A stretch of DNA of 64,000 bases from positions 62,001 through 126,000 of the forward strand of contig NZ_AQXM01000063.1 in NCBI RefSeq assembly GCF_000376245.1. Reading direction: 5' to 3'. Below, piece by piece: positions 1 through 64,000 of the stretch. The position numbers and the translations under genes were made by a program. Origin of the DNA: Acaricomes phytoseiuli DSM 14247 (lineage in GTDB: Bacteria > Actinomycetota > Actinomycetes > Actinomycetales > Micrococcaceae). The notes below the pieces were generated by a model. It saw only the letters and a program-made list of their open reading frames with translations. It searched no databases and had not been told where the DNA came from. Position 1 is the first letter of the stretch; the number at the start of each line of letters is the position of its first letter.

Positions 1-563
1 TGACCCAGACCTTCATCGACACCATCATCGTCGTCACCCTGACCGCCTTGGTCCTGATCAGCACAGGGGTCTGGACCAGCAGGGAGCCCGGGACCATGAC
101 CGGTGAAGCGTTCAGCACCGGCTTGCCCGGGGAGTGGGGTCACTGGGTCGTCACCTTGGCCCTAGTGCTCTTCGCTTTCTCCACAATGCTCGGCTGGGCC
201 TACTACGGGGAGCGGAATGTCGAAAGACTCTTCGGGCGCAAGCTCGTCACCCCGTAGCGCCTGGTCTACGTCGTGGTCATTCTGATCGGTGCCACCATCC
301 AGCTCGAAGTCGTATGGAGTTTCTCGGGTCTCATGAATGGGCTCATGGCCCTGCCCAATCTCATCGGGCTGATCATCCTTGCCGGCCTTGTCGCCAGGGA
401 GACCAGACACTACCTCCGGAACGATCCGAAACTCATGGCGAACAAGGAGCAGATCGAGACCTTCATGGTTGGTGAGCCCGGCGGGACGGACTGGAAGGCC
501 GGTAACCAGAGAGGTTCATCCTGGCAGCGCAGCTCATCCCGGGCTCCGTCCAAGACGCCGTGA
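1..563 (+). pseudogene. Alanine/glycine:cation symporter (AGCS) family, 3' part, amber-interrupted
   Basis: The reading frame is already open at base 1, so the 5' part lies outside the window. The translation has the AGCS C-terminal look: TQTFIDTIIVVTLTAL, then LGWAYYGERNVERLFG, then two hydrophobic segments and a charged tail. AGCS proteins import alanine or glycine with Na+ or H+. An in-frame TAG at 255-257 follows LVTP. The same frame then continues as RLVYVVVILIG to a stop at 561-563. At the TAG position a sense codon such as TAC (Tyr) would restore a normal protein. I infer a nonsense mutation or a one-base error; the last transmembrane part would be lost. The gene converges on the moaD-moaA pair. 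Confidence 0.75.
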
Positions 564-583
564 GGTTTAGCGCTGAGAGCCGC

Positions 584-847
584 TCAGCCGCCCGCAAAAG
601 GCGGCAGGACATCAACGGTGTCGCCGAGGCTCATGCTGGTTCCGTCGTCACGCAGCGCCGTGCTGTTATGCAGAAAAGAACAGCGCGGCAGCAGCTCGGA
701 CAAGGGCGGAGCGCTGGCTGAAGCGGACTCCGGATATCGGGTTGTGAGCTCGGCGATCAGCTCGCCCAGATTTCCCGCGAAGGATTCCAGTACTTCTTCA
801 TCCACCCCGGTGGCAGCGCGCGCCGCAGCGAAGTAACGGACTTTCAT
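584..847 (-). CDS. moaD: MoaD, molybdopterin synthase small subunit
   Basis: This is an 87-residue ubiquitin-fold protein beginning MKVRYFAAARAATG and ending PPFAGG. The terminal Gly-Gly is what is thiocarboxylated so that MoaD can donate sulfur to precursor Z (cPMP) in molybdopterin synthase. Its partner MoaE is encoded at 6041-6541. The ATG lies one base after the moaA stop on the same strand, so the two genes are probably co-transcribed and translationally coupled. Length and ends are normal for the family. Confidence 0.9.
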   Translation of the reverse strand: MKVRYFAAARAATGVDEEVLESFAGNLGELIAELTTRYPESASASAPPLSELLPRCSFLHNSTALRDDGTSMSLGDTVDVLPPFAGG

Positions 848-848
848 C

Positions 849-1934
849 TCAGCCGCCGATCGTACTCATACTGCGCCCCGGGCGGACGTAATCCGGTGAA
901 TCGAGCCCGGTGTGCCCCATGCCGTGCGCCCGAGGTTTACCCCACATGGCTTCGCGCCAGCGCTCCGCGATCGCTTCATCGGAAGCATCGGAGCGCAGCA
1001 GATCAGCCAGATCGGTTTCCTCACGCGAGAACAGACAACTCATCACCTTGCCCTCCGCGGTGATCCGGGTACGCCGGCAGTCAGCGCAGAAAGGCTCGGT
1101 AACAGAGGCGATCACGCCAACGACTCCCAGCACCGCAGACTCCGGGCCGGAGCCGTGTGCGCGGACCTCGAAACGCTCAGCGGGCGCGCCGTCGCGCAGC
1201 CGAGGATCCGGATCCAGCCGGAAACTCTTACGGAGCAGCTCCCTCGTCTGCGCTGCGCTGACCATACCCTCTCGGCTCCAGCTCTGATCAGCGTCCAAGG
1301 GCATCTGTTCGATGAACCGCAGCTCGATATCCCGCTGCAGCGCCCAGTCCAGGAGTTCCGGAGCCTCGGCGTCATTGATGCCCTGCTGAAGCACGGCGTT
1401 GACCTTCAGCGGAGCCAGACCGGCATCAAGTGCGGCATCGATACCGCTGAGCACCCGGTCCAGGAAGGGCCGCCGGGTCAGTTGCTCGAAGGTGCCGTGG
1501 TGCAGAGAGTCGAGGGAGATGTTGATCCTGGTCAGGCCAGCGGCCTTGAGCGCCTCCGCTTTGCGGTCGAGCCCCACTCCGTTACTGGTCAGTGAAACCG
1601 GCAGCGTCGGGTGGTCTTCGCGGATCGCTGCGATGATATCCGTCAGATCCGCTCGGACGAGAGGTTCACCTCCAGTGAGCCGAAGTTCCCGAACGCCGAG
1701 ATCATCGACCCCGATGCGCACGAGCCGCCGGATCTCCTCCGGGGTCATCAGCAACTGGCGCGGCAGCCATTCGAGGCCGTCGGCAGGCATGCAATAAGTG
1801 CATCGAAGATTGCACTTATCGATGAGCGAGATCCGCAGGTCAGTGGCCTGTCGGCCGAACCGGTCAAGCAGCCCCGTCTTGGAATCACCGGGGTTATGCC
1901 AACCCTGCTCTGCCCGCCGCGGGATGATTTCCAT
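849..1934 (-). CDS. moaA: MoaA, GTP 3',8-cyclase (radical SAM)
   Basis: MoaA converts GTP to (8S)-3',8-cyclo-7,8-dihydro-GTP, the first step of molybdenum cofactor synthesis. The 361-residue protein shows the radical-SAM cluster motif CNLRCTYC with cysteines at residues 41, 45 and 48. The second, C-terminal 4Fe-4S set reads FCADCRRTR followed by MSCLF. It ends in the GG typical of MoaA, which inserts into the active site. The start at 1934 lies 7 nt after a TAGCGT hexamer on the minus strand, so the mRNA may be leaderless. It is divergent from modA, with 98 bp between the two starts. Confidence 0.93.
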   Translation of the reverse strand: MEIIPRRAEQGWHNPGDSKTGLLDRFGRQATDLRISLIDKCNLRCTYCMPADGLEWLPRQLLMTPEEIRRLVRIGVDDLGVRELRLTGGEPLVRADLTDIIAAIREDHPTLPVSLTSNGVGLDRKAEALKAAGLTRINISLDSLHHGTFEQLTRRPFLDRVLSGIDAALDAGLAPLKVNAVLQQGINDAEAPELLDWALQRDIELRFIEQMPLDADQSWSREGMVSAAQTRELLRKSFRLDPDPRLRDGAPAERFEVRAHGSGPESAVLGVVGVIASVTEPFCADCRRTRITAEGKVMSCLFSREETDLADLLRSDASDEAIAERWREAMWGKPRAHGMGHTGLDSPDYVRPGRSMSTIGG

Positions 1935-1947
1935 GCCCTTAACGCTA
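1935..1947 (-). promoter_or_regulatory. Probable leaderless promoter of moaA
   Basis: On the minus strand a TAGCGT hexamer (1947-1942) is followed by 7 nt and then the moaA ATG. A purine-rich stretch lies only one base before the ATG, too close to act as a Shine-Dalgarno. The layout suggests transcription starting at or beside the start codon. Confidence 0.45.
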
Positions 1948-2020
1948 CATCTTGTCTCGTTCTCCTGCAGATTTCCGAGTTGCGAAAAACTTTTAAGCTG
2001 CGCTGATCACAGTGAACGCT

Positions 2021-2032
2021 TAGGCTCAGGGT
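2021..2032 (+). promoter_or_regulatory. Probable leaderless promoter of modA
   Basis: TAGGCT (2021-2026), then exactly 6 nt, then the modA ATG at 2033. No Shine-Dalgarno fits. This TANNNT-N6-ATG layout recurs at many starts in the window. Confidence 0.6.
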
Positions 2033-2875
2033 ATGAAGACCGCTCGCATCGGCCGTGCCGGCATAGGCCTGGCAACCGCACTCATCCTGATCACCGGGCT
2101 CTCCGCGTGCAATAGCGACTCCCAGCCCACTGCGCAGAGAACCGGGATCACGGTTCTGGCAGCGGCCTCCCTTACCGACGTGATGCCCCAGCTGGTCGCT
2201 GCATACGCCCAGGAACAACCTGATGTCGACGTCACCACGAGTTTCGGCGGAAGCCAGGTTTTTGTCGAACAGCTGAAGTCCGGTGCACCAGGTGATGTGC
2301 TAGTAGCGGCCGACGAGCAATCTCTAGTGAACCTGGACGGAAGCGGGCGCGACCTCTCGGAGTACCAGGTAGTGGCAACCAACCAGATCGTCCTGGCGGT
2401 GGCGCCCGGCAATCCGGCGAACATCAGCAACCTCGCCGATGCTGCAGCCAACCAGCGCCTTGCTATCTGCGCTCCTGCCGTGCCTTGCGGTCGTGCTACG
2501 CAGCGAGTGCTGGACGCAGCCGGACTCCAGGTGCAGGGAGCGAGCCAGGAAAACGATGTTCGCTCAGTGCTGAGCAAGGTCAGCGCGGGGCAGGTCGACG
2601 CCGGATTCGTCTACGCCACCGATGCGGTGGCGGCCCAGTCTCAGGGCGTGACCAGCATTCCCCTCGACGACCCGGCTCCGAACCGCTACCCGGCCCTGGT
2701 GACGACTAACTCCGACCAGGCAGAGATCCGGCAAGCTGCCACGGCGTTTCAGCAGTGGCTGAGCGGAGCGCAAGCGCAGCAGATCTTCGCGGAAGCCGGT
2801 GTCGGGCCCTGCCTGCCGGGTAACACCCCTGCGCCGACGCCATCCGCTAGCGCCGCCGCCCAGGGCGGGCAATGA
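2033..2875 (+). CDS. modA: ModA, molybdate ABC transporter substrate-binding lipoprotein
   Basis: The 280-residue protein has a lipoprotein signal: Arg/Lys-containing start, hydrophobic core, then the lipobox LSAC with Cys at about residue 26. The mature part starts with the ModA signature VLAAASLTDVMPQL, followed by SFGGSQVFVEQL and GAPGDVLVAAD. It would bind molybdate outside the membrane and deliver it to ModB. The C-terminus is a Pro/Ala/Ser-rich tail. The stop overlaps the modB start (ATGA), and the gene is divergent from moaA, tying transport to cofactor synthesis. Confidence 0.9.
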   Translation: MKTARIGRAGIGLATALILITGLSACNSDSQPTAQRTGITVLAAASLTDVMPQLVAAYAQEQPDVDVTTSFGGSQVFVEQLKSGAPGDVLVAADEQSLVNLDGSGRDLSEYQVVATNQIVLAVAPGNPANISNLADAAANQRLAICAPAVPCGRATQRVLDAAGLQVQGASQENDVRSVLSKVSAGQVDAGFVYATDAVAAQSQGVTSIPLDDPAPNRYPALVTTNSDQAEIRQAATAFQQWLSGAQAQQIFAEAGVGPCLPGNTPAPTPSASAAAQGGQ

Positions 2876-3678
2876 CCTGTCTGCTCCGTCGGACCCTCAT
2901 TCCGGGGTGGCTCTGGCTACCAGCGGGTATCGGGCTCTTCCTCTGCGCGGGGCCGCTGCTGGCCCTCATCATCAATGTCCCCTGGGCCCAGCTGCCCCGG
3001 CTCCTGAGCGCCCCGGAGGTCCTGCAATCGTTAGGCCTCTCCCTGACGACCGCCGGTATCTCCACCGTGATCTGCTTCGTCATTGGCACCCCGCTGGCCG
3101 TTCTCTTCGCCCGGTTGCACGGGCCCTGGTTGACTTCCGCCCGTGGCATCCTCCTGCTGCCGCTCGTCCTGTCCCCAGTGGTCTCCGGTATCGCCCTGCT
3201 GTATTTCTGGGGGCGCAGAGGCCTGGCCGGGCAGCCGCTCGGGGCGCTAGGCATCGAGACCGGGTTCAGCCCGCTGGCAGTCATCCTGGTGCAGGTATTC
3301 GTCTCCTTGCCCTTCTTCGTGGTCGCCGGGCTCTCCGCGATCACCGCGGTGGAACCCGAAATGGAGCTCACCGCGGCGACGAGCGGTGCAGGCCCCACGC
3401 AGATCCTGCGGCATATCACCCTGCCGCTGGCGCTGCCCGGCTTGCTGGCAGGAGGGCTGCTGGCCTTCGCCAGGTCTCTGGGCGAGTACGGGGCCACCAT
3501 CACCTTCGCGGGGTCCGTGGCCGGGCGCACCAGGACCCTGCCGCTGCAGATCGAATTGAGCCTTAACTCGAATCAGCCGGAAGCGGCTCTGGGCCTTTCC
3601 CTGATGCTGATCTGCATCTATCTCATCGTGCTGATTCTGGCCCGCAGCGGGGCGCTGCGTCTTGTTCCGACGCGCTGA
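2872..3678 (+). CDS. modB: ModB, molybdate ABC transporter permease
   Basis: This 268-residue integral membrane protein has about five or six hydrophobic segments. It carries the cytoplasmic EAA-type loop typical of ModB/CysT permeases: ELTAATSGAGPTQILRHITLPLALPG, continuing to ARSLGEYGATITFAG (residues about 165-215). It forms the channel for molybdate taken from ModA. The start overlaps modA by 4 nt. The expected ATPase gene modC does not follow: the next gene is moeA, 62 bp on. The ATPase must be encoded elsewhere or shared. Confidence 0.9.
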   Translation: MTCLLRRTLIPGWLWLPAGIGLFLCAGPLLALIINVPWAQLPRLLSAPEVLQSLGLSLTTAGISTVICFVIGTPLAVLFARLHGPWLTSARGILLLPLVLSPVVSGIALLYFWGRRGLAGQPLGALGIETGFSPLAVILVQVFVSLPFFVVAGLSAITAVEPEMELTAATSGAGPTQILRHITLPLALPGLLAGGLLAFARSLGEYGATITFAGSVAGRTRTLPLQIELSLNSNQPEAALGLSLMLICIYLIVLILARSGALRLVPTR

Positions 3679-3740
3679 ACCGGATACGCCGTTCCGCACT
3701 CGATGCCCCGACAAGCCCCGTGTGCTGAGAAGATGAAGGT

Positions 3741-4952
3741 GTGCGCAGCATCGCGGATCATCAGCAAGCAGTAGCGGAACTTCTTTCACCTACGCTCCAG
3801 GGCCTCGGTGAGGAGACGATTCCTCTCGACCTCGCGCGGGGACGTGTGCTCGCTGAGGACCTGCTAGCCCCGGTGGACCTGCCCGGTTTCGATAACTCGC
3901 AGATGGACGGTTACGCGGCCGGCCCACCAGGAGACCTCGCGAACACCTACACCGTACTGTCAGCGATTCCTGCGGGCAGTACGGAAACCAGGCAGCTCGG
4001 ACCCGGAGAAGCCGCGCCGATTATGACCGGCGCTCCGGTGCCTTCAAACGCGGATGCGGTCGCACCCGTAGAGCAAACCCGCCCGAGCGCTTTCCTGAAT
4101 CCGGGGGAGTCCGTGGAACTGCCGCCAATGGAGCCCGGAAACTTCATCCGCAGGCGCGGCAGCGATATTCACATCGGTCAGCTCGCACTGCGTCAAGGCA
4201 CCCAGCTCACGCCGCCGCAGCTGGGACTCATCGCAGCTCTCGGCCTGAACCGGGTGACGGTCCTGCGACAGCTGCGGGTTGGAGTGCTCAGCACGGGGGA
4301 TGAGCTGCTTCCGGCGAACCGGGAATCGGGGGAGGCCTCGACGAGTCCCGGGGCTATTCACGATGCGAATACTCCTATGCTCTGCGCGGCTCTCGAATCA
4401 GCCGGTGCACTCGCGATTGCGTTGCCTGCTGCCTCCGATGACCCTGATGCGCTGCGCGAATCCCTCGCGGAGATACCCGACCTCGACGTACTGATCACCA
4501 CGGGAGGGGTCAGCCAGGGAGCCTTCGAAGTGGTCCGCCAGGCTTTTCCCGAAGTGGAATTCGGCCCGGTGGCGATGCAGCCCGGCGGCCCTCAGGGGCT
4601 GGGGCGGCTGACCGGGCAACGGTCTGGGGAGCAAAATAGCGTCCCGGCCCTGCCGTTATTGGCTTTTCCCGGCAACCCGGTGAGCGCGATGGTGTCCTTC
4701 GAAGTCTTCTTGCGACCCCTGCTGGCCGGCGACCGCCCGATACTGCGGTTACCACTGCTCGAGGACGTGCGCAGCCCTGAGACGAAACATCAGATCCGCC
4801 GTGCCAGGCTGCGCCCGGAAGGGGTAGAGTTACTCGGCGGCCCGAGTTCGCACCTGCTGCACGCCCTGGCCGAGTCGGATGCTCTAGTGCACCTTCCGGT
4901 CGGCCTGACAGATGCTGCTGCCGGCACAGAAGTAGAGGTATGGCCGCTATGA
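3741..4952 (+). CDS. moeA: MoeA, molybdopterin molybdenumtransferase
   Basis: MoeA inserts molybdenum into adenylylated molybdopterin. The 403-residue protein begins with the family pattern of a short helix then LSPTLQGLGEETIPLDLA and the VDLPGFDNSQMDGYA motif. The MoCF-like domain has VGVLSTGDEL, ITTGGVSQGAFEVV and AFPGNPVSAMVSFEVF. A GTG start was chosen because homology begins at once; there is no clear Shine-Dalgarno. It follows modB by 62 bp in the same direction. Length is normal. Confidence 0.9.
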   Translation: MRSIADHQQAVAELLSPTLQGLGEETIPLDLARGRVLAEDLLAPVDLPGFDNSQMDGYAAGPPGDLANTYTVLSAIPAGSTETRQLGPGEAAPIMTGAPVPSNADAVAPVEQTRPSAFLNPGESVELPPMEPGNFIRRRGSDIHIGQLALRQGTQLTPPQLGLIAALGLNRVTVLRQLRVGVLSTGDELLPANRESGEASTSPGAIHDANTPMLCAALESAGALAIALPAASDDPDALRESLAEIPDLDVLITTGGVSQGAFEVVRQAFPEVEFGPVAMQPGGPQGLGRLTGQRSGEQNSVPALPLLAFPGNPVSAMVSFEVFLRPLLAGDRPILRLPLLEDVRSPETKHQIRRARLRPEGVELLGGPSSHLLHALAESDALVHLPVGLTDAAAGTEVEVWPL

Positions 4953-5047
4953 CCTGGACTCCACTGAGTTGCAAGGTTTCAGCGGGTCCGGGTCTCGCTA
5001 GAATCCCCCTAGATTTTCGCTACATGGTTCGGAAAGCCGGTGAATGA

Positions 5048-5548
5048 ATGATGTCCAACCCTTTGAGTCACGTGGATGAGAACGGCACGGCCACGATGGT
5101 CGATGTCTCGGCGAAGCAGACGACCCTGCGCTTGGCAGCTGCTGAGGCAGTGCTGAAGACCACGCAGCAGGTCACCGAACTGATCGCCGAGGGCGGTCTG
5201 CCCAAAGGGGATGCGCTCGCCGTGGCCAGGATCGCGGGGATCATGGCGGCCAAGCGCACCTCGGAGCTGATCCCGCTGTGTCACCAGCTTCCGCTGAGCA
5301 AAGTTGCGGTCGACTTCGAAATCCTCCCCGGGCGGGTGCAGATCCGCACCGAGGCGAAGACCACCGCCGGCACGGGGGTGGAGATGGAGGCCCTCACCGC
5401 GGCGTCAGTCGCCGCGCTCACGCTGTACGACATGATCAAGGCCGTGGATAAGAGCGCCACGATCTCAGATATCCGGCTGTTCTCGAAATCCGGCGGGGCA
5501 TCAGGGGATTACCAGCTGCCCGATGACCGAACCGAGGCAGCACAATGA
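5048..5548 (+). CDS. moaC: MoaC, cyclic pyranopterin monophosphate synthase
   Basis: MoaC turns the MoaA product into cPMP. The 166-residue protein shows the family motifs [16 protein letters not shown] near the N-terminus, [16 protein letters not shown], and [27 protein letters not shown] codons at 5048 and 5051 are adjacent; either may be used. The stop overlaps the mog ATG by 4 nt. A TAGAAT hexamer at 4999-5004, in the 95-bp gap after moeA, may be an internal promoter. Confidence 0.92.
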
Positions 5549-6051
5549 CGGGGCAGGGAATCGACCCCAAGGCCATGCAGCGTGCCGCCAGGATCCTGGT
5601 GATCTCCAGCCGTGCTGCACGAGGTGAAAGGCCGGATCAGAGCGCGCCTCTGCTTGCCGCCTGGTTGCACGAGCAGAGGTTCTGGGTACGCGAGGCGCGG
5701 ATCGTCGCCGACGGCGATCCAGTGCGCGAGGCACTGGTCGACCTGCTTGCAGAAAGCCCGGCGCTCATCCTGACCACAGGGGGCACTGGCCTCACCCCCG
5801 ATGACCTCACCCCGGAACAGACCCGGACCGTCCTGGATCGCGAGATCCCCGGAATTCCGGAAGCTATCCGGGCCGCCGGCCGGAAGCATACGCCGATGGC
5901 TGATCTGAGTCGCGGCTGCGCCGGTATCGCGGGCAGCACGCTGATTGTGAACCTTCCCGGATCAGCCGGGGGCATCAAGGATGCGCTGAAGATCCTCGAA
6001 CCGATGCTCGATCATGCTCTGGCCCAGATCGGGGGAAGCCATGAGCACTGA
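5545..6051 (+). CDS. mog: Mog/MoaB-type molybdopterin adenylyltransferase
   Basis: This 168-residue MogA/MoaB family protein shows [17 protein letters not shown] and the [13 protein letters not shown] loop that binds molybdopterin. It adenylylates molybdopterin before MoeA acts. An N-terminal extension of about 12 residues precedes the [10 protein letters not shown] strand. It overlaps moaC by 4 nt and moaE by 11 nt, so the three are translationally coupled. Separating Mog from MoaB needs comparison beyond what can be seen here. Confidence 0.85.
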
Positions 6052-6541
6052 AAGCCCGCTCGTCCACGCGGCCCTGACCGCAACGCCGATCGACTTGCCA
6101 GCAGCCCTCAGCGCGGTGGACGGCCCGGAGTTCGGCGGCGTCGTCGGTTTCTCCGGCGTCGTCCGGGATCACGACGGCGACCGGAAGGTGGATTCCCTGT
6201 CTTATTCGGCTCATCCCAGTGCGGATCAGGTTCTGCAGCGGATAGCTGCCGAGGTAGCGCAGAAGTACGACGCTGCACCTCAGGGTGTCCGGATCTGGGT
6301 GGCGCATCGGACCGGCGCGCTCGCCATCGGTGATCCGGCTTTAGTCTGCGCCGTTGCCTCAGCGCACCGCGCGGCTGCTTTTAGCGCCTGCACCGAGCTG
6401 GTCGACCGAATCAAGGCCGAGGTGCCGATCTGGAAAGAGCAGTTCTTCACGGACGGCACTGCAGAGTGGGTCGCTGCGGGCGCCATGCCGGAAGACCCGG
6501 GCGCGGATCGTCTCGGAGCGGCCGATAGGCTGGGGGCATGA
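6041..6541 (+). CDS. moaE: MoaE, molybdopterin synthase catalytic subunit
   Basis: MoaE and MoaD form molybdopterin synthase, which adds two sulfurs to cPMP. The protein (166 residues from ATG 6041) shows FSGVVRDHDGDRKV, a VAHRTGALAIGD segment and the active-site VPIWKEQFF lysine near the end. The start at 6041 was chosen over 6014 because GGGGGA precedes it at good spacing and homology begins there. The C-terminus carries a short duplication, ADRLGA twice, next to the stop. The stop overlaps dapB by 4 nt, so the Moco genes may be co-transcribed with lysine synthesis. Confidence 0.9.
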   Translation: MSTESPLVHAALTATPIDLPAALSAVDGPEFGGVVGFSGVVRDHDGDRKVDSLSYSAHPSADQVLQRIAAEVAQKYDAAPQGVRIWVAHRTGALAIGDPALVCAVASAHRAAAFSACTELVDRIKAEVPIWKEQFFTDGTAEWVAAGAMPEDPGADRLGAADRLGA

Positions 6542-7314
6542 CACCACCGGATGCGCCCGCGAACGCTGCGCTGCCCCGGGTCGCCGTGCTCGGCGCAGGC
6601 GGCAGAATGGGCAGAGCCGCTGTTGAAGCCATCCAGGCCGCGCCGGATCTGGAACTCGTCGCGGAACTCGGCCGGCATGATCCGCTGGTGCGCCTGCTCG
6701 AGGCCAGGGCGGAGATCATCGTCGATCTCACCGTCCCTGCGGCGAGTGAGCAGAACGTCCGCTTCGCCGTACAGCACGATCTTCATGCTGTGGTGGGCAC
6801 TACCGGCTGGGATGAAGGGCAGCGCGATCGGCTGCGCGGTCTGCTCGCGGAGCACCCGGGGGTGGGCGTCCTGATCGCACCGAACTTTGCCCTCGGCTCA
6901 GTACTGGCCACCCGGTTCGCGGCCCAGGCGGCGAAGTACTTCAGTTCGGTGGAGATCATCGAACTGCATCACCCGCAGAAGATCGATGCGCCCTCAGGAA
7001 CCGCCATGCGGACCGCGGAACTGATCGCTGAGGCGCGCCAGGGCGTGGCCCCCGCCCTTGACGCCACCGAAAGCGCTCAAGCTGGCGCTCGCGGTGCTGA
7101 TGTTTCAGGCGTCCCGGTGCATTCCGTGCGGCTGGCCGGCCTCACCGCGCACCAGGAAGTGCTGCTCGGTTCGCCGGGCGAGCAGCTCAGCCTGCGCCAC
7201 GATTCTTTCGGCCGGGAATCGTTCATGCCCGGCATTCTGCTCGCCCTGCGCGCCGTGACCGACAGGCCCGGTTTGAGTTACGGGCTAGATAGCTACTTGG
7301 ATCTGGAAGGCTGA
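6538..7314 (+). CDS. dapB: DapB, 4-hydroxy-tetrahydrodipicolinate reductase
   Basis: DapB makes tetrahydrodipicolinate with NAD(P)H, for lysine and meso-diaminopimelate. The 258-residue protein has the nucleotide-binding GAGGRMGRA near residue 20, VVGTTGWDEGQ, APNFALGSVL and the catalytic ELHHPQKIDAPSGTA. All key residues are present. It starts inside the moaE stop (ATGA) and is followed 4 bp later by a small membrane protein gene. Confidence 0.95.
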   Translation: MTPPDAPANAALPRVAVLGAGGRMGRAAVEAIQAAPDLELVAELGRHDPLVRLLEARAEIIVDLTVPAASEQNVRFAVQHDLHAVVGTTGWDEGQRDRLRGLLAEHPGVGVLIAPNFALGSVLATRFAAQAAKYFSSVEIIELHHPQKIDAPSGTAMRTAELIAEARQGVAPALDATESAQAGARGADVSGVPVHSVRLAGLTAHQEVLLGSPGEQLSLRHDSFGRESFMPGILLALRAVTDRPGLSYGLDSYLDLEG

Positions 7315-7318
7315 TCGA

Positions 7319-7792
7319 GTGCGAACTAAAATCTGGGTCGGTTTGATCTGCGTACTGCTGGTGTTCTATCTGGTGGTGCTCACTCAGCGCGCGGTACTCT
7401 TGATCGCTGATCCGCAGTGGCAGGCCAAGCTTCTCGGAGCTGCGCTTCTGGTCTTGCCTCCTATCGGCGCCTGGGCGATGATCCGTGAGCTGACGTTCGG
7501 GGCCAGAACGGAGAAACTCGCCGGGATACTGGCCGAAGAAGGCGGCCTGCCGGTGGATGATCTGCCGCGCAGCCCCGGCGGCCGGATCGACCGGGAAGCA
7601 GCCGATGCCGAGTTCCGCAAATACCAGCTGGAAGCCGAAGCCGCTCCCGATGACTGGCGCTCCTGGTTCCGGCTTTCCTGCGCTTACGATGCTGCCCAGG
7701 ATCGCAAACGCGCCAGATCCGCTATGCGCTACGCGATCCACCTCTACCGCTCGGGACCAGCACTATCCGGCCCTCAAAGTGCAGGCGGCTGA
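7319..7792 (+). CDS. Small two-helix membrane protein with TPR-like C-terminal part
   Basis: The protein is 157 residues from a GTG start 4 bp after dapB. Two hydrophobic helices come first (about residues 5-25 and 38-58). A cytosolic part follows, with DWRSWFRLSCAYDAAQDRKRARSAMRYAI, which resembles one tetratricopeptide repeat. Function is unknown. Position suggests co-transcription with dapB. The 3' end overlaps the convergent SGNH gene by 19 bp. An alternative frame near the end also looks protein-like, so the last 15 residues are uncertain. Confidence 0.7.
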   Translation: MRTKIWVGLICVLLVFYLVVLTQRAVLLIADPQWQAKLLGAALLVLPPIGAWAMIRELTFGARTEKLAGILAEEGGLPVDDLPRSPGGRIDREAADAEFRKYQLEAEAAPDDWRSWFRLSCAYDAAQDRKRARSAMRYAIHLYRSGPALSGPQSAGG

Positions 7793-8642
7793 ACTTCCGG
7801 GGCCGATAACTGCCGAAGCAGCACCGGGAGCATAGCTTTTGCGGTGCGCCGGTATCCGGTGCTGGAGGGGTGGAAACGGTCGATGGAGAACATCGCCTCC
7901 GGCTCGTCCCGGAACATCGGCCCGACGATCCGCCCCAGCATCACGTACTCAGCTCCGCAGCGGCGAGCAGTCTGCGCCTGCAATGCAGCCATGCGACGCG
8001 AGGCCAGGGAAGCAACCGACCGCAGCGGTTGCGGTACCGGGCGCAGCGTGCCCAAGTCGGGGCAGGTGCCGATAACCACCGAGGCGCCGAGCTTCTGCAG
8101 GGCCTCAACAGCCGCAGCCAGCCGGCTGCATGCCTGCCCCGGCGGAATCCGGTGCGTCACATCGTTACCGCCCACGACGATCACCGCCAGGTCCGGCCGA
8201 TAGTCCTCCGGCAGGTTAGAGAGCTGCTGGGCGAGCGCGCTGGATTCGCTGCCGACGACCGCCGCAGTGTGCAACCGAACGGCGCGCTCGGAACGCTTGG
8301 CCAGGCCGCGCGCCAGGCGTGCCCCCAGAGTGTCTTTGGGACGCTCCGCCCCGAGGCCGGCCGCGATCGAATCGCCCAGCACCAGAAGCTGGAGCGGATC
8401 GCCTAGCTTTTTCTTATATGTTCTATCCGCCTGGGGGGGGCCAGTTCGCCGAGAGGTTTGCCGATCCGCTTCCTGGCTAGCCTGCCTTGAGCCCGGAACA
8501 GCATGATGGCGGCGGCACCGAGACCGGCAGCAGTGCCGGCGGTGGTGCACAGGGCGGTCAGGGCACGTCCTCGGCCGGCTAGCCGGCCGAGCCGGAAACA
8601 AGCCGGGGAGGCAGGCCGCTGATGCGACCGGGCTGAGGACAC
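7774..8642 (-). pseudogene. SGNH/GDSL hydrolase, frameshifted at a G8 run
   Basis: The downstream frame encodes a typical SGNH esterase: LLVLGDSIAAGLG (block I Ser), VVGGNDVTHR (block III Asn) and SIDRFHPSSTGY (Asp/His). The N-terminal part, with a transmembrane segment and RKRIGKPLGELAPP, is in another frame. The two join at the run of eight G at 8433-8440. One more G would give a continuous LAPPQADRTYKKKLGDP. I therefore treat 7774-8642 as one gene with a 1-nt deletion, or an undercalled homopolymer. The start GTG at 8642 lies 6 nt after TACAAT on the minus strand. The hydrolase domain alone, without its membrane anchor, could still be made from an internal start. Confidence 0.75.
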
Positions 8643-8654
8643 GGCGCCATTGTA
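8643..8654 (-). promoter_or_regulatory. Probable leaderless promoter of the SGNH hydrolase gene
   Basis: On the minus strand TACAAT (8654-8649) is followed by 6 nt and a GTG at 8642 that is in frame with the N-terminal part of the hydrolase. An in-frame GTG 30 nt upstream is less likely. Confidence 0.55.
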
Positions 8655-8727
8655 GCCTTCGCCGGTAACCACCGGGTTAGCCGGATGAGTAGTTCTGCTG
8701 AACCTGAAGCATCAGGAGGATATTTCT

Positions 8728-8781
8728 GTGGCCGCCCGATTCCGGAAACCCCTGAATACCGGTCTTCTCTGTAAACGCTGA
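8728..8781 (+). CDS. Possible 17-codon ORF with a strong Shine-Dalgarno
   Basis: AGGAGG at 8714-8719, then 8 nt, then GTG at 8728 opens a 17-codon basic peptide starting MAARFRKPL, with a TGA at 8779-8781. A hairpin follows directly. It lies in the 269-bp gap between the SGNH gene and the lytic transglycosylase gene. It may be a real leader peptide, the remnant of a lost gene, or chance. I do not recognise it. Confidence 0.25.
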   Translation: MAARFRKPLNTGLLCKR

Positions 8782-8803
8782 GAGATTAGATAAGAAAATC
8801 TCT
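8781..8803 (+). terminator. Weak hairpin after the 17-codon ORF
   Basis: AGAGATT (8781-8787) and AATCTCT (8797-8803) form a 7-bp stem with a 9-nt loop. TTGTACTT follows. The stem is AT-rich and the tract is not a clean U-run, so termination is doubtful. Confidence 0.3.
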
Positions 8804-8911
8804 TGTACTTTCGGGTGATAGGAGCAATCCTGAAGTTATCACTGTGTTTTAGATGTGTATCCGGGTTGGCAGTGCGCGGAAGCGACTGTCGAAGATAGCA
8901 AGGGATTCTCG

Positions 8912-10090
8912 ATGGAGCTGAAGACCTCGAGCGCACCGAAGAAAATATGGCGAAGCAGAGGCAGAGGATACCGAGGTTTCGGCCCCCCGATACTAGCCCT
9001 GGGACTGGCCAGCGCCTTGGCGATCGGTTCTTTCTCCGCGAGCACCGCGCTGTCCCTGACGCCATCGCAGGATCACGTACAGGCCAAGGGACAGCCTCCG
9101 GCGGCACAGTCCGAAGGCGCCGTGGTATGGCGTGCCGCTCAGGCCTCCGTGGTCGTTTCCGGAGGCCTGGCAGGAGACGATCTGGCGAAAATCGGGGTCA
9201 GCTCCAGCTGGATCAATGTCAGCTCAGCCAGCCAGGGGCTGACCGAACCCGATCCGGCCTGGCTCGCCGAAACCTCCAGAATCACCGGGATTCCCGCTCG
9301 TCCTCTGAGAGCTTATTGGGGAGCAGCGGCGACCCTGGCCAGGACTCAGCCTGGTTGTCAGCTGGGCTGGCCGACCCTCGCGGGAATCGGTCTGGTGGAA
9401 TCGAATCACAGCCGCTTCCAGGGCTCGGCGCTGGATGAGAACGGTGTAGCGCAGCCCGCGATTCTGGGCCCGGTGCTCAATGGAGAAGGATTTGCGGGGA
9501 TTCGCGATACCGACGGCGGGCGTCTTGACGGCGATCGGGACTGGGATCGGGCTATGGGCCCGATGCAGTTCATCCCTTCTACCTGGGCCCGCTGGGGGAC
9601 GGATGCCAATGCCGATGGCAAAGCTGATCCGCAGAACATCGACGATGCGGTGATCAGCGCTGCCCGCTATCTCTGCGCGAGCGGGATGTCGATGGCAAGC
9701 TCAGAGGGCTGGATGCAAGCAGTGCTCTCCTACAACCACTCGGTCGAGTACACTCGCTCGGTCCGCTCCGCGGCAGACAGGTACGCGAGCCTCACCGGTG
9801 AACCGAACGCCCCGGCCGAACCGCCGTTGAGCAGCGAGGACACCAGAGAGGGAGGTCGCGGGGAATCTCCGGATCCTGCTGAAAAAGATCAGCCGCAGCC
9901 GGAATCGCCGCAGCCCGATTCACCCAAGCCTGAGTCACCCAAGCCTGAGTCGCCCAAGCCTGCGGAACCAGAGCCGACGGCTCCCGCGCCGGAGCCCTCA
10001 TCTCCTCCGGCTTCATCAGCACCCCCGAAGCTCTCGGTGTCACCCACGCCTTCGGCATCGATGACGCCCTCGAACGTCCCGGAGCTGTGA
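8912..10090 (+). CDS. Secreted lytic transglycosylase (SLT/MltB-like)
   Basis: This is a murein hydrolase outside the membrane. From ATG 8912 the protein is 392 residues. It has a basic start and a long hydrophobic signal segment (about residues 25-50), then a catalytic region with GIGLVESNHSRF (catalytic Glu), MGPMQFIPSTWARWG and SYNHSVEYTRSV. After residue 310 the tail is rich in Pro, Glu and Ser with SPKPE repeats, probably a wall-spanning linker. ATG 8912 was preferred over an upstream GTG at 8855 because AAGGGA lies 7 nt before it and the basic signal start follows. It is monocistronic. Confidence 0.85.
   Translation: MELKTSSAPKKIWRSRGRGYRGFGPPILALGLASALAIGSFSASTALSLTPSQDHVQAKGQPPAAQSEGAVVWRAAQASVVVSGGLAGDDLAKIGVSSSWINVSSASQGLTEPDPAWLAETSRITGIPARPLRAYWGAAATLARTQPGCQLGWPTLAGIGLVESNHSRFQGSALDENGVAQPAILGPVLNGEGFAGIRDTDGGRLDGDRDWDRAMGPMQFIPSTWARWGTDANADGKADPQNIDDAVISAARYLCASGMSMASSEGWMQAVLSYNHSVEYTRSVRSAADRYASLTGEPNAPAEPPLSSEDTREGGRGESPDPAEKDQPQPESPQPDSPKPESPKPESPKPAEPEPTAPAPEPSSPPASSAPPKLSVSPTPSASMTPSNVPEL
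9920..9964 (+). repeat. 15-bp coding tandem repeat, three units
   Basis: Three 15-bp units at 9920, 9935 and 9950 encode SPKPE repeats in the transglycosylase tail. The third unit has changes. Such repeats change length easily between strains. Confidence 0.8.
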
Positions 10091-10162
10091 TCAGGGGCTT
10101 GTAATCATGTAACAGAGTCTGCGCTCAGTTGCCGGGCTGCCCAGTCTTCAAGCGGCAGAGGG

Positions 10163-10174
10163 TAGGCTGAGCTT
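10163..10174 (+). promoter_or_regulatory. Probable leaderless promoter of dapA
   Basis: TAGGCT (10163-10168), 6 nt, then the dapA ATG at 10175. No Shine-Dalgarno is present. Confidence 0.6.
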
Positions 10175-11122
10175 ATGGATACTCCATCACGCGATCAGCC
10201 CTTCGGCAGTCTCTCGGTCGCGATGGTCACTCCTTTCGCTTCTGACGGCACGGTTGATCCAGAACGCGCCGCGGCGCTCGCGGTTCATCTGGTCGATTCC
10301 GGATGTGACGGACTCGTGGTCACGGGTACTACCGGGGAGACCTCCACACTGACCGATGAAGAGAACGTCACAATGTTCCGCGCCGTGGTGGAGGCCGTCG
10401 GTGGCCGGGCCCGGATCGTCGCCGGAACCGGAAGCAATGACACCGCGCACAGCATCTCGCTATCGAAACGCGCGCAGCAGGCCGGGGCGGATGGGCTGCT
10501 GCTCGTCACGCCGTATTACAACAAACCAAGCCAAGCAGGTCTGCAGGCGCACTTCACCGCCATCGCGGATGCCACGGAACTGCCGATCATGCTCTATGAC
10601 ATCCCTGGCAGATCCGGCGTGCCGATCGCCACGGAAACGATTCTCCGGCTCGCGGAGCACCCCCGAATTCTGGCGCTCAAGGATGCCAAAGCCGACTACA
10701 CCGCGACGACGCGGGTGCTTTCCGCGACTGATCTCGCCGTCTATTCCGGTGACGACGGACTGACTCTGCCGCTGATGGCCGCCGGCGCTGTCGGAGTTGT
10801 CAGCGTTACCGCGCAGATCGCGCCCCGCCGTTTCCGAGAGCTCGTCGATGCGGCATTCGCCGGGGACTTCAGCACGGCGCGGCAGGCGCATTTCGACCTG
10901 GACCCGCTCATCCGCGCGGTCATGACTCATCTGCAGGGTGCGGTTGCAGCGAAGCAGATCCTGCACTGGCAAGGCCTGCTTCCGGAACCGGGAGTCCGTT
11001 TACCGCTGGTCACGCCGACCGCTCAGGAGCTCGAGCCCGTGCTTGCGGACCTTGCCGAGGCGGCTCGTTCACTTGACCTTGACTTTGATCTGAAAGATCT
11101 GAAACAGGAGGTTCTGCCATGA
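10175..11122 (+). CDS. dapA: DapA, 4-hydroxy-tetrahydrodipicolinate synthase
   Basis: DapA condenses pyruvate with aspartate semialdehyde, the committed step to lysine and diaminopimelate. The 315-residue TIM-barrel protein shows VTGTTGETSTLT, the catalytic YYNKPSQ tyrosine and the Schiff-base lysine in LALKDAKAD (Lys169). It overlaps the RNase J gene by 4 nt. A leaderless promoter sits directly before it. Confidence 0.95.
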   Translation: MDTPSRDQPFGSLSVAMVTPFASDGTVDPERAAALAVHLVDSGCDGLVVTGTTGETSTLTDEENVTMFRAVVEAVGGRARIVAGTGSNDTAHSISLSKRAQQAGADGLLLVTPYYNKPSQAGLQAHFTAIADATELPIMLYDIPGRSGVPIATETILRLAEHPRILALKDAKADYTATTRVLSATDLAVYSGDDGLTLPLMAAGAVGVVSVTAQIAPRRFRELVDAAFAGDFSTARQAHFDLDPLIRAVMTHLQGAVAAKQILHWQGLLPEPGVRLPLVTPTAQELEPVLADLAEAARSLDLDFDLKDLKQEVLP

Positions 11123-12810
11123 CCCAGACTGCTCAACCCGGATTGCATACGCCACCGTCACTGGAGCCCGGGACTCTGCGCGTAGTCCCACTTGGTGGCC
11201 TCGGCGAGGTTGGCCGCAATATGACGGTCTTCGAGATCGACGGCAAGATCCTGATCGTTGACGCCGGTGTGCTCTTCCCGGACGAGACCCAGCCCGGCGT
11301 CGACCTGATCCTTCCCGATTTCTCTTATCTGGAGGGGCGGTTCGATGACATCGTGGCCATCGTGCTCACTCACGGTCACGAAGACCATATCGGTGCCGTG
11401 CCCTATCTGCTCCGGAGGCGCCAGGATATTCCCCTGATCGGTTCTCAGCTGACTCTGGCACTCATCGAAGCGAAGCTCGCGGAGCACCGGATCAAGCCTT
11501 TCAGTATGACCGTCGAAGAAGGCCGGATAGAGCAGCTGGGGCCCTTCGAGTGCGAATTCGTGGCGGTGAACCACTCCATTCCGGACGCCCTGGCGGTTTT
11601 CCTCCGCACCGCGGGCGGCACGGTACTGCACACCGGCGACTTCAAGATGGATCAGCTGCCGCTGGACGGTCGGATCACCGATTTGCGGGCTTTCGCCAGA
11701 CTCGGCGAAGAAGGCATCGACCTTTTCATGGTGGATTCCACCAACGCCGATGTGCCCGGTTTCACCACCGCCGAACGGGAGATCGGCCCCACCCTGGACA
11801 GGCTCTTCGGCCAGGCGGAGAAGCGCATCATCGTCGCATCGTTCTCCTCGCATGTGCACCGGGTCCAGCAGGTTCTCGATGCCGCTGCGGCTCACGGGCG
11901 CAAAGTCGCCTTCGTCGGCCGCTCCATGGTGCGCAATATGGGCATCGCCGCGGAACTGGGTTACCTACACGTACCGGATAACACCCTGGTGGACCTCAAG
12001 AACATCGAAAAGCTCCCCGACTCCGAGGTGGTGCTGATGTCCACCGGATCCCAGGGCGAGCCGATGGCTGCGCTCTCCCGGATGGCCAATGGCGATCACC
12101 GGGTCCAGGTGGGCACGGGGGACACCGTGATCCTGGCGTCCTCGCTCATCCCCGGAAACGAGAACGCGGTGTTCCGCGTGATCAACGGGTTGCTCAAGCT
12201 CGGCGCCGATGTGATCCACAAGGGCAATGCCAAGGTACACGTCTCCGGCCACGCTGCGGCAGGGGAGCTGCTGTACTGCTACAACATCCTGAAACCGCGC
12301 AATGTGATGCCGGTGCACGGGGAGACTCGGCATCTGATCGCCAATGGCAAGCTCGCAGAGCTGGCCGGGGTGCCTCCGCAGCACATCATCCTCGCGGATG
12401 ACGGCACCGTGGTGGACCTCAAAGACCATGACGCCAAGATCGTCGGCCAAGTGGAATGCGGTCTGGTCTACGTGGACGGCTCGAGCGTGGGCGAAGTGAC
12501 CGAAACCGATCTCAAGGACCGCAGGATCCTGAGCGAAGAAGGCTTCATCTCCATCGTGACCGTGGTCAACCAGACCACGGGGAAGATCGTCTCCGGCCCG
12601 GAGATCCAGGCGCGCGGCGTCGCCGAGGACCCCAGCGTCTTCGAGGAGATCGTGCCGAAGATCGCCGAGACCCTCGAAGAAGCTGTCACCACCTCGAAAG
12701 AGCATACGAACTACCAGCTGCAGCAGGTGGTCCGCCGGGTAGTGGGCACCTGGGCGAGTCGGAAGCTGCGCCGCCGCCCGATGATCATCCCCCTGGTGCT
12801 AGAGGTCTAG
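11119..12810 (+). CDS. rnj: Ribonuclease J
   Basis: This 563-residue metallo-beta-lactamase/beta-CASP ribonuclease is active in mRNA decay and rRNA maturation. The zinc-binding motif THGHEDHIGAVPYLL has HGHEDH at residues 85-90, and LHTGDFKMD and MVDSTNADVPG follow. The beta-CASP part has VHRVQQVLDAA and MPVHGETRHL, and a C-terminal domain ends in RRPMIIPLVLEV. Length is normal for actinobacterial RNase J. Pairing with dapA by a 4-nt overlap matches the usual actinobacterial order. Confidence 0.95.
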   Translation: MTQTAQPGLHTPPSLEPGTLRVVPLGGLGEVGRNMTVFEIDGKILIVDAGVLFPDETQPGVDLILPDFSYLEGRFDDIVAIVLTHGHEDHIGAVPYLLRRRQDIPLIGSQLTLALIEAKLAEHRIKPFSMTVEEGRIEQLGPFECEFVAVNHSIPDALAVFLRTAGGTVLHTGDFKMDQLPLDGRITDLRAFARLGEEGIDLFMVDSTNADVPGFTTAEREIGPTLDRLFGQAEKRIIVASFSSHVHRVQQVLDAAAAHGRKVAFVGRSMVRNMGIAAELGYLHVPDNTLVDLKNIEKLPDSEVVLMSTGSQGEPMAALSRMANGDHRVQVGTGDTVILASSLIPGNENAVFRVINGLLKLGADVIHKGNAKVHVSGHAAAGELLYCYNILKPRNVMPVHGETRHLIANGKLAELAGVPPQHIILADDGTVVDLKDHDAKIVGQVECGLVYVDGSSVGEVTETDLKDRRILSEEGFISIVTVVNQTTGKIVSGPEIQARGVAEDPSVFEEIVPKIAETLEEAVTTSKEHTNYQLQQVVRRVVGTWASRKLRRRPMIIPLVLEV

Positions 12811-12821
12811 CTCAAACCCAT

Positions 12822-12882
12822 CACTTGGGAGCAGTTGAGCACGGTATTGGCTTGCTGCACTGTGCCTAACTGCTCCCAAGTG
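12822..12882. terminator. Perfect 15-bp inverted repeat between rnj and ftsK
   Basis: Arms CACTTGGGAGCAGTT (12822-12836) and AACTGCTCCCAAGTG (12868-12882) are exact complements around a 31-nt loop. It starts 11 bp after the RNase J stop, so transcription termination is the likely role. No U-tract follows, so it could instead be a protein site or a small repeat element. Confidence 0.5.
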
Positions 12883-12949
12883 CAACATGTTCTTGGCGCT
12901 GACGCCTCGGTTCAACTGCCAAATCCCCGGTTTCGCAGCTTTCCGGCGG

Positions 12950-12961
12950 TACCGTAGGAAT
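12950..12961 (+). promoter_or_regulatory. Probable leaderless promoter of ftsK
   Basis: TACCGT (12950-12955), 6 nt (AGGAAT), then ATG 12962. The AGGA is too near the ATG to be a good Shine-Dalgarno, so the hexamer spacing decides the start. Confidence 0.55.
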
Positions 12962-15868
12962 ATGGCGACTCGAACTTCCCCCGTGCGCCCTTCCTCCGGC
13001 CGCGCCCAGAACTCCCCGGGTAAATCACCCTCCGGGAAATCAACGGGCAAAGCCAAGGGCAAGGCAGCAGTTCCTCCGGCAGAGCCCCAACTGGCCTGGC
13101 CGTTGCGGGCTATTTCCGGTGCCTGGCAGTCCCTGGCCCATCTGGTTGGCGGTGGTGTCCGCAGAATCGGTCACGATGTCTCCGAGATCGAGCCCGAGGA
13201 CCGTCGGGATGGCAGCGCGCTGTTCCTCCTTCTCCTGAGTATCGGCATCGCGACCTTCGAGTGGTGGGGTCTGCAGGGCTGGTTCGCCGATACCGTGCAC
13301 GGCGTGGTCGACGGTACCCTGGGCTGGATGGGCCTGGTGATCCCGGTGATGCTGCTGATCTGCGCGATCCGTCAGTTCCGCGCACCGCAGCGCGTCCGCG
13401 ACAACAACCGGGTGGCCATCGGATTCTCCGTGATGACGGTCGCCGGCTGCGGTATCGCCCATATCGTCGGCGGCCAGCCGAATCTGGCCAGCGGATTCGA
13501 AGGTGTCAGCCAGGCGGGTGGAACCATCGGCTTCCTCGTGGCGACCCCGCTTGCCGTACTCACGCCCTGGCTGGCGGTTCTGGTCTATTCCGTGCTGCTG
13601 TTCCTGAGCGTTCTGATCGTCACAGCGACCCCGGTACACGCCATTCCTTCCCGGCTGGGGGGCCTCTACGAGCATCTCACCGGCCAGGATTCCTTCTCGG
13701 GGCAGGAATCCGGCTCCGGGCACGACCAGAGCTACCTTTATGACCGCGATGACGCAGCTGCGGCTAAACCCAAGCGCAGAAGCTTCTTCCGAGGTAAGGG
13801 CCGCTCCACGGAGCAGTCCCCGGATGCAGAGAGCTTCACCGGCGATGAAGCCTATGAGCATGCCATCATCAGCGGCGAGGAGAACGACCCCGCGCAGACC
13901 GCTCCGACGCTAGCGCTTAATCCGAGTGCCGCCGTGCCGCCGGGAGTGCGCCGACCGACTAAAGCGGAGCTCGAAGCAGAGAAGCTCAAGGCAGCCCAAG
14001 GCCTCTCCGCAGCCGGGAGCCCGGCTGACCTCGTGACCGAGGCCATTGGCATGGTGACCGCCAACCCGGTGGCCCCGCAGCCCCCGGTGGATTTTGAGCC
14101 CCTGCCGCAGCGCTCTGAGCAGCTTTCGCTCGCGGGCGATGTGACCTACACGCTCCCGACCTCGGAACTGCTCACCGCGGGCACGCCGCCCAAGGACCGC
14201 TCCGAGGCCAATGACGCGGTTGTCGCAGCGTTGACCGAAGTGCTCAACCAGTTCAAGGTCGATGCCCAGGTCACCGGGTTCTCCCGGGGGCCGACGGTCA
14301 CCCGGTACGAGATCGAACTCGGCCCCGGAACCAAGGTGGAGCGGGTCACCGCGCTCAGCAAGAACATCGCCTATGCGGTGGCCAGTGCCGATGTGCGGAT
14401 CCTCTCGCCGATCCCGGGCAAATCGGCGATCGGCATCGAGATCCCGAATGCTGATAAGGAGATCGTCTCCTTGGGCGACGTGCTCCGCTCGCAGAACGCC
14501 CGGCGCACCGAGCACCCCATGGTGATGGGCGTGGGCAAAGACGTCGAAGGCGGCTTCGTCGTGGCGAATCTGGCCAAGATGCCGCATATGCTCGTCGCGG
14601 GTGCTACCGGTGCCGGTAAGTCCTCCTTTGTGAACTCGATGATCACCTCGATCCTGATGCGGTCCACCCCGGATGAGGTGCGCATGGTCATGGTGGACCC
14701 CAAGCGCGTCGAGCTGACCGCTTACGAAGGGGTTCCGCATCTGATCACCCCGATCATCACCAACCCCAAAAAGGCCGCAGAGGCGCTGCAGTGGGTAGTG
14801 CGGGAGATGGATACCCGGTACGACGACCTGTCCAATTTCGGGTACAAGCACATCGACGATTTCAACAAGGCCGTGCGCGCCGGGAAAGTCCAGCTTCCGC
14901 CCGACTCCAAGCGAGTGCTCAAGCCGTACCCGTATTTGCTGGTGATCGTCGATGAACTCGCGGACCTCATGATGGTCGCTCCGCGGGACGTCGAGGATTC
15001 GATCGTCCGGATCACCCAGCTGGCCCGTGCCGCAGGTATCCACCTGGTGCTCGCGACGCAGCGTCCCTCGGTAGATGTTGTCACCGGCCTGATCAAGGCC
15101 AACGTCCCTTCCCGGATGGCTTTTGCGACCTCATCGGTTACCGATTCTCGGGTGGTCTTGGATCAGCCCGGCGCGGAGAAGCTGCTCGGTCAGGGCGATG
15201 CGCTCTTCCTGCCGATGGGTGCCTCCAAACCGTTGCGCGTTCAGGGTGCTTGGGTCAACGAATCCGAGATCCGTCAGGTCGTCGATCATGTCAAGGGCCA
15301 GCTCCAGGCGGTATACCGCGAAGACGTCGCGGTTGAAGCGCCCAAGAAGCAGATCGATGAGGAGATCGGCGATGACATGGACGTGCTGCTGCAGGCGACG
15401 GAGCTGGTGATCACCACTCAGTTCGGCTCGACCTCGATGCTGCAGCGTAAGCTCCGGGTGGGGTTCGCCAAGGCGGGCCGGCTCATGGACCTGCTGGAAT
15501 CCCGCGGTGTCGTCGGGCCCTCCGAGGGTTCCAAAGCCCGGGATGTGTTGGTCAAGCCCGATGACCTCGCCGCGACACTGGCCGCGATCCGCGGGGATGC
15601 TCCGCCTGTTGCGCCGGATGCTACTACCGCGGCTCTGGCCGATAACGCGAATGTCAATCAGGGCTTCGCTGAGCAGAGCCAGTACAGTCCGTCAGTTCAG
15701 GCTGTAGCTGCTATCACCGCGGATGAGCCAGTGACCCAGGCCATTCCGATCACTGGCTATCCGCAGGACGCGGTAGCAGCTGATCTGGCGTCCCGACAGC
15801 AGGCTGTGGATTATGGCGATTCCGACGAAGGAGAGGGAGAGGACGCCTGGCAGCTCACCGGACGCTAG
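12962..15868 (+). CDS. ftsK: FtsK/SpoIIIE DNA translocase
   Basis: FtsK pumps chromosome DNA through the division septum and helps resolve dimers. The 968-residue protein has a basic, Ser/Pro-rich N-terminus and about four membrane segments (residues about 75-215). A charged linker follows, then the motor: VAGATGAGKSSFVNSM (Walker A near residue 548), LLVIVDELADLMM (Walker B) and HLVLATQRPSVDVVTG. A C-terminal gamma domain follows, with TSMLQRKLRVGFAKAGRLMD. ATG 12962 was chosen over 12887, because the residues before it look non-coding and overlap the inverted repeat. Confidence 0.93.
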   Translation: MATRTSPVRPSSGRAQNSPGKSPSGKSTGKAKGKAAVPPAEPQLAWPLRAISGAWQSLAHLVGGGVRRIGHDVSEIEPEDRRDGSALFLLLLSIGIATFEWWGLQGWFADTVHGVVDGTLGWMGLVIPVMLLICAIRQFRAPQRVRDNNRVAIGFSVMTVAGCGIAHIVGGQPNLASGFEGVSQAGGTIGFLVATPLAVLTPWLAVLVYSVLLFLSVLIVTATPVHAIPSRLGGLYEHLTGQDSFSGQESGSGHDQSYLYDRDDAAAAKPKRRSFFRGKGRSTEQSPDAESFTGDEAYEHAIISGEENDPAQTAPTLALNPSAAVPPGVRRPTKAELEAEKLKAAQGLSAAGSPADLVTEAIGMVTANPVAPQPPVDFEPLPQRSEQLSLAGDVTYTLPTSELLTAGTPPKDRSEANDAVVAALTEVLNQFKVDAQVTGFSRGPTVTRYEIELGPGTKVERVTALSKNIAYAVASADVRILSPIPGKSAIGIEIPNADKEIVSLGDVLRSQNARRTEHPMVMGVGKDVEGGFVVANLAKMPHMLVAGATGAGKSSFVNSMITSILMRSTPDEVRMVMVDPKRVELTAYEGVPHLITPIITNPKKAAEALQWVVREMDTRYDDLSNFGYKHIDDFNKAVRAGKVQLPPDSKRVLKPYPYLLVIVDELADLMMVAPRDVEDSIVRITQLARAAGIHLVLATQRPSVDVVTGLIKANVPSRMAFATSSVTDSRVVLDQPGAEKLLGQGDALFLPMGASKPLRVQGAWVNESEIRQVVDHVKGQLQAVYREDVAVEAPKKQIDEEIGDDMDVLLQATELVITTQFGSTSMLQRKLRVGFAKAGRLMDLLESRGVVGPSEGSKARDVLVKPDDLAATLAAIRGDAPPVAPDATTAALADNANVNQGFAEQSQYSPSVQAVAAITADEPVTQAIPITGYPQDAVAADLASRQQAVDYGDSDEGEGEDAWQLTGR

Positions 15869-15908
15869 TCGTGCTCGCCCCTTCTTCCTAACGCCTTATC
15901 GCTGCGCT

Positions 15909-16776
15909 TTATCGCGCTGTCCGCTGACCGCTGACCGCTGTCGGCATCTGGGGTTCCTTGCGCCCCACGAAGGAATCCATGGTGTTGTAGATACCGAAGA
16001 CCCGGTCTGCCAGGAAATCCCATGCGCGTACCGGCAGCACCCCTTTGAGGGCTTTGCCCAGCTGAGTAGTCCACGGCATGATCACATAAGGCTTACCGGC
16101 TTTCATGGCCGTCCAGACGGTATTCGTCACCTCTTCCGGGGTCAGCAGCCGGGTGAGCAGGATTTTGCCGACTCCCTTGAACATGCCGGTGGAAATATAG
16201 TTGGGGCACACCGTGGTGGTCTTGATGCGACCGTTGCCGGTCTTCTCCAGTTCCAGGCGCAAGGAGTCGCTCCAGCCCACGACGGCCCACTTCGACGAGG
16301 AGTAGACGCTCATCCGAGGGTTGGAGACCAGGCCGCCGGCGGAGGCGATGTTCACAATGCGTCGGTCGTCCGGGGACTCCAGCATCGCGGGCAAGAAGGC
16401 TCTGGTGATATGCATCGGAGCGAGCGCGTTGATGCGCATGATCAGCTCGATATCGAGGTCGTGGGCGTGCTCCCAGAAGTATTTTCCCCGCGCGATACCC
16501 GCGTTGTTGATCAGTAGATGCGGCGGGCCGGCCTCGGCCAGGACTGATGCCGCAGCTTTTTTTGATCTCTTCCATCGAGCTCACATCGACGACCTGCTGG
16601 ATGACCCGTCGTGCCCCGGCAGCCTTGAGTTCGGTCGCGGCCTGCTCGAGCAGCCCGGCGTTGATATCCCAGAGGACGATGGTTCCGGCCCCCTCACGCG
16701 CCGCGAGCTGGGCGTAGATCCGGCCCATTCCCATGGCAGCTCCGGTGATCAGAACGACAGCGTCTTGTATCTTCAC
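15909..16776 (-). pseudogene. Short-chain dehydrogenase/reductase, frameshifted at an A7 run
   Basis: The N-terminal frame starts at GTG 16776 behind AAGGAGGAGG and shows the cofactor site LITGAAMGMGR, then VDVSSMEEIKK. The frame then fails. The C-terminal frame reads LLINNAGIARGKYFW, IVNIASAGG and the catalytic VYSSSKWAVVG (Tyr/Lys). The break is at a run of seven T on the + strand (16557-16563). Removing one base gives EEIKKAAASVLAEAG and a full SDR of about 288 residues. Substrate is unknown. Either a real lesion or a homopolymer overcall. Confidence 0.75.
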
Positions 16777-16878
16777 GGGTCCTCCTCCTTCGCAGGTGCT
16801 TCCAGGTTACTGTTCGGTAGCTTCTAAGGGAACCGTTTTCTTCAGCGGTTCCGAAAAGTCTGCTCGGCCGAAGGAAGC

Positions 16879-16891
16879 TAGGCTAGAAGAT
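16879..16891 (+). promoter_or_regulatory. Possible leaderless promoter of pgsA
   Basis: TAGGCT (16879-16884), then 7 nt, then GTG 16892. Spacing is one longer than the usual six in this window. Confidence 0.45.
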
Positions 16892-17539
16892 GTGAGCGAA
16901 CAGCAGACCGGCCCTGCGGGTACCAGCAGCAGTGGCGAGGGTGAGACGGGCGGTGGTCTGGCCTGCGCCAAAGTGCCTGCACTGAATATCGCCAACGCGC
17001 TGACCGTACTGCGAGTCGTGTTGGTGCCTGTTTTCATCTTATTCTTCCTGGCGGACGAGGGGGAAGGCGGTGGCTGGCGGTGGGCTGCGGTTCTGGTTTT
17101 CGCAGTGGCGATATATACGGACAAACTCGATGGGGACCTGGCTCGTAGCCGGGGGCTCATCACCGATTTCGGTAAAATCGCAGATCCGATAGCGGATAAG
17201 CTGCTGATCGGCTCAGCGCTTATCGCGCTGAGCCTGCTGGGTGAAGTCCCCTGGTGGATGACTGTGGTCATTCTGGTGCGCGAAGTGGGAATCACTGCCA
17301 TGCGCTTCGTGGTGATCCGGAAGCAGGTGATCCCCGCATCCCGCGGAGGCAAGATCAAGACCGTGATCCAGACCGCAGCGATCATGCTCGCCTTACTTCC
17401 CCTGACCACCCTCTGGCCTGCGTGGTCAGTGCTGGTCTTCTTCGTGATGCTCGCCGCCACCGTAATCACGGTCATTACGGGGTTCGATTATTTTCTTCAG
17501 TTTTTCCGGGCTCGTCCTACTGGACGCGAAGGCCGATGA
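16892..17539 (+). CDS. pgsA: CDP-alcohol phosphatidyltransferase, PgsA type
   Basis: The probable reaction joins glycerol-3-phosphate to CDP-diacylglycerol, giving phosphatidylglycerol phosphate in the membrane. From GTG 16892 the protein is 215 residues. A Ser/Gly-rich start is followed by NIANALTVLRVVLVPVF and the family motif DKLDGDLARS, then GKIADPIADK. Four or five further hydrophobic segments follow. It overlaps cinA by 4 nt. Synteny with ftsK and clgR supports the pgsA assignment. Confidence 0.88.
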   Translation: MSEQQTGPAGTSSSGEGETGGGLACAKVPALNIANALTVLRVVLVPVFILFFLADEGEGGGWRWAAVLVFAVAIYTDKLDGDLARSRGLITDFGKIADPIADKLLIGSALIALSLLGEVPWWMTVVILVREVGITAMRFVVIRKQVIPASRGGKIKTVIQTAAIMLALLPLTTLWPAWSVLVFFVMLAATVITVITGFDYFLQFFRARPTGREGR

Positions 17540-18042
17540 CTCGCAGGACAGAGGCTCAGTCGGATTCCGCCGCTGACCTCATTACCGAACTGATCGCGCA
17601 GGAGCTGACCGTCGCCACCGCTGAATCCCTCACCGGTGGGGGGCTCGCCGCGAGATTGGTCGATGTTCCCGGGGCGTCGGTAGCCTATCTGGGGTCGGTG
17701 GTGGCTTATCAGAATCGGCTCAAGACCGCTCTGCTCGGCGTGCCGGCAGAACTTCTGGAGCGTCACGGTTCAGTGAGCGCTCAGACCGCGGCTGCCATGG
17801 CTCAGGGGGTTCAGCGAAGCACCGGTGCCTGCTCGGCCATCGCCACGACGGGAGCCGCCGGGCCGCAGGCCCATGACGGACGTCCACCGGGGACGGTTTT
17901 TATAGCGGTGCTGCTGGACGGCTGGGCCTCGGTTTGCGAGTATCGGTTCTCGGGGGATAGGTCCGAGGTCAGAGCGGCTAGCGTTGAAGCGGCATTGGCC
18001 CTCGCCCTGGACTCGATCCGATCCGGCCGGCCCGGGCGATGA
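17536..18042 (+). CDS. cinA: CinA C-terminal domain protein (nicotinamide-nucleotide amidase type)
   Basis: This 168-residue stand-alone CinA C-terminal domain shows ATAESLTGGGLAARLVDVPGAS, YLGSVVAYQN and ATTGAAGP followed by GTVFIAV. Family members deamidate NMN in pyridine nucleotide recycling. The MoCF-like N-terminal domain found in full CinA is absent, as is common in actinobacteria. It starts inside the pgsA stop (ATGA). Confidence 0.88.
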   Translation: MTRRTEAQSDSAADLITELIAQELTVATAESLTGGGLAARLVDVPGASVAYLGSVVAYQNRLKTALLGVPAELLERHGSVSAQTAAAMAQGVQRSTGACSAIATTGAAGPQAHDGRPPGTVFIAVLLDGWASVCEYRFSGDRSEVRAASVEAALALALDSIRSGRPGR

Positions 18043-18191
18043 AGGTCTCACAGCTTCTTCTCGGAAAGCGTCGGGAACAAAGCTGTATGGCTATGAGTTA
18101 TTGACTATGTCAACCGCAGTGAGTGTGCCATCTGTAGGATGGGGACAGCACAGACCTCGAATGAGGTTAGGAATAAGGAGTAACGATAGCG

Positions 18192-18638
18192 ATGACTAAG
18201 CAGCCCGTATCCATCAACGGCGTGGTCCGCTGGCGGGATGTGGGTTTGGCAGACGAGGCCAAAGTGGCTCCCGGAGCGCAGAAGAAGATGGTGGTGCTTC
18301 GCCACGAAATTGGGGACGTTTTGCGAGACCTGCGCCAACGCCAGGGCCGTACGCTGCGTGAAGTTTCACATAATGCTCGGGTGTCTCTCGGCTATCTGAG
18401 CGAAGTCGAACGTGGTCAGAAAGAAGCATCCTCAGAGCTGCTCTCCTCGATCTGCTCCGCGTTGGACGTTCCGCTTTCACTGATGCTGCGCGAAGTCAGC
18501 GACCGGCTGGCGGTAGCCGAAGGGCTGGCGATCCCAGATACTCTTCCGCAGGATTTCGCCGCACGGTATGGCCGTAGCCTCAGCACTGATCTGGAAGACG
18601 GGTTGGGCCAGGGGTTCCCGGCACCCGCGTATAACTGA
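18192..18638 (+). CDS. clgR: ClgR-like helix-turn-helix regulator
   Basis: The protein is 148 residues with one XRE-type helix-turn-helix: [26 protein letters not shown], then [29 protein letters not shown]. In Corynebacterium, Streptomyces and Mycobacterium, ClgR activates clp protease and other stress genes. Its place after ftsK and pgsA is the same as Rv2745c. AAGGAG lies 10 nt before ATG 18192. The name rests on synteny and the HTH sequence. Transcription probably ends at the hairpin just downstream. Confidence 0.75.
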
Positions 18639-18671
18639 GTACTTTCTGCACTGAACTAACCAGAAACTAGC

Positions 18672-18701
18672 CAGAAGGGCCTTGTAATCAGGGCCCTTCT
18701 G
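18672..18701. terminator. Bidirectional hairpin terminator between clgR and marR
   Basis: CAGAAGGGCC (18672-18681) and GGCCCTTCTG (18692-18701) pair over 10 bp with a 10-nt loop. It serves two convergent genes; the marR-type gene ends inside it. The T-content after the stem is low on the + side. Confidence 0.75.
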
Positions 18702-19242
18702 CTTTGGGCGGGACGAAGCTGTCATTGAAAACGGTCAGAAGTCGGGCGAACTCCTGCACGTCGGCTGCCGGCCACGCTTCGAGCCTGGCGTCCAGGACTT
18801 TCTTGCGCGCGGCTTGCACTTTGCGGATCTGACGCCTGCCTTTGGCGCTGAGTATGATCAGCTGGGCCCGACGGTCCGCAGGGTCGATGGTTTTCGTCAC
18901 CAGCTCGATGCTTTCTAGGACACTGATCTGCCGGCTGAGCGACGGCTTTCCGACGCCGATACTGCCAGCGAGGTCGGTCAAGCGGAGCGGCCCCTCCCGG
19001 TCGAGGAGCACCAGCAGGCCGTAGGCCGCCGACTCCAGGTCCGGATGCACCGATTGAGCGAGTTGCTGGGAAACGGCCCTGGCGCGTCGCCAGAGCAGAC
19101 TGAGCTGGGCTTCTGCGGCTTCCACCGCGGCGTGGTCAACCGGATCGCCGAGTTGGCTCGGTGCGGTTTCGAGGTTTTTTGAGCGCTGACTCTGTCCGCG
19201 AGCGGGTCGGGACTTCTGACGGCCTCGAAGCGGATTAGTCAT
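18688..19242 (-). CDS. MarR-family transcriptional regulator
   Basis: The protein is 184 residues. After a basic N-terminal extension of about 40 residues comes a MarR winged helix: SAAYGLLVLLDREGPLRLTDLAGSIGVGKPSLSRQISVLESIELV, then DRRAQLIILSAKGR for the wing. The target and ligand are unknown. The start at 19242 lies 6 nt after TAGAAT, so the mRNA is probably leaderless. The 3' end converges on clgR. Confidence 0.85.
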   Translation of the reverse strand: MTNPLRGRQKSRPARGQSQRSKNLETAPSQLGDPVDHAAVEAAEAQLSLLWRRARAVSQQLAQSVHPDLESAAYGLLVLLDREGPLRLTDLAGSIGVGKPSLSRQISVLESIELVTKTIDPADRRAQLIILSAKGRRQIRKVQAARKKVLDARLEAWPAADVQEFARLLTVFNDSFVPPKAEGP

Positions 19243-19254
19243 TGGACCATTCTA
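19243..19254 (-). promoter_or_regulatory. Probable leaderless promoter of the marR-type gene
   Basis: On the minus strand TAGAAT (19254-19249) is followed by 6 nt and the ATG at 19242. Confidence 0.6.
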
Positions 19255-19369
19255 GTGGCTACCAGCGCTGCGTGCTGCTGCAGGTAAGGATTCTGGGTGG
19301 TCTGCGGCAGGGGATTGAGATAATGATAGAAGCAAGCCCGAGCAGGGCTGGATGGGATGGGTGACAGGG

Positions 19370-19609
19370 ATGCGGCATAGCGAATTCTGGCGTTTGATGA
19401 ACGAGGAGTTCGGCGTCAGCTATGCCCGTTCCGTCGGGTCCGATATCGTACTCTCCGCCCTTGACGGGCATACTGCGGTGCAGGCGCTGGAAGCCGGTTA
19501 CTCACCGCGTATCGTGTGGAACGCGGTCTGCGATGTGCAGGGGATACCCGCGGGCCGCCGGCTGGGGCGAGACGTCAAACCTGGTCCCAGTCGGGGTTCT
19601 GCTGGCTAA
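19370..19609 (+). CDS. DUF3046 family protein
   Basis: This 79-residue protein opens MRHSEFWRLMNEEFG and contains VLSALDGHTAVQALEAG and VWNAVCDVQGIP. This is the DUF3046 pattern, found next to recA in many actinobacteria (Rv2738c in Mycobacterium). Function is unknown. Homology starts at ATG 19370, so upstream in-frame codons were ignored. It is divergent from marR and lies 293 bp before recA. Confidence 0.85.
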   Translation: MRHSEFWRLMNEEFGVSYARSVGSDIVLSALDGHTAVQALEAGYSPRIVWNAVCDVQGIPAGRRLGRDVKPGPSRGSAG

Positions 19610-19663
19610 AATCCTGAGCTATCTCAAGGCTGTCTAAAGACTGAAGACACGCCGCAGCGTCAT

Positions 19664-19679
19664 TCGAATATTTGTTCGG
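19664..19679. promoter_or_regulatory. LexA (SOS) box upstream of recA
   Basis: TCGAAT-ATTT-GTTCGG differs at two positions from the actinobacterial LexA box TCGAAC-N4-GTTCGA. A TACACT hexamer lies downstream (19687-19692), placing the box over the -35 region. Confidence 0.7.
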
Positions 19680-19802
19680 TTGTCGATACACTCGTAGCAG
19701 AGAACATAGCCGGAAGAGCCCTGCCAGACACACTGCCGAAGGCTTTGGAGAAGATCCGAAAATCACGGAGTGCATCCACATCGACAAGGGGTGTCGTGAA
19801 AA

Positions 19803-19824
19803 TGTCGGTGGCGGCATCTAGTGT
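19803..19824 (+). promoter_or_regulatory. PafBC-type (LexA-independent) DNA-damage promoter motif of recA
   Basis: TGTCGGTG (19803-19810), 8 nt, then TAGTGT (19819-19824). This fits the published RecA-NDp consensus tTGTCRgtg-N8-TAnnnT used by PafBC in mycobacteria. It would start transcription near 19831, about 70 nt before recA. A TACTAG-TG-CTAGTA palindrome (19842-19855) lies in that leader. Confidence 0.65.
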
Positions 19825-19902
19825 CATGACTCAGCGGCTGATACTAGTGCTAGTACCAGCTGTTCTGAGAATTATCCGATCGAATTCGTCGAGGAGTCAG
19901 TA

Positions 19903-20964
19903 ATGCCAGCAGCACCGGACCGGGAGAAAGCGCTCGAAGCAGCTCTTGCCCAGATCGATAAGCAGTTCGGCAAAGGCTCGGTGATGCGCTTGGGGGATGA
20001 TATCCGGGCGCCTATCGAGACCATTCCCACAGGATCCATCGCGTTGGATGTGGCCCTCGGCATCGGAGGCTTGCCCCGCGGCAGGGTCGTCGAGATCTAT
20101 GGGCCGGAATCCTCCGGTAAAACCACTGTCGCCCTGCATGCGGTGGCCGGCGCTCAGCGCAATGGCGGCATAGCCGCCTTCATTGACGCCGAGCACGCTC
20201 TTGACCCCGATTACGCTGCGAAGCTCGGCGTCGATGTTGACGCCTTGCTGGTGTCTCAGCCGGATACCGGTGAGCAGGCGCTGGAGATCATGGACATGCT
20301 CGTGGGCTCGGGATCGCTCGACATCATCGTGATCGACTCGGTGGCCGCACTTGTGCCGCGTGCCGAAATTGAAGGGGAGATGGGCGACAGCCACGTCGGG
20401 CTCCAGGCTCGACTCATGAGCCAGGCCCTGCGGAAGATCACGGGCCGGTTGAACCAGACGAAGACCACGGCGATCTTCATCAACCAGCTCCGGGAGAAGA
20501 TCGGCGTCTTCTTCGGCAGCCCGGAGACGACTACGGGTGGTAAAGCCCTCAAGTTCTATGCCTCCGTCCGTATCGACGTCCGTCGGATCCAGACGCTCAA
20601 GGAGGGCGCTGATTCGGTAGGCAACCGGACCAAGGCGAAAATCGTCAAGAACAAGATGGCCCCGCCTTTCAAGCAGGCGGAGTTCGATATCCTTTACGGG
20701 CAGGGTATCTCCCGAGAGGGTGGCATCATCGACCTGGGCGTTGAGCAGGGGATCATCAAGAAATCGGGTTCCTGGTTCACTTACGACGGTGATCAGCTGG
20801 GCCAGGGCATGGAGAACTCCCGGCGTTTCCTCAAGGATAATCCGGAGCTCGCAGCTGAGCTGGAGCGTCTGATCAAAGAGAAGCTCGGTGTGGGTGTGAA
20901 GCCGCTCGCCGAGACCGATGATGAAGCGCCCGAAACAGCTTTGCGAGCGGTCGAAGGCGGCTGA
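19903..20964 (+). CDS. recA: RecA recombinase
   Basis: RecA drives homologous recombination and triggers LexA cleavage. The 353-residue protein shows Walker [10 protein letters not shown] (residues 67-75), [21 protein letters not shown] and the DNA-binding loop region [31 protein letters not shown]. Length is normal and there is no intein. GAGGAG lies 6 nt before ATG 19903. It has two damage-type promoter signals upstream and is followed by recX with a 4-nt gap. Confidence 0.98.
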
Positions 20965-20968
20965 GTCG

Positions 20969-21487
20969 ATGGGCCAGCAGGAAGCCAATTCTGAGCAGGA
21001 TCCGGAATCCGCTGCCCGGGCGATTCTGCTCCGTCAGCTGACTGACGGGCCTAAAACCAGGGCCCAACTGGAACGAAATCTTGCGGCCAAGAAGATCCCG
21101 GAAGCGGTCGCTGAAAAAGTGCTCGACCGTTTCGAAGAAGTTCAGCTTGTCGATGACGCCCAGTTCGCCCGTGACTGGGTTCGTTCGCGGGCTCAGCATC
21201 GAGGTTTGGCCCGTCACGCTCTGCGCAGGGAGCTGATGCAGAAGGGTGTACCGGAGCAGGATGCTGAGGCTGCTCTCGCGGAGGTCGATGGTGCAGCCGA
21301 ACGGGAGCGCGGAGTGCTTTTGGTGCAGCGGAAGCTGCGGCCCGGAATCGATTGGGCTGATACTGCAGAACGTGAGAAGCAGCTTCGCCGGCTGACTTCC
21401 ATGCTGGTGCGCAAAGGCTATAACCCCGGCTCCGCTTTCGGGATCGTTCAAGAAGTACTGCAGGAACAGCAGAACGCTGACGCATAA
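20969..21487 (+). CDS. recX: RecX, regulator of RecA
   Basis: RecX binds RecA filaments and limits them. The protein (172 residues from ATG 20969) has three-helix repeats: RAILLRQLTDGPKTRAQLERNLAAKKIPE, FEEVQLVDDAQFARDWVRSR and RRLTSMLVRKGYNPG. ATG 20969 follows the recA stop by 4 nt; the in-frame ATG at 20918 inside recA was rejected. Co-transcription with recA is expected. Confidence 0.92.
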   Translation: MGQQEANSEQDPESAARAILLRQLTDGPKTRAQLERNLAAKKIPEAVAEKVLDRFEEVQLVDDAQFARDWVRSRAQHRGLARHALRRELMQKGVPEQDAEAALAEVDGAAERERGVLLVQRKLRPGIDWADTAEREKQLRRLTSMLVRKGYNPGSAFGIVQEVLQEQQNADA

Positions 21488-21502
21488 CTGAAAACCGCAC
21501 TA

Positions 21503-21531
21503 TTGCAGGGCAGTCTCTCCTATCGTATGGT
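21503..21531 (+). promoter_or_regulatory. Sigma70-type promoter before the coiled-coil secreted protein
   Basis: TTGCAG (21503-21508), a 17-bp spacer and TATGGT (21526-21531). The start would fall near 21538, leaving a 5' leader of about 30 nt. Confidence 0.5.
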
Positions 21532-21566
21532 CTCCTCTGGGCACGTGACCAAATGTGGGTTACTCT

Positions 21567-22862
21567 ATGACGGTCATGTTCAAGTTGTTAACTGGTGTGA
21601 AAATTGTGACCCCTGTGGCATTGGTGACAGGGATCCTCGTGGTACCCGGTTTAGTTGGCATCCCTGCCTATGCCGAGGACGTACCCCCTAGCGGATTCCC
21701 CAGCTGGGCAGAGGTGCAGGCGGCAAAAGACAATGAGGCGGATACCGCTGCTCAAGTCCAGAAGATCACGGGTCTGCTGGGCGAACTCTCTTCCCGTTCC
21801 GAACAGCTAGGTACCGCGGCGGTGAATGCCGGTGAGACGTATGCCGCTAATCAACAGGCCTTGGATCAAGCTGTTTCCCGCAGCGAGGTGCTTGCGGAAC
21901 AGGAGCAGCGTGCCGCCGAAGAAGCGGTTAAGCTCCGCTCGGAGGCCGGAGCCCTCGCCGCGCAGATGTACAAGAACGGCGGCAGCGGCCTGGGCGTCAT
22001 GGCCTCACTCGCGGATCTGCAGCAACCCGATGCTTTGCAGCAGGCAGGTCTAATGGGGGTCGTGAGTGATAATGCCGCGAAACTGCTAGGGCGCTCCGAA
22101 GTGGCGGAGAAGTACCTCACCTCGCTCAAGGACCAGCAGCAGCAGAGTATGGCAGAGCGAGAACGGCTTACCGCTGAAACCAAGGACTCCCTCGACAGCG
22201 TCTCCGCAGCACAGCGTGCTGCCGAAGCAGAGGTCTCCCAGCAGCAGCAGAACAGCGATACGCTCAAAGCGCAGCTCGCCTCTCTCACCAACACCACTGT
22301 CGATACTGAGAACAAGTACCAGCAAGGCGTTGAAGCGCAGCGCGCCTATCAGGCAGTGCAGCAGGCCAAAGAGGCTGCCGCGGCCCAGGCCAGGGCTACT
22401 GCCGCCGAGAACGCGCGGCAGGCAGCGCAGCGAGAGGCGCAGAACAACCGCGGCAGCGGAAACGTCGTCGCGCCGCTCGCACCCCAGCCGCCGGGGCCGC
22501 AACCACCGCCCGTAGTGGTTCCTCCCGTGACTCCGCCATCGGGTGGTGCTGTCAATGACCCTGCGGGAGCGCAAGCTTACGCCTCGGCCAGCCTGGGTTC
22601 CTTTGGCTGGGGCCAGGATCAGTTCTCTTGTCTCGTCTCTCTCTGGACTCGGGAGTCCAATTGGCTGACGACCGCGACCAATCCTTCAAGCGGCGCTTAC
22701 GGGATTCCGCAGTCGCTTCCCGCCGGAAAAATGGCTGATGCCGGTGCGGACTGGCTGACCAATTACCGGACGCAGGTCAACTGGGGTCTGAACTACATCA
22801 AAGGCCGTTACGGCTCCCCTTGTGCGGCTTGGGGGCATTCCCAGTCTGTCGGTTGGTACTGA
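21567..22862 (+). CDS. Secreted coiled-coil protein with C-terminal transglycosylase-like domain
   Basis: From ATG 21567 the protein is 431 residues. A signal peptide ends near AYAED. A long coiled-coil (about residues 40-280) is rich in Ala, Gln and Glu, like the N-terminal part of NlpC/P60 and RipA-type wall hydrolases. A Pro-rich linker follows (PPGPQPPPVVVPPVTPP). The last 85 residues read FSCLVSLWTRESNWLTTATNPSSGAYGIPQSLP, ending in WGHSQSVGWY, a lysozyme-like SLT fold with a candidate Glu in TRESNW. It probably acts on peptidoglycan. Start codons at 21555, 21567 and 21576 are all possible. Confidence 0.75.
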   Translation: MTVMFKLLTGVKIVTPVALVTGILVVPGLVGIPAYAEDVPPSGFPSWAEVQAAKDNEADTAAQVQKITGLLGELSSRSEQLGTAAVNAGETYAANQQALDQAVSRSEVLAEQEQRAAEEAVKLRSEAGALAAQMYKNGGSGLGVMASLADLQQPDALQQAGLMGVVSDNAAKLLGRSEVAEKYLTSLKDQQQQSMAERERLTAETKDSLDSVSAAQRAAEAEVSQQQQNSDTLKAQLASLTNTTVDTENKYQQGVEAQRAYQAVQQAKEAAAAQARATAAENARQAAQREAQNNRGSGNVVAPLAPQPPGPQPPPVVVPPVTPPSGGAVNDPAGAQAYASASLGSFGWGQDQFSCLVSLWTRESNWLTTATNPSSGAYGIPQSLPAGKMADAGADWLTNYRTQVNWGLNYIKGRYGSPCAAWGHSQSVGWY

Positions 22863-22957
22863 CGGTATCGATTCAAGCCCCTTCCCGGTTGATGGCTTCC
22901 GTGCGGCAAGTGCATCCGTCCGGCTGGCCCCGCGGTGACTTAAGCCAGGCTTTCGCC

Positions 22958-22969
22958 TAAAATTATCCG
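22958..22969 (+). promoter_or_regulatory. Probable leaderless promoter of miaB
   Basis: TAAAAT (22958-22963), 6 nt, then GTG 22970. No Shine-Dalgarno is present. Confidence 0.6.
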
Positions 22970-24526
22970 GTGATAGATCGCACTGCCTCCGCCGAAACCC
23001 TGACCGCGGCCCCTGTTTCCGCAAGCGACGCCGAGCAGCCGCGCACTTACCAGGTGCGCACCTTCGGTTGCCAGATGAATGTGCACGATTCGGAGCGCAT
23101 GGCAGGTCTGCTCGAATCAGCGGGCTTGACCCGTTCCGATGAGGAACTCGCGGATGTGGTCGTTTTCAACACCTGCGCGGTGCGCGAGAACGCGGATAAC
23201 AAGCTCTACGGAACTCTTGGCCATCTGGCGCCGATCAAGAAGAAGCGACCCGGGATGCAGATCGCCGTCGGCGGCTGCCTGGCCCAGAAAGATCGGGAAA
23301 CGATTCTGGAGCGCGCTCCATGGGTCGATGTCGTCTTCGGCACCCATAACGTCGGCTCGCTGCCGGTCCTTCTGGAACGCGCCCGCCATAATCGCAAGGC
23401 CCAGGCGGAGATCCTGGAGTCCTTGGAGGTCTTCCCCTCGACCCTGCCGAGCAAACGCGATTCCGTGTACGCCGGCTGGGTGTCCATCTCGGTCGGCTGC
23501 AATAACACCTGCACGTTCTGCATCGTCCCTTCCCTGCGCGGCAAGGAGCGCGACCGCCGCCCGGGGGACATCCTGGCGGAGATCCAGGCGCTCGTGGACG
23601 ATGGCGTGATCGAAGTGACGCTGTTGGGGCAGAACGTCAACTCCTACGGAGTCGAGTTCGGCGATCGGCAGGCCTTTTCCAAGCTGCTGCGCGCGTGCGG
23701 GCAGATCCGAGGCCTGGAGCGGGTGCGTTTCACCAGCCCGCACCCCGCGGCTTTCACCGATGATGTGATCGAAGCCATGGCAGAGACCAGCAATGCGATG
23801 CCGCAGCTGCATATGCCCTTGCAGTCCGGATCTGACGCCATTCTCAAGGCGATGCGGCGCTCCTACCGTTCCAGCCGCTTCCTGGGGATCCTCGATCGGG
23901 TCCGGGAGAGGATCCCGCACGCCGCTATTTCCACGGATATTATTGTCGGTTTCCCGGGTGAGACCGAAGCCGATTTCCAGGCGACGCTGGACGTCGTTGA
24001 GCGCTCCCGCTTCGCGAACGCCTTCACCTTCCAGTACTCTCAACGTCCCGGCACCCCGGCGGCGGAGCTGCCCGATCAGCTCCCCAAGGAGGTGGTGCAG
24101 GAGCGCTTCGAACGGCTCACCGCTCTTCAGGACCGGATCAGCAAAGAGCAGAACACGGATCAGATTGGTCGTGACGTCAACGTGCTCGTCTCCGCGGAAC
24201 CCGGTAAGAAATCGAGTCAGACGCAACGGCTCTCCGGCAGAGCCGAGGATTACCGACTGGTGCACTTCTCGATCCCGGACGGTGCAGAGCGCCCCAGGCC
24301 GGGAGACGTCGTGACGGTGCCGATCACGGGGGCCGCAGGGTTCCATCTGACCGCCGACCCGGCTGCCGAACAGTACTCTCTGCGACGGACCCGGGCTGGG
24401 GATGCCTGGGATAGGGCCCAGGCGGATTCCTGCGGAGCTCCCAGCACTGGAACCGCCGAGGCCGGCGGTTCCGCGCCCGGACGCCGGCCGGTCTCCCTCG
24501 GGATGCCCCGCATTTCGGTGCGCTGA
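22970..24526 (+). CDS. miaB: MiaB, tRNA-2-methylthio-N6-dimethylallyladenosine synthase
   Basis: This radical SAM methylthiotransferase acts on i6A37 of tRNA. The 518-residue protein has the UPF0004 domain ([41 protein letters not shown]), the radical-SAM cluster [12 protein letters not shown], and a TRAM domain at the end. After the TRAM domain is a Gly/Pro-rich tail of about 45 residues. It is followed 4 bp later by miaA, which makes the MiaB substrate. Confidence 0.95.
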
Positions 24527-24530
24527 ACGT

Positions 24531-25481
24531 ATGAACTACGCCCCGGGATGCGATGCGCAGACGCTTCCGGTGATCGCCGTCGTGGGGGCTACCGGAACCG
24601 GTAAGTCCGAGCTCGGTCTCCGGCTCGCCGAAGAGCTGGGCGGGGAGATCATCAATGCGGACTCGATGCAGTTCTACCGCGGCATGGATATCGGCACCGC
24701 CAAGCTCAGTCTCGTGGAACGCCGGGGCATCAGCCATCATCTGCTGGATATCCTCGAGGTTCGTGAAGAAGCCAGCGTCGCGGCATTCCAGGAGCAGGCC
24801 CGGCAGGCGATAGAAACTATTCGCGCCCGGGGGAGGCTGCCGATTCTCGTCGGCGGATCCGGGCTTTACCTCAGGGCGGTGCTCGACGTGCTGGAGCTAC
24901 CGCCGACAGACCCTCTGATCCGGGCCAGATGGGAAGCCGAGTTAAGCGTCCAAGGGCTTCCGGCGCTCCGGGAACGCCTCCGTGCTGTCGACCCGAAATC
25001 GGCGCAGCGTCTGGGGGATGCCCGCCGGGTAGTCCGCGCGCTAGAAGTCCACGAGCTCACCGGCAGGCCCTTCTCCGCATACCTGCCGCGCCGGGAGTAC
25101 TACCAGCCGGCTGTGCAGATCGGTCTCGACGGCTCCCGTGAGCACCTGCACAGGCGACTGGCGGAGCGCGTGCACCGGATGGCCGCCGCCGGACTACTGC
25201 AGGAAGTCTCAGCGTTGGCGGATCACGGCCTTCGGGAGGGCAAAACCGCCCCCCACGCGCTCGGCTACCGGCAGTTCCTCAGGGTGCTCGACGAGGGGCC
25301 TGAACAGTATTCTGAGGAGACCGCGATCGCCGATACTGTCATCGCGACACGGCAGTTCGCCCGAAGGCAGATCACCTGGTTCACGGCGGACTCCCGGGTG
25401 CGCTGGCTGGACTTCGATGACCCCGAGCACAGCGCACAGGCACTGCATGAGGTACGGCAGTTCCTGTCCGCGAGACCATAG
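24531..25481 (+). CDS. miaA: MiaA, tRNA dimethylallyltransferase
   Basis: MiaA adds a dimethylallyl group to A37 of tRNAs reading UNN codons. The protein is 316 residues from ATG 24531. It shows the P-loop [39 protein letters not shown] and [13 protein letters not shown]. The C-terminal region has ALGYRQF and [12 protein letters not shown]. An upstream in-frame codon inside miaB (24402) was rejected because homology begins at the P-loop strand. Confidence 0.95.
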
Positions 25482-25484
25482 CGA

Positions 25485-25496
25485 TAGCCTGAAGAG
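25485..25496 (+). promoter_or_regulatory. Probable leaderless promoter of dapF
   Basis: TAGCCT (25485-25490), 6 nt, then ATG 25497. It sits directly after the miaA stop, so dapF can be made independently of miaA. Confidence 0.55.
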
Positions 25497-26468
25497 ATGA
25501 CGAATAGCGCACAGTACGGCGAGCAGCACACTTCCCCGGCAGATCAGGAGGCTGATGCCCTGAGCAGGCTGAGCGGAGTGAAATTCGCCAAAGGGCACGG
25601 CATCGGCAACGACTTCGTGCTCTTCGAAGATGCCGAGGAGAAGCGCCCGGTTGACGCTGCGCTCGCCGCCGCCGTCTGCGACCGCCATCGGGGGCTGGGT
25701 GCCGATGGGCTGATCCGGGCGGTGCGCTCCCAGGAACTGCCCGAAGGGCGGGAACTCCTGGCGCAGGAGCCACGAGCGGAGTGGTTCATGGATTACCGCA
25801 ATGCCGATGGTTCCCTGGCTCAGATGTGCGGTAACGGGGTGCGCGTCTTCGTCGACTTCCTCGTGCACCGCGGTCTGGTCTGGTTGGAGCCGGGGGAAGT
25901 GCTCCCGGTAGCGACCAGATCCGGGATCAAGAACGTCGAGCGCCTAGCTGATGGCTACGCAGCAGATCTGGGCCCCTGGCGACTGAGCAGCCCGGAGGAA
26001 GCCGAGCTCCGCGGGGTCGACTCGCTGGTCACCGCATATGCGCTCGATGTTGCCCGGCCGGGGCTATCCATCAGTACCGGCAATCCGCACACCGTGGTGG
26101 CCTTGGCGACTCAGGAAGAACTCGTCGAACTGGATCTCAGCCGGCCGCCGAAAGTCAATCCCGAGCCGGCGGAAGGGGCCAATGTGGAATTCGCGCTGCC
26201 CCGTGACCCCCTGGTGGTCGACGGGGTCGCCGCGATCGCGATCCGGGTCCACGAGCGGGGCTCGGGCGAGACGCTCTCCTGCGGCACCGGGGCGTGCGCG
26301 GCAGCCGCCGCTACCAGGTTCTGGGCCGGTGCGAACGCACCGGATCTCTGGGACGTCACCGTTCCCGGTGGCACGCTTCGGGTCCGCTTCATCACGGCGC
26401 CCAGCGGCGCGGAGCATATCGAATTATCGGGCCCGGCGAAGATCATCGCGGAAGGCGTCGTGCTGTAA
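25497..26468 (+). CDS. dapF: DapF, diaminopimelate epimerase
   Basis: DapF converts LL- to meso-diaminopimelate. The 323-residue protein shows KGHGIGNDFVLFED, the catalytic cysteine pair in AQMCGNGVRVF and SCGTGACAAAAA, and GNPHTVVAL. The first 25 residues are a non-conserved extension. Key residues are intact. It complements dapA and dapB in this window. Confidence 0.95.
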   Translation: MTNSAQYGEQHTSPADQEADALSRLSGVKFAKGHGIGNDFVLFEDAEEKRPVDAALAAAVCDRHRGLGADGLIRAVRSQELPEGRELLAQEPRAEWFMDYRNADGSLAQMCGNGVRVFVDFLVHRGLVWLEPGEVLPVATRSGIKNVERLADGYAADLGPWRLSSPEEAELRGVDSLVTAYALDVARPGLSISTGNPHTVVALATQEELVELDLSRPPKVNPEPAEGANVEFALPRDPLVVDGVAAIAIRVHERGSGETLSCGTGACAAAAATRFWAGANAPDLWDVTVPGGTLRVRFITAPSGAEHIELSGPAKIIAEGVVL

Positions 26469-26476
26469 TCCCTCTG

Positions 26477-26508
26477 CGCTCTAGCTCAGCCACGCTCTAG
26501 CTCAGCCA
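26477..26508. repeat. 16-bp perfect tandem duplication after dapF
   Basis: CGCTCTAGCTCAGCCA occurs twice without a gap (26477-26492 and 26493-26508). It lies in the non-coding gap between dapF and the permease gene. Confidence 0.8.
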
Positions 26509-26709
26509 ACTCCGCAACGGAAGAATCCGGGTCAGGGTTGGCGGATCAGGTCCAAAGGTCTGAAGAGGAGTACCCTGCGCAAGGGGGAAACGGTGATGAG
26601 GACGATAACGCATCAGAGCCCGCAGACACCCTGACCGCATGATCGCTCTTCCACGCTCAGTCCGGTGTGCCAGGATGTGCCGGGCACAGTGCACGACGGA
26701 GAAAAGCGC

Positions 26710-28221
26710 ATGCCGGACAGAACTGGAACCACAGAACCCCTGCCGCACGATCTCTCGGTGGAACACCCTGAAGACAGCGGCTACCAGAAAGGCCTCAAGA
26801 GCCGCCAGATCCAGATGATCGCGATCGGCGGCGCGATAGGAACCGGTCTTTTCATGGGCGCGGGAGGCCGTTTGGCGCAGGCCGGCCCTGCCCTGGTGAT
26901 CAGCTACGCGGTATGCGGTTTCTTCGCGTTCATCATCCTGCGGGCCTTGGGGGAGCTGGTGCTGCACCGGCCTTCATCCGGGTCTTTCGTCTCTTATGCG
27001 CGGGAGTTCTTCGGGGAGAAAGCGGCTTTCGCGACCGGTTGGATGTACTGGTTGAACTGGGCGATGACCTCGGTTGTGGACGTCACGGCCGTCGCGCTGT
27101 ATATGAACTTCTTCGGAAAGTACTGGGCGCCTTTCGGGCAGGTGCCGCAGTGGAGCTATGCACTGGCTGCCCTGGTCATCGTGCTGGTGCTCAACCTGGT
27201 CTCGGTGAAAGTCTTCGGCGAACTCGAATTCTGGTTCGCGCTCATCAAAGTAGTGGCCCTGAGCGCCTTCTTGATCATCGGCATCATCATCGTGATCTTC
27301 GGCTCCCCGGTGGCCGGGCAAGAGGTCGGCTGGAGCCTTATCACCGATCACGGCGGGGTTTTCCCGATGGGCATCCTCCCGGCCGTGGTGCTCATGCAGG
27401 GCGTGGTCTTCGCCTATGCCTCCATCGAGCTCGTCGGCACGGCGGCGGGGGAGACTCAGAACCCGGAGAAAGTCATGCCCAAGGCGATCAACACCGTGGT
27501 CATCCGGATCGCGGTGTTCTACGTAGGCTCCCTGGTGCTGCTCTCCCTGCTGCTGCCCTTCACCGCCTACCAGGCGGGGGAGAGCCCCTTCGTCACGTTC
27601 TTCGGATCCATTGGAGTTCAGGGGGTCGATGTGATCATGAACCTCGTGGTTCTCACCGCAGCGCTTTCCTCGCTCAACGCCGGTCTCTATTCGACCGGAC
27701 GGATCCTGCGTTCGATGGCCCTGGCCGGCTCCGCCCCGGCCTTTGCGGCCAGGATGAACCGTTCTGGGGTCCCCTATGGCGGCATCGCCCTGCCCGCCGT
27801 TATCGGTGTACTGGGCGTGGCGCTCAACGCGGTCGTGCCCCGGAACGCTTTCGAGATCGTTCTGAACATCGCCGCGTTGGGTATCATCTCCGCGTGGGCG
27901 ATGATCGTGCTCTGCCAGCTGCGCTTGTTCTCCTGGGCGCGTCAAGGCCGGATCTCCCGCCCGGCGTTCCGGCTCTTCGGAGCTCCGTACACCGAGTACC
28001 TGACCATGCTGTTCCTGATTCTCGTCGTGGTCATGATGGCCTTCGACTATCCTGTGGGCAGTTATACGGTGGCTTCGCTGACGCTTATCGTTCCGCTGCT
28101 GATCATCGGTTGGTTCCTGTGCCGGAAGCGGATCCGGCAGATCGCCGCGGAGCGGGCCGGGTTCACCGGGGCGATGCCGGTGCTGGCGAATCGTCCGAGG
28201 TCTCGGCCGGAGCAGAGCTGA
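26710..28221 (+). CDS. Amino-acid permease, AAT/APC family
   Basis: This 503-residue, 12-helix transporter contains the APC signature [23 protein letters not shown] near residue 40, a proton-coupled amino-acid symport hallmark. [28 protein letters not shown] marks TM6 and the following loop. It resembles CycA, GabP and AnsP types; the substrate cannot be read from sequence. ATG 26710 has CGGAG upstream at good distance; the earlier in-frame start at 26665 is less likely. It ends 25 bp from the convergent methyltransferase gene. Confidence 0.88.
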
Positions 28222-28246
28222 ACCTGGTCTGGAACTGGCGCAGAGG

Positions 28247-28855
28247 TCAGTGCTGCGGAGCGTGCACTTCCAGGACCCGGAACGCTTTCACACTGCCGAA
28301 ACGGCGGATCCGGTAGTGCGGGAATTCCTCGGCCAGCCAGCGCTGCAACGAGTCCGAGCCGAGATTCTTCTGCACTACCAGATAGGCGGTTCCGCCGGGT
28401 GCGAGCCGGGGCAGCCAGAGCCTCATGATCTCGTGCAGCGCGGACTTGCCCACGCGGATCGGCGGATTCGACCAGAAAGTCTGGAAGGTGATGGCCGGGT
28501 CGAGGTCTTCCGGGACGCTGACGCTGATATTGCCGAGGCCTAAGAGCTCGGCGTTCTTCCGGGTGAGATCCAGCGAGCGCTGATTGACGTCCACCGCATA
28601 CACCTGAGCCTGGGGCGAGCGCAGCGCAAGACTGAGCGCGATGGGCCCCCAGCCGCAGCCGATATCGAGGAGAGCACCGTGTTCCGGCGGGGCGGGAACC
28701 AGATCCAGAAGTACCGCTGTGCCTTTATCGAGCCCATCAGGAGAGAAGATCCCGGAATCGGTCCGCAGCCGCCGCTCTGCTCCGGCGAGGGTGGTCCGGA
28801 GCTCGCGTTCGCGGCCGGGAGCAGTCGGCTGGGTGCTGAAATAGTGCTCGGACAT
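28247..28855 (-). CDS. RsmC-like class I SAM methyltransferase
   Basis: The protein is 202 residues from ATG 28855. It shows the SAM motif LDIGCGWGPIALSLAL and the base-methylating SNPPIRVGKSALHE motif of RsmC/RlmG rRNA guanine-N2 methyltransferases. It is a single domain, about half the length of E. coli RsmC, as in other actinobacteria. The rRNA target is inferred only. ATG 28855 lies 7 nt after TATGCT, and MSEHYFS is the usual family start. Confidence 0.85.
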   Translation of the reverse strand: MSEHYFSTQPTAPGRERELRTTLAGAERRLRTDSGIFSPDGLDKGTAVLLDLVPAPPEHGALLDIGCGWGPIALSLALRSPQAQVYAVDVNQRSLDLTRKNAELLGLGNISVSVPEDLDPAITFQTFWSNPPIRVGKSALHEIMRLWLPRLAPGGTAYLVVQKNLGSDSLQRWLAEEFPHYRIRRFGSVKAFRVLEVHAPQH

Positions 28856-28868
28856 CGCTCTCAGCATA
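28856..28868 (-). promoter_or_regulatory. Possible leaderless promoter of the RsmC-like gene
   Basis: On the minus strand TATGCT (28868-28863), 7 nt, ATG 28855. Confidence 0.4.
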
Positions 28869-28911
28869 GCTGGCCGGGGCATAGATAAGAACATCGAGAA
28901 CCCGGCTCTGG

Positions 28912-28923
28912 TAAACTTAATGC
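28912..28923 (+). promoter_or_regulatory. Promoter of the long hflX leader (leaderless upstream ORF)
   Basis: TAAACT (28912-28917) is followed by exactly 6 nt and an ATG at 28924. This is the same layout as the leaderless gene starts in the window, but here it leads into a five-codon ORF. Confidence 0.45.
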
Positions 28924-28941
28924 ATGTTCCTTTTTATCTGA
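28924..28941 (+). CDS. Five-codon upstream ORF (MFLFI) before hflX
   Basis: ATG-TTC-CTT-TTT-ATC-TGA, placed exactly where a leaderless transcript would begin. It is 351 nt before the hflX start. A leader peptide sensing slowed ribosomes would suit a ribosome-rescue GTPase, but this is inference from position. Confidence 0.3.
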   Translation: MFLFI

Positions 28942-29292
28942 GGGTTTCTTTCCGCCCGCTCCCGGCTGCGCCATGACTCAGCGCCTGCCGCAGCCATCTG
29001 ACGAATCATTAGACGCAGAGCACTCTCGGGGAACATTCATCCGCACCAGCTGGTTACTTGGCTTAGCAGTAGCCACAGTCTGTTCTCGTGCCGGCGAATG
29101 CCGAGCGAGGCAGATTCCGCCTGTTTCTCTCCGAGGCCGCCGCGTCGTCTCATCATCCGAGGCATCAGTGAAAGACGAGGCCGCATCATCATGCGAGAAC
29201 ATCCGCAATCAACTAGGCAAGACCAACCCCGGGGAACGCAAAGCGTCATCGCCGGGGCATACGATAAACATCTGAGTACTTCGAAGGAGACC
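28942..29292 (+). other. Long hflX leader region with several hairpins, no other gene seen
   Basis: This 351-bp stretch has no convincing protein. Hairpins visible: GGCT/AGCC (29060-29074), CGGC-GAAT-GCCG (29092-29103), AGGC/GCCT (29108-29122), and a nested one with CCCCGG/CCGGGG enclosing ACGC-AAA-GCGT (about 29226-29257). The last sits just before the hflX Shine-Dalgarno AAGGAG and could hide it. No clear U-tract terminator was found. Confidence 0.4.
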
Positions 29293-30846
29293 ATGACCAC
29301 ACAAGACGGCAGCCCGGATCAGGGTTTGAGCCAGGATGAGATCCAGGCCGTAATCGACAGGGTCCTCGCCAGGGATACAGCTGGCCCGGCAAGCAGCTCG
29401 ACGAGTCGGGACAGCGTGTTCACCGAGCGTGCGCTCGCCCTGAGCGAACTGGACCGGGAGCACGGCGATTACGACGGCGATCAGGAAGACCTCGAAGAAC
29501 GCCGGGCGCTGCGCCGTGTCGTGGGGCTCTCCACTGAACTTGATGACGTCACTGAAGTCGAATACCGGCAACTCCGGCTGGAGCGAGTGGTTCTCGCCGG
29601 GCTGTGGACCGACGGTTCCGCGGCAGACGCGGAGAACTCCCTGCGGGAGCTCGCCGCACTCGCTGAGACCGCTGGTTCGGAAGTACTCGATGGCTTAGTC
29701 CAGCGCCGCACCAAGCCGGATCCTGGAACCTACCTCGGTTCCGGGAAGGCGCTCGAACTCAAGGACATCGTCTCGGCGACGGGTGCTGACACCGTTATCG
29801 TGGACAGCGAACTGGCACCATCTCAGCGTCGCGCGCTCGAAGACATCGTCAAGGTCAAGGTGATCGATCGGACGGCGCTGATTCTGGATATCTTCGCGCA
29901 GCACGCCAAATCCCGGGAGGGCAAGGCGCAGGTGGAGCTGGCTCAGCTGGAGTATCTGCTCCCGCGGCTCCGCGGCTGGGGCGAGTCGATGTCCCGCCAG
30001 GCCGGTGGCCGGGTAGGCGCGGCCGGTGGCGGTATCGGCTCCCGCGGCCCCGGTGAGACGAAGATCGAGCTGGACCGGCGGCGGATCCGCACCAGGATGG
30101 CCAAGCTGCGGCACCAGATCGCGGCGATGAAACCGGCGCGTGAAGCCAAACGGGCCAACCGACTGCGTGGTGAAGTGCCGTCAGTGGCCATCGCCGGTTA
30201 TACCAATGCCGGTAAATCCTCCATCTTGAACCGGCTGACCCAGGCCGGGGTGCTCGTGGAGAACGCCCTGTTCGCCACGTTGGATCCCACGGTCCGGCGG
30301 GCGACAACCCCGGATGGCATCGGCTACACCCTGGCCGACACGGTGGGCTTCGTCCGGTCTTTGCCGACCCAGCTCGTGGAGGCCTTCCGCTCCACGCTGG
30401 AGGAGGTGGCCGATGCGGATCTGATCCTGCACGTGGTGGATGTCTCCCATCCGGACCCGGAAGGGCAGATCGCAGCGGTGCGCCAGGTGCTTTCCGAAGT
30501 AGAGGCACGGGACGTCCGCGAGATCCTGGTACTCAACAAAGCTGATGCGGCCCAGCCGTTCGCGATCGAACGGCTGCGGCAGCGCGAGCCGGAGACCGTG
30601 GTGGTCTCCGCCAGGACCGGGGCCGGTTTCGCTGAGCTCGCAGCTGCAATCTCAGCGTCGATTCCCCGGCCTTCGGTGGAGTGCCGAGTGCTGATCCCCT
30701 ACGATCGCGGGGACCTGGTCAGCAGACTGCATGACAGCGATGCCGAGATCCTGGAGCAGGAGCACCGGGAGACCGGTACGTGGTTGCGGGTTCTGGTGCG
30801 TCCGGGCTTAGCCGCAGAACTGGAGCCCTTCGCTGACCATGGCTGA
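29293..30846 (+). CDS. hflX: HflX, ribosome-associated GTPase
   Basis: HflX splits stalled or stressed 70S ribosomes. The protein (517 residues from ATG 29293) has the HflX N-terminal domain (RRTKPDPGTYLGSGK, VDSELAPSQRRALED), the Gly-rich GRVGAAGGGIGSRGPGETKIELDRR, then the G domain: AGYTNAGKSSILNRL (G1), DTVGFVRSLP (G3) and LNKAD (G4). ATG 29293 was chosen for its AAGGAG at 3-nt spacing and the family start; upstream in-frame codons lie in the leader. It overlaps the next gene by 8 nt. Confidence 0.93.
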   Translation: MTTQDGSPDQGLSQDEIQAVIDRVLARDTAGPASSSTSRDSVFTERALALSELDREHGDYDGDQEDLEERRALRRVVGLSTELDDVTEVEYRQLRLERVVLAGLWTDGSAADAENSLRELAALAETAGSEVLDGLVQRRTKPDPGTYLGSGKALELKDIVSATGADTVIVDSELAPSQRRALEDIVKVKVIDRTALILDIFAQHAKSREGKAQVELAQLEYLLPRLRGWGESMSRQAGGRVGAAGGGIGSRGPGETKIELDRRRIRTRMAKLRHQIAAMKPAREAKRANRLRGEVPSVAIAGYTNAGKSSILNRLTQAGVLVENALFATLDPTVRRATTPDGIGYTLADTVGFVRSLPTQLVEAFRSTLEEVADADLILHVVDVSHPDPEGQIAAVRQVLSEVEARDVREILVLNKADAAQPFAIERLRQREPETVVVSARTGAGFAELAAAISASIPRPSVECRVLIPYDRGDLVSRLHDSDAEILEQEHRETGTWLRVLVRPGLAAELEPFADHG

Positions 30847-32995
30847 TCCGGCGGCAGATCTCCAGCAGAAAGCCGACGCCGAGCCTTCCGGCCCGGCTGA
30901 AGACGGCGAGGTCCAGGAGGCATTGCGCCTTCTGGATCTCGCCGTGTCCGCTATGGGCGGCCAGCATCGTGCGGGCCAGCACGAAATGGCCCGGCACGTG
31001 GTGCGCTCGTTCAGCACCGGGGAGCATCTGCTGGTCCAGGCGGGCACCGGCACGGGGAAGTCACTGGCGTATCTCATCCCCCTGCTCCTGCACGCGCTGC
31101 GCAGTGAGCGCCCATCCTTGGTGGCGACCGCGACCCTGGCCCTCCAGGCTCAGATCATGGGCCGGGATATCCCCAGGCTGCTGGAGATCATTCAGCCGGA
31201 ACTCGAACGCCCGGTATCAGTGGCGTTGGTCAAGGGCCGGAGCAACTACCTCTGCAAGCACAAGACCGCCGGCGGATTCCCGGAGGAAGAGCCCGAAGCA
31301 GGGCAGCTCTTCGCGCTCGGCGAGGACGGCAGTGCTCGCCTGCCCGGCACCGGCGCGGCATCGGTCCTGGGGAGGGAAGTGACGCGCCTACGCGAATGGG
31401 CCGAGGAGACTGAGACGGGGGACCGGGATGAGCTCAACCCTGGAGTGAGCGAACGCGCCTGGCGCCAGGTCTCCGTCTCCTCACGGGAATGCCTTGGCGC
31501 GCAGCGCTGCCCGGTGGCCGATGAGTGCTTCAGCGAGCTGGCCAAGCTCCGGGCCGCAGAAGCGGATCTCGTCGTGACCAACCATGCGATGCTGGCGATC
31601 AGCGCCTTCGACGGATTGGCGGTGCTGCCGGAGTACGACGCCGTGGTGATCGATGAGGCCCATGAGCTGGTGGACCGTGTGACCGGAGCGGTTTCCGGGC
31701 AGCTTTCCGCTGCGATGGTCGAGGCCGCTGCGGCTGCGGCCCGGAAGCACACCGCTATTGAGGTCGAGGCGCTCCAGCACTCAGCGCAAGCGCTCGACAA
31801 GGCATTACACGGCCAGCCCGCGGGCTGGCTGCCAGAGGCTCTGAACCAAGAGCAGTACGCCGCAATAGACCAAGTCCGCGATGCGGCCCGGATCGCACTC
31901 TCCGACTCCAAAGGCGAGTCATCTCAGGTCACCGATGGCGGACGGCAACTGGCGAGGTCCCGGTTGCAGCTGATCTTTGAGCAGACCGAGCGGCTCCTCG
32001 CCGCCGTGCCGCTCAGGGAATCAGGGCAACCCGATGCCGGCGAAGTCATCTGGATCACTCGGGCCGGAAGCTTCGATCCGCAGCAGGGCTACCGGGCGGC
32101 GGAAGACACCGAACCCGCGACGCTCAATATCGCACCGCTCTCCGTGGCCATGCGGCTGCGCGACAAGCTTTTCGGCGAGCACACCGCGGTACTGACTTCT
32201 GCGACCCTGGCCGTGGGCGCGGCCTTCGAACCGGTCGCCGGGAACCTTGGCCTGCTGGGCGATAGCGCACCGAGCTGGACCGGGGCGGACGTCGGCAGTC
32301 CCTTCGACTACCCTCGGCAAGGAGTGCTCTACGTCGCGGCGGATCTGGAGCGGCCTGGGCGCGGCACCTCACCGGCCCAGCTGGACGAACTCGAGCAGTT
32401 GCTGCGCGCTTCGCGCGGTGGTGCGCTGTGTCTGTTCTCTTCACGCCGCGCAGCGGAAGATGCGGCGGATGAGATGCGTTCCAGGCTGAGCGACTTCGAG
32501 ATCCTGTGCCAGGGAGAATCCTCTATGGCATCGCTGATCCGAGAGTTCCAGGCGGACCCCGACGCCTGCCTCTTCGGCACGATGTCGCTATGGCAGGGCG
32601 TGGATGTGCCCGGGGATTCCTGCCGGCTGGTCACTATTGACCGGATTCCTTTTCCCCGCCCCGATGATCCGCTGACTAACGCGCGCACCCGGGCGGTGGC
32701 CATGGCCGGAGGGAACGGCTTCATGTCGATCTCGGCTGCGCACGCCGCGGTGCGGCTGGCCCAGGGCGCCGGCCGGCTGATCCGTTCCATGGAAGACCGT
32801 GGAGTCGTCGCAGTGCTCGATTCCAGGCTGGCCACGGCCCGATACGGCGGCTTCCTCAGAGCTGCGTTGCCGCCGTTCTGGCCCACTACTGATCGTGAAG
32901 TCACCCTGGCGGCGCTGCAGCGGTTGCGCAGTCAGTCTGAAAGCAGTCAGTCTGAAAAAGGAACAGAAACCGCAGAAAACAGCGTCGAGGAGTAG
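30839..32995 (+). CDS. dinG: DinG/YoaA-family ATP-dependent DNA helicase
   Basis: This 718-residue XPD-like superfamily 2 helicase shows Walker A QAGTGTGKSLAYLIP (residue about 66), DEAH as VVIDEAHELVD, and a cysteine set likely to hold a 4Fe-4S cluster (NYLCKHK, RECLGAQRCPVADECF). C-terminal motifs include SLWQGVDVPGDSCRLVTIDRIPFPRPDDP and AQGAGRLIRSMEDRGVVAVLD. It probably unwinds forked or R-loop DNA in repair. It is coupled to hflX by an 8-nt overlap and has no LexA box of its own. Confidence 0.9.
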   Translation: MADPAADLQQKADAEPSGPAEDGEVQEALRLLDLAVSAMGGQHRAGQHEMARHVVRSFSTGEHLLVQAGTGTGKSLAYLIPLLLHALRSERPSLVATATLALQAQIMGRDIPRLLEIIQPELERPVSVALVKGRSNYLCKHKTAGGFPEEEPEAGQLFALGEDGSARLPGTGAASVLGREVTRLREWAEETETGDRDELNPGVSERAWRQVSVSSRECLGAQRCPVADECFSELAKLRAAEADLVVTNHAMLAISAFDGLAVLPEYDAVVIDEAHELVDRVTGAVSGQLSAAMVEAAAAAARKHTAIEVEALQHSAQALDKALHGQPAGWLPEALNQEQYAAIDQVRDAARIALSDSKGESSQVTDGGRQLARSRLQLIFEQTERLLAAVPLRESGQPDAGEVIWITRAGSFDPQQGYRAAEDTEPATLNIAPLSVAMRLRDKLFGEHTAVLTSATLAVGAAFEPVAGNLGLLGDSAPSWTGADVGSPFDYPRQGVLYVAADLERPGRGTSPAQLDELEQLLRASRGGALCLFSSRRAAEDAADEMRSRLSDFEILCQGESSMASLIREFQADPDACLFGTMSLWQGVDVPGDSCRLVTIDRIPFPRPDDPLTNARTRAVAMAGGNGFMSISAAHAAVRLAQGAGRLIRSMEDRGVVAVLDSRLATARYGGFLRAALPPFWPTTDREVTLAALQRLRSQSESSQSEKGTETAENSVEE

Positions 32996-33026
32996 CCCGC
33001 AGGCGCACCAGCCGGTTCAGAGGGGG

Positions 33027-33773
33027 TCAGATGGAGCGTAGGACGGTGACCACTTTGCCCATGATGGTTGCGTGGTCGCCCAGGATCGGCTCGTACTGCG
33101 TGTTCTGCGGAAGCAGCCAGGTGTGTCCGTCGCGCTGCCGGAAGGTCTTGACCGTCGCTTCATCGTCGAGGAGCGCCGCTACGATATCGCCGTTCACAGC
33201 GTCGTTCTGCCGGCGCACCACAACCCAGTCGCCATCGCAGATGGCAGCGTCGATCATCGAGTCCCCGACGATCTTGAGCATGAACAGCTCTCCGTGCCCT
33301 ACTAGCTGGCGGGGCAGGGGCATGACATCCTCGACCGCCTGATCTGCGAGGATCGGCCCGCCCGCAGCAATGCGTCCCACGAGGGGGACCATCGCCGTGT
33401 CCTGGGCACTGCCGAGCTGCGCTACGTCGATTCCACTGCTGCTGCGCAGATTCGCGGCGTCGGGCACTCCTTCGATATCAACGGTGCTCTCTTCGCCAAG
33501 GGTCAGCGGGATGAGCACTTCCATGGCCCGGGGGCGTTTGGGGTCTCTGCGCAGATAGCCGAGCTTCTCCAGCTGGGTGAGCTGATGCGTGACGCTGGAA
33601 AGGCTCGCGAGTCCCACGAGATCTCCGATCTCACGCATCGAGGGCGGGTATCCGCGCGTGTTGATCGTGCGCTGGATGCCTTCGAGGATTTTCTTCTGCC
33701 GGACGGTCAGTCCCTTGAATCCGCCCTCAGCTGTTCGAGGTGCCTGGCGCCGTGAGCTCTCCTGGATTGCCAT
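33027..33773 (-). CDS. lexA: LexA, SOS repressor
   Basis: LexA represses DNA-damage genes until RecA promotes its self-cleavage. From ATG 33773 it has 248 residues. The winged helix is [44 protein letters not shown]. The cleavage site is in VGRIAAGGP (Ala-Gly), the catalytic Ser in VGDSMID and the Lys in EATVKTF. An in-frame GTG at 33827 would add 18 residues; ATG 33773 has AAAGGG 8 nt upstream. It converges on dinG and is divergent from the LysM gene. Confidence 0.95.
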
Positions 33774-33913
33774 CGATCTAGCCCTTTCGCCTAGTCCTGT
33801 CCCCGCCTTGACGTCGCCCGCACTCAAATTGTCGGTCCTCGATGATCGAGTGTTCCTTGCAGACGTTGAAGCCTTGTTCTGTCATCTCAGAATAAGAAGG
33901 AATGTCTGAGATA

Positions 33914-33929
33914 TCAAACATATGTTCTA
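33914..33929. promoter_or_regulatory. LexA box controlling lexA
   Basis: TCAAAC-ATAT-GTTCTA has two mismatches from TCGAAC-N4-GTTCGA. It overlaps a minus-strand -35-like TTTGAT, with TATTCT about 17 bp further on, so LexA would repress its own gene. Confidence 0.65.
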
Positions 33930-33980
33930 GCGATTCTTGTCAAGATTCGATCATTCGTGCTAAAAAGTAGTGGGAGAGAT

Positions 33981-34017
33981 TCGAAAATAGTTTCGAACAC
34001 CTGGGGTTCTTGTTCGA
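33981..34017. promoter_or_regulatory. LexA box cluster controlling the LysM gene
   Basis: TCGAAA-ATAG-TTTCGA (33981-33996) is a perfect palindrome in its arms. It is followed by half-sites TCGAAC (33993-33998) and GTTCGA (34012-34017). A promoter TTCTTG-N17-TAGATT (34007-34035) overlaps the last half-site. Confidence 0.65.
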
Positions 34018-34059
34018 TTACTGGGTTTCTAGATTCGAATCACGTGGAAAGGTAAAGCA

Positions 34060-34434
34060 ATGAACGTGTTGGTTTCTGATGCTGCAGTATCGGCAGCCCC
34101 GATGGAAGATGTTCACGTGTCGCAGGGCGGAGGGCTCAAGCTGACCCGTCGCGGGCGCTTCGTGCTGATCGCCCTGCCCATGCTTCTCGTGGCCACTGCA
34201 CTACTCGTGGCGATAGGTTTCTTGACCTCACCGCTGAAAGCCGGCACGGAGCCCCTCCTCGGAACCGGGGCGGTCGCCGTCACGGTCCAGCCGGGGGACT
34301 CCCTCTGGTCGCTCGCGGGTCAGGCTGCCCTGCCTCGGGACGCCGGTGATGTCGTTGCTGAAATCGTCGAGCTCAATAGCCTGAGCAGTGCGGTACTGCA
34401 GCCCGGGCAGTCGATCCTCCTGCCGAGCCGCTGA
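34060..34434 (+). CDS. LysM membrane protein divergent from lexA (SOS division-inhibitor type)
   Basis: The 124-residue protein has a cytosolic start, one transmembrane helix (about residues 38-60: FVLIALPMLLVATALLVAIGF) and a C-terminal LysM domain (VTVQPGDSLWSLAGQAA, then VELNSLSSAVLQPGQSILLP). In Mycobacterium (Rv2719c) and Corynebacterium (DivS), the gene divergent from lexA is induced by DNA damage and slows division. Position and domain make this the same kind of gene. LexA-like boxes precede it, and AAAGG lies 7 nt before the ATG. Confidence 0.85.
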   Translation: MNVLVSDAAVSAAPMEDVHVSQGGGLKLTRRGRFVLIALPMLLVATALLVAIGFLTSPLKAGTEPLLGTGAVAVTVQPGDSLWSLAGQAALPRDAGDVVAEIVELNSLSSAVLQPGQSILLPSR

Positions 34435-34475
34435 GGCTGTAGCCAGTTGCCGTCATTGCACAGAGCTGGCTCGAC

Positions 34476-34487
34476 TACAATGGATCG
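34476..34487 (+). promoter_or_regulatory. Probable leaderless promoter of hisC
   Basis: TACAAT (34476-34481), 6 nt, then GTG 34488. A second in-frame GTG at 34518 has a perfect AGGAGG (34507-34512) 5 nt before it, so two starts may be used. Confidence 0.55.
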
Positions 34488-35642
34488 GTGAGTAATCGAT
34501 CGTTCCAGGAGGCTCCAGTGGCCTCGCGCGCTGAGCGACTGAAACGGCTTCCCCTGAGGGATAACCTGCGCGGACTGGAGCCGTATGGCGCGCCGCAGCT
34601 GCAGGCTCCGGTGCTGCTCAACGTCAATGAGAACACCTACGGTATTCCCGAGAGCGTACGGCATGCCATGATCCGCCGGGTCGAGCAGGAACTCAAGACG
34701 CTCAATAGATACCCGGACCGTGAATTCACTGAGCTGCGAACAGCACTTGCGCGGTACCTCGGTCACGAGCTGACCGCAGAGAATATCTGGGCGGCCAATG
34801 GATCCAACGAAGTGCTCCAGCAGATGATGCAGGCCTTCGGCGGCCCTGGTCGTTCATTGCTCAGCTTCCCTCCCACCTATTCCATGTACCCTCTGCTCGC
34901 GAGTGCCACGGATACTGAGTACCTGAGCGGATTCCGGGATGAGGACTTCCAGATCTCCGCAGAGTCGGCGGCTGCGCAAGTGAAAACTCAGGCCCCTGAG
35001 CTCATCGTCCTGTGCTCTCCGAATAATCCCACCGGCACAGCCCTGAGCCTCGAGGTGATCGAGGCCGTCTACACGGCCAGCGAGCCGTACCGCAGTATCG
35101 TCATCGTGGATGAAGCCTATGCCGAATTCGCCCGCCCGGGGACGCCGAGCGCGCTCACCTTGCTGCCTGGCAGGGAACGGCTCGTCGTTTCCCGTACGAT
35201 GAGCAAAGCCTTCGCGCTGGCCGGGGCCCGGCTCGGCTATCTGGCGGCGGCTCCGGAAGTCACCGATGCTCTGCGCCTGGTTCGTCTGCCGTATCATCTT
35301 TCGGCGCTGACACAGGCTGCCGCACTGGCGGCCTTAGACCACTCCGAAGCGCTGCAGGCGGAGGTGGAGCAGATCAAAGCCCAGCGCGACAGGATCGCCG
35401 AGCGTCTGGCTCAGCTCGGCCTGAAGCCCGCAGAATCCGACGCCAACTTCGTCTTCTTCCGGGGGGTCACCGACCCACAGCAGCTCTGGCGCGAGCTTCT
35501 AGACGCCGGTGTGCTCATCCGGGACGTCGGGTTCGCCGGCGCCCTGCGGGTCACGGCCGGAACCCCGCAGGAGACCACTGCCTTTCTTGACGCGATGGAA
35601 CGCATCCTGCAGGCTGAGCCGACCCTTGTGCACCATGACTGA
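34488..35642 (+). CDS. hisC: HisC, histidinol-phosphate aminotransferase
   Basis: This PLP enzyme transaminates imidazole acetol phosphate in histidine synthesis. The 384-residue protein shows [52 protein letters not shown] and the PLP lysine in [17 protein letters not shown]. Starts at 34488 (leaderless layout) or 34518 (good Shine-Dalgarno) are both possible; the first ten residues are not conserved. hisD, often found directly upstream, is missing here. Confidence 0.92.
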
Positions 35643-35730
35643 CGCCGTCATCTCTGTGCTGCATCATCCGGAGAGCCCCGAAGCCAAGAAGATCTGCGAA
35701 CCGAGCCCAGAAAAGGATCACCATGAGTAA
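35635..35730 (+). CDS. 31-codon ORF bridging hisC and hisB
   Basis: ATG 35635 overlaps the hisC stop by 8 nt (ATGACTGA). The stop TAA (35728-35730) overlaps the hisB start by 8 nt (ATGAGTAA). The peptide starts [13 protein letters not shown] and is rich in His, Glu and Lys. It might be translated to carry ribosomes from hisC to hisB. No known domain is visible, and hisB also has its own AAAGGA. Confidence 0.35.
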
Positions 35731-36325
35731 CCGCACCGCGCGACTGGACCGAGGCACCTCCGAGTCTTCGGTATCGCTGGAACTCGACCTGGACGGTAGC
35801 GGTCAATCTGATATCGACACCACGGTGCCGTTCTACGACCACATGCTGACAGCCTTCTCGAAGCACTCTCTGATCGACCTGCGCATCCGAGCCAGCGGGG
35901 ACACCGATATCGATGTGCATCACACGGTAGAGGACGTTGCGATCACCCTGGGCGAAGCGCTGCGCCTAGCGCTGGGGGACAAAGCCGGTATCCGGCGATT
36001 CGGTGAAGCCACGGTGCCTCTCGACGAAGCGCTGAGCCAAGCAGTGGTCGATCTCTCCGGCCGGCCGTACCTGGTCCATGACGGTGAGCCGGCGGGGCAG
36101 GAATACCACTTGATTGGCGGCCACTTCACCGGCTCGCTCACCCGACACGTCTTCGAAGCCATCACCCTGCATGCGCAGATCTGCCTGCACATGCTGGTTC
36201 TCGCCGGACGGGACCCGCACCACATCGTGGAGTCCCAGTTCAAAGCCTTCGCCAGGGCGCTGCGCGCTGCCGTAGAGCCAGATCCGAGGGTCACGGGAAT
36301 CCCCTCCACCAAAGGGCTTTTATGA
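35723..36325 (+). CDS. hisB: HisB, imidazoleglycerol-phosphate dehydratase
   Basis: The 200-residue enzyme binds manganese through paired motifs: [18 protein letters not shown] and [16 protein letters not shown] near residues 35-80, then [17 protein letters not shown] and [17 protein letters not shown] near 130-175. It lacks the phosphatase domain fused in enterobacteria, so histidinol phosphatase must be separate. It overlaps hisH by 4 nt. Confidence 0.95.
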
Positions 36326-37005
36326 AGCCCTCCGTCACGGTTCTTGATTACGGCTCAGGCAATGTGCGCTCTGCGGTGCGGGCCCTTGAGCAGGCCGGTG
36401 CGCACGTCACGTTGAGCGCAGATGCGGAGCTGGCCTTCGCTGCAGATGGCTTGGTCGTACCCGGCGTCGGGGCCTTCGCCACGGTGATGGAAGAACTCCG
36501 AGAGGTGGGCGGATTGCCTCTGATCGGACGCCGGGTGGCAGGCGGCAGGCCGGTTCTCGGCATCTGCGTCGGCTTGCAGGTGCTCTTCGAGGCGGGAGTC
36601 GAACACGGGCAGCGAACCGAAGGCATGGGGGAGTGGCCCGGAGTGGTCGAGCCGCTTCCGGCGGAGAGCGTAGCCGTTCCGCATATGGGGTGGAACACCG
36701 TGGACGCTTCGGCGGACAGCGTTCTCTTCCGAGGGCTGCATGACGAACGTTTCTATTTCGTCCACTCCTACGCCGTCCAGAGTTGGGATTTCGATGTCGC
36801 CCAGCCCAAGATGAGACCGCCCCAGGTGACCTGGAGCGAACACGGAGCCCGGTTCATCGCAGCCGTGGAGAACGGCCCGCTCAGCGCCACTCAGTTCCAC
36901 CCGGAGAAGTCCGGTGCAGCAGGAGCCAGGCTATTGCGCAACTGGGTGGATTCGATCAATAAGAAAAAGACCGGAGCAGCCGCTCAGATGGGAGACCACC
37001 GATGA
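36322..37005 (+). CDS. hisH: HisH, imidazole glycerol phosphate synthase glutaminase subunit
   Basis: This class I glutamine amidotransferase supplies ammonia to HisF. The 227-residue protein has [13 protein letters not shown], the nucleophile in [21 protein letters not shown] and the TQFHPEKSG histidine/glutamate. hisF is not in the window. The end overlaps the next small ORF by 4 nt (ATGA). Confidence 0.95.
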
Positions 37006-37154
37006 ACTCACTTCTCTTGATGGGACTCGCCGGCCTGCTGGTCGGCGGTGCGATCTCCTTCTGGCAGCAGAAGACCAAGCGCTGGATCCCGGTGAGTTTC
37101 GGCGTGCTCGCGATCATGTCCTTTGCCGCCGCGTACCTGGTGAACCTGTCTTGA
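37002..37154 (+). CDS. 50-residue membrane protein between hisH and hisA
   Basis: It begins [18 protein letters not shown], then a basic turn WQQKTKRW, then a second hydrophobic segment [17 protein letters not shown]. It therefore looks like a two-helix hairpin with the Lys/Arg loop in the cytosol. It starts inside the hisH stop codon, and an extended in-frame start is not possible without leaving the hisH overlap. No function can be assigned. Its tight coupling argues it is a real gene of the his operon. Confidence 0.65.
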
Positions 37155-37217
37155 GAAAATCTGTTCTGAGACACGAGAAGTGAAGTCCGAAGCACTGATG
37201 CGAACTGGAGAAAGAAC

Positions 37218-37952
37218 ATGAGCGAAGCCATCCTCGAACTGCTACCCGCTGTCGACGTTGCCGACGGCCAGGCTGTGCGCTTAGTCCAGGGCGAGGCCGG
37301 CAGCGAGAGCCATTACGGGGCGCCTCTGGCGGCGGCCTTGGCCTGGCAGGATGCAGGCGCTGAATGGATTCACCTGGTGGATCTCGATGCGGCTTTCGGC
37401 AGGGGCACCAATCTGCCGCTCCTGGCCGAAGTGATCGCTGAACTCGAGGTCAAAGTCGAGCTTTCCGGCGGTATCCGCGATGACGCCTCTCTCATCGCTG
37501 CTCTGGAACTAGGGGCTACCCGGGTGAATCTGGGTACCGCGGCGCTGGAAGACCCGGAATGGACCGCAACGGTGATCGAACGCTTCGGGGACCGGATTGC
37601 AGTGGGGCTCGATGTGCGCGGTACGACTCTCGCGGCGCGGGGCTGGACCAAGGAGGGCGGCGATCTCTGGGAAGTCTTGGCCCGTCTGGAAGACGCCGGA
37701 TGCACCCGCTACGTGGTAACCGATGTGACTAAGGACGGAACATTGCGCGGGCCCAACCTCGAGCTACTGCGGGAAGTCCTGGAACGCACCGGGAAGCCCG
37801 TCGTCGCATCCGGAGGGATCGCCACGCTGGATGACCTGCGGGCTCTGCGCGACCTCGTCCCGCTGGGACTGGAGGGGGCGATTGTCGGCAAGGCACTGTA
37901 TTCCGGTGCCTTCACGCTGCCCGAAGCCCTCGATGTCGCGGGCTGCCGGTGA
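37218..37952 (+). CDS. hisA: HisA/PriA-type phosphoribosyl isomerase
   Basis: HisA isomerises ProFAR; in many actinobacteria the same enzyme (PriA) also replaces TrpF. The 244-residue TIM barrel shows [21 protein letters not shown], the acid residues in LVDLDAAFG and [10 protein letters not shown], and [11 protein letters not shown]. Whether trpF is present elsewhere is unknown, so dual function is inference. GGAGAAAG precedes ATG 37218. It overlaps the sseB-like gene by 4 nt. Confidence 0.93.
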
Positions 37953-38893
37953 CCGGGAAGAGCCAGTCACCGGGCAGTAGGCCTTTACCGGCGCACATCG
38001 TGGCCGCGCTGACAGCTCAAGGCACCGAGAACCTTGCAGACTCCGCAGGGCAGCCGTGGGCGGGCCGTGACCTGAGTGAAGCAACTGCGCCTTATCACCG
38101 TTACAAAGGAGACGATGGCACTGCCGCAGCCGATTATCACGATGCTCTTGATGCGCTTGTCGCGGGGACCGGCTCGGAAGCTGAAGTCGTCGCGGCGCTG
38201 GCGGCTTGTCGAGTATTCGTTCCCATCGTGGCGGAATTGGCCGAGCACAGCGAGCACCCTGGAGGCACAGGGGAGGCCGGGCGCAACGGGCTCAGCGGGG
38301 ACAAAGAGTCGGATATGGTCTTGGTGATGCTCAGCGCCCCGGACGGCCGCCAGGCACTGCCCGTTTTCAGCGACCCGGAAAAGCTCAGGCACTGGCATCC
38401 GCAGGCCAGGCCCGTTCCGGTCTCCGCGCCGCGCGCTGCGCTTTCCGCAGTTTCGGAGAAGGCCCAGTTGATGGTGGTCGATCCAGCGGCGGAGCAGACC
38501 TTCGTGGTTCGCAGGCCGGCTCTCTGGGCGATAGCGCAGCAGCGTCTTTGGGCGCCCAGCTATCAGGATGCCGAGGTGCACGCCCGTATTCGGTCGCTTC
38601 TGATCGAGGGCTTGACGGCGGGGGCTAAGCTGGGCGAGGGGAACCTGAGAGGGATCGATATCATGGCTGCCCCGGGTATCCGGAGCGTTGGAGCCGGCGG
38701 TCAGCTGATACCGGGTGGCGGTGCCGGGCCGGAGCTGCGCATCGTTCTCCTCCTCCGCCCAGGGCTGAACCAGGCTGAGCTGGACCAGAGCATCGCCCGG
38801 GCCGAGGCGCTACTCGGAGCTGACGAGCTTTTCGCTCAACGCGTGGACTCGGTGCAGATCAGTGTGCAGGGAGCCGGCTCGGCAAGGCACTGA
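37949..38893 (+). CDS. SseB family protein
   Basis: This 314-residue protein of the SseB family shows [49 protein letters not shown] and [17 protein letters not shown]. Its role is unknown; in actinobacteria the family often follows his genes. A GTG start overlaps the hisA stop (GTGA), so it is probably the last gene of the his operon. Confidence 0.8.
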
Positions 38894-38988
38894 TCCGGTA
38901 AGCCTGGTGAGCGGCCTGGGCGAAAACAGCAGCAAGAGAGTAAGAATGCCTGCGTGAATCAGGCCGCGTCAGGAAAGGCGGACATGCA

Positions 38989-40299
38989 ATGAACTTCGGG
39001 CACTATCAGCAGCTGCTCAGCCAGAAATCTGTGCGTCGTCTTCTCCTGGTAGCGATACTGGCCCGAGTGCCGCATGCTGCTGCCGGCCTGATCCTGACCC
39101 TTCACGTGGTCAACTCGCTGGGCCTCGACTACACCGCTGCGGGCGGGGTCACCGCCGCGGTGACCCTGGGTATCAGCATGGGGGCGCCGTGGCGCGGACG
39201 GATTCTGGACCGCAAGGGACTGCGACGCACTCTGATCCCGTCGATCATCGCCGAAGTCGTGATCTGGTCGACCGCTGGCTTCCTGCCCTACTTTCTGCTG
39301 CTCGTAGCTGCTTTCATCGGCGGCGCACTGGCCGTCCCGGTATTCACCGTGGTCCGGAAGGCCCTGGCGGTGATGGTCTCGCAGCAGCAGCGCCGCACCG
39401 CGTACACCCTGGATTCGATCAGCTCGGAACTGACCTTCATCATCGGCCCCGCCCTCGGCGTCATCCTGGCCACGGTCAACAGCCATTTGGCTCTGATCGT
39501 CGTCGGTGTCGCCTCATCGGCCGCGGGTGCCTTCCTCTACTGGTTCAACCCGCCGACCCACTCTGGTGCGCCGGGCACGTACCAGCCTGAAAAAGAAGAG
39601 ATCATCGCCACGGAGGAAACTCTGCCGGTCGTCGTCACACCCGGAAGCTCGCTTTCCGCGCAGAGTCGACTGCGCGGCTGGGGCCGCCGATTGCGCGGGA
39701 ATCTCAGCTGGTTCACCATGGATGTAGCCGTGGTTCTCGCAACGGCTACGGGTGCCGGACTCATGCTCATTGGTACCGATATCGCGATGGTCGCGACGGT
39801 ACGGAGTTATGACCGGCAAGGCGATATCGGCATCGTCTTCGCCGCATGGGGTCTTGCCTCTATTATCGGCGGCCTGATCTACGGTGCCATGCAGCGGCGG
39901 ATCAACCCTCTTTCGCTACTCTTGGGCATGGCTCTGCTCACTTTTCCGCTGGCGCTCGCTACGGACACGTTGAGCCTAGTTCTTTTGGCGATGCCAGCGG
40001 GTCTGCTCGTGGCCCCGGTACTCGCGGCGTCATCGGAGCGGCTGGCAGATTTGGTACCGGAGCATCGCCGGGGTGAGGCGATGGGCTGGTACGGCTCAGC
40101 ACTGACCTTAGGTGCTGCTCTGGGCGCTCCACTGACCGGCGCCGTAATGGACGCGACAGCATCCTGGGTCGGTTTCCTCGCGATCGCCGGAATCGGCCTG
40201 ATGATCGCCCTCATAGGAGTCCTGGTCACGCTACTGCGGCATCGAAAGTCTGCTCAGCGTAGCGACGCGGTGCGGAACCTCAGCCGACCGCTCCGGTGA
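38989..40299 (+). CDS. MFS transporter
   Basis: This 436-residue major facilitator has about 12 hydrophobic helices, with a central charged loop near residues 190-235. GAPWRGRILDRKGLRRTLIPS after TM2 is the MFS loop motif. TM10-12 include GEAMGWYGSALTLGAALGAPLTGAVMD. The substrate is unknown. AAAGGCGG lies upstream of ATG 38989. Its 3' end overlaps the convergent DUF1844 gene by 20 bp. Confidence 0.85.
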   Translation: MNFGHYQQLLSQKSVRRLLLVAILARVPHAAAGLILTLHVVNSLGLDYTAAGGVTAAVTLGISMGAPWRGRILDRKGLRRTLIPSIIAEVVIWSTAGFLPYFLLLVAAFIGGALAVPVFTVVRKALAVMVSQQQRRTAYTLDSISSELTFIIGPALGVILATVNSHLALIVVGVASSAAGAFLYWFNPPTHSGAPGTYQPEKEEIIATEETLPVVVTPGSSLSAQSRLRGWGRRLRGNLSWFTMDVAVVLATATGAGLMLIGTDIAMVATVRSYDRQGDIGIVFAAWGLASIIGGLIYGAMQRRINPLSLLLGMALLTFPLALATDTLSLVLLAMPAGLLVAPVLAASSERLADLVPEHRRGEAMGWYGSALTLGAALGAPLTGAVMDATASWVGFLAIAGIGLMIALIGVLVTLLRHRKSAQRSDAVRNLSRPLR

Positions 40300-40660
40300 A
40301 TTTCTCGCCGGGGCCCTGACCCGGAGCATCGGGCAGTACCGAGGCTTCCCGGAAGGCGAGTTGCAGGGAACGCAGCCCGTCGCGTAACGGTGCGGCGTGC
40401 TGACTGCCGATCTCCGGCGCGGCTGCGGTGACGAACCCGGCCAGGGCGGTGATCAGCTTGCGGGCTTCATCGAGATCTTTCAAACTCTCAGCATCCGGCC
40501 CCTCGGACAAACCGACTTTCACTGCGGCCGCGCTCATCAAGTGAACGGCCGCGGTGGTGATCACCTCGACCGCAGGCACCTCGGCGATATCCCGTAATGC
40601 CCCGGAGTTGGTGCCGGTGTCATCCAGTGAATCAGAAGAAGTAGGGGCTGAATCGCTCAT
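40280..40660 (-). CDS. DUF1844 family protein
   Basis: From ATG 40660 the protein is 126 residues. A Ser/Asp-rich start is followed by IAEVPAVEVITTAAVHLMSAAAVKVGLSE and LKDLDEARKLITALAGFV. This is the DUF1844 pattern, commonly found next to infC in actinobacteria. Function is unknown. The start is 6 nt after TACACT (leaderless layout). It is divergent from infC. Confidence 0.85.
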   Translation of the reverse strand: MSDSAPTSSDSLDDTGTNSGALRDIAEVPAVEVITTAAVHLMSAAAVKVGLSEGPDAESLKDLDEARKLITALAGFVTAAAPEIGSQHAAPLRDGLRSLQLAFREASVLPDAPGQGPGEKFTGAVG

Positions 40661-40672
40661 GCTCACAGTGTA
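40661..40672 (-). promoter_or_regulatory. Probable leaderless promoter of the DUF1844 gene
   Basis: On the minus strand TACACT (40672-40667), 6 nt, ATG 40660. Confidence 0.55.
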
Positions 40673-40731
40673 TACAAGCTAGCTGCGGGTAGCGGCCCTG
40701 CGCCAGTGCCCGCGGCAGACGCTCTTTCTGT

Positions 40732-41010
40732 TAGACTTATACGTGACCGGCTGGAATATCCTGGCAGCCTTTCATGTTGAGAACAGCATGACGGCTGGGA
40801 TATCCAGCTTGCAAGCGGAGTTCTCTCCCACCTGTCGACCCGTTCAATCGATCAGCTCAGACTCATCGGAACGGAGTTGCCTGGTTACAGGTCGGTGGAA
40901 TCGAGTCCAACTCAGTTCCCCGAATCTTGAGGCCTTCGATTGCACCGGTAATCGGGGGCCTTCTCTTTTTGCCGGTGTCCTTGAACAGTAAGAACCTACA
41001 GGAGTCACAC
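40732..41010 (+). promoter_or_regulatory. infC-rpmI-rplT leader with upstream stem-loop and attenuator
   Basis: A TAGACT hexamer (40732-40737) begins a leader of about 270 nt. Near its start GCTGGAATATCC pairs with GGATATCCAGC (one bulge), enclosing a CATGTT/AAC hairpin. Near its end is an intrinsic terminator (40931-40970). The layout suggests feedback control of the operon, as known for r-protein L20 leaders in Firmicutes. The ligand here is inferred. Confidence 0.55.
40931..40970 (+). terminator. Attenuator hairpin in the infC leader
   Basis: GGCCTTCGATT (40931-40941) pairs with AATCGGGGGCC (40950-40960) over 11 bp including two G-U pairs, with an 8-nt loop. TTCTCTTTTT follows at once. 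This is a complete rho-independent terminator 40 nt before the infC start, so it must be read through for expression. Confidence 0.7.
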
Positions 41011-42045
41011 ATTAGCGAGCCACGAATCAATGACCGTATTCGCGTCCCTGAAGTGCGCTTAGTCGGTCCCGCCGGCGAGCAGGTCGGCATTGTCCGCATC
41101 GAGGATGCACTGCGCTTGGCCGCGGAATCGGATCTGGACTTGGTTGAGGTTGCACCGACGACTAAGCCGCCGGTGGCCAAGCTTATGGATTTCGGCAAGT
41201 ACAAATACGAGGCGGCGGTCAAAGCCCGTGAAGCCCGGAAGAACCAGACGAACACCGTTCTGAAGGAAATCCGGTTCCGCCTGAAAATCGACACGCATGA
41301 TTACGAGACGAAGACCGGGCACGCACTGCGCTTCCTGGGGGCTGGAGACAAGGTCAAGGCCATGATCCAGTTCCGTGGGCGTGAGCAGCAGCGCCCTGAA
41401 ATGGGCATCCGGTTGCTCCAGCGTTTCGCTGAGGACGTCGCTTCGGTGGGTGCTGTGGAATCGGCCCCGAGGATCGACGGCCGAAATATGGTGATGGTGG
41501 TCGGCCCGTTGAAAAACAAGGCCGAAGCCAAAGCCGAGGCTCGGCGCGCCGCGCAGAAAGCTAAGGCCAAGGAAAAAGTTGATGTCGACAAGGGTGCAGC
41601 CCCGATGACTCAGAGCCTGGCCGACGCTATGCCGGAGGCGTTGAAAGAAGCTCAAGAACCTCAAGAAAAGCAGCAGGAAGAAGCCGCACAGGCTATTGCG
41701 ACCGCTGAAACGGCTGAAGCAGTAACCGAGGCTGAGACTGCCACCGCTGTGATCGAAGAAGCTGAAAAAGCTGAAGAGACAACGGAGAGCGAGCCGATGA
41801 AAGCGGCGTCGGCGAAACCGGCCGCAGCCAAGCCCGCGGCGGCTAAACCCGCCGCGAAACCGGCGGCGAAGCCAGCCGCCAAACCAGCAGCTGCTAAGGC
41901 GGCGGCGAAGCCAGCAGCTGCTAAGGCGGCGGCGAAGCCAGCAGCTGCTAAGGCGGCGGCGAAACCCGCCGCGAAACCGGCTGCGGCTAAACCCGCTACC
42001 AAGCCCGCCCCTAAACCGGGTGGGAGCAAAAGCTCACAGAAATAA
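41011..42045 (+). CDS. infC: Translation initiation factor IF-3, ATT start, long Ala/Lys tail
   Basis: IF-3 keeps 30S subunits apart and checks start codons. The protein is 344 residues if begun at ATT 41011, behind AGGAG. That codon is placed exactly where IF-3 begins ([19 protein letters not shown]). ATT starts let IF-3 limit its own synthesis in other bacteria. Residues 1-180 are a normal IF-3. The rest is a tail of about 160 residues, first Glu/Ala-rich and then AKPAA repeats. A longer frame from 40927 would include the attenuator and is rejected. rpmI and rplT follow. Confidence 0.93.
41881..41961 (+). repeat. 27-bp coding tandem repeat in infC, three units
   Basis: Units at 41881, 41908 and 41935 are identical except for one base in the first. 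Each encodes KPAAAKAAA. Flanking sequence holds looser AKP repeats. Copy number is likely to vary between strains. Confidence 0.9.
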
Positions 42046-42153
42046 GGCTGACGAGAATCTCTGATTCCAGTCGCCAGGATGACCCCGGCTGTTCGTCAGG
42101 ACAGCTCCCCGAGTACCGTCAGGTGTTGGCGGACAGAGTAAGGAGATCGGCTC

Positions 42154-42348
42154 ATGCCGAAGATGAAGACCCATAGCGGCGCTAAGAAGCGCTTCAAAGT
42201 AACCGGTACCGGCAAGCTGAAGCGTCAGCAGGCTAACCGCCGCCACTACTTAGAGCACAAGCCGTCGACCTTGACCCGTCGCCTTGCAGCGGACAAGATC
42301 GTGGCCCCCGCAGACACCAAGACCCTGAAGCGGATGCTCGGCCTCTGA
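42154..42348 (+). CDS. rpmI: Ribosomal protein bL35
   Basis: This 64-residue basic protein has the family start [21 protein letters not shown] and the ending KRMLGL. AAGGAG lies 10 nt before the ATG. It is the second gene of the infC operon. Confidence 0.97.
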
Positions 42349-42475
42349 GGCTCTGCCCTTCAGCAGTCGACTGAATTCGAATCTTTTCCTCCAGCCGGTG
42401 TTTAGCCGGCTCTGAATAAAGCTTTCCGGTCCTGGTCTGGTACCAGCGGAAGATTGAGAACTAAGGAGTACGCAC

Positions 42476-42853
42476 GTGGCACGTGTGAAGCGGGCGGTCA
42501 ACGCCCATAAGAAGCGCCGGGTTATCCTCGAGCGGGCCAGCGGATACCGCGGCCAGCGCTCAAGGCTGTACCGCAAGGCCAAAGAGCAGCTGCTGCACTC
42601 GTTCGTGTACAGCTACAACGACCGGCGCAAGCGCAAAGGCGATTTCCGCCGGCTCTGGATCCAGCGGATCAACGCTGCTTCCCGCGCTAACGGCCTGACC
42701 TACAACCGGCTGATTCAGGGGCTGAAGGCAGCTTCGATCGAAGTCGATCGCCGTATGCTCGCAGAGCTCGCAGTGAATGATGCCGCAGCTTTCGCCGGTC
42801 TGGTGAAGCTGGCTAAAGAAGCGCTTCCTGCTGACGTCAAGGCGGCTAGCTGA
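42476..42853 (+). CDS. rplT: Ribosomal protein bL20
   Basis: The 125-residue protein starts at GTG 42476 with [38 protein letters not shown], the rRNA-binding N-terminal helix. L20 represses its own operon in Firmicutes and enterobacteria. The 127-bp gap after rpmI holds an AGCCGG/CCGGCT hairpin and AAGGAG. A strong terminator follows. Confidence 0.97.
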
Positions 42854-42920
42854 ATTAGTCCCGCATGAATGGCAGCACTGAGCTGACCCATTCATCGGAA
42901 GACTACGATTGCCGACAGAT

Positions 42921-42964
42921 TTCAGGCCCGGCCCAAGCTTTTCGGAGCTTGGGCCGGGCCTGAA
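42921..42964 (+). terminator. Strong terminator of the infC-rpmI-rplT operon
   Basis: A perfect 19-bp stem: left arm 42921-42939, loop TTTCGG, right arm 42946-42964, very GC-rich (CAGGCCCGGCCC). The following bases are not a clear U-run. Confidence 0.85.
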
Positions 42965-43048
42965 GCCTATCTTGATGCAGATGATGCATCCAGCACACCA
43001 ATATGCTTGAGGGAGAAGAGCCCGGATCAGAAAGGGGGCAGCGCACCT

Positions 43049-44005
43049 ATGACAGCATACAGTTCCCCGGGGCAGTCTGAGCGCGTGATGAGCAACCCCC
43101 GTTCAGACCGGGTGCGGGATCTCGCCAAGCTGGCGAAGCGCAGCGTCAGGAGCCGCAGGGAAGAGTTCCTGGTGGAAGGCCCGCAAGCGGTTCGGGAGGT
43201 GCTCAAAGCGCACCATGATGCTCGCAGTGCTGGGAAACCTGCTCTGCTGCGCGAGGTCTATGCCAGCGCCGACTGCCTCGAACGGTTCCCGGAGATCGCC
43301 GAGCTTTCGGCTGCTTCTGGCGCCCTGGTCCACCTGGCCGACGACGCCGTGCTCGCAGCTCTGGCCGATACCGTCACACCGCAGGGCGTGGTTGCTGTCT
43401 GCCGTTTCCTGGACGTGCCCCTTGAAGCTGTGTTCGCCGATAGTCCTCGTCTGCTCGCCGTGCTGTGCCGGGTGCAGGACCCGGGGAATGCCGGGACCAT
43501 CCTCCGGGCCGCCGACGCCGCAGGCGCGGACGCGGTGGTCTTCACTTCTGGCAGCGTCGATGCGTACAATCCGAAAACCGTCCGGAGCACCGCAGGCTCC
43601 TTGTTCCACGTTCCAGTGGTGCTGAATGCTGACCTGGACGAGCTGGCCGGGCTATGCCAGAGCCGCGGAATCACCGTGCTGGCCGCCGACGGCTACGGTG
43701 CGGAGAATCTCGATGAACTCCAAGACCAGGCAGCGATCCGCCGGCTGGCCGCCGCAGGCGAACCGTGGAGCGCCTTAGATGCCTCGCCGGCTCGGCTCGA
43801 GCTGGCTACCACCTGGCTTTTCGGCAATGAAGCCCAAGGCCTCTGCACTGCCGAACTCGACCTGGCCGATTCCCGGGTTGCCGTACCGATCTACGGTGCC
43901 GCGGAAAGCCTCAACGTCGGCACTGCGGCGACCGTCTGCCTCTATGCGAGCGCCCGGGCGCAGCAACCAGTCGACCGAACAGGCGAAGAGCCACTCACCA
44001 GCTGA
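43049..44005 (+). CDS. TrmH/SpoU-family RNA 2'-O-methyltransferase
   Basis: From ATG 43049 the protein is 318 residues. An N-terminal substrate-binding part (FLVEGPQAVREVL) is followed by the SPOUT motifs: DPGNAGTILRAADAAGADAV (motif 1), TWLFGNEAQGL (motif 2) and ESLNVGTAATVCLYA (motif 3). It resembles the 23S rRNA and tRNA ribose methylases that sit between rplT and pheS in actinobacteria. The target is not known. AAAGGGGGC precedes ATG 43049. ATG 43088 is another possible start. Confidence 0.88.
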   Translation: MTAYSSPGQSERVMSNPRSDRVRDLAKLAKRSVRSRREEFLVEGPQAVREVLKAHHDARSAGKPALLREVYASADCLERFPEIAELSAASGALVHLADDAVLAALADTVTPQGVVAVCRFLDVPLEAVFADSPRLLAVLCRVQDPGNAGTILRAADAAGADAVVFTSGSVDAYNPKTVRSTAGSLFHVPVVLNADLDELAGLCQSRGITVLAADGYGAENLDELQDQAAIRRLAAAGEPWSALDASPARLELATTWLFGNEAQGLCTAELDLADSRVAVPIYGAAESLNVGTAATVCLYASARAQQPVDRTGEEPLTS

Positions 44006-44047
44006 GCTGATAAGTGGCGCTTCGAAGATTCTGAACTCGGTTCGCCC

Positions 44048-44317
44048 TTAGGCGCTGGCCTTATTCCGGCCTTTGGTGGCTCCCCAGATACCCGCTACGA
44101 CGAGGCCTCCGACAATGGCCAGGATCCAGGATCCGATATTGAAGAACTCCATCCGGCCGGAGCCGAAGATCAGGTTCCCGATCCATCCGCCGACGATGGC
44201 TCCGACGACACCGAGGACCAAGCTGGTGATCCAGCCGCCCTGAACTTTACCCGGCATGATGGCTTTGACGATGACCCCGACGATGAGGCCGAGGATAATC
44301 CAACCGATGAAACCCAT
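44048..44317 (-). CDS. GlsB/YeaQ/YmgE family membrane protein
   Basis: From ATG 44317 the protein is 89 residues, with three hydrophobic Gly-rich helices: MGFIGWIILGLIVGVIVKAIMPG, then VLGVVGAIVGGWIGNLIFG, then the third. This is the transglycosylase-associated (GlsB) family, often stress-related. AAGGAGG stands 5 nt before the ATG, which rules out the longer upstream frame. Confidence 0.88.
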   Translation of the reverse strand: MGFIGWIILGLIVGVIVKAIMPGKVQGGWITSLVLGVVGAIVGGWIGNLIFGSGRMEFFNIGSWILAIVGGLVVAGIWGATKGRNKASA

Positions 44318-44430
44318 GTTTCCTCCTTGTGGTTCTCGACCGATTCGGAAATCAGCCGATCCTGTACTCGGTACATTACGCCGCATGGCCCCTTATGTGG
44401 GGGAAATCGATGATTTAGCTGTGACTTTAT

Positions 44431-45642
44431 CTAACTGTGATCTATAGAGGAACTGGCCGAGCGAGCAGGTGATGTCGAACGGCGCTCCTGCCGTCCGCTG
44501 AACAAGGCGATGCCCAGGCCAAGCAGGGCGAGGCAGGCGCCGACCAGGGCCGGTGCGACGAAGCCCCAGCCCCAGGCGATCACTAGACCGCCGAGGAAGG
44601 CTCCGAGTGCATTGGCGATGTTGAGCGCGGAATGATTCATCGAAGATGCCAGAGAACCCGCGGGGGCTACGTCGAGCAATCTGGTCTGCAATGCGGGGAC
44701 GAGCATCGATCCGGAGGCTCCGACGGCCAGCACCAGTGGCAGCGCCGTCCAGATCTGCCCCACGCCGAGAGCGAAAAGCAGCAAGACCACGACGATGAGC
44801 GCCATCACCCAGTAGATGCTGCCGAGCACTGACCGATCAGCCAACTTGCCGCCGAGGATGTTTCCCAGCACCATGCCGACGCCGTAGAGGCCGACCACCA
44901 GCGGAAGCCAGGACTCGGCGAGACCGGTGACCTGCGTCATCGTGGGAGAGATGTAGGTGTAGACCGCGAAGAATCCGCCGAAGCCGACGATTCCGATGAG
45001 CAGGGTGAGCCAGACCTGCAGGCGGCGCAGAGCCGAGAGCTCGCCGCGGATAGTCGCCCCCTCCGGGGCCGGCTGGGCCGGTACGAAAGCCCAGATGGCC
45101 AGCACCGTGGCGAAGTTGATCGCCCCCACCAGGATGAAGAGGGTCCGCCAGCCGAACTGCTGGCCGAGGAAGGTGGCCAGGGGCACCCCGATCACATTAG
45201 CCACGGAGAGGCCCAGCATGACCATCGCAATGGCACGGCCGCGTTTGGTCGGCGGCACGATCGAGGCGGCGAGAACCGCGGCAACGCCGAAGTAGGCCCC
45301 GTGCGGCAGCCCGGAGAAGAATCGGGTGATCAGCAGGGAGAAATAGTCCGGGGCCAGGAATGAGGAGAGATTCGCGAGGCCGAAGAACAGCATCAGGGCC
45401 AGAACAACACGTTTACGCGGCAGCTTCGCGGCCAAGGCGGTGAGGATCGGTGCTCCGACGACGACGCCGAGGGCGTAGGCCGAAATCAGGTGCCCGGCTT
45501 CGGGGATGGTGACGTCAACTCCAGCAGCGACATCTGGCAGGAGCCCCATCATCGCGAACTCCACGGTGCCGATGCCGAATCCGCCGAGAGCCAGGGCGAC
45601 GATGGCTGCAGCGAGTCGCCGGGAAGAGAGGGTCTGGGACAT
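44431..45642 (-). CDS. MFS transporter, DHA1 drug/arabinose-efflux type
   Basis: From ATG 45642 the protein is 403 residues. It has 12 helices and DHA1-type sequences: GTVEFAMMGLLPDVAAG at TM1, the loop AAKLPRKRVVLAL, and SGLPHGAYFGVAAVLAASIVPPTKRGRAIAMVM at TM4-5. This resembles the Cmx/CmlR and AraJ exporters, but the substrate is not certain. ATAGGAG is placed 3 nt before the ATG. Upstream frame to 46005 overlaps the NUDIX gene and is not coding. Confidence 0.87.
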   Translation of the reverse strand: MSQTLSSRRLAAAIVALALGGFGIGTVEFAMMGLLPDVAAGVDVTIPEAGHLISAYALGVVVGAPILTALAAKLPRKRVVLALMLFFGLANLSSFLAPDYFSLLITRFFSGLPHGAYFGVAAVLAASIVPPTKRGRAIAMVMLGLSVANVIGVPLATFLGQQFGWRTLFILVGAINFATVLAIWAFVPAQPAPEGATIRGELSALRRLQVWLTLLIGIVGFGGFFAVYTYISPTMTQVTGLAESWLPLVVGLYGVGMVLGNILGGKLADRSVLGSIYWVMALIVVVLLLFALGVGQIWTALPLVLAVGASGSMLVPALQTRLLDVAPAGSLASSMNHSALNIANALGAFLGGLVIAWGWGFVAPALVGACLALLGLGIALFSGRQERRSTSPARSASSSIDHS

Positions 45643-45684
45643 GACTCCTATTCCACCACCTGCACCCGGATCAAGCACAGTCGG

Positions 45685-45696
45685 TACGGTAGGAGG
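45685..45696 (+). promoter_or_regulatory. Probable leaderless promoter of the NUDIX gene
   Basis: TACGGT (45685-45690), then AGGAGG, then ATG 45697 at once. With zero spacing AGGAGG cannot pair as a Shine-Dalgarno for this ATG, so the hexamer distance of 6 nt explains the start better. Confidence 0.5.
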
Positions 45697-46127
45697 ATGG
45701 CTCTTATCGTCGGTGCGGCCTTGGTCGACTCTCTGATTCACCCCACCCGGCTGCTCGCCGCGCGGCGCAGCGCTCCCGAGTCCCTGGCCGGGCTCTGGGA
45801 GTTCCCTGGAGGGAAGGTGGAGCCCGCTGAAGCTCCTGAGGCAGCATTGCTGCGGGAACTCAGGGAGGAGCTGGGCGTGGAGGCCGTGCTCGGCCCTGAG
45901 CTTCTTGCGCCGGAGGCTGTCGGCTGGCCGCTTGCCGGTGAGGCCAGGATGCGGGTCTGGTTCGCCCAGATTCTGAAAGGGGCGCCGGAACCGCTTCAGG
46001 ATCACGATGAACTGCGCTGGATGCGTCTCGGCTCCGCGGGGCCTCGGAGGGCGTTCTGGAGCTGCCGTGGATCCCCGCGGATCTGCCGATCGTCACGGAG
46101 CTACTGCGCGTCTCCCACCCCCGCTGA
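45697..46127 (+). pseudogene. NUDIX hydrolase (MutT type), frameshifted near the 3' end
   Basis: The first 115 codons encode a MutT-like protein: RRSAPESLAGLWEFPGGKVEPAE and a full Nudix box (GGKVEP to REELGV), ending DELRWMRLGSAG. After a GGGG at 46038-46041 the frame turns into unlikely Arg/Ser-rich sequence to 46374. With one extra base there it reads ASEGVLELPWIPADLPIV to a stop at 46127, the normal MutT end (about 143 residues). The Nudix box is intact, so some activity could remain. Confidence 0.75.
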
Positions 46128-46185
46128 GCGATCGGCTACGGCGGCTTTGAGCGGTTCTAAATCGCCGTCTCCGACCGCTCAGCGG
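46121..46185. terminator. Inverted repeat between convergent NUDIX and VOC genes
   Basis: CCGCTGAGCGATCGG (46121-46135) and CCGACCGCTCAGCGG (46171-46185) match at 14 of 15 positions around a 35-nt loop. The position between two converging genes suggests a shared terminator. Confidence 0.45.
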
Positions 46186-46201
46186 AGAGACGGAACGTTG
46201 T

Positions 46202-46579
46202 TCAGCGGAGCTTATGTGCGAAACGCAGCAGATTGCCGTCCGGGTCCACGTGGGCGCCTTCGCGGAGCCCGTAATCGGTGTCGATCGGCGTGCTCGTGGG
46301 GCAGTGCGACTCTGCAGCGCCAGAAACCCGATGCCACTGCTCGGCGAGCAAGTCCGCGTTATCGACTTCGATGAATGCCGAGGAGAAGTTGTGCTCCGGA
46401 TCGACGACCGGTACATGCCAGAGGTGCAGACGGATCTCACCCAGCTTGGCGAAGGCGTTTTCTTCATCGCCTTGATAGCGTTTCACCTCGAAACCGAGCG
46501 CAGAGTAGTGCCGGATCGACCTGTTCAAGTCGTTCACGGGAAATACCGGGGCGATTTGTTCGAAGAGCACATGGCTCAT
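46202..46579 (-). CDS. VOC-family (glyoxalase/bleomycin-resistance-like) protein
   Basis: From ATG 46579 the protein is 125 residues: IAPVFPVNDLNRSIRHYSALGFEV at the N-terminus and DYGLREGAHVDPDGNLLRFAHK at the C-terminus. It is a single VOC module resembling bleomycin-binding proteins. The ligand is unknown. ATG 46579 lies 7 nt after TAGGCT on the minus strand (46592-46587). Confidence 0.82.
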   Translation of the reverse strand: MSHVLFEQIAPVFPVNDLNRSIRHYSALGFEVKRYQGDEENAFAKLGEIRLHLWHVPVVDPEHNFSSAFIEVDNADLLAEQWHRVSGAAESHCPTSTPIDTDYGLREGAHVDPDGNLLRFAHKLR

Positions 46580-46592
46580 ATGAACGAGCCTA
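46580..46592 (-). promoter_or_regulatory. Possible leaderless promoter of the VOC gene
   Basis: On the minus strand TAGGCT, 7 nt, ATG 46579. Confidence 0.4.
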
Positions 46593-46640
46593 GCTCGTGC
46601 GGGCGGACTAGCCACTACATTCTGACGTTTTCTTGAAGTC

Positions 46641-47786
46641 TCAGAACAGGGTCGACGCTGCTGCGGGTCGGGGGAGGGGCTGCTTCTCCGCTAGCAGCGG
46701 CAGGCTGCCCTGAGGGTAGTTGGCTTCTTCCTGGCGCGCGTCGGGATGGAAGTCATCAGGAGCGTTCTGCTCGAGTCTGTGCATGGCCGCTCCTGCTGCG
46801 CCGAAGCCGTGTGCGGCTTTAGCCGCTGCTACTCGACGAGCCAGCCACTTCCGGTATTCCGCGGGTGCGTAGGAGCCGCTGCCGTATAGCCGCCGGTACT
46901 TGCCCACGAGTGCGGGATGGTGCTGCGCCAACCAGGACATGAACCAGTCCCGCGTGCCGGACCGGAGGTGGAGTGCGCCCGCCGTGACTCCGGTGGCGCC
47001 GGCCGCAGCCAGAGCCGCGAAAAGCGAGTCCAGTGCTTCATCGGTATCGGTCAGCCAGGGCAGGATCGGCATCGCCATCACCCCGCAGGGGAGCCCTGCT
47101 TCGCGTAACCGCGAGATAAGCGCTAAGCGGGCTTTGGGCGCAGGCGTGCCGGGCTCGATGACCTGTGCCAGCGCTTCATCCGTGAGTGCCAGCGAGATCG
47201 CCATACCGATGGGTACGCTGCGGGCTGCGGACGCCAGCTCCGGAATGTCACGGCCTAACAGAGTCCCTTTGGTCAGAATCGACAGCGGGGTCCCGGAGTC
47301 GGCCAGTGCGCCGATGATGCCAGGCATCAACTGATAGCGGCCCTCTGCTCGCTGATAAGGATCAGTATTGGTGCCCAGGGCCACCGGTTCCCGCTGCCAG
47401 CGGGGGCGGGCCAGTTCTGCTCTGAGGACTTCGATGGTATTGACTTTGACCACGACTTGCGAGTCGAAATCCAGGCCGGGGTCGAAATCCAGGTAGGTGT
47501 GCGTTTTCCGGGCAAAGCAGTAGACGCAGGCGTGGGAGCAGCCGCGATAAGGATTGATGGTCCAGCGGAACGGCATGTTCGAAGAGCCCTGCACCGGGTT
47601 GAGTACACTTTTCGCCGCGACCTCGTGGAACGTTATGCCGGCGAATTCGGGCCTGCGCACGGTGCGCAGGAAGCCTTGTAGGGGTAATAGAACACCCTGT
47701 TGAGCCTTCGCGGATTCTGCCGCTGAGGTCTTTTCATCAGCGGGCTCCTGTTCGAGAAGAGCCTCTTGTTGTGCTGCCCATCGCAT
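46641..47786 (-). CDS. Rv2578c-like radical SAM protein behind a LexA box
   Basis: From ATG 47786 the protein is 381 residues. The cluster motif is in INPYRGCSHACVYCFARKTH (Cys-x3-Cys-x2-Cys), which places it among the Rv2578c/SplB-related radical SAM proteins. Other conserved stretches: VALGTNTDPYQRAEGRYQLM and ILTKGTLLGRDI. No reaction has been shown for this family to my knowledge. SplB itself repairs spore photoproduct, which fits a damage role. A LexA box sits 10 nt upstream of the start. Confidence 0.85.
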   Translation of the reverse strand: MRWAAQQEALLEQEPADEKTSAAESAKAQQGVLLPLQGFLRTVRRPEFAGITFHEVAAKSVLNPVQGSSNMPFRWTINPYRGCSHACVYCFARKTHTYLDFDPGLDFDSQVVVKVNTIEVLRAELARPRWQREPVALGTNTDPYQRAEGRYQLMPGIIGALADSGTPLSILTKGTLLGRDIPELASAARSVPIGMAISLALTDEALAQVIEPGTPAPKARLALISRLREAGLPCGVMAMPILPWLTDTDEALDSLFAALAAAGATGVTAGALHLRSGTRDWFMSWLAQHHPALVGKYRRLYGSGSYAPAEYRKWLARRVAAAKAAHGFGAAGAAMHRLEQNAPDDFHPDARQEEANYPQGSLPLLAEKQPLPRPAAASTLF

Positions 47787-47795
47787 ATTTCGTAT

Positions 47796-47811
47796 TCGAA
47801 CATATATTCGA
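47796..47811. promoter_or_regulatory. LexA (SOS) box of the radical SAM gene
   Basis: TCGAAC-ATAT-ATTCGA has one mismatch from TCGAAC-N4-GTTCGA, the best box in the window. On the minus strand it lies between TTGATT (-35 like) and TACGAA (-10 like), in the spacer, where LexA would block polymerase. Confidence 0.75.
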
Positions 47812-47902
47812 ATCAAGGTCAAGGGCGAGGGCCGCGTCCGGCGGGCCTGGGGTCGAGCTCCTGGCTGGTATTGTGATGTGAGTCACGCGAAAGGCGGTCT
47901 TG

Positions 47903-49430
47903 ATGACCTCTGCATCAGTCAGCGAACCCGGCGAGGCGCCATCGGTGAACCTTGCAGCCATCCTCACCGAGAGCGCCGCACACTCGCCAGAAGCTCTTGC
48001 CCTGAAGCTCGATGAGACTGAGCTCAGCTATGCCGCACTAGATCAGCTCAGCGCACGCTTTGCTGGGTTGCTCCGGGATCGGGGCATCGCCGCGGGCGAG
48101 CGGATTCTGCTGATCAGCCCCAATCTGCCGCAGATGCCGGTGGCCTACTACGGGGCGCTTCGCCACGGCTCGGTGGTCGTACCGCTCAACCCGCTGCTGA
48201 AATCCCGCGAGATCGAGTACCACCTGAAGGATTCCGAAGCCAGCCTGGTCGTGGTGTGGGAGGGCGTGCTCGCAGAGGCAGCTCCCGCCGCGGCGGAGGT
48301 CGATGTCCCGGTGCTGTCCATCGATGCGGACTTCCTGGGCCTGCTTCAGGCCACGGAGCCCGAGGTCGATATCGCATTCGTCACGGCGCAGCAGACCGCC
48401 GTGATCCTCTACACCTCGGGCACCACGGGCCGCCCCAAAGGCGCCGAGCTGACCCACGCCAACCTCTTGCATCAACGCGCAGATCACCCAGGGCCTCTTC
48501 GACCTCGGCGAAGGCGACGTCATCTTCGGCGGCCTGCCGTTCTTCCATATCTTCGGCCAGACCTGCGCGCTCAATGCCGCGATCCTCTCCGGCGCCACGG
48601 TCACCCTGCTGCCGCGGTTCGATCCGGAGCAGGCCCTGCGAATCATTCAGCGGGACCAAGCCACGATCTTCCAGGGCGTGCCCACGATGTACATCGGGCT
48701 ACTACGAGCTTTCGACCCTGAGCAGCACGATGTTTCTACACTGCGAGTCGCGGTTTCCGGCGGGGCATCACTGCCGCTGGAGGTGCTGCGCGGCGTCGAA
48801 TCCACCTTTGATCTGACGCTCCTCGAAGGCTACGGCCTCTCCGAAACCTCTCCCGTCGTCACCTTCAATCAGCAGGACGGTATTCGGAAACCGGGGTCGA
48901 TCGGCACGCCCGTGCGCGACGCCGAGCTGCGGGTCACGGACCTGGATGGCGCTGAACTGCCTCGCGGCGAGGTGGGGGAGCTGCTGGTCCGCGGCCCCCA
49001 GGTGATGAAGGGGTATTGGCGGAACCCTGAGGCCACGGCCGCGGCGATCCAGGATGGCTGGTTCGCGACAGGAGACCTGGCACGGCAGGACGAGGACGGC
49101 GTTTTCTTCATCGTGGATCGGAAGAAGGACATGATTCTGCGGGGCGGGTACAACGTCTACCCGCGCGAAGTCGAGGAAGTGCTCTACGAGCACCCGGCTG
49201 TTGTCGAGGTCGCGGTCCTGGGCAAACCGGACACGGAATACGGCGAGGAAGTCGTCGCGGTCATCGCGCTCGCCGAAGGCGCAGAATCGCAGGACGGGCT
49301 GTTGGAGCAGATCCAGGAGTTCGCCAAAGAACGGCTGGCAGCCTATAAATATCCGCGCGAACTACGCATCGTGCCCGCGTTGCCGAAGGGCCCCACCGGG
49401 AAGATCCTCAAGCGCGAGATCGAACTCTGA
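47903..49430 (+). pseudogene. Acyl-CoA synthetase/AMP-dependent ligase, frameshifted
   Basis: The first frame has RILLISPNLPQMPVAYYGALRHG and the AMP-binding YTSGTTGRPKGAELTHANL. The second frame continues INAQITQGLFDLGEGDVIFGGLPFFHIFGQ, then GYGLSETSPVVTFN, GWFATGDLARQDEDG and GPTGKILKREIEL. The change of frame falls between 48461 and 48475; removing one base there restores about 508 residues of long-chain acyl-CoA ligase. No homopolymer run is at the break, unlike the other frameshifts here. A TATTGT hexamer at 47869-47874 may be its promoter. Confidence 0.78.
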
Positions 49431-49457
49431 GTAGGACGCTGCCGGACGGGGGCGCCT

Positions 49458-50102
49458 TCAGCGCAGTTGCCAGGTGACCGTGACACTCGCGGAGACAATG
49501 TTCTCCCCGGCCTCTAGCGGCATCACCGACTCTGGCGCATAAGCGACCTGACGCAGTGCCGGGGCCGGCGGGAGCGCATCCTGGCCTTCGGCGATCCGCA
49601 GCACCGAACCCAGTTGGAGGCCCGCGAGCTCTGCGAAATGCCCGGCCTGCCGCGCTGCATCATCCCAAGCAGCCTTGCGCGCCCGCTCTGCGACTTCGCT
49701 CCGGTCCGCAATATCCGGGGTGAGTCCGTGCACCCGGACATCGTCCCCGCCCGCCGCGACGATCGCCGCGATGGCCTGCTGGGCGTCGTCCTGGAAAGGC
49801 ATGCGCACGGTGAGCGTGCTGCTGCAGGAATACCCGGTCACCGTGGATCCTCGGCCTTCTTGCCATACCGTCTCGGAGCGTAGGCTCAGCCCGCTCGTAC
49901 TGCTGTTGGCCGCAGGAGCGGTGTCCCTTAAGGCCTGCTGCACCGAATGCATGGACCGGGACGCATCCTGATAGGCGGTGGTCAAGGCAGGGCGGTTGAC
50001 CTCGATGCTGATATTGACGGTCAGCTCGTCCGGCGCTGCGGCGGCCGAGCCGCGCCCGGTGACCGTGACGGTTTGTGCTCCCTGCTGATCCTGCGCTGTC
50101 AT
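49458..50102 (-). CDS. SIMPL (DUF541) domain protein
   Basis: From ATG 50102 the protein is 214 residues: VTVTGRGSAAAAPDELTVNISIEV, then a LRSETVWQEGRGSTVTGYSCSSTLTV strand region, then RKAAWDDAARQAGHFAELAGLQLGSVLRI. This matches SIMPL/DUF541. There is no signal peptide, so unlike many family members it is probably cytosolic. GGAAGGAACC precedes the ATG. Function is unknown. It is divergent from pheS. Confidence 0.85.
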   Translation of the reverse strand: MTAQDQQGAQTVTVTGRGSAAAAPDELTVNISIEVNRPALTTAYQDASRSMHSVQQALRDTAPAANSSTSGLSLRSETVWQEGRGSTVTGYSCSSTLTVRMPFQDDAQQAIAAIVAAGGDDVRVHGLTPDIADRSEVAERARKAAWDDAARQAGHFAELAGLQLGSVLRIAEGQDALPPAPALRQVAYAPESVMPLEAGENIVSASVTVTWQLR

Positions 50103-50207
50103 CCTGGTTCCTTCCGCCGCTGCGGTTCTGAAGGGTTCGCTGCTTTTCACGATACCCCCGTCACGATCCTGCGTCCGGTTACGGTTCCGCTGCCGCTATT
50201 GAATAGA

Positions 50208-50252
50208 CTGGCAGAACATCACGGCCTGTCCGGGACCGTGATGTTCTGCCAG
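50208..50252. promoter_or_regulatory. Perfect 17-bp inverted repeat in the pheST promoter-leader region
   Basis: CTGGCAGAACATCACGG (50208-50224) and CCGTGATGTTCTGCCAG (50236-50252) are exact complements around an 11-nt loop. The left arm begins inside a TAGACT hexamer (50204-50209). It may be an operator for a dimeric regulator, or form an RNA hairpin in the leader. No U-tract follows. Confidence 0.55.
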
Positions 50253-50268
50253 AACTGTTCTGCAATGA

Positions 50269-51341
<1,073 letters not shown>

Positions 51342-51342
<1 letters not shown>

Positions 51343-53918
51343 TGCGTATACCTCTTTCATGGCTGCGTGATTACACCGCACTGCCTGCGGAAGCCTCTGC
51401 GGAGGATCTGATGGCGGATCTCGTCCGAGTGGGTATCGAAGAAGAGGCGGCACACCGTTCCGAGGTTTCCGGGCCGGTCGTCGTCGGCCAGGTGCTCTCG
51501 AAGGTCGAGGAGCCGCAGAAGAACGGCAAGACCATCAACTGGTGCCAGGTGCGGGTAGCCCCCGAAGGGCAGGGGCCGCAGTGGGGCGGGGAAGTCCTCG
51601 CCGGCGAAGGGATTTCCCCGGACGGCGTCCAGGGCATCGTCTGCGGTGCGCATAACTTGCAGGAAGGCGATAAGGTCATCGTCACCCTGCCGGGCGCTGT
51701 GCTGCCCGGAGAGTTCCGGATCACTCCGCGCAAAACCTATGGGCATGTCTCTGCCGGCATGATCGCCTCGGCTCGGGAGCTGGGCATCGGCCAAGAGCAC
51801 GATGGCATCCTCGTGCTTGCGGATCTGGGCCTGGATGCGGAGCCCGGGACGAGCGCCTATGAGCTGCTGGGGCTCGATGAGGAAGCCGCTGAGGTGAGCC
51901 CCACCCCGGATCGCGGCTATCAGTTCTCGATGCGCGGCATCGCCCGCGAGTACGCCCATGCCACCGGCACGCTCGATCAGTTCACGGACCCGGCGACGCT
52001 GCCGCAGCCGGCTCCCAGCACTGGCGAGGGGCATCCTGTGAGCATCGACGATGACGCTCCGATTCACGGCCGGGCCGGTGCGGATCGGTTCGTCGCCCGG
52101 ATCGTGCGGGGGATCGACCCGCAGCGGCCGACTCCGGACTGGTTGGCTCGTAGATTGCGGCTCGCCGGAATCCGGCCGATCTCGCTCGCCGTGGATATCT
52201 CCAATTACGTCATGCTCGAGCTCGGCCAGCCGATGCACTTCTACGACCTCGGGACGCTTTCCGGGCCGATCGTGGTGCGTCGTGCACGCTCCGGTGAGCG
52301 GCTGACCACCCTGGATGGCAAGGATCGCGCGCTTGACTCCGAAGATCTGCTGATCGCCGATGACTCCGGGCCCATAGGTCTGGCCGGGGTCATGGGTGGG
52401 GCCAGCACGGAGATCTCCGAGCAGAGCAAGGACGTGCTTATCGAAGCCGCGCACTTCGAAGAAGTCTCCGTGGCGCGTACTCGCCGTCGGCACAAACTAT
52501 CGTCGGAGGCGGCGAAGCGTTTCGAGCGCGGAGTGGATTGGCGGATCGCCGATATCGCTGCGCAGCGGGCCGCTGATCTGCTCGTCGAGCTGGCCGGGGG
52601 TGAGGCGGAGCAGCGAGTCACCGATATCGGCCAGGAGCCGGAGACGCAGCGGATCGTGCTGCCGATGGACTACCCGGCCCAACGGATCGGCGTCGATTTC
52701 ACCGCTGAGCAGATCGAGACCAGCCTCCGGGATCTCGGAGCTGAGGTTACCGGGCCGGATGGGCAGGGCGACTACCTGGTCAACGTGCCATCGTGGCGGC
52801 AGGACCTGGCGACCAAGGACGATCTCGCTGAAGAGATCATCCGGCTCATCGGTTACGACAAGATTCCCGCGACTCTGCCAGTGGCCCCGCCGGGCCGTGG
52901 GCTGAGCCGGCCCCAGCAGCTGCGGCGCAGGCTCTACCAGGGGCTTGCCGATGCGGGGCTGACCGAGGTGATCGCCTACCCCTTCGTCTCCCGCGCTGCT
53001 AATCAGCGCTTCGGCACGGCCGGTTCAGCAGACTCAGCAGCACCAGATGCACCGATGGTGAAGCTGGCGAATCCGATCAGCGAGGAGTTCTCCTTTCTGC
53101 GGATCTCGATGCTCCCCGGTCTTCTGGAGACGGCCAAGCGCAATGTCTCCCGGGGCCTGAAGGATCTGGCGATCTTCGAGATCGGCTCGGTGTTCTTGCC
53201 CGGGCAGGCCGTGGGGTCTTCGAGCATTCCGCCGCTGGGTGAGCGCCCGGCTGATGATGTACTGAATGGCCTTGACGCCGGGATTCCGGATCAGCCCCTG
53301 CGCTTGGGTGCTGTGCTGGCCGGCCAGGAATCCAGGCCTGCGCCGGGGCACGCTCCCCGGGCCTGGGATTATGCCGATGCGCTCGACGTCGCGCGGCTCG
53401 CAGCCGCGCTGTTGGGCGTCGAACTCGTGGTCAACCAGGCCCAGCATCATGCTTTCCACCCGGGTCGCGCTGCGCAGCTGAGCCTGCGCAGTGGCGCACC
53501 GGTGGGCTATGCGGGGGAGCTGCATCCCAAGCTGCTCGCCGAATCCGATCTGCCGGCTCGTACCGCGGCACTCGAGCTGGATGTCAGTGCCCTGATCGAG
53601 GCGGCGCCGGAAGTCATCGTGGCGAAGCCACTCTCCACGTATCCGGCAGCCACCCAGGATGTCGCGTTGCTGGTTCCGCAGGAGCTGCCCGCGGTGCAGG
53701 TGCTGGAGACGCTGCGCGGCGGCGCCGGTGAACTGCTGGAACACATCGAACTGTTCGACGACTACCGGGGCCAGGGGGTGCCGGAGGGGCGCAAATCGCT
53801 TGCTTTCGGCCTGCGCTTCCGGGCGCCGGATCGGACGCTGACGGCGGATGAAGCCTCTGCGGCCCGGCAGGCCGCGGTCGCCGCCGCGGCGGAAGCATTC
53901 GGCGCCGAGCTGCGCTGA
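51342..53918 (+). CDS. pheT: PheT, phenylalanine-tRNA ligase beta subunit
   Basis: The 858-residue protein has the tRNA-binding OB fold at residues 40-150 (VVVGQVLSKVEE, IVCGAHNLQEGDKV) and B3/B4 editing parts (SPTPDRGYQFSMRGIARE, DISNYVMLELGQPMHFYD). B5 follows (RLIGYDKIPATLP), then a pseudo-catalytic core (LANPISEEFSFLRISMLPGLL), then the anticodon-binding FDX-ACB at the end (LRGGAGELLEHIELFDDYRG). Full length. It ends before a strong inverted repeat. Confidence 0.96.
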
Positions 53919-53936
53919 AGTCTGCTCGCCAACGGT

Positions 53937-54002
53937 TTTTGATGCCGTCCGTGACAATTGATGCCGTACGAAGCGCCTCAAATGTCACGGACGGCATCAA
54001 AA
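53937..54002. terminator. Bidirectional terminator between pheT and qor
   Basis: A perfect 20-bp inverted repeat, arms 53937-53956 and 53983-54002, with a 26-nt loop. The left arm starts with TTTT and the right arm ends with AAAA, so each strand could end at its own side. The loop repeats part of the arm (TTGATGCCGT). Confidence 0.65.
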
Positions 54003-54010
54003 GTGACGGG

Positions 54011-54973
54011 TTAGGGAACCAGGAGCAGCTTCCCTGTGGTCTTCCGAGCTTGGAGGTCGCGATGCGCTTGCGCCGCATCCGCCAGAGCGTAACGGCCGCC
54101 GATCCGCACCTGGAGCTTCCCGGCCCGCAGTGCGTCGAAAAGCTCCCCGGCTCGCCAATTGCGCTCTTCCTCGGTGTGCGTGTAGTCCGGTAATGAGGGG
54201 CGGGTGATAAAAAGCGAACCGCCGGAATTCAGCCGCTGCAGATCGAGCGGTGGTACCGGGCCGGAGGCAGCACCGAAGAGTACCAAGGTGCCGCGCCGGG
54301 CCAGGGCGGCAAGCGAGCCGTCGAAGGTTGCCTGCCCCACCCCGTCGAACACTACGGGTACGCCGTGGCCATCAGTCAGCTCGCGGACCTCCTCCGCGAA
54401 GCCTTCGTATTCCAGCACGTGATCGGCGCCCGCGCTACGGGCGAGCTCGGCTTTTTCTGGGCCGGAGACGGTGGTGATCACGGTTGCCCCTTTGGCCTTG
54501 AGCAGCTGGGTCAGCAGCAGCCCCACCCCGCCGGCTCCGGCATGGGTAAGCACCGTCTGCCCGGTCTGCACCGGAAAAGCCGAATTGCTCAGGTAGTGCG
54601 CGGTCATTCCCTGGAGCGGCAGGGCTGCGGCGATGTCCAGATCGACTCCCTCGGGCACGGAAATCGATTTATCCGCATCCGCCAGCGCGTATTCCGCATA
54701 ACCGGCGTCGCCCGAGGCGGTTGCCACCCGGTCGCCTTCGCTGAAGCCGCTGACTCCGGGCCCGATGGCACTGACGGTGCCCGCGTACTCGGTTCCGGGG
54801 ATGAAGGGCAGCGGCACCGGGTAGATGCCCTCCCGCTGATAAGTCTCGATGTAGTTGACGCCGGTGGCCGCAACCTTGACCAAGAGCTGGCCGGGCCCGG
54901 GCTCGGGGAGCTGCTGTTCCTGGAGCTTCAGCACACTGGGATCGCCGTACTCGGTCACGGTGATACTCTGCAT
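54011..54973 (-). CDS. NADPH:quinone oxidoreductase (zinc-free MDR)
   Basis: This 320-residue quinone oxidoreductase shows VKVAATGVNYIETYQREGIYP and FIPGTEYAGTVSAIG, the dinucleotide site LTHAGAGGVGLLLTQLLKAKGA, and FGAASGPVPP. It lacks zinc-binding cysteines, as Qor/zeta-crystallin types do. The physiological acceptor is unknown. GGAAGG is present upstream of ATG 54973. It converges on pheT. Confidence 0.88.
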   Translation of the reverse strand: MQSITVTEYGDPSVLKLQEQQLPEPGPGQLLVKVAATGVNYIETYQREGIYPVPLPFIPGTEYAGTVSAIGPGVSGFSEGDRVATASGDAGYAEYALADADKSISVPEGVDLDIAAALPLQGMTAHYLSNSAFPVQTGQTVLTHAGAGGVGLLLTQLLKAKGATVITTVSGPEKAELARSAGADHVLEYEGFAEEVRELTDGHGVPVVFDGVGQATFDGSLAALARRGTLVLFGAASGPVPPLDLQRLNSGGSLFITRPSLPDYTHTEEERNWRAGELFDALRAGKLQVRIGGRYALADAAQAHRDLQARKTTGKLLLVP

Positions 54974-54991
54974 AATTCACTGCCTTCCGGG

Positions 54992-55372
54992 ATGTTCTCA
55001 GATGTAGTCTTGCCCCCGTTGCCTAGCTTTCCTATCGTAGGTCTTCCGGGCGGGATCCGATTCGTTGCACGAAAGCTATTCCTGGGCTACTTCGCCCCGT
55101 ACGCTGCGGCTTTCACGGCTGCCGCGCTTTTCAGCCCGTTTGTCACCACGATCCATTTCACGCTCGAGCTGAAGTTCGGAGTCAAGGGGCTGCTGAGGCA
55201 ATACATGGCGACCTGGCTCGTCGCGATGGCGTTCACGGTCTTGCTGGGTGTGGTCACCATGCAGTATCTCCTTGCCATGCTGGTGGCGCTTCTGGTGATT
55301 ATGAGCATTCCGCTTGCTTTTCTGCTTCGCAGGTTTGTCTTCGGGCGACTTCTAAGCAGTAAGGGTGTATAA
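54992..55372 (+). CDS. Unknown small membrane protein
   Basis: From ATG 54992 the protein is 126 residues. Three hydrophobic segments are seen: YFAPYAAAFTAAALF (about 32-46), MATWLVAMAFTVLLGVV (about 72-90) and YLLAMLVALLVIMSIPLAFLL (about 94-114). A basic C-terminal tail follows. The pattern recalls DUF2798-like proteins, but I would not assign it. It is divergent from qor by 18 bp and lies 38 bp before argC. Confidence 0.55.
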   Translation: MFSDVVLPPLPSFPIVGLPGGIRFVARKLFLGYFAPYAAAFTAAALFSPFVTTIHFTLELKFGVKGLLRQYMATWLVAMAFTVLLGVVTMQYLLAMLVALLVIMSIPLAFLLRRFVFGRLLSSKGV

Positions 55373-55382
55373 ATATTTTCTA

Positions 55383-57679
<2,297 letters not shown>

Positions 57680-57683
<4 letters not shown>

Positions 57684-58634
57684 CACCCAATACTCCAGAA
57701 CATCAGGCCGCAGCCCACCAGGCCCAGCAGAAGGCCGCGATCCTCATCGAAGCCCTGCCGTGGATCCAGCGCTTCGCGGGAACCGTCGTGGTGATCAAAT
57801 ACGGCGGTAACGCCATGGTCAGTGCGGAGCTGCGGCAAGCTTTCGCCGAAGACATGGTGTTCTTACGGCATGTCGGCATCAAGCCCGTGGTGGTCCACGG
57901 TGGTGGGCCGCAGATCAACCAGATGCTCGATCGTCTGGGCATAGCCTCCGAGTTCCGGGGCGGTTTGCGGGTGACCACGCCGGAGGCGATGGACGTCGTT
58001 CGGATGGTGCTCACCGGTCAGGTCGGCCGGGAACTCGTCGGTGCGATCAATGCGGTTAGCACCGCCGGTGATTCAGCGGTGGGCAGCCACGCGGTGGGCC
58101 TCTCCGGTGAGGACGGCTGCCTGCTCCAGGCGGTCCGCACCGGCACCGTGGTCGATGGTATGCCCGTGGATCTAGGCCAGGTGGGCGAAGTGGTGGGCGT
58201 CAACCCCGGGGCGATCCTGGATCTCCTGGATGCCGGGCGGATTCCCGTGATCTCCACGGTGGCCCCCGAAGTCGGAGTCCCCGGAAGCGTGCTCAACGTC
58301 AATGCGGATACCGCTGCGGCGACGCTCGCGGTAGCGCTGAAGGCCTCCCGCCTGATGATCCTGACCGATGTCGAGGGCCTTTACCGGAACTGGCCGGATA
58401 AGAATTCGCTGATCAGTGCGCTGAGCGTCACCGAACTGCGGGAATTGCTGCCATCGCTGGCCTCCGGGATGATTCCGAAGATGTCCGCCTGCTTGCATGC
58501 GGTGACCGGCGGTGTGCAGAGCGCTTCAGTGGTCGACGGACGCAGCCCGCATGCCATGTTGCTGGAGATCTTCACCCAGGCCGGCAACGGAACCCAAGTC
58601 TTCCCGGACGAGGACAGCTCAGAAGGTGCCGATC

Positions 58635-58642
<8 letters not shown>
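57680..58642 (+). CDS. argB: ArgB, acetylglutamate kinase
   Basis: ArgB phosphorylates N-acetylglutamate, usually the arginine-sensitive step. The 320-residue protein shows [39 protein letters not shown] and [16 protein letters not shown]. It overlaps argJ by 4 nt and argD by 8 nt. Confidence 0.96.
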
Positions 58643-61400
<2,758 letters not shown>

Positions 61401-61471
61401 CCGATGGCCTGGGCTGTCGTCAGAACAACGATGAAATTCTGAGAATCCGGAAAGAGTGAAGGGAAGAAGAG

Positions 61472-64000
<2,529 letters not shown>

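Follow-up and report, generated by a model that had tools for sequence, protein, structure and literature searches.

The window, by which we mean the whole 64,000-nucleotide stretch of Acaricomes phytoseiuli DNA analyzed here, contains a radical SAM gene preceded by a palindrome that resembles a LexA (SOS) box. The locus raises the question of whether this gene belongs to the SOS regulon and, if so, on what its enzyme acts. An earlier note, made from the sequence, had described it as an Rv2578c-like radical SAM gene with a GCSHACVYC cluster, and both points were borne out. The window protein scored 503.4 bits with NF038135 (Rv2578c family; curated cut-off 430), which places it in that family, and 48 bits with PF04055 (radical SAM; cut-off 29.5), which together with its CX3CX2C motif places it in the radical SAM superfamily. 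Its score with NF033668 (PA0069 family) was 216.6 bits, below the cut-off of 360, and it is not a member of that family. The cluster residues C83, C87 and C90 were invariant both in 30 aligned relatives and in a set of 140 proteins. M1, R2 and W3 were likewise invariant in the 30 relatives, and the conserved start is the ATG at 47786, although a few relatives read GTG; the longer open reading frame of the ORF finder (TTG at 47822) begins within the −35 hexamer. A single-sequence AlphaFold2 model of the protein had a pLDDT of 38 and was unusable, and viral scans for relatives of the protein found none. The coordinates of the features are collected in Table 1.

Table 1. Features of the window bearing on LexA control of the radical SAM gene
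Feature	Position in window	Strand	Basis or remark
Rv2578c-family radical SAM protein	46641..47786	-	381 aa, ATG start (MRW)
Codons of GCSHACVYC, CX3CX2C [4Fe-4S] motif, residues 82-90	47517..47543	-	sequence and translation
Predicted -10 hexamer TCGAAT, overlaps box	47794..47799	-	conserved TC[GT]AAT; weak match
LexA (SOS) box TCGAATATATGTTCGA	47796..47811	-	one mismatch; conserved upstream of relatives
Predicted -35 hexamer TTGACC	47817..47822	-	sequence; TTG position kept in relatives
lexA (matched part)	33030..33716 (contig 95030-95716)	-	TIGR00498, 223 bits
LexA box TAGAACATATGTTTGA upstream of lexA	33914..33929	-	pattern scan
Second LexA box TCGAAACTATTTTCGA upstream of lexA	33981..33996	-	pattern scan
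recA (matched part)	19918..20880 (contig 81918-82880)	+	TIGR02012, 565 bits
LexA box TCGAATATTTGTTCGG upstream of recA	19664..19679	+	pattern scan

Read 5' to 3' on the minus strand, the sequence at the gene start is ...CCTTGACCTTGAT-TCGAATATATGTTCGA-ATACGAAAT-ATGCGATGG. The palindrome departs from TCGAACN4GTTCGA at one position and stops 9 nt short of the ATG, so the one-mismatch box announced by the earlier note was found; a LexA box in the promoter was our mark of the LexA regulon, and the window gene carries it. The box lies inside a promoter-like layout of TTGACC, 17 nt, TCGAAT, 7 nt and ATG. TTGACC and TCGAAT correspond to the −35 and −10 like hexamers of the earlier note, but TCGAAT is a poor match and a sigma-70 scan called no promoter at this locus. 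In most loci only 7–9 nt separate the box from the ATG, which leaves no space for a ribosome-binding site, and a leaderless message is predicted. This layout suggests a LexA-repressed, leaderless promoter with a predicted transcription start at or beside the ATG.

A palindrome of this kind can occur by chance. The window contained 8 sites with at most two mismatches, compared with 2.68 ± 1.47 expected, and none of 100 shuffles reached 8. Four of them precede recA (19664), lexA (33914 and 33981) and the radical SAM gene; the other four (5996, 27224, 55164, and 53419 in an 858-residue frame at 51342–53918) lie inside long open reading frames and are probably chance occurrences. The whole genome (2,419,519 bases) held 151 sites with at most two mismatches versus 140 for the reversed pattern, and 12 one-mismatch places in 2.42 Mb, about 0.0005 per 100 nt. 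Because the genome-wide counts are close to those of the reversed control, a single site is weak evidence: the site by itself is suggestive, and its conservation is decisive. The genes for RecA, LexA and the radical SAM protein, each with its own LexA box, lie in a 28-kb part of the window (19664–47811), and the three occur on one contig, within ∼30 kb, in several other genomes of the taxonomic family (e.g. G024, G032 and G058).

We therefore turn to the relatives. The gene was matched in 92 of the 149 genomes of the window's taxonomic family, and upstream DNA was taken from 90 of these, leaving out the window's own genome and G029, where the match is cut by the contig end. Within 100 nt upstream, mismatches to TCGAACN4GTTCGA numbered 0 in 8 genomes, 1 in 40, 2 in 25, 3 in 15 and 4 in 2, so that 73 of the 90 relatives had at most two, and the first base of the box lay 23–25 nt before the start in 86. 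At the same threshold, the controls gave 1/90 for the reversed pattern, 0/450 for dinucleotide shuffles and 1/981 for windows elsewhere upstream. All 39 loci examined from a second family, probably Mycobacteriaceae, had at most two mismatches (30 were perfect), as against 2/195 shuffles and 5/429 other upstream windows; these loci, like the other relatives examined from outside the window's taxonomic family, were mostly the best-scoring matches rather than a random sample. In a Streptomyces-like family, the core GAACN4GTTC was perfect in 11/11 loci with differing flanks (GGGAAC..GTTCTA), giving three mismatches in 9 of them. Five of five further loci had at most one mismatch. The boxes of Arthrobacter sp. 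StoSoilB13 and Streptomyces sp. BHT-5-2 read TCGAACATACATTCGA and GCGAACATGTGTTCTA, respectively. Two congeners (L083 and L084) have a second LexA-like palindrome at −57, some 33 nt farther from the start than the usual box.

The setting of the box was conserved as well, usually between TTGAC and TC[G/T]AAT. Among relatives with a box at −22 to −27, a TTG stood 11–12 nt before it in 61/89 of the taxonomic family and in 38/38 of the probable Mycobacteriaceae, and the right edge of the box read TCGAAT in 43/89, TCTAAT in 32/89 and TCTACT in 9/89. The deviating forms, GGGAAC..GTTCTA and TAGTAC..GTTCTA, found in Streptomyces-like genomes and in some members of the window's taxonomic family, depart from the textbook box and would fit the operator of another regulator that resembles a LexA box only by coincidence. 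We consider this extremely improbable. A TAGAAC..GTTCTA form also stands upstream of lexA itself in two loci (L204 and L214), and since TCTAAT is nearer to TATAAT, the GTTCTA half may reconcile the operator with a better −10. LexA ChIP and induction in S. venezuelae (PMC9380542) and the class-specific LexA motifs in Proteobacteria, both described below, also argue against another regulator. In the window's taxonomic family, 20/30 lexA loci had a box with at most one mismatch upstream (reversed control 0/30), and the corresponding recA value of 7/30 versus 1/30 is an undercount, as some loci, including that of the window, were wrongly oriented. The gene is almost certainly under LexA control.

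Radical SAM or SplB-like genes have been described as SOS-controlled in Gram-positive bacteria (PMC7739468; M. tuberculosis was among the species), in alpha- and betaproteobacteria (PMC3323433) and in Bacteroidetes (PMC8565304); the claim of such regulation is thus not new. The earlier note also mentioned a LexA box at Rv2578c of M. tuberculosis; relatives from a probably mycobacterial genus do carry the box, but no paper in the literature searched connected Rv2578c with LexA by its title. A study of S. venezuelae (PMC9380542) reports its radical SAM gene vnz_31145 as a LexA ChIP-seq target that rises 19.97-fold with mitomycin C; the paper names it only a “radical SAM protein” and likens it to thymine-crosslink repair enzymes. 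Its 14-letter box occurred in 99 of 392 Streptomyces-like genomes, and among 30 of these box loci one (L251, genome G990) adjoined an Rv2578c-family gene. In another genome, G765, chosen because the box position fitted, the sole copy of the 14-mer lies 25–38 nt before its sole NF038135 gene (525 bits). The published recA box is present in both genomes. On these sequence matches, vnz_31145 is very probably an Rv2578c-family member. The published vnz_31145 box lies in reverse orientation, and its reported position of −61 does not match its reported letters, which fall at −38 to −25 from the MRW start. A conserved palindrome, GGGAACAGGTGTTCTA, stands at −58 upstream of the G765 gene (L264), near the published −61; we take it as the better candidate operator, and the published SOS box may be misplaced. 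Taken together, the conserved operator, the same variants at lexA promoters, and the published ChIP-seq and induction data for a very probable family member make the membership in the SOS regulon proposed by the earlier note well supported.

LexA boxes were also seen in the sister family. A tblastn search of plasmid records gave 51 with relatives, and of these 12 were examined, ten proteobacterial and two actinobacterial. Of nine alphaproteobacterial loci, seven had GTTCN7GTTC, which we take to be the LexA motif of that class, in the 600 nt preceding the match, against a background of 1 per 20,025 nt; an Aeromonas locus had CTGTATATATAAACAG upstream, presumably a box of the enterobacterial type. 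Counting the actinobacterial boxes, LexA control is thus seen with three kinds of motif. Of the alphaproteobacterial proteins, three were scored, and all exceeded the cut-off of the PA0069 family (NF033668), which is likely what SOS studies of alphaproteobacteria call “splB”. The literature searched yielded no paper on PA0069 as a radical SAM protein.

The earlier note had also related the protein to SplB-type lyases. Spore photoproduct lyases (SPLs) were the best solved relatives of the family profile, accounting for 5 of 6 matches, all weak (E 0.005–0.012), and hhalign to SPL-like proteins gave E 2e-10. The phylogeny against SplB that the note had called for placed Rv2578c and PA0069 together on one side (100/100), with SPL-like proteins apart on the other and long branches between. 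No LexA box was present at six SPL-like actinobacterial loci, the best having three mismatches; among the loci sampled, the SOS link is a feature of the Rv2578c family and not of SPL-like proteins generally. By profile, alignment and tree, the kinship to SplB is real but distant.

SPL function, that is, SplB-type reversal of a thymine dimer through a cysteine-tyrosine hydrogen relay, would agree with the hhalign value, with the shared CX3CX2C, Tyr89 (Tyr97 of B. subtilis SPL) and EPGT motif, and with the description given to vnz_31145 (PMC9380542). The catalytic residues speak against it. Because the direct hhalign of alignment A1 with one SPL sequence covered 40 columns only, residues were mapped through the SPL-like actinobacterial proteins of alignment A2, in two alignments: SPL Cys140/141 corresponds to Thr139, Tyr98/99 to Phe91 and Tyr96/97 to Tyr89. 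In a survey of 140 proteins, drawn up after six intein-bearing proteins and a duplicate of the window protein had been left out, the Cys141 position was Thr in 139 and a gap in one, and the Tyr99 position was Phe in 125, Tyr in 14 and a gap in one. Only the three cluster ligands were cysteines kept in nearly all; Cys234 was present in 117/140. The fourth cysteine of SPL (Cys141 in B. subtilis) is reported to be required and is the likely hydrogen donor, and C141A inactivates SPL in spores (PMC3742179). With the essential cysteine replaced by Thr139, the SPL relay cannot operate as such. PF20903 was absent from the Pfam matches of the window protein up to E 1 and had no match in the whole genome; the window protein also lacks the fourth cysteine and the relay tyrosine. 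On its catalytic residues, identity with SplB was rejected, and we regard SPL activity of the window protein as very unlikely; the kinship to SplB-type lyases stands, but the SPL catalytic pair is absent.

These data leave the substrate to be considered. Some SOS gene products do not act on DNA, and radical SAM enzymes of similar size catalyze many reactions, so the gene could be SOS-controlled while its enzyme acts on a tRNA or rRNA base, a protein, a cofactor or a damaged nucleotide. The operator gives the timing of enzyme production and not its target, and no DNA-binding part was identified in the protein. The closest solved relatives by profile, however, are the weakly matching SPLs, and SOS control in Actinobacteria and in two proteobacterial classes suggests a direct role in damage; we judge a non-DNA substrate rather unlikely. 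Regulation and kinship together lead us to lean towards a DNA lesion as the target, and an uncharacterized DNA-repair reaction, as the earlier note had it, is reasonable to infer. The explanation that we consider probable is that LexA controls a radical SAM enzyme whose target is a DNA lesion and whose chemistry differs from that of SPL.

Such an enzyme would work as follows. In the undamaged cell, LexA on the palindrome between −35 and −10 would block the promoter, from which the transcript probably begins at the ATG. Upon DNA damage, activated RecA would promote self-cleavage of LexA, the promoter would open and the enzyme would be made. C83, C87 and C90 would bind a [4Fe-4S] cluster, and SAM would be cleaved to a 5'-deoxyadenosyl radical, which most likely would attack a damaged DNA base or a DNA crosslink. 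Since the SPL donor cysteine is replaced by Thr139 and the relay tyrosine mostly by Phe91, the reaction would require another hydrogen donor, consumption of SAM or a different chemistry.

The surroundings and variation of the gene gave further observations. A VOC/glyoxalase-like gene (46202–46579, minus strand) lies downstream of the radical SAM gene and is kept there in 5/6 congeners by tblastn. A search downstream of 146 family loci, 60 of which had no downstream sequence, matched only the window's own copy, and the VOC gene was not taken as a functional operon partner. A Sphingomonas locus (L273) has a VOC gene divergent from its PA0069 gene. Six of 145 family proteins (L037, L039, L044, L045, L052 and L082) carry an intein directly before the third cluster cysteine, so that their [4Fe-4S] site is complete only after splicing; NF038136 is an existing NCBI model for such members. 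Two 3.3-Mb genomes of the probably mycobacterial genus (G608 and G648) retain only weak fragments of the gene (E 1e-17 and 5e-22), as expected for decayed genomes.

Members of the Rv2578c family occur in genomes that are mycobacteria-like or Streptomyces-like, and members of its sister family, PA0069, in Proteobacteria. We suggest tentatively, with somewhat less than even confidence, that the two families make up one widespread class of radical SAM enzymes under LexA control, which repair some DNA lesion that is not the spore photoproduct and do so without the cysteine-tyrosine relay of SPL. If so, a direct-reversal or crosslink-opening activity has so far been overlooked despite the regular SOS control of its gene in Actinobacteria and in several Proteobacteria. 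The reaction behind a gene with such widely conserved LexA control is a testable question. The residue comparison indicates that spore photoproduct repair assays may be the wrong assays for this family, and, from the published mitomycin C induction in Streptomyces, DNA that is alkylated or crosslinked would be a first candidate substrate.

Compared with known systems, SPL (SplB; PF20903; PDB 4FHC–4FHG) has in common with the window family the radical SAM core, the EPGT motif and a weak profile match, but it possesses an essential cysteine and a relay tyrosine, whereas the window family is without the cysteine and usually without the tyrosine. The PA0069 family shares CX3CX2C with the window protein, GTNTDPYQ where it is found, and LexA boxes upstream, but is separate by its profile score. 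The S. venezuelae gene vnz_31145, which LexA binds and whose induction is about 20-fold, is very probably a member of the window gene's family; its promoter is leadered, with a Shine-Dalgarno sequence and the palindrome at −58, whereas the window gene is predicted to be leaderless. With the Rv2578c family as a whole, the window gene, whose copy has no intein, shares family membership, start, cluster and operator, and its divergence is normal.
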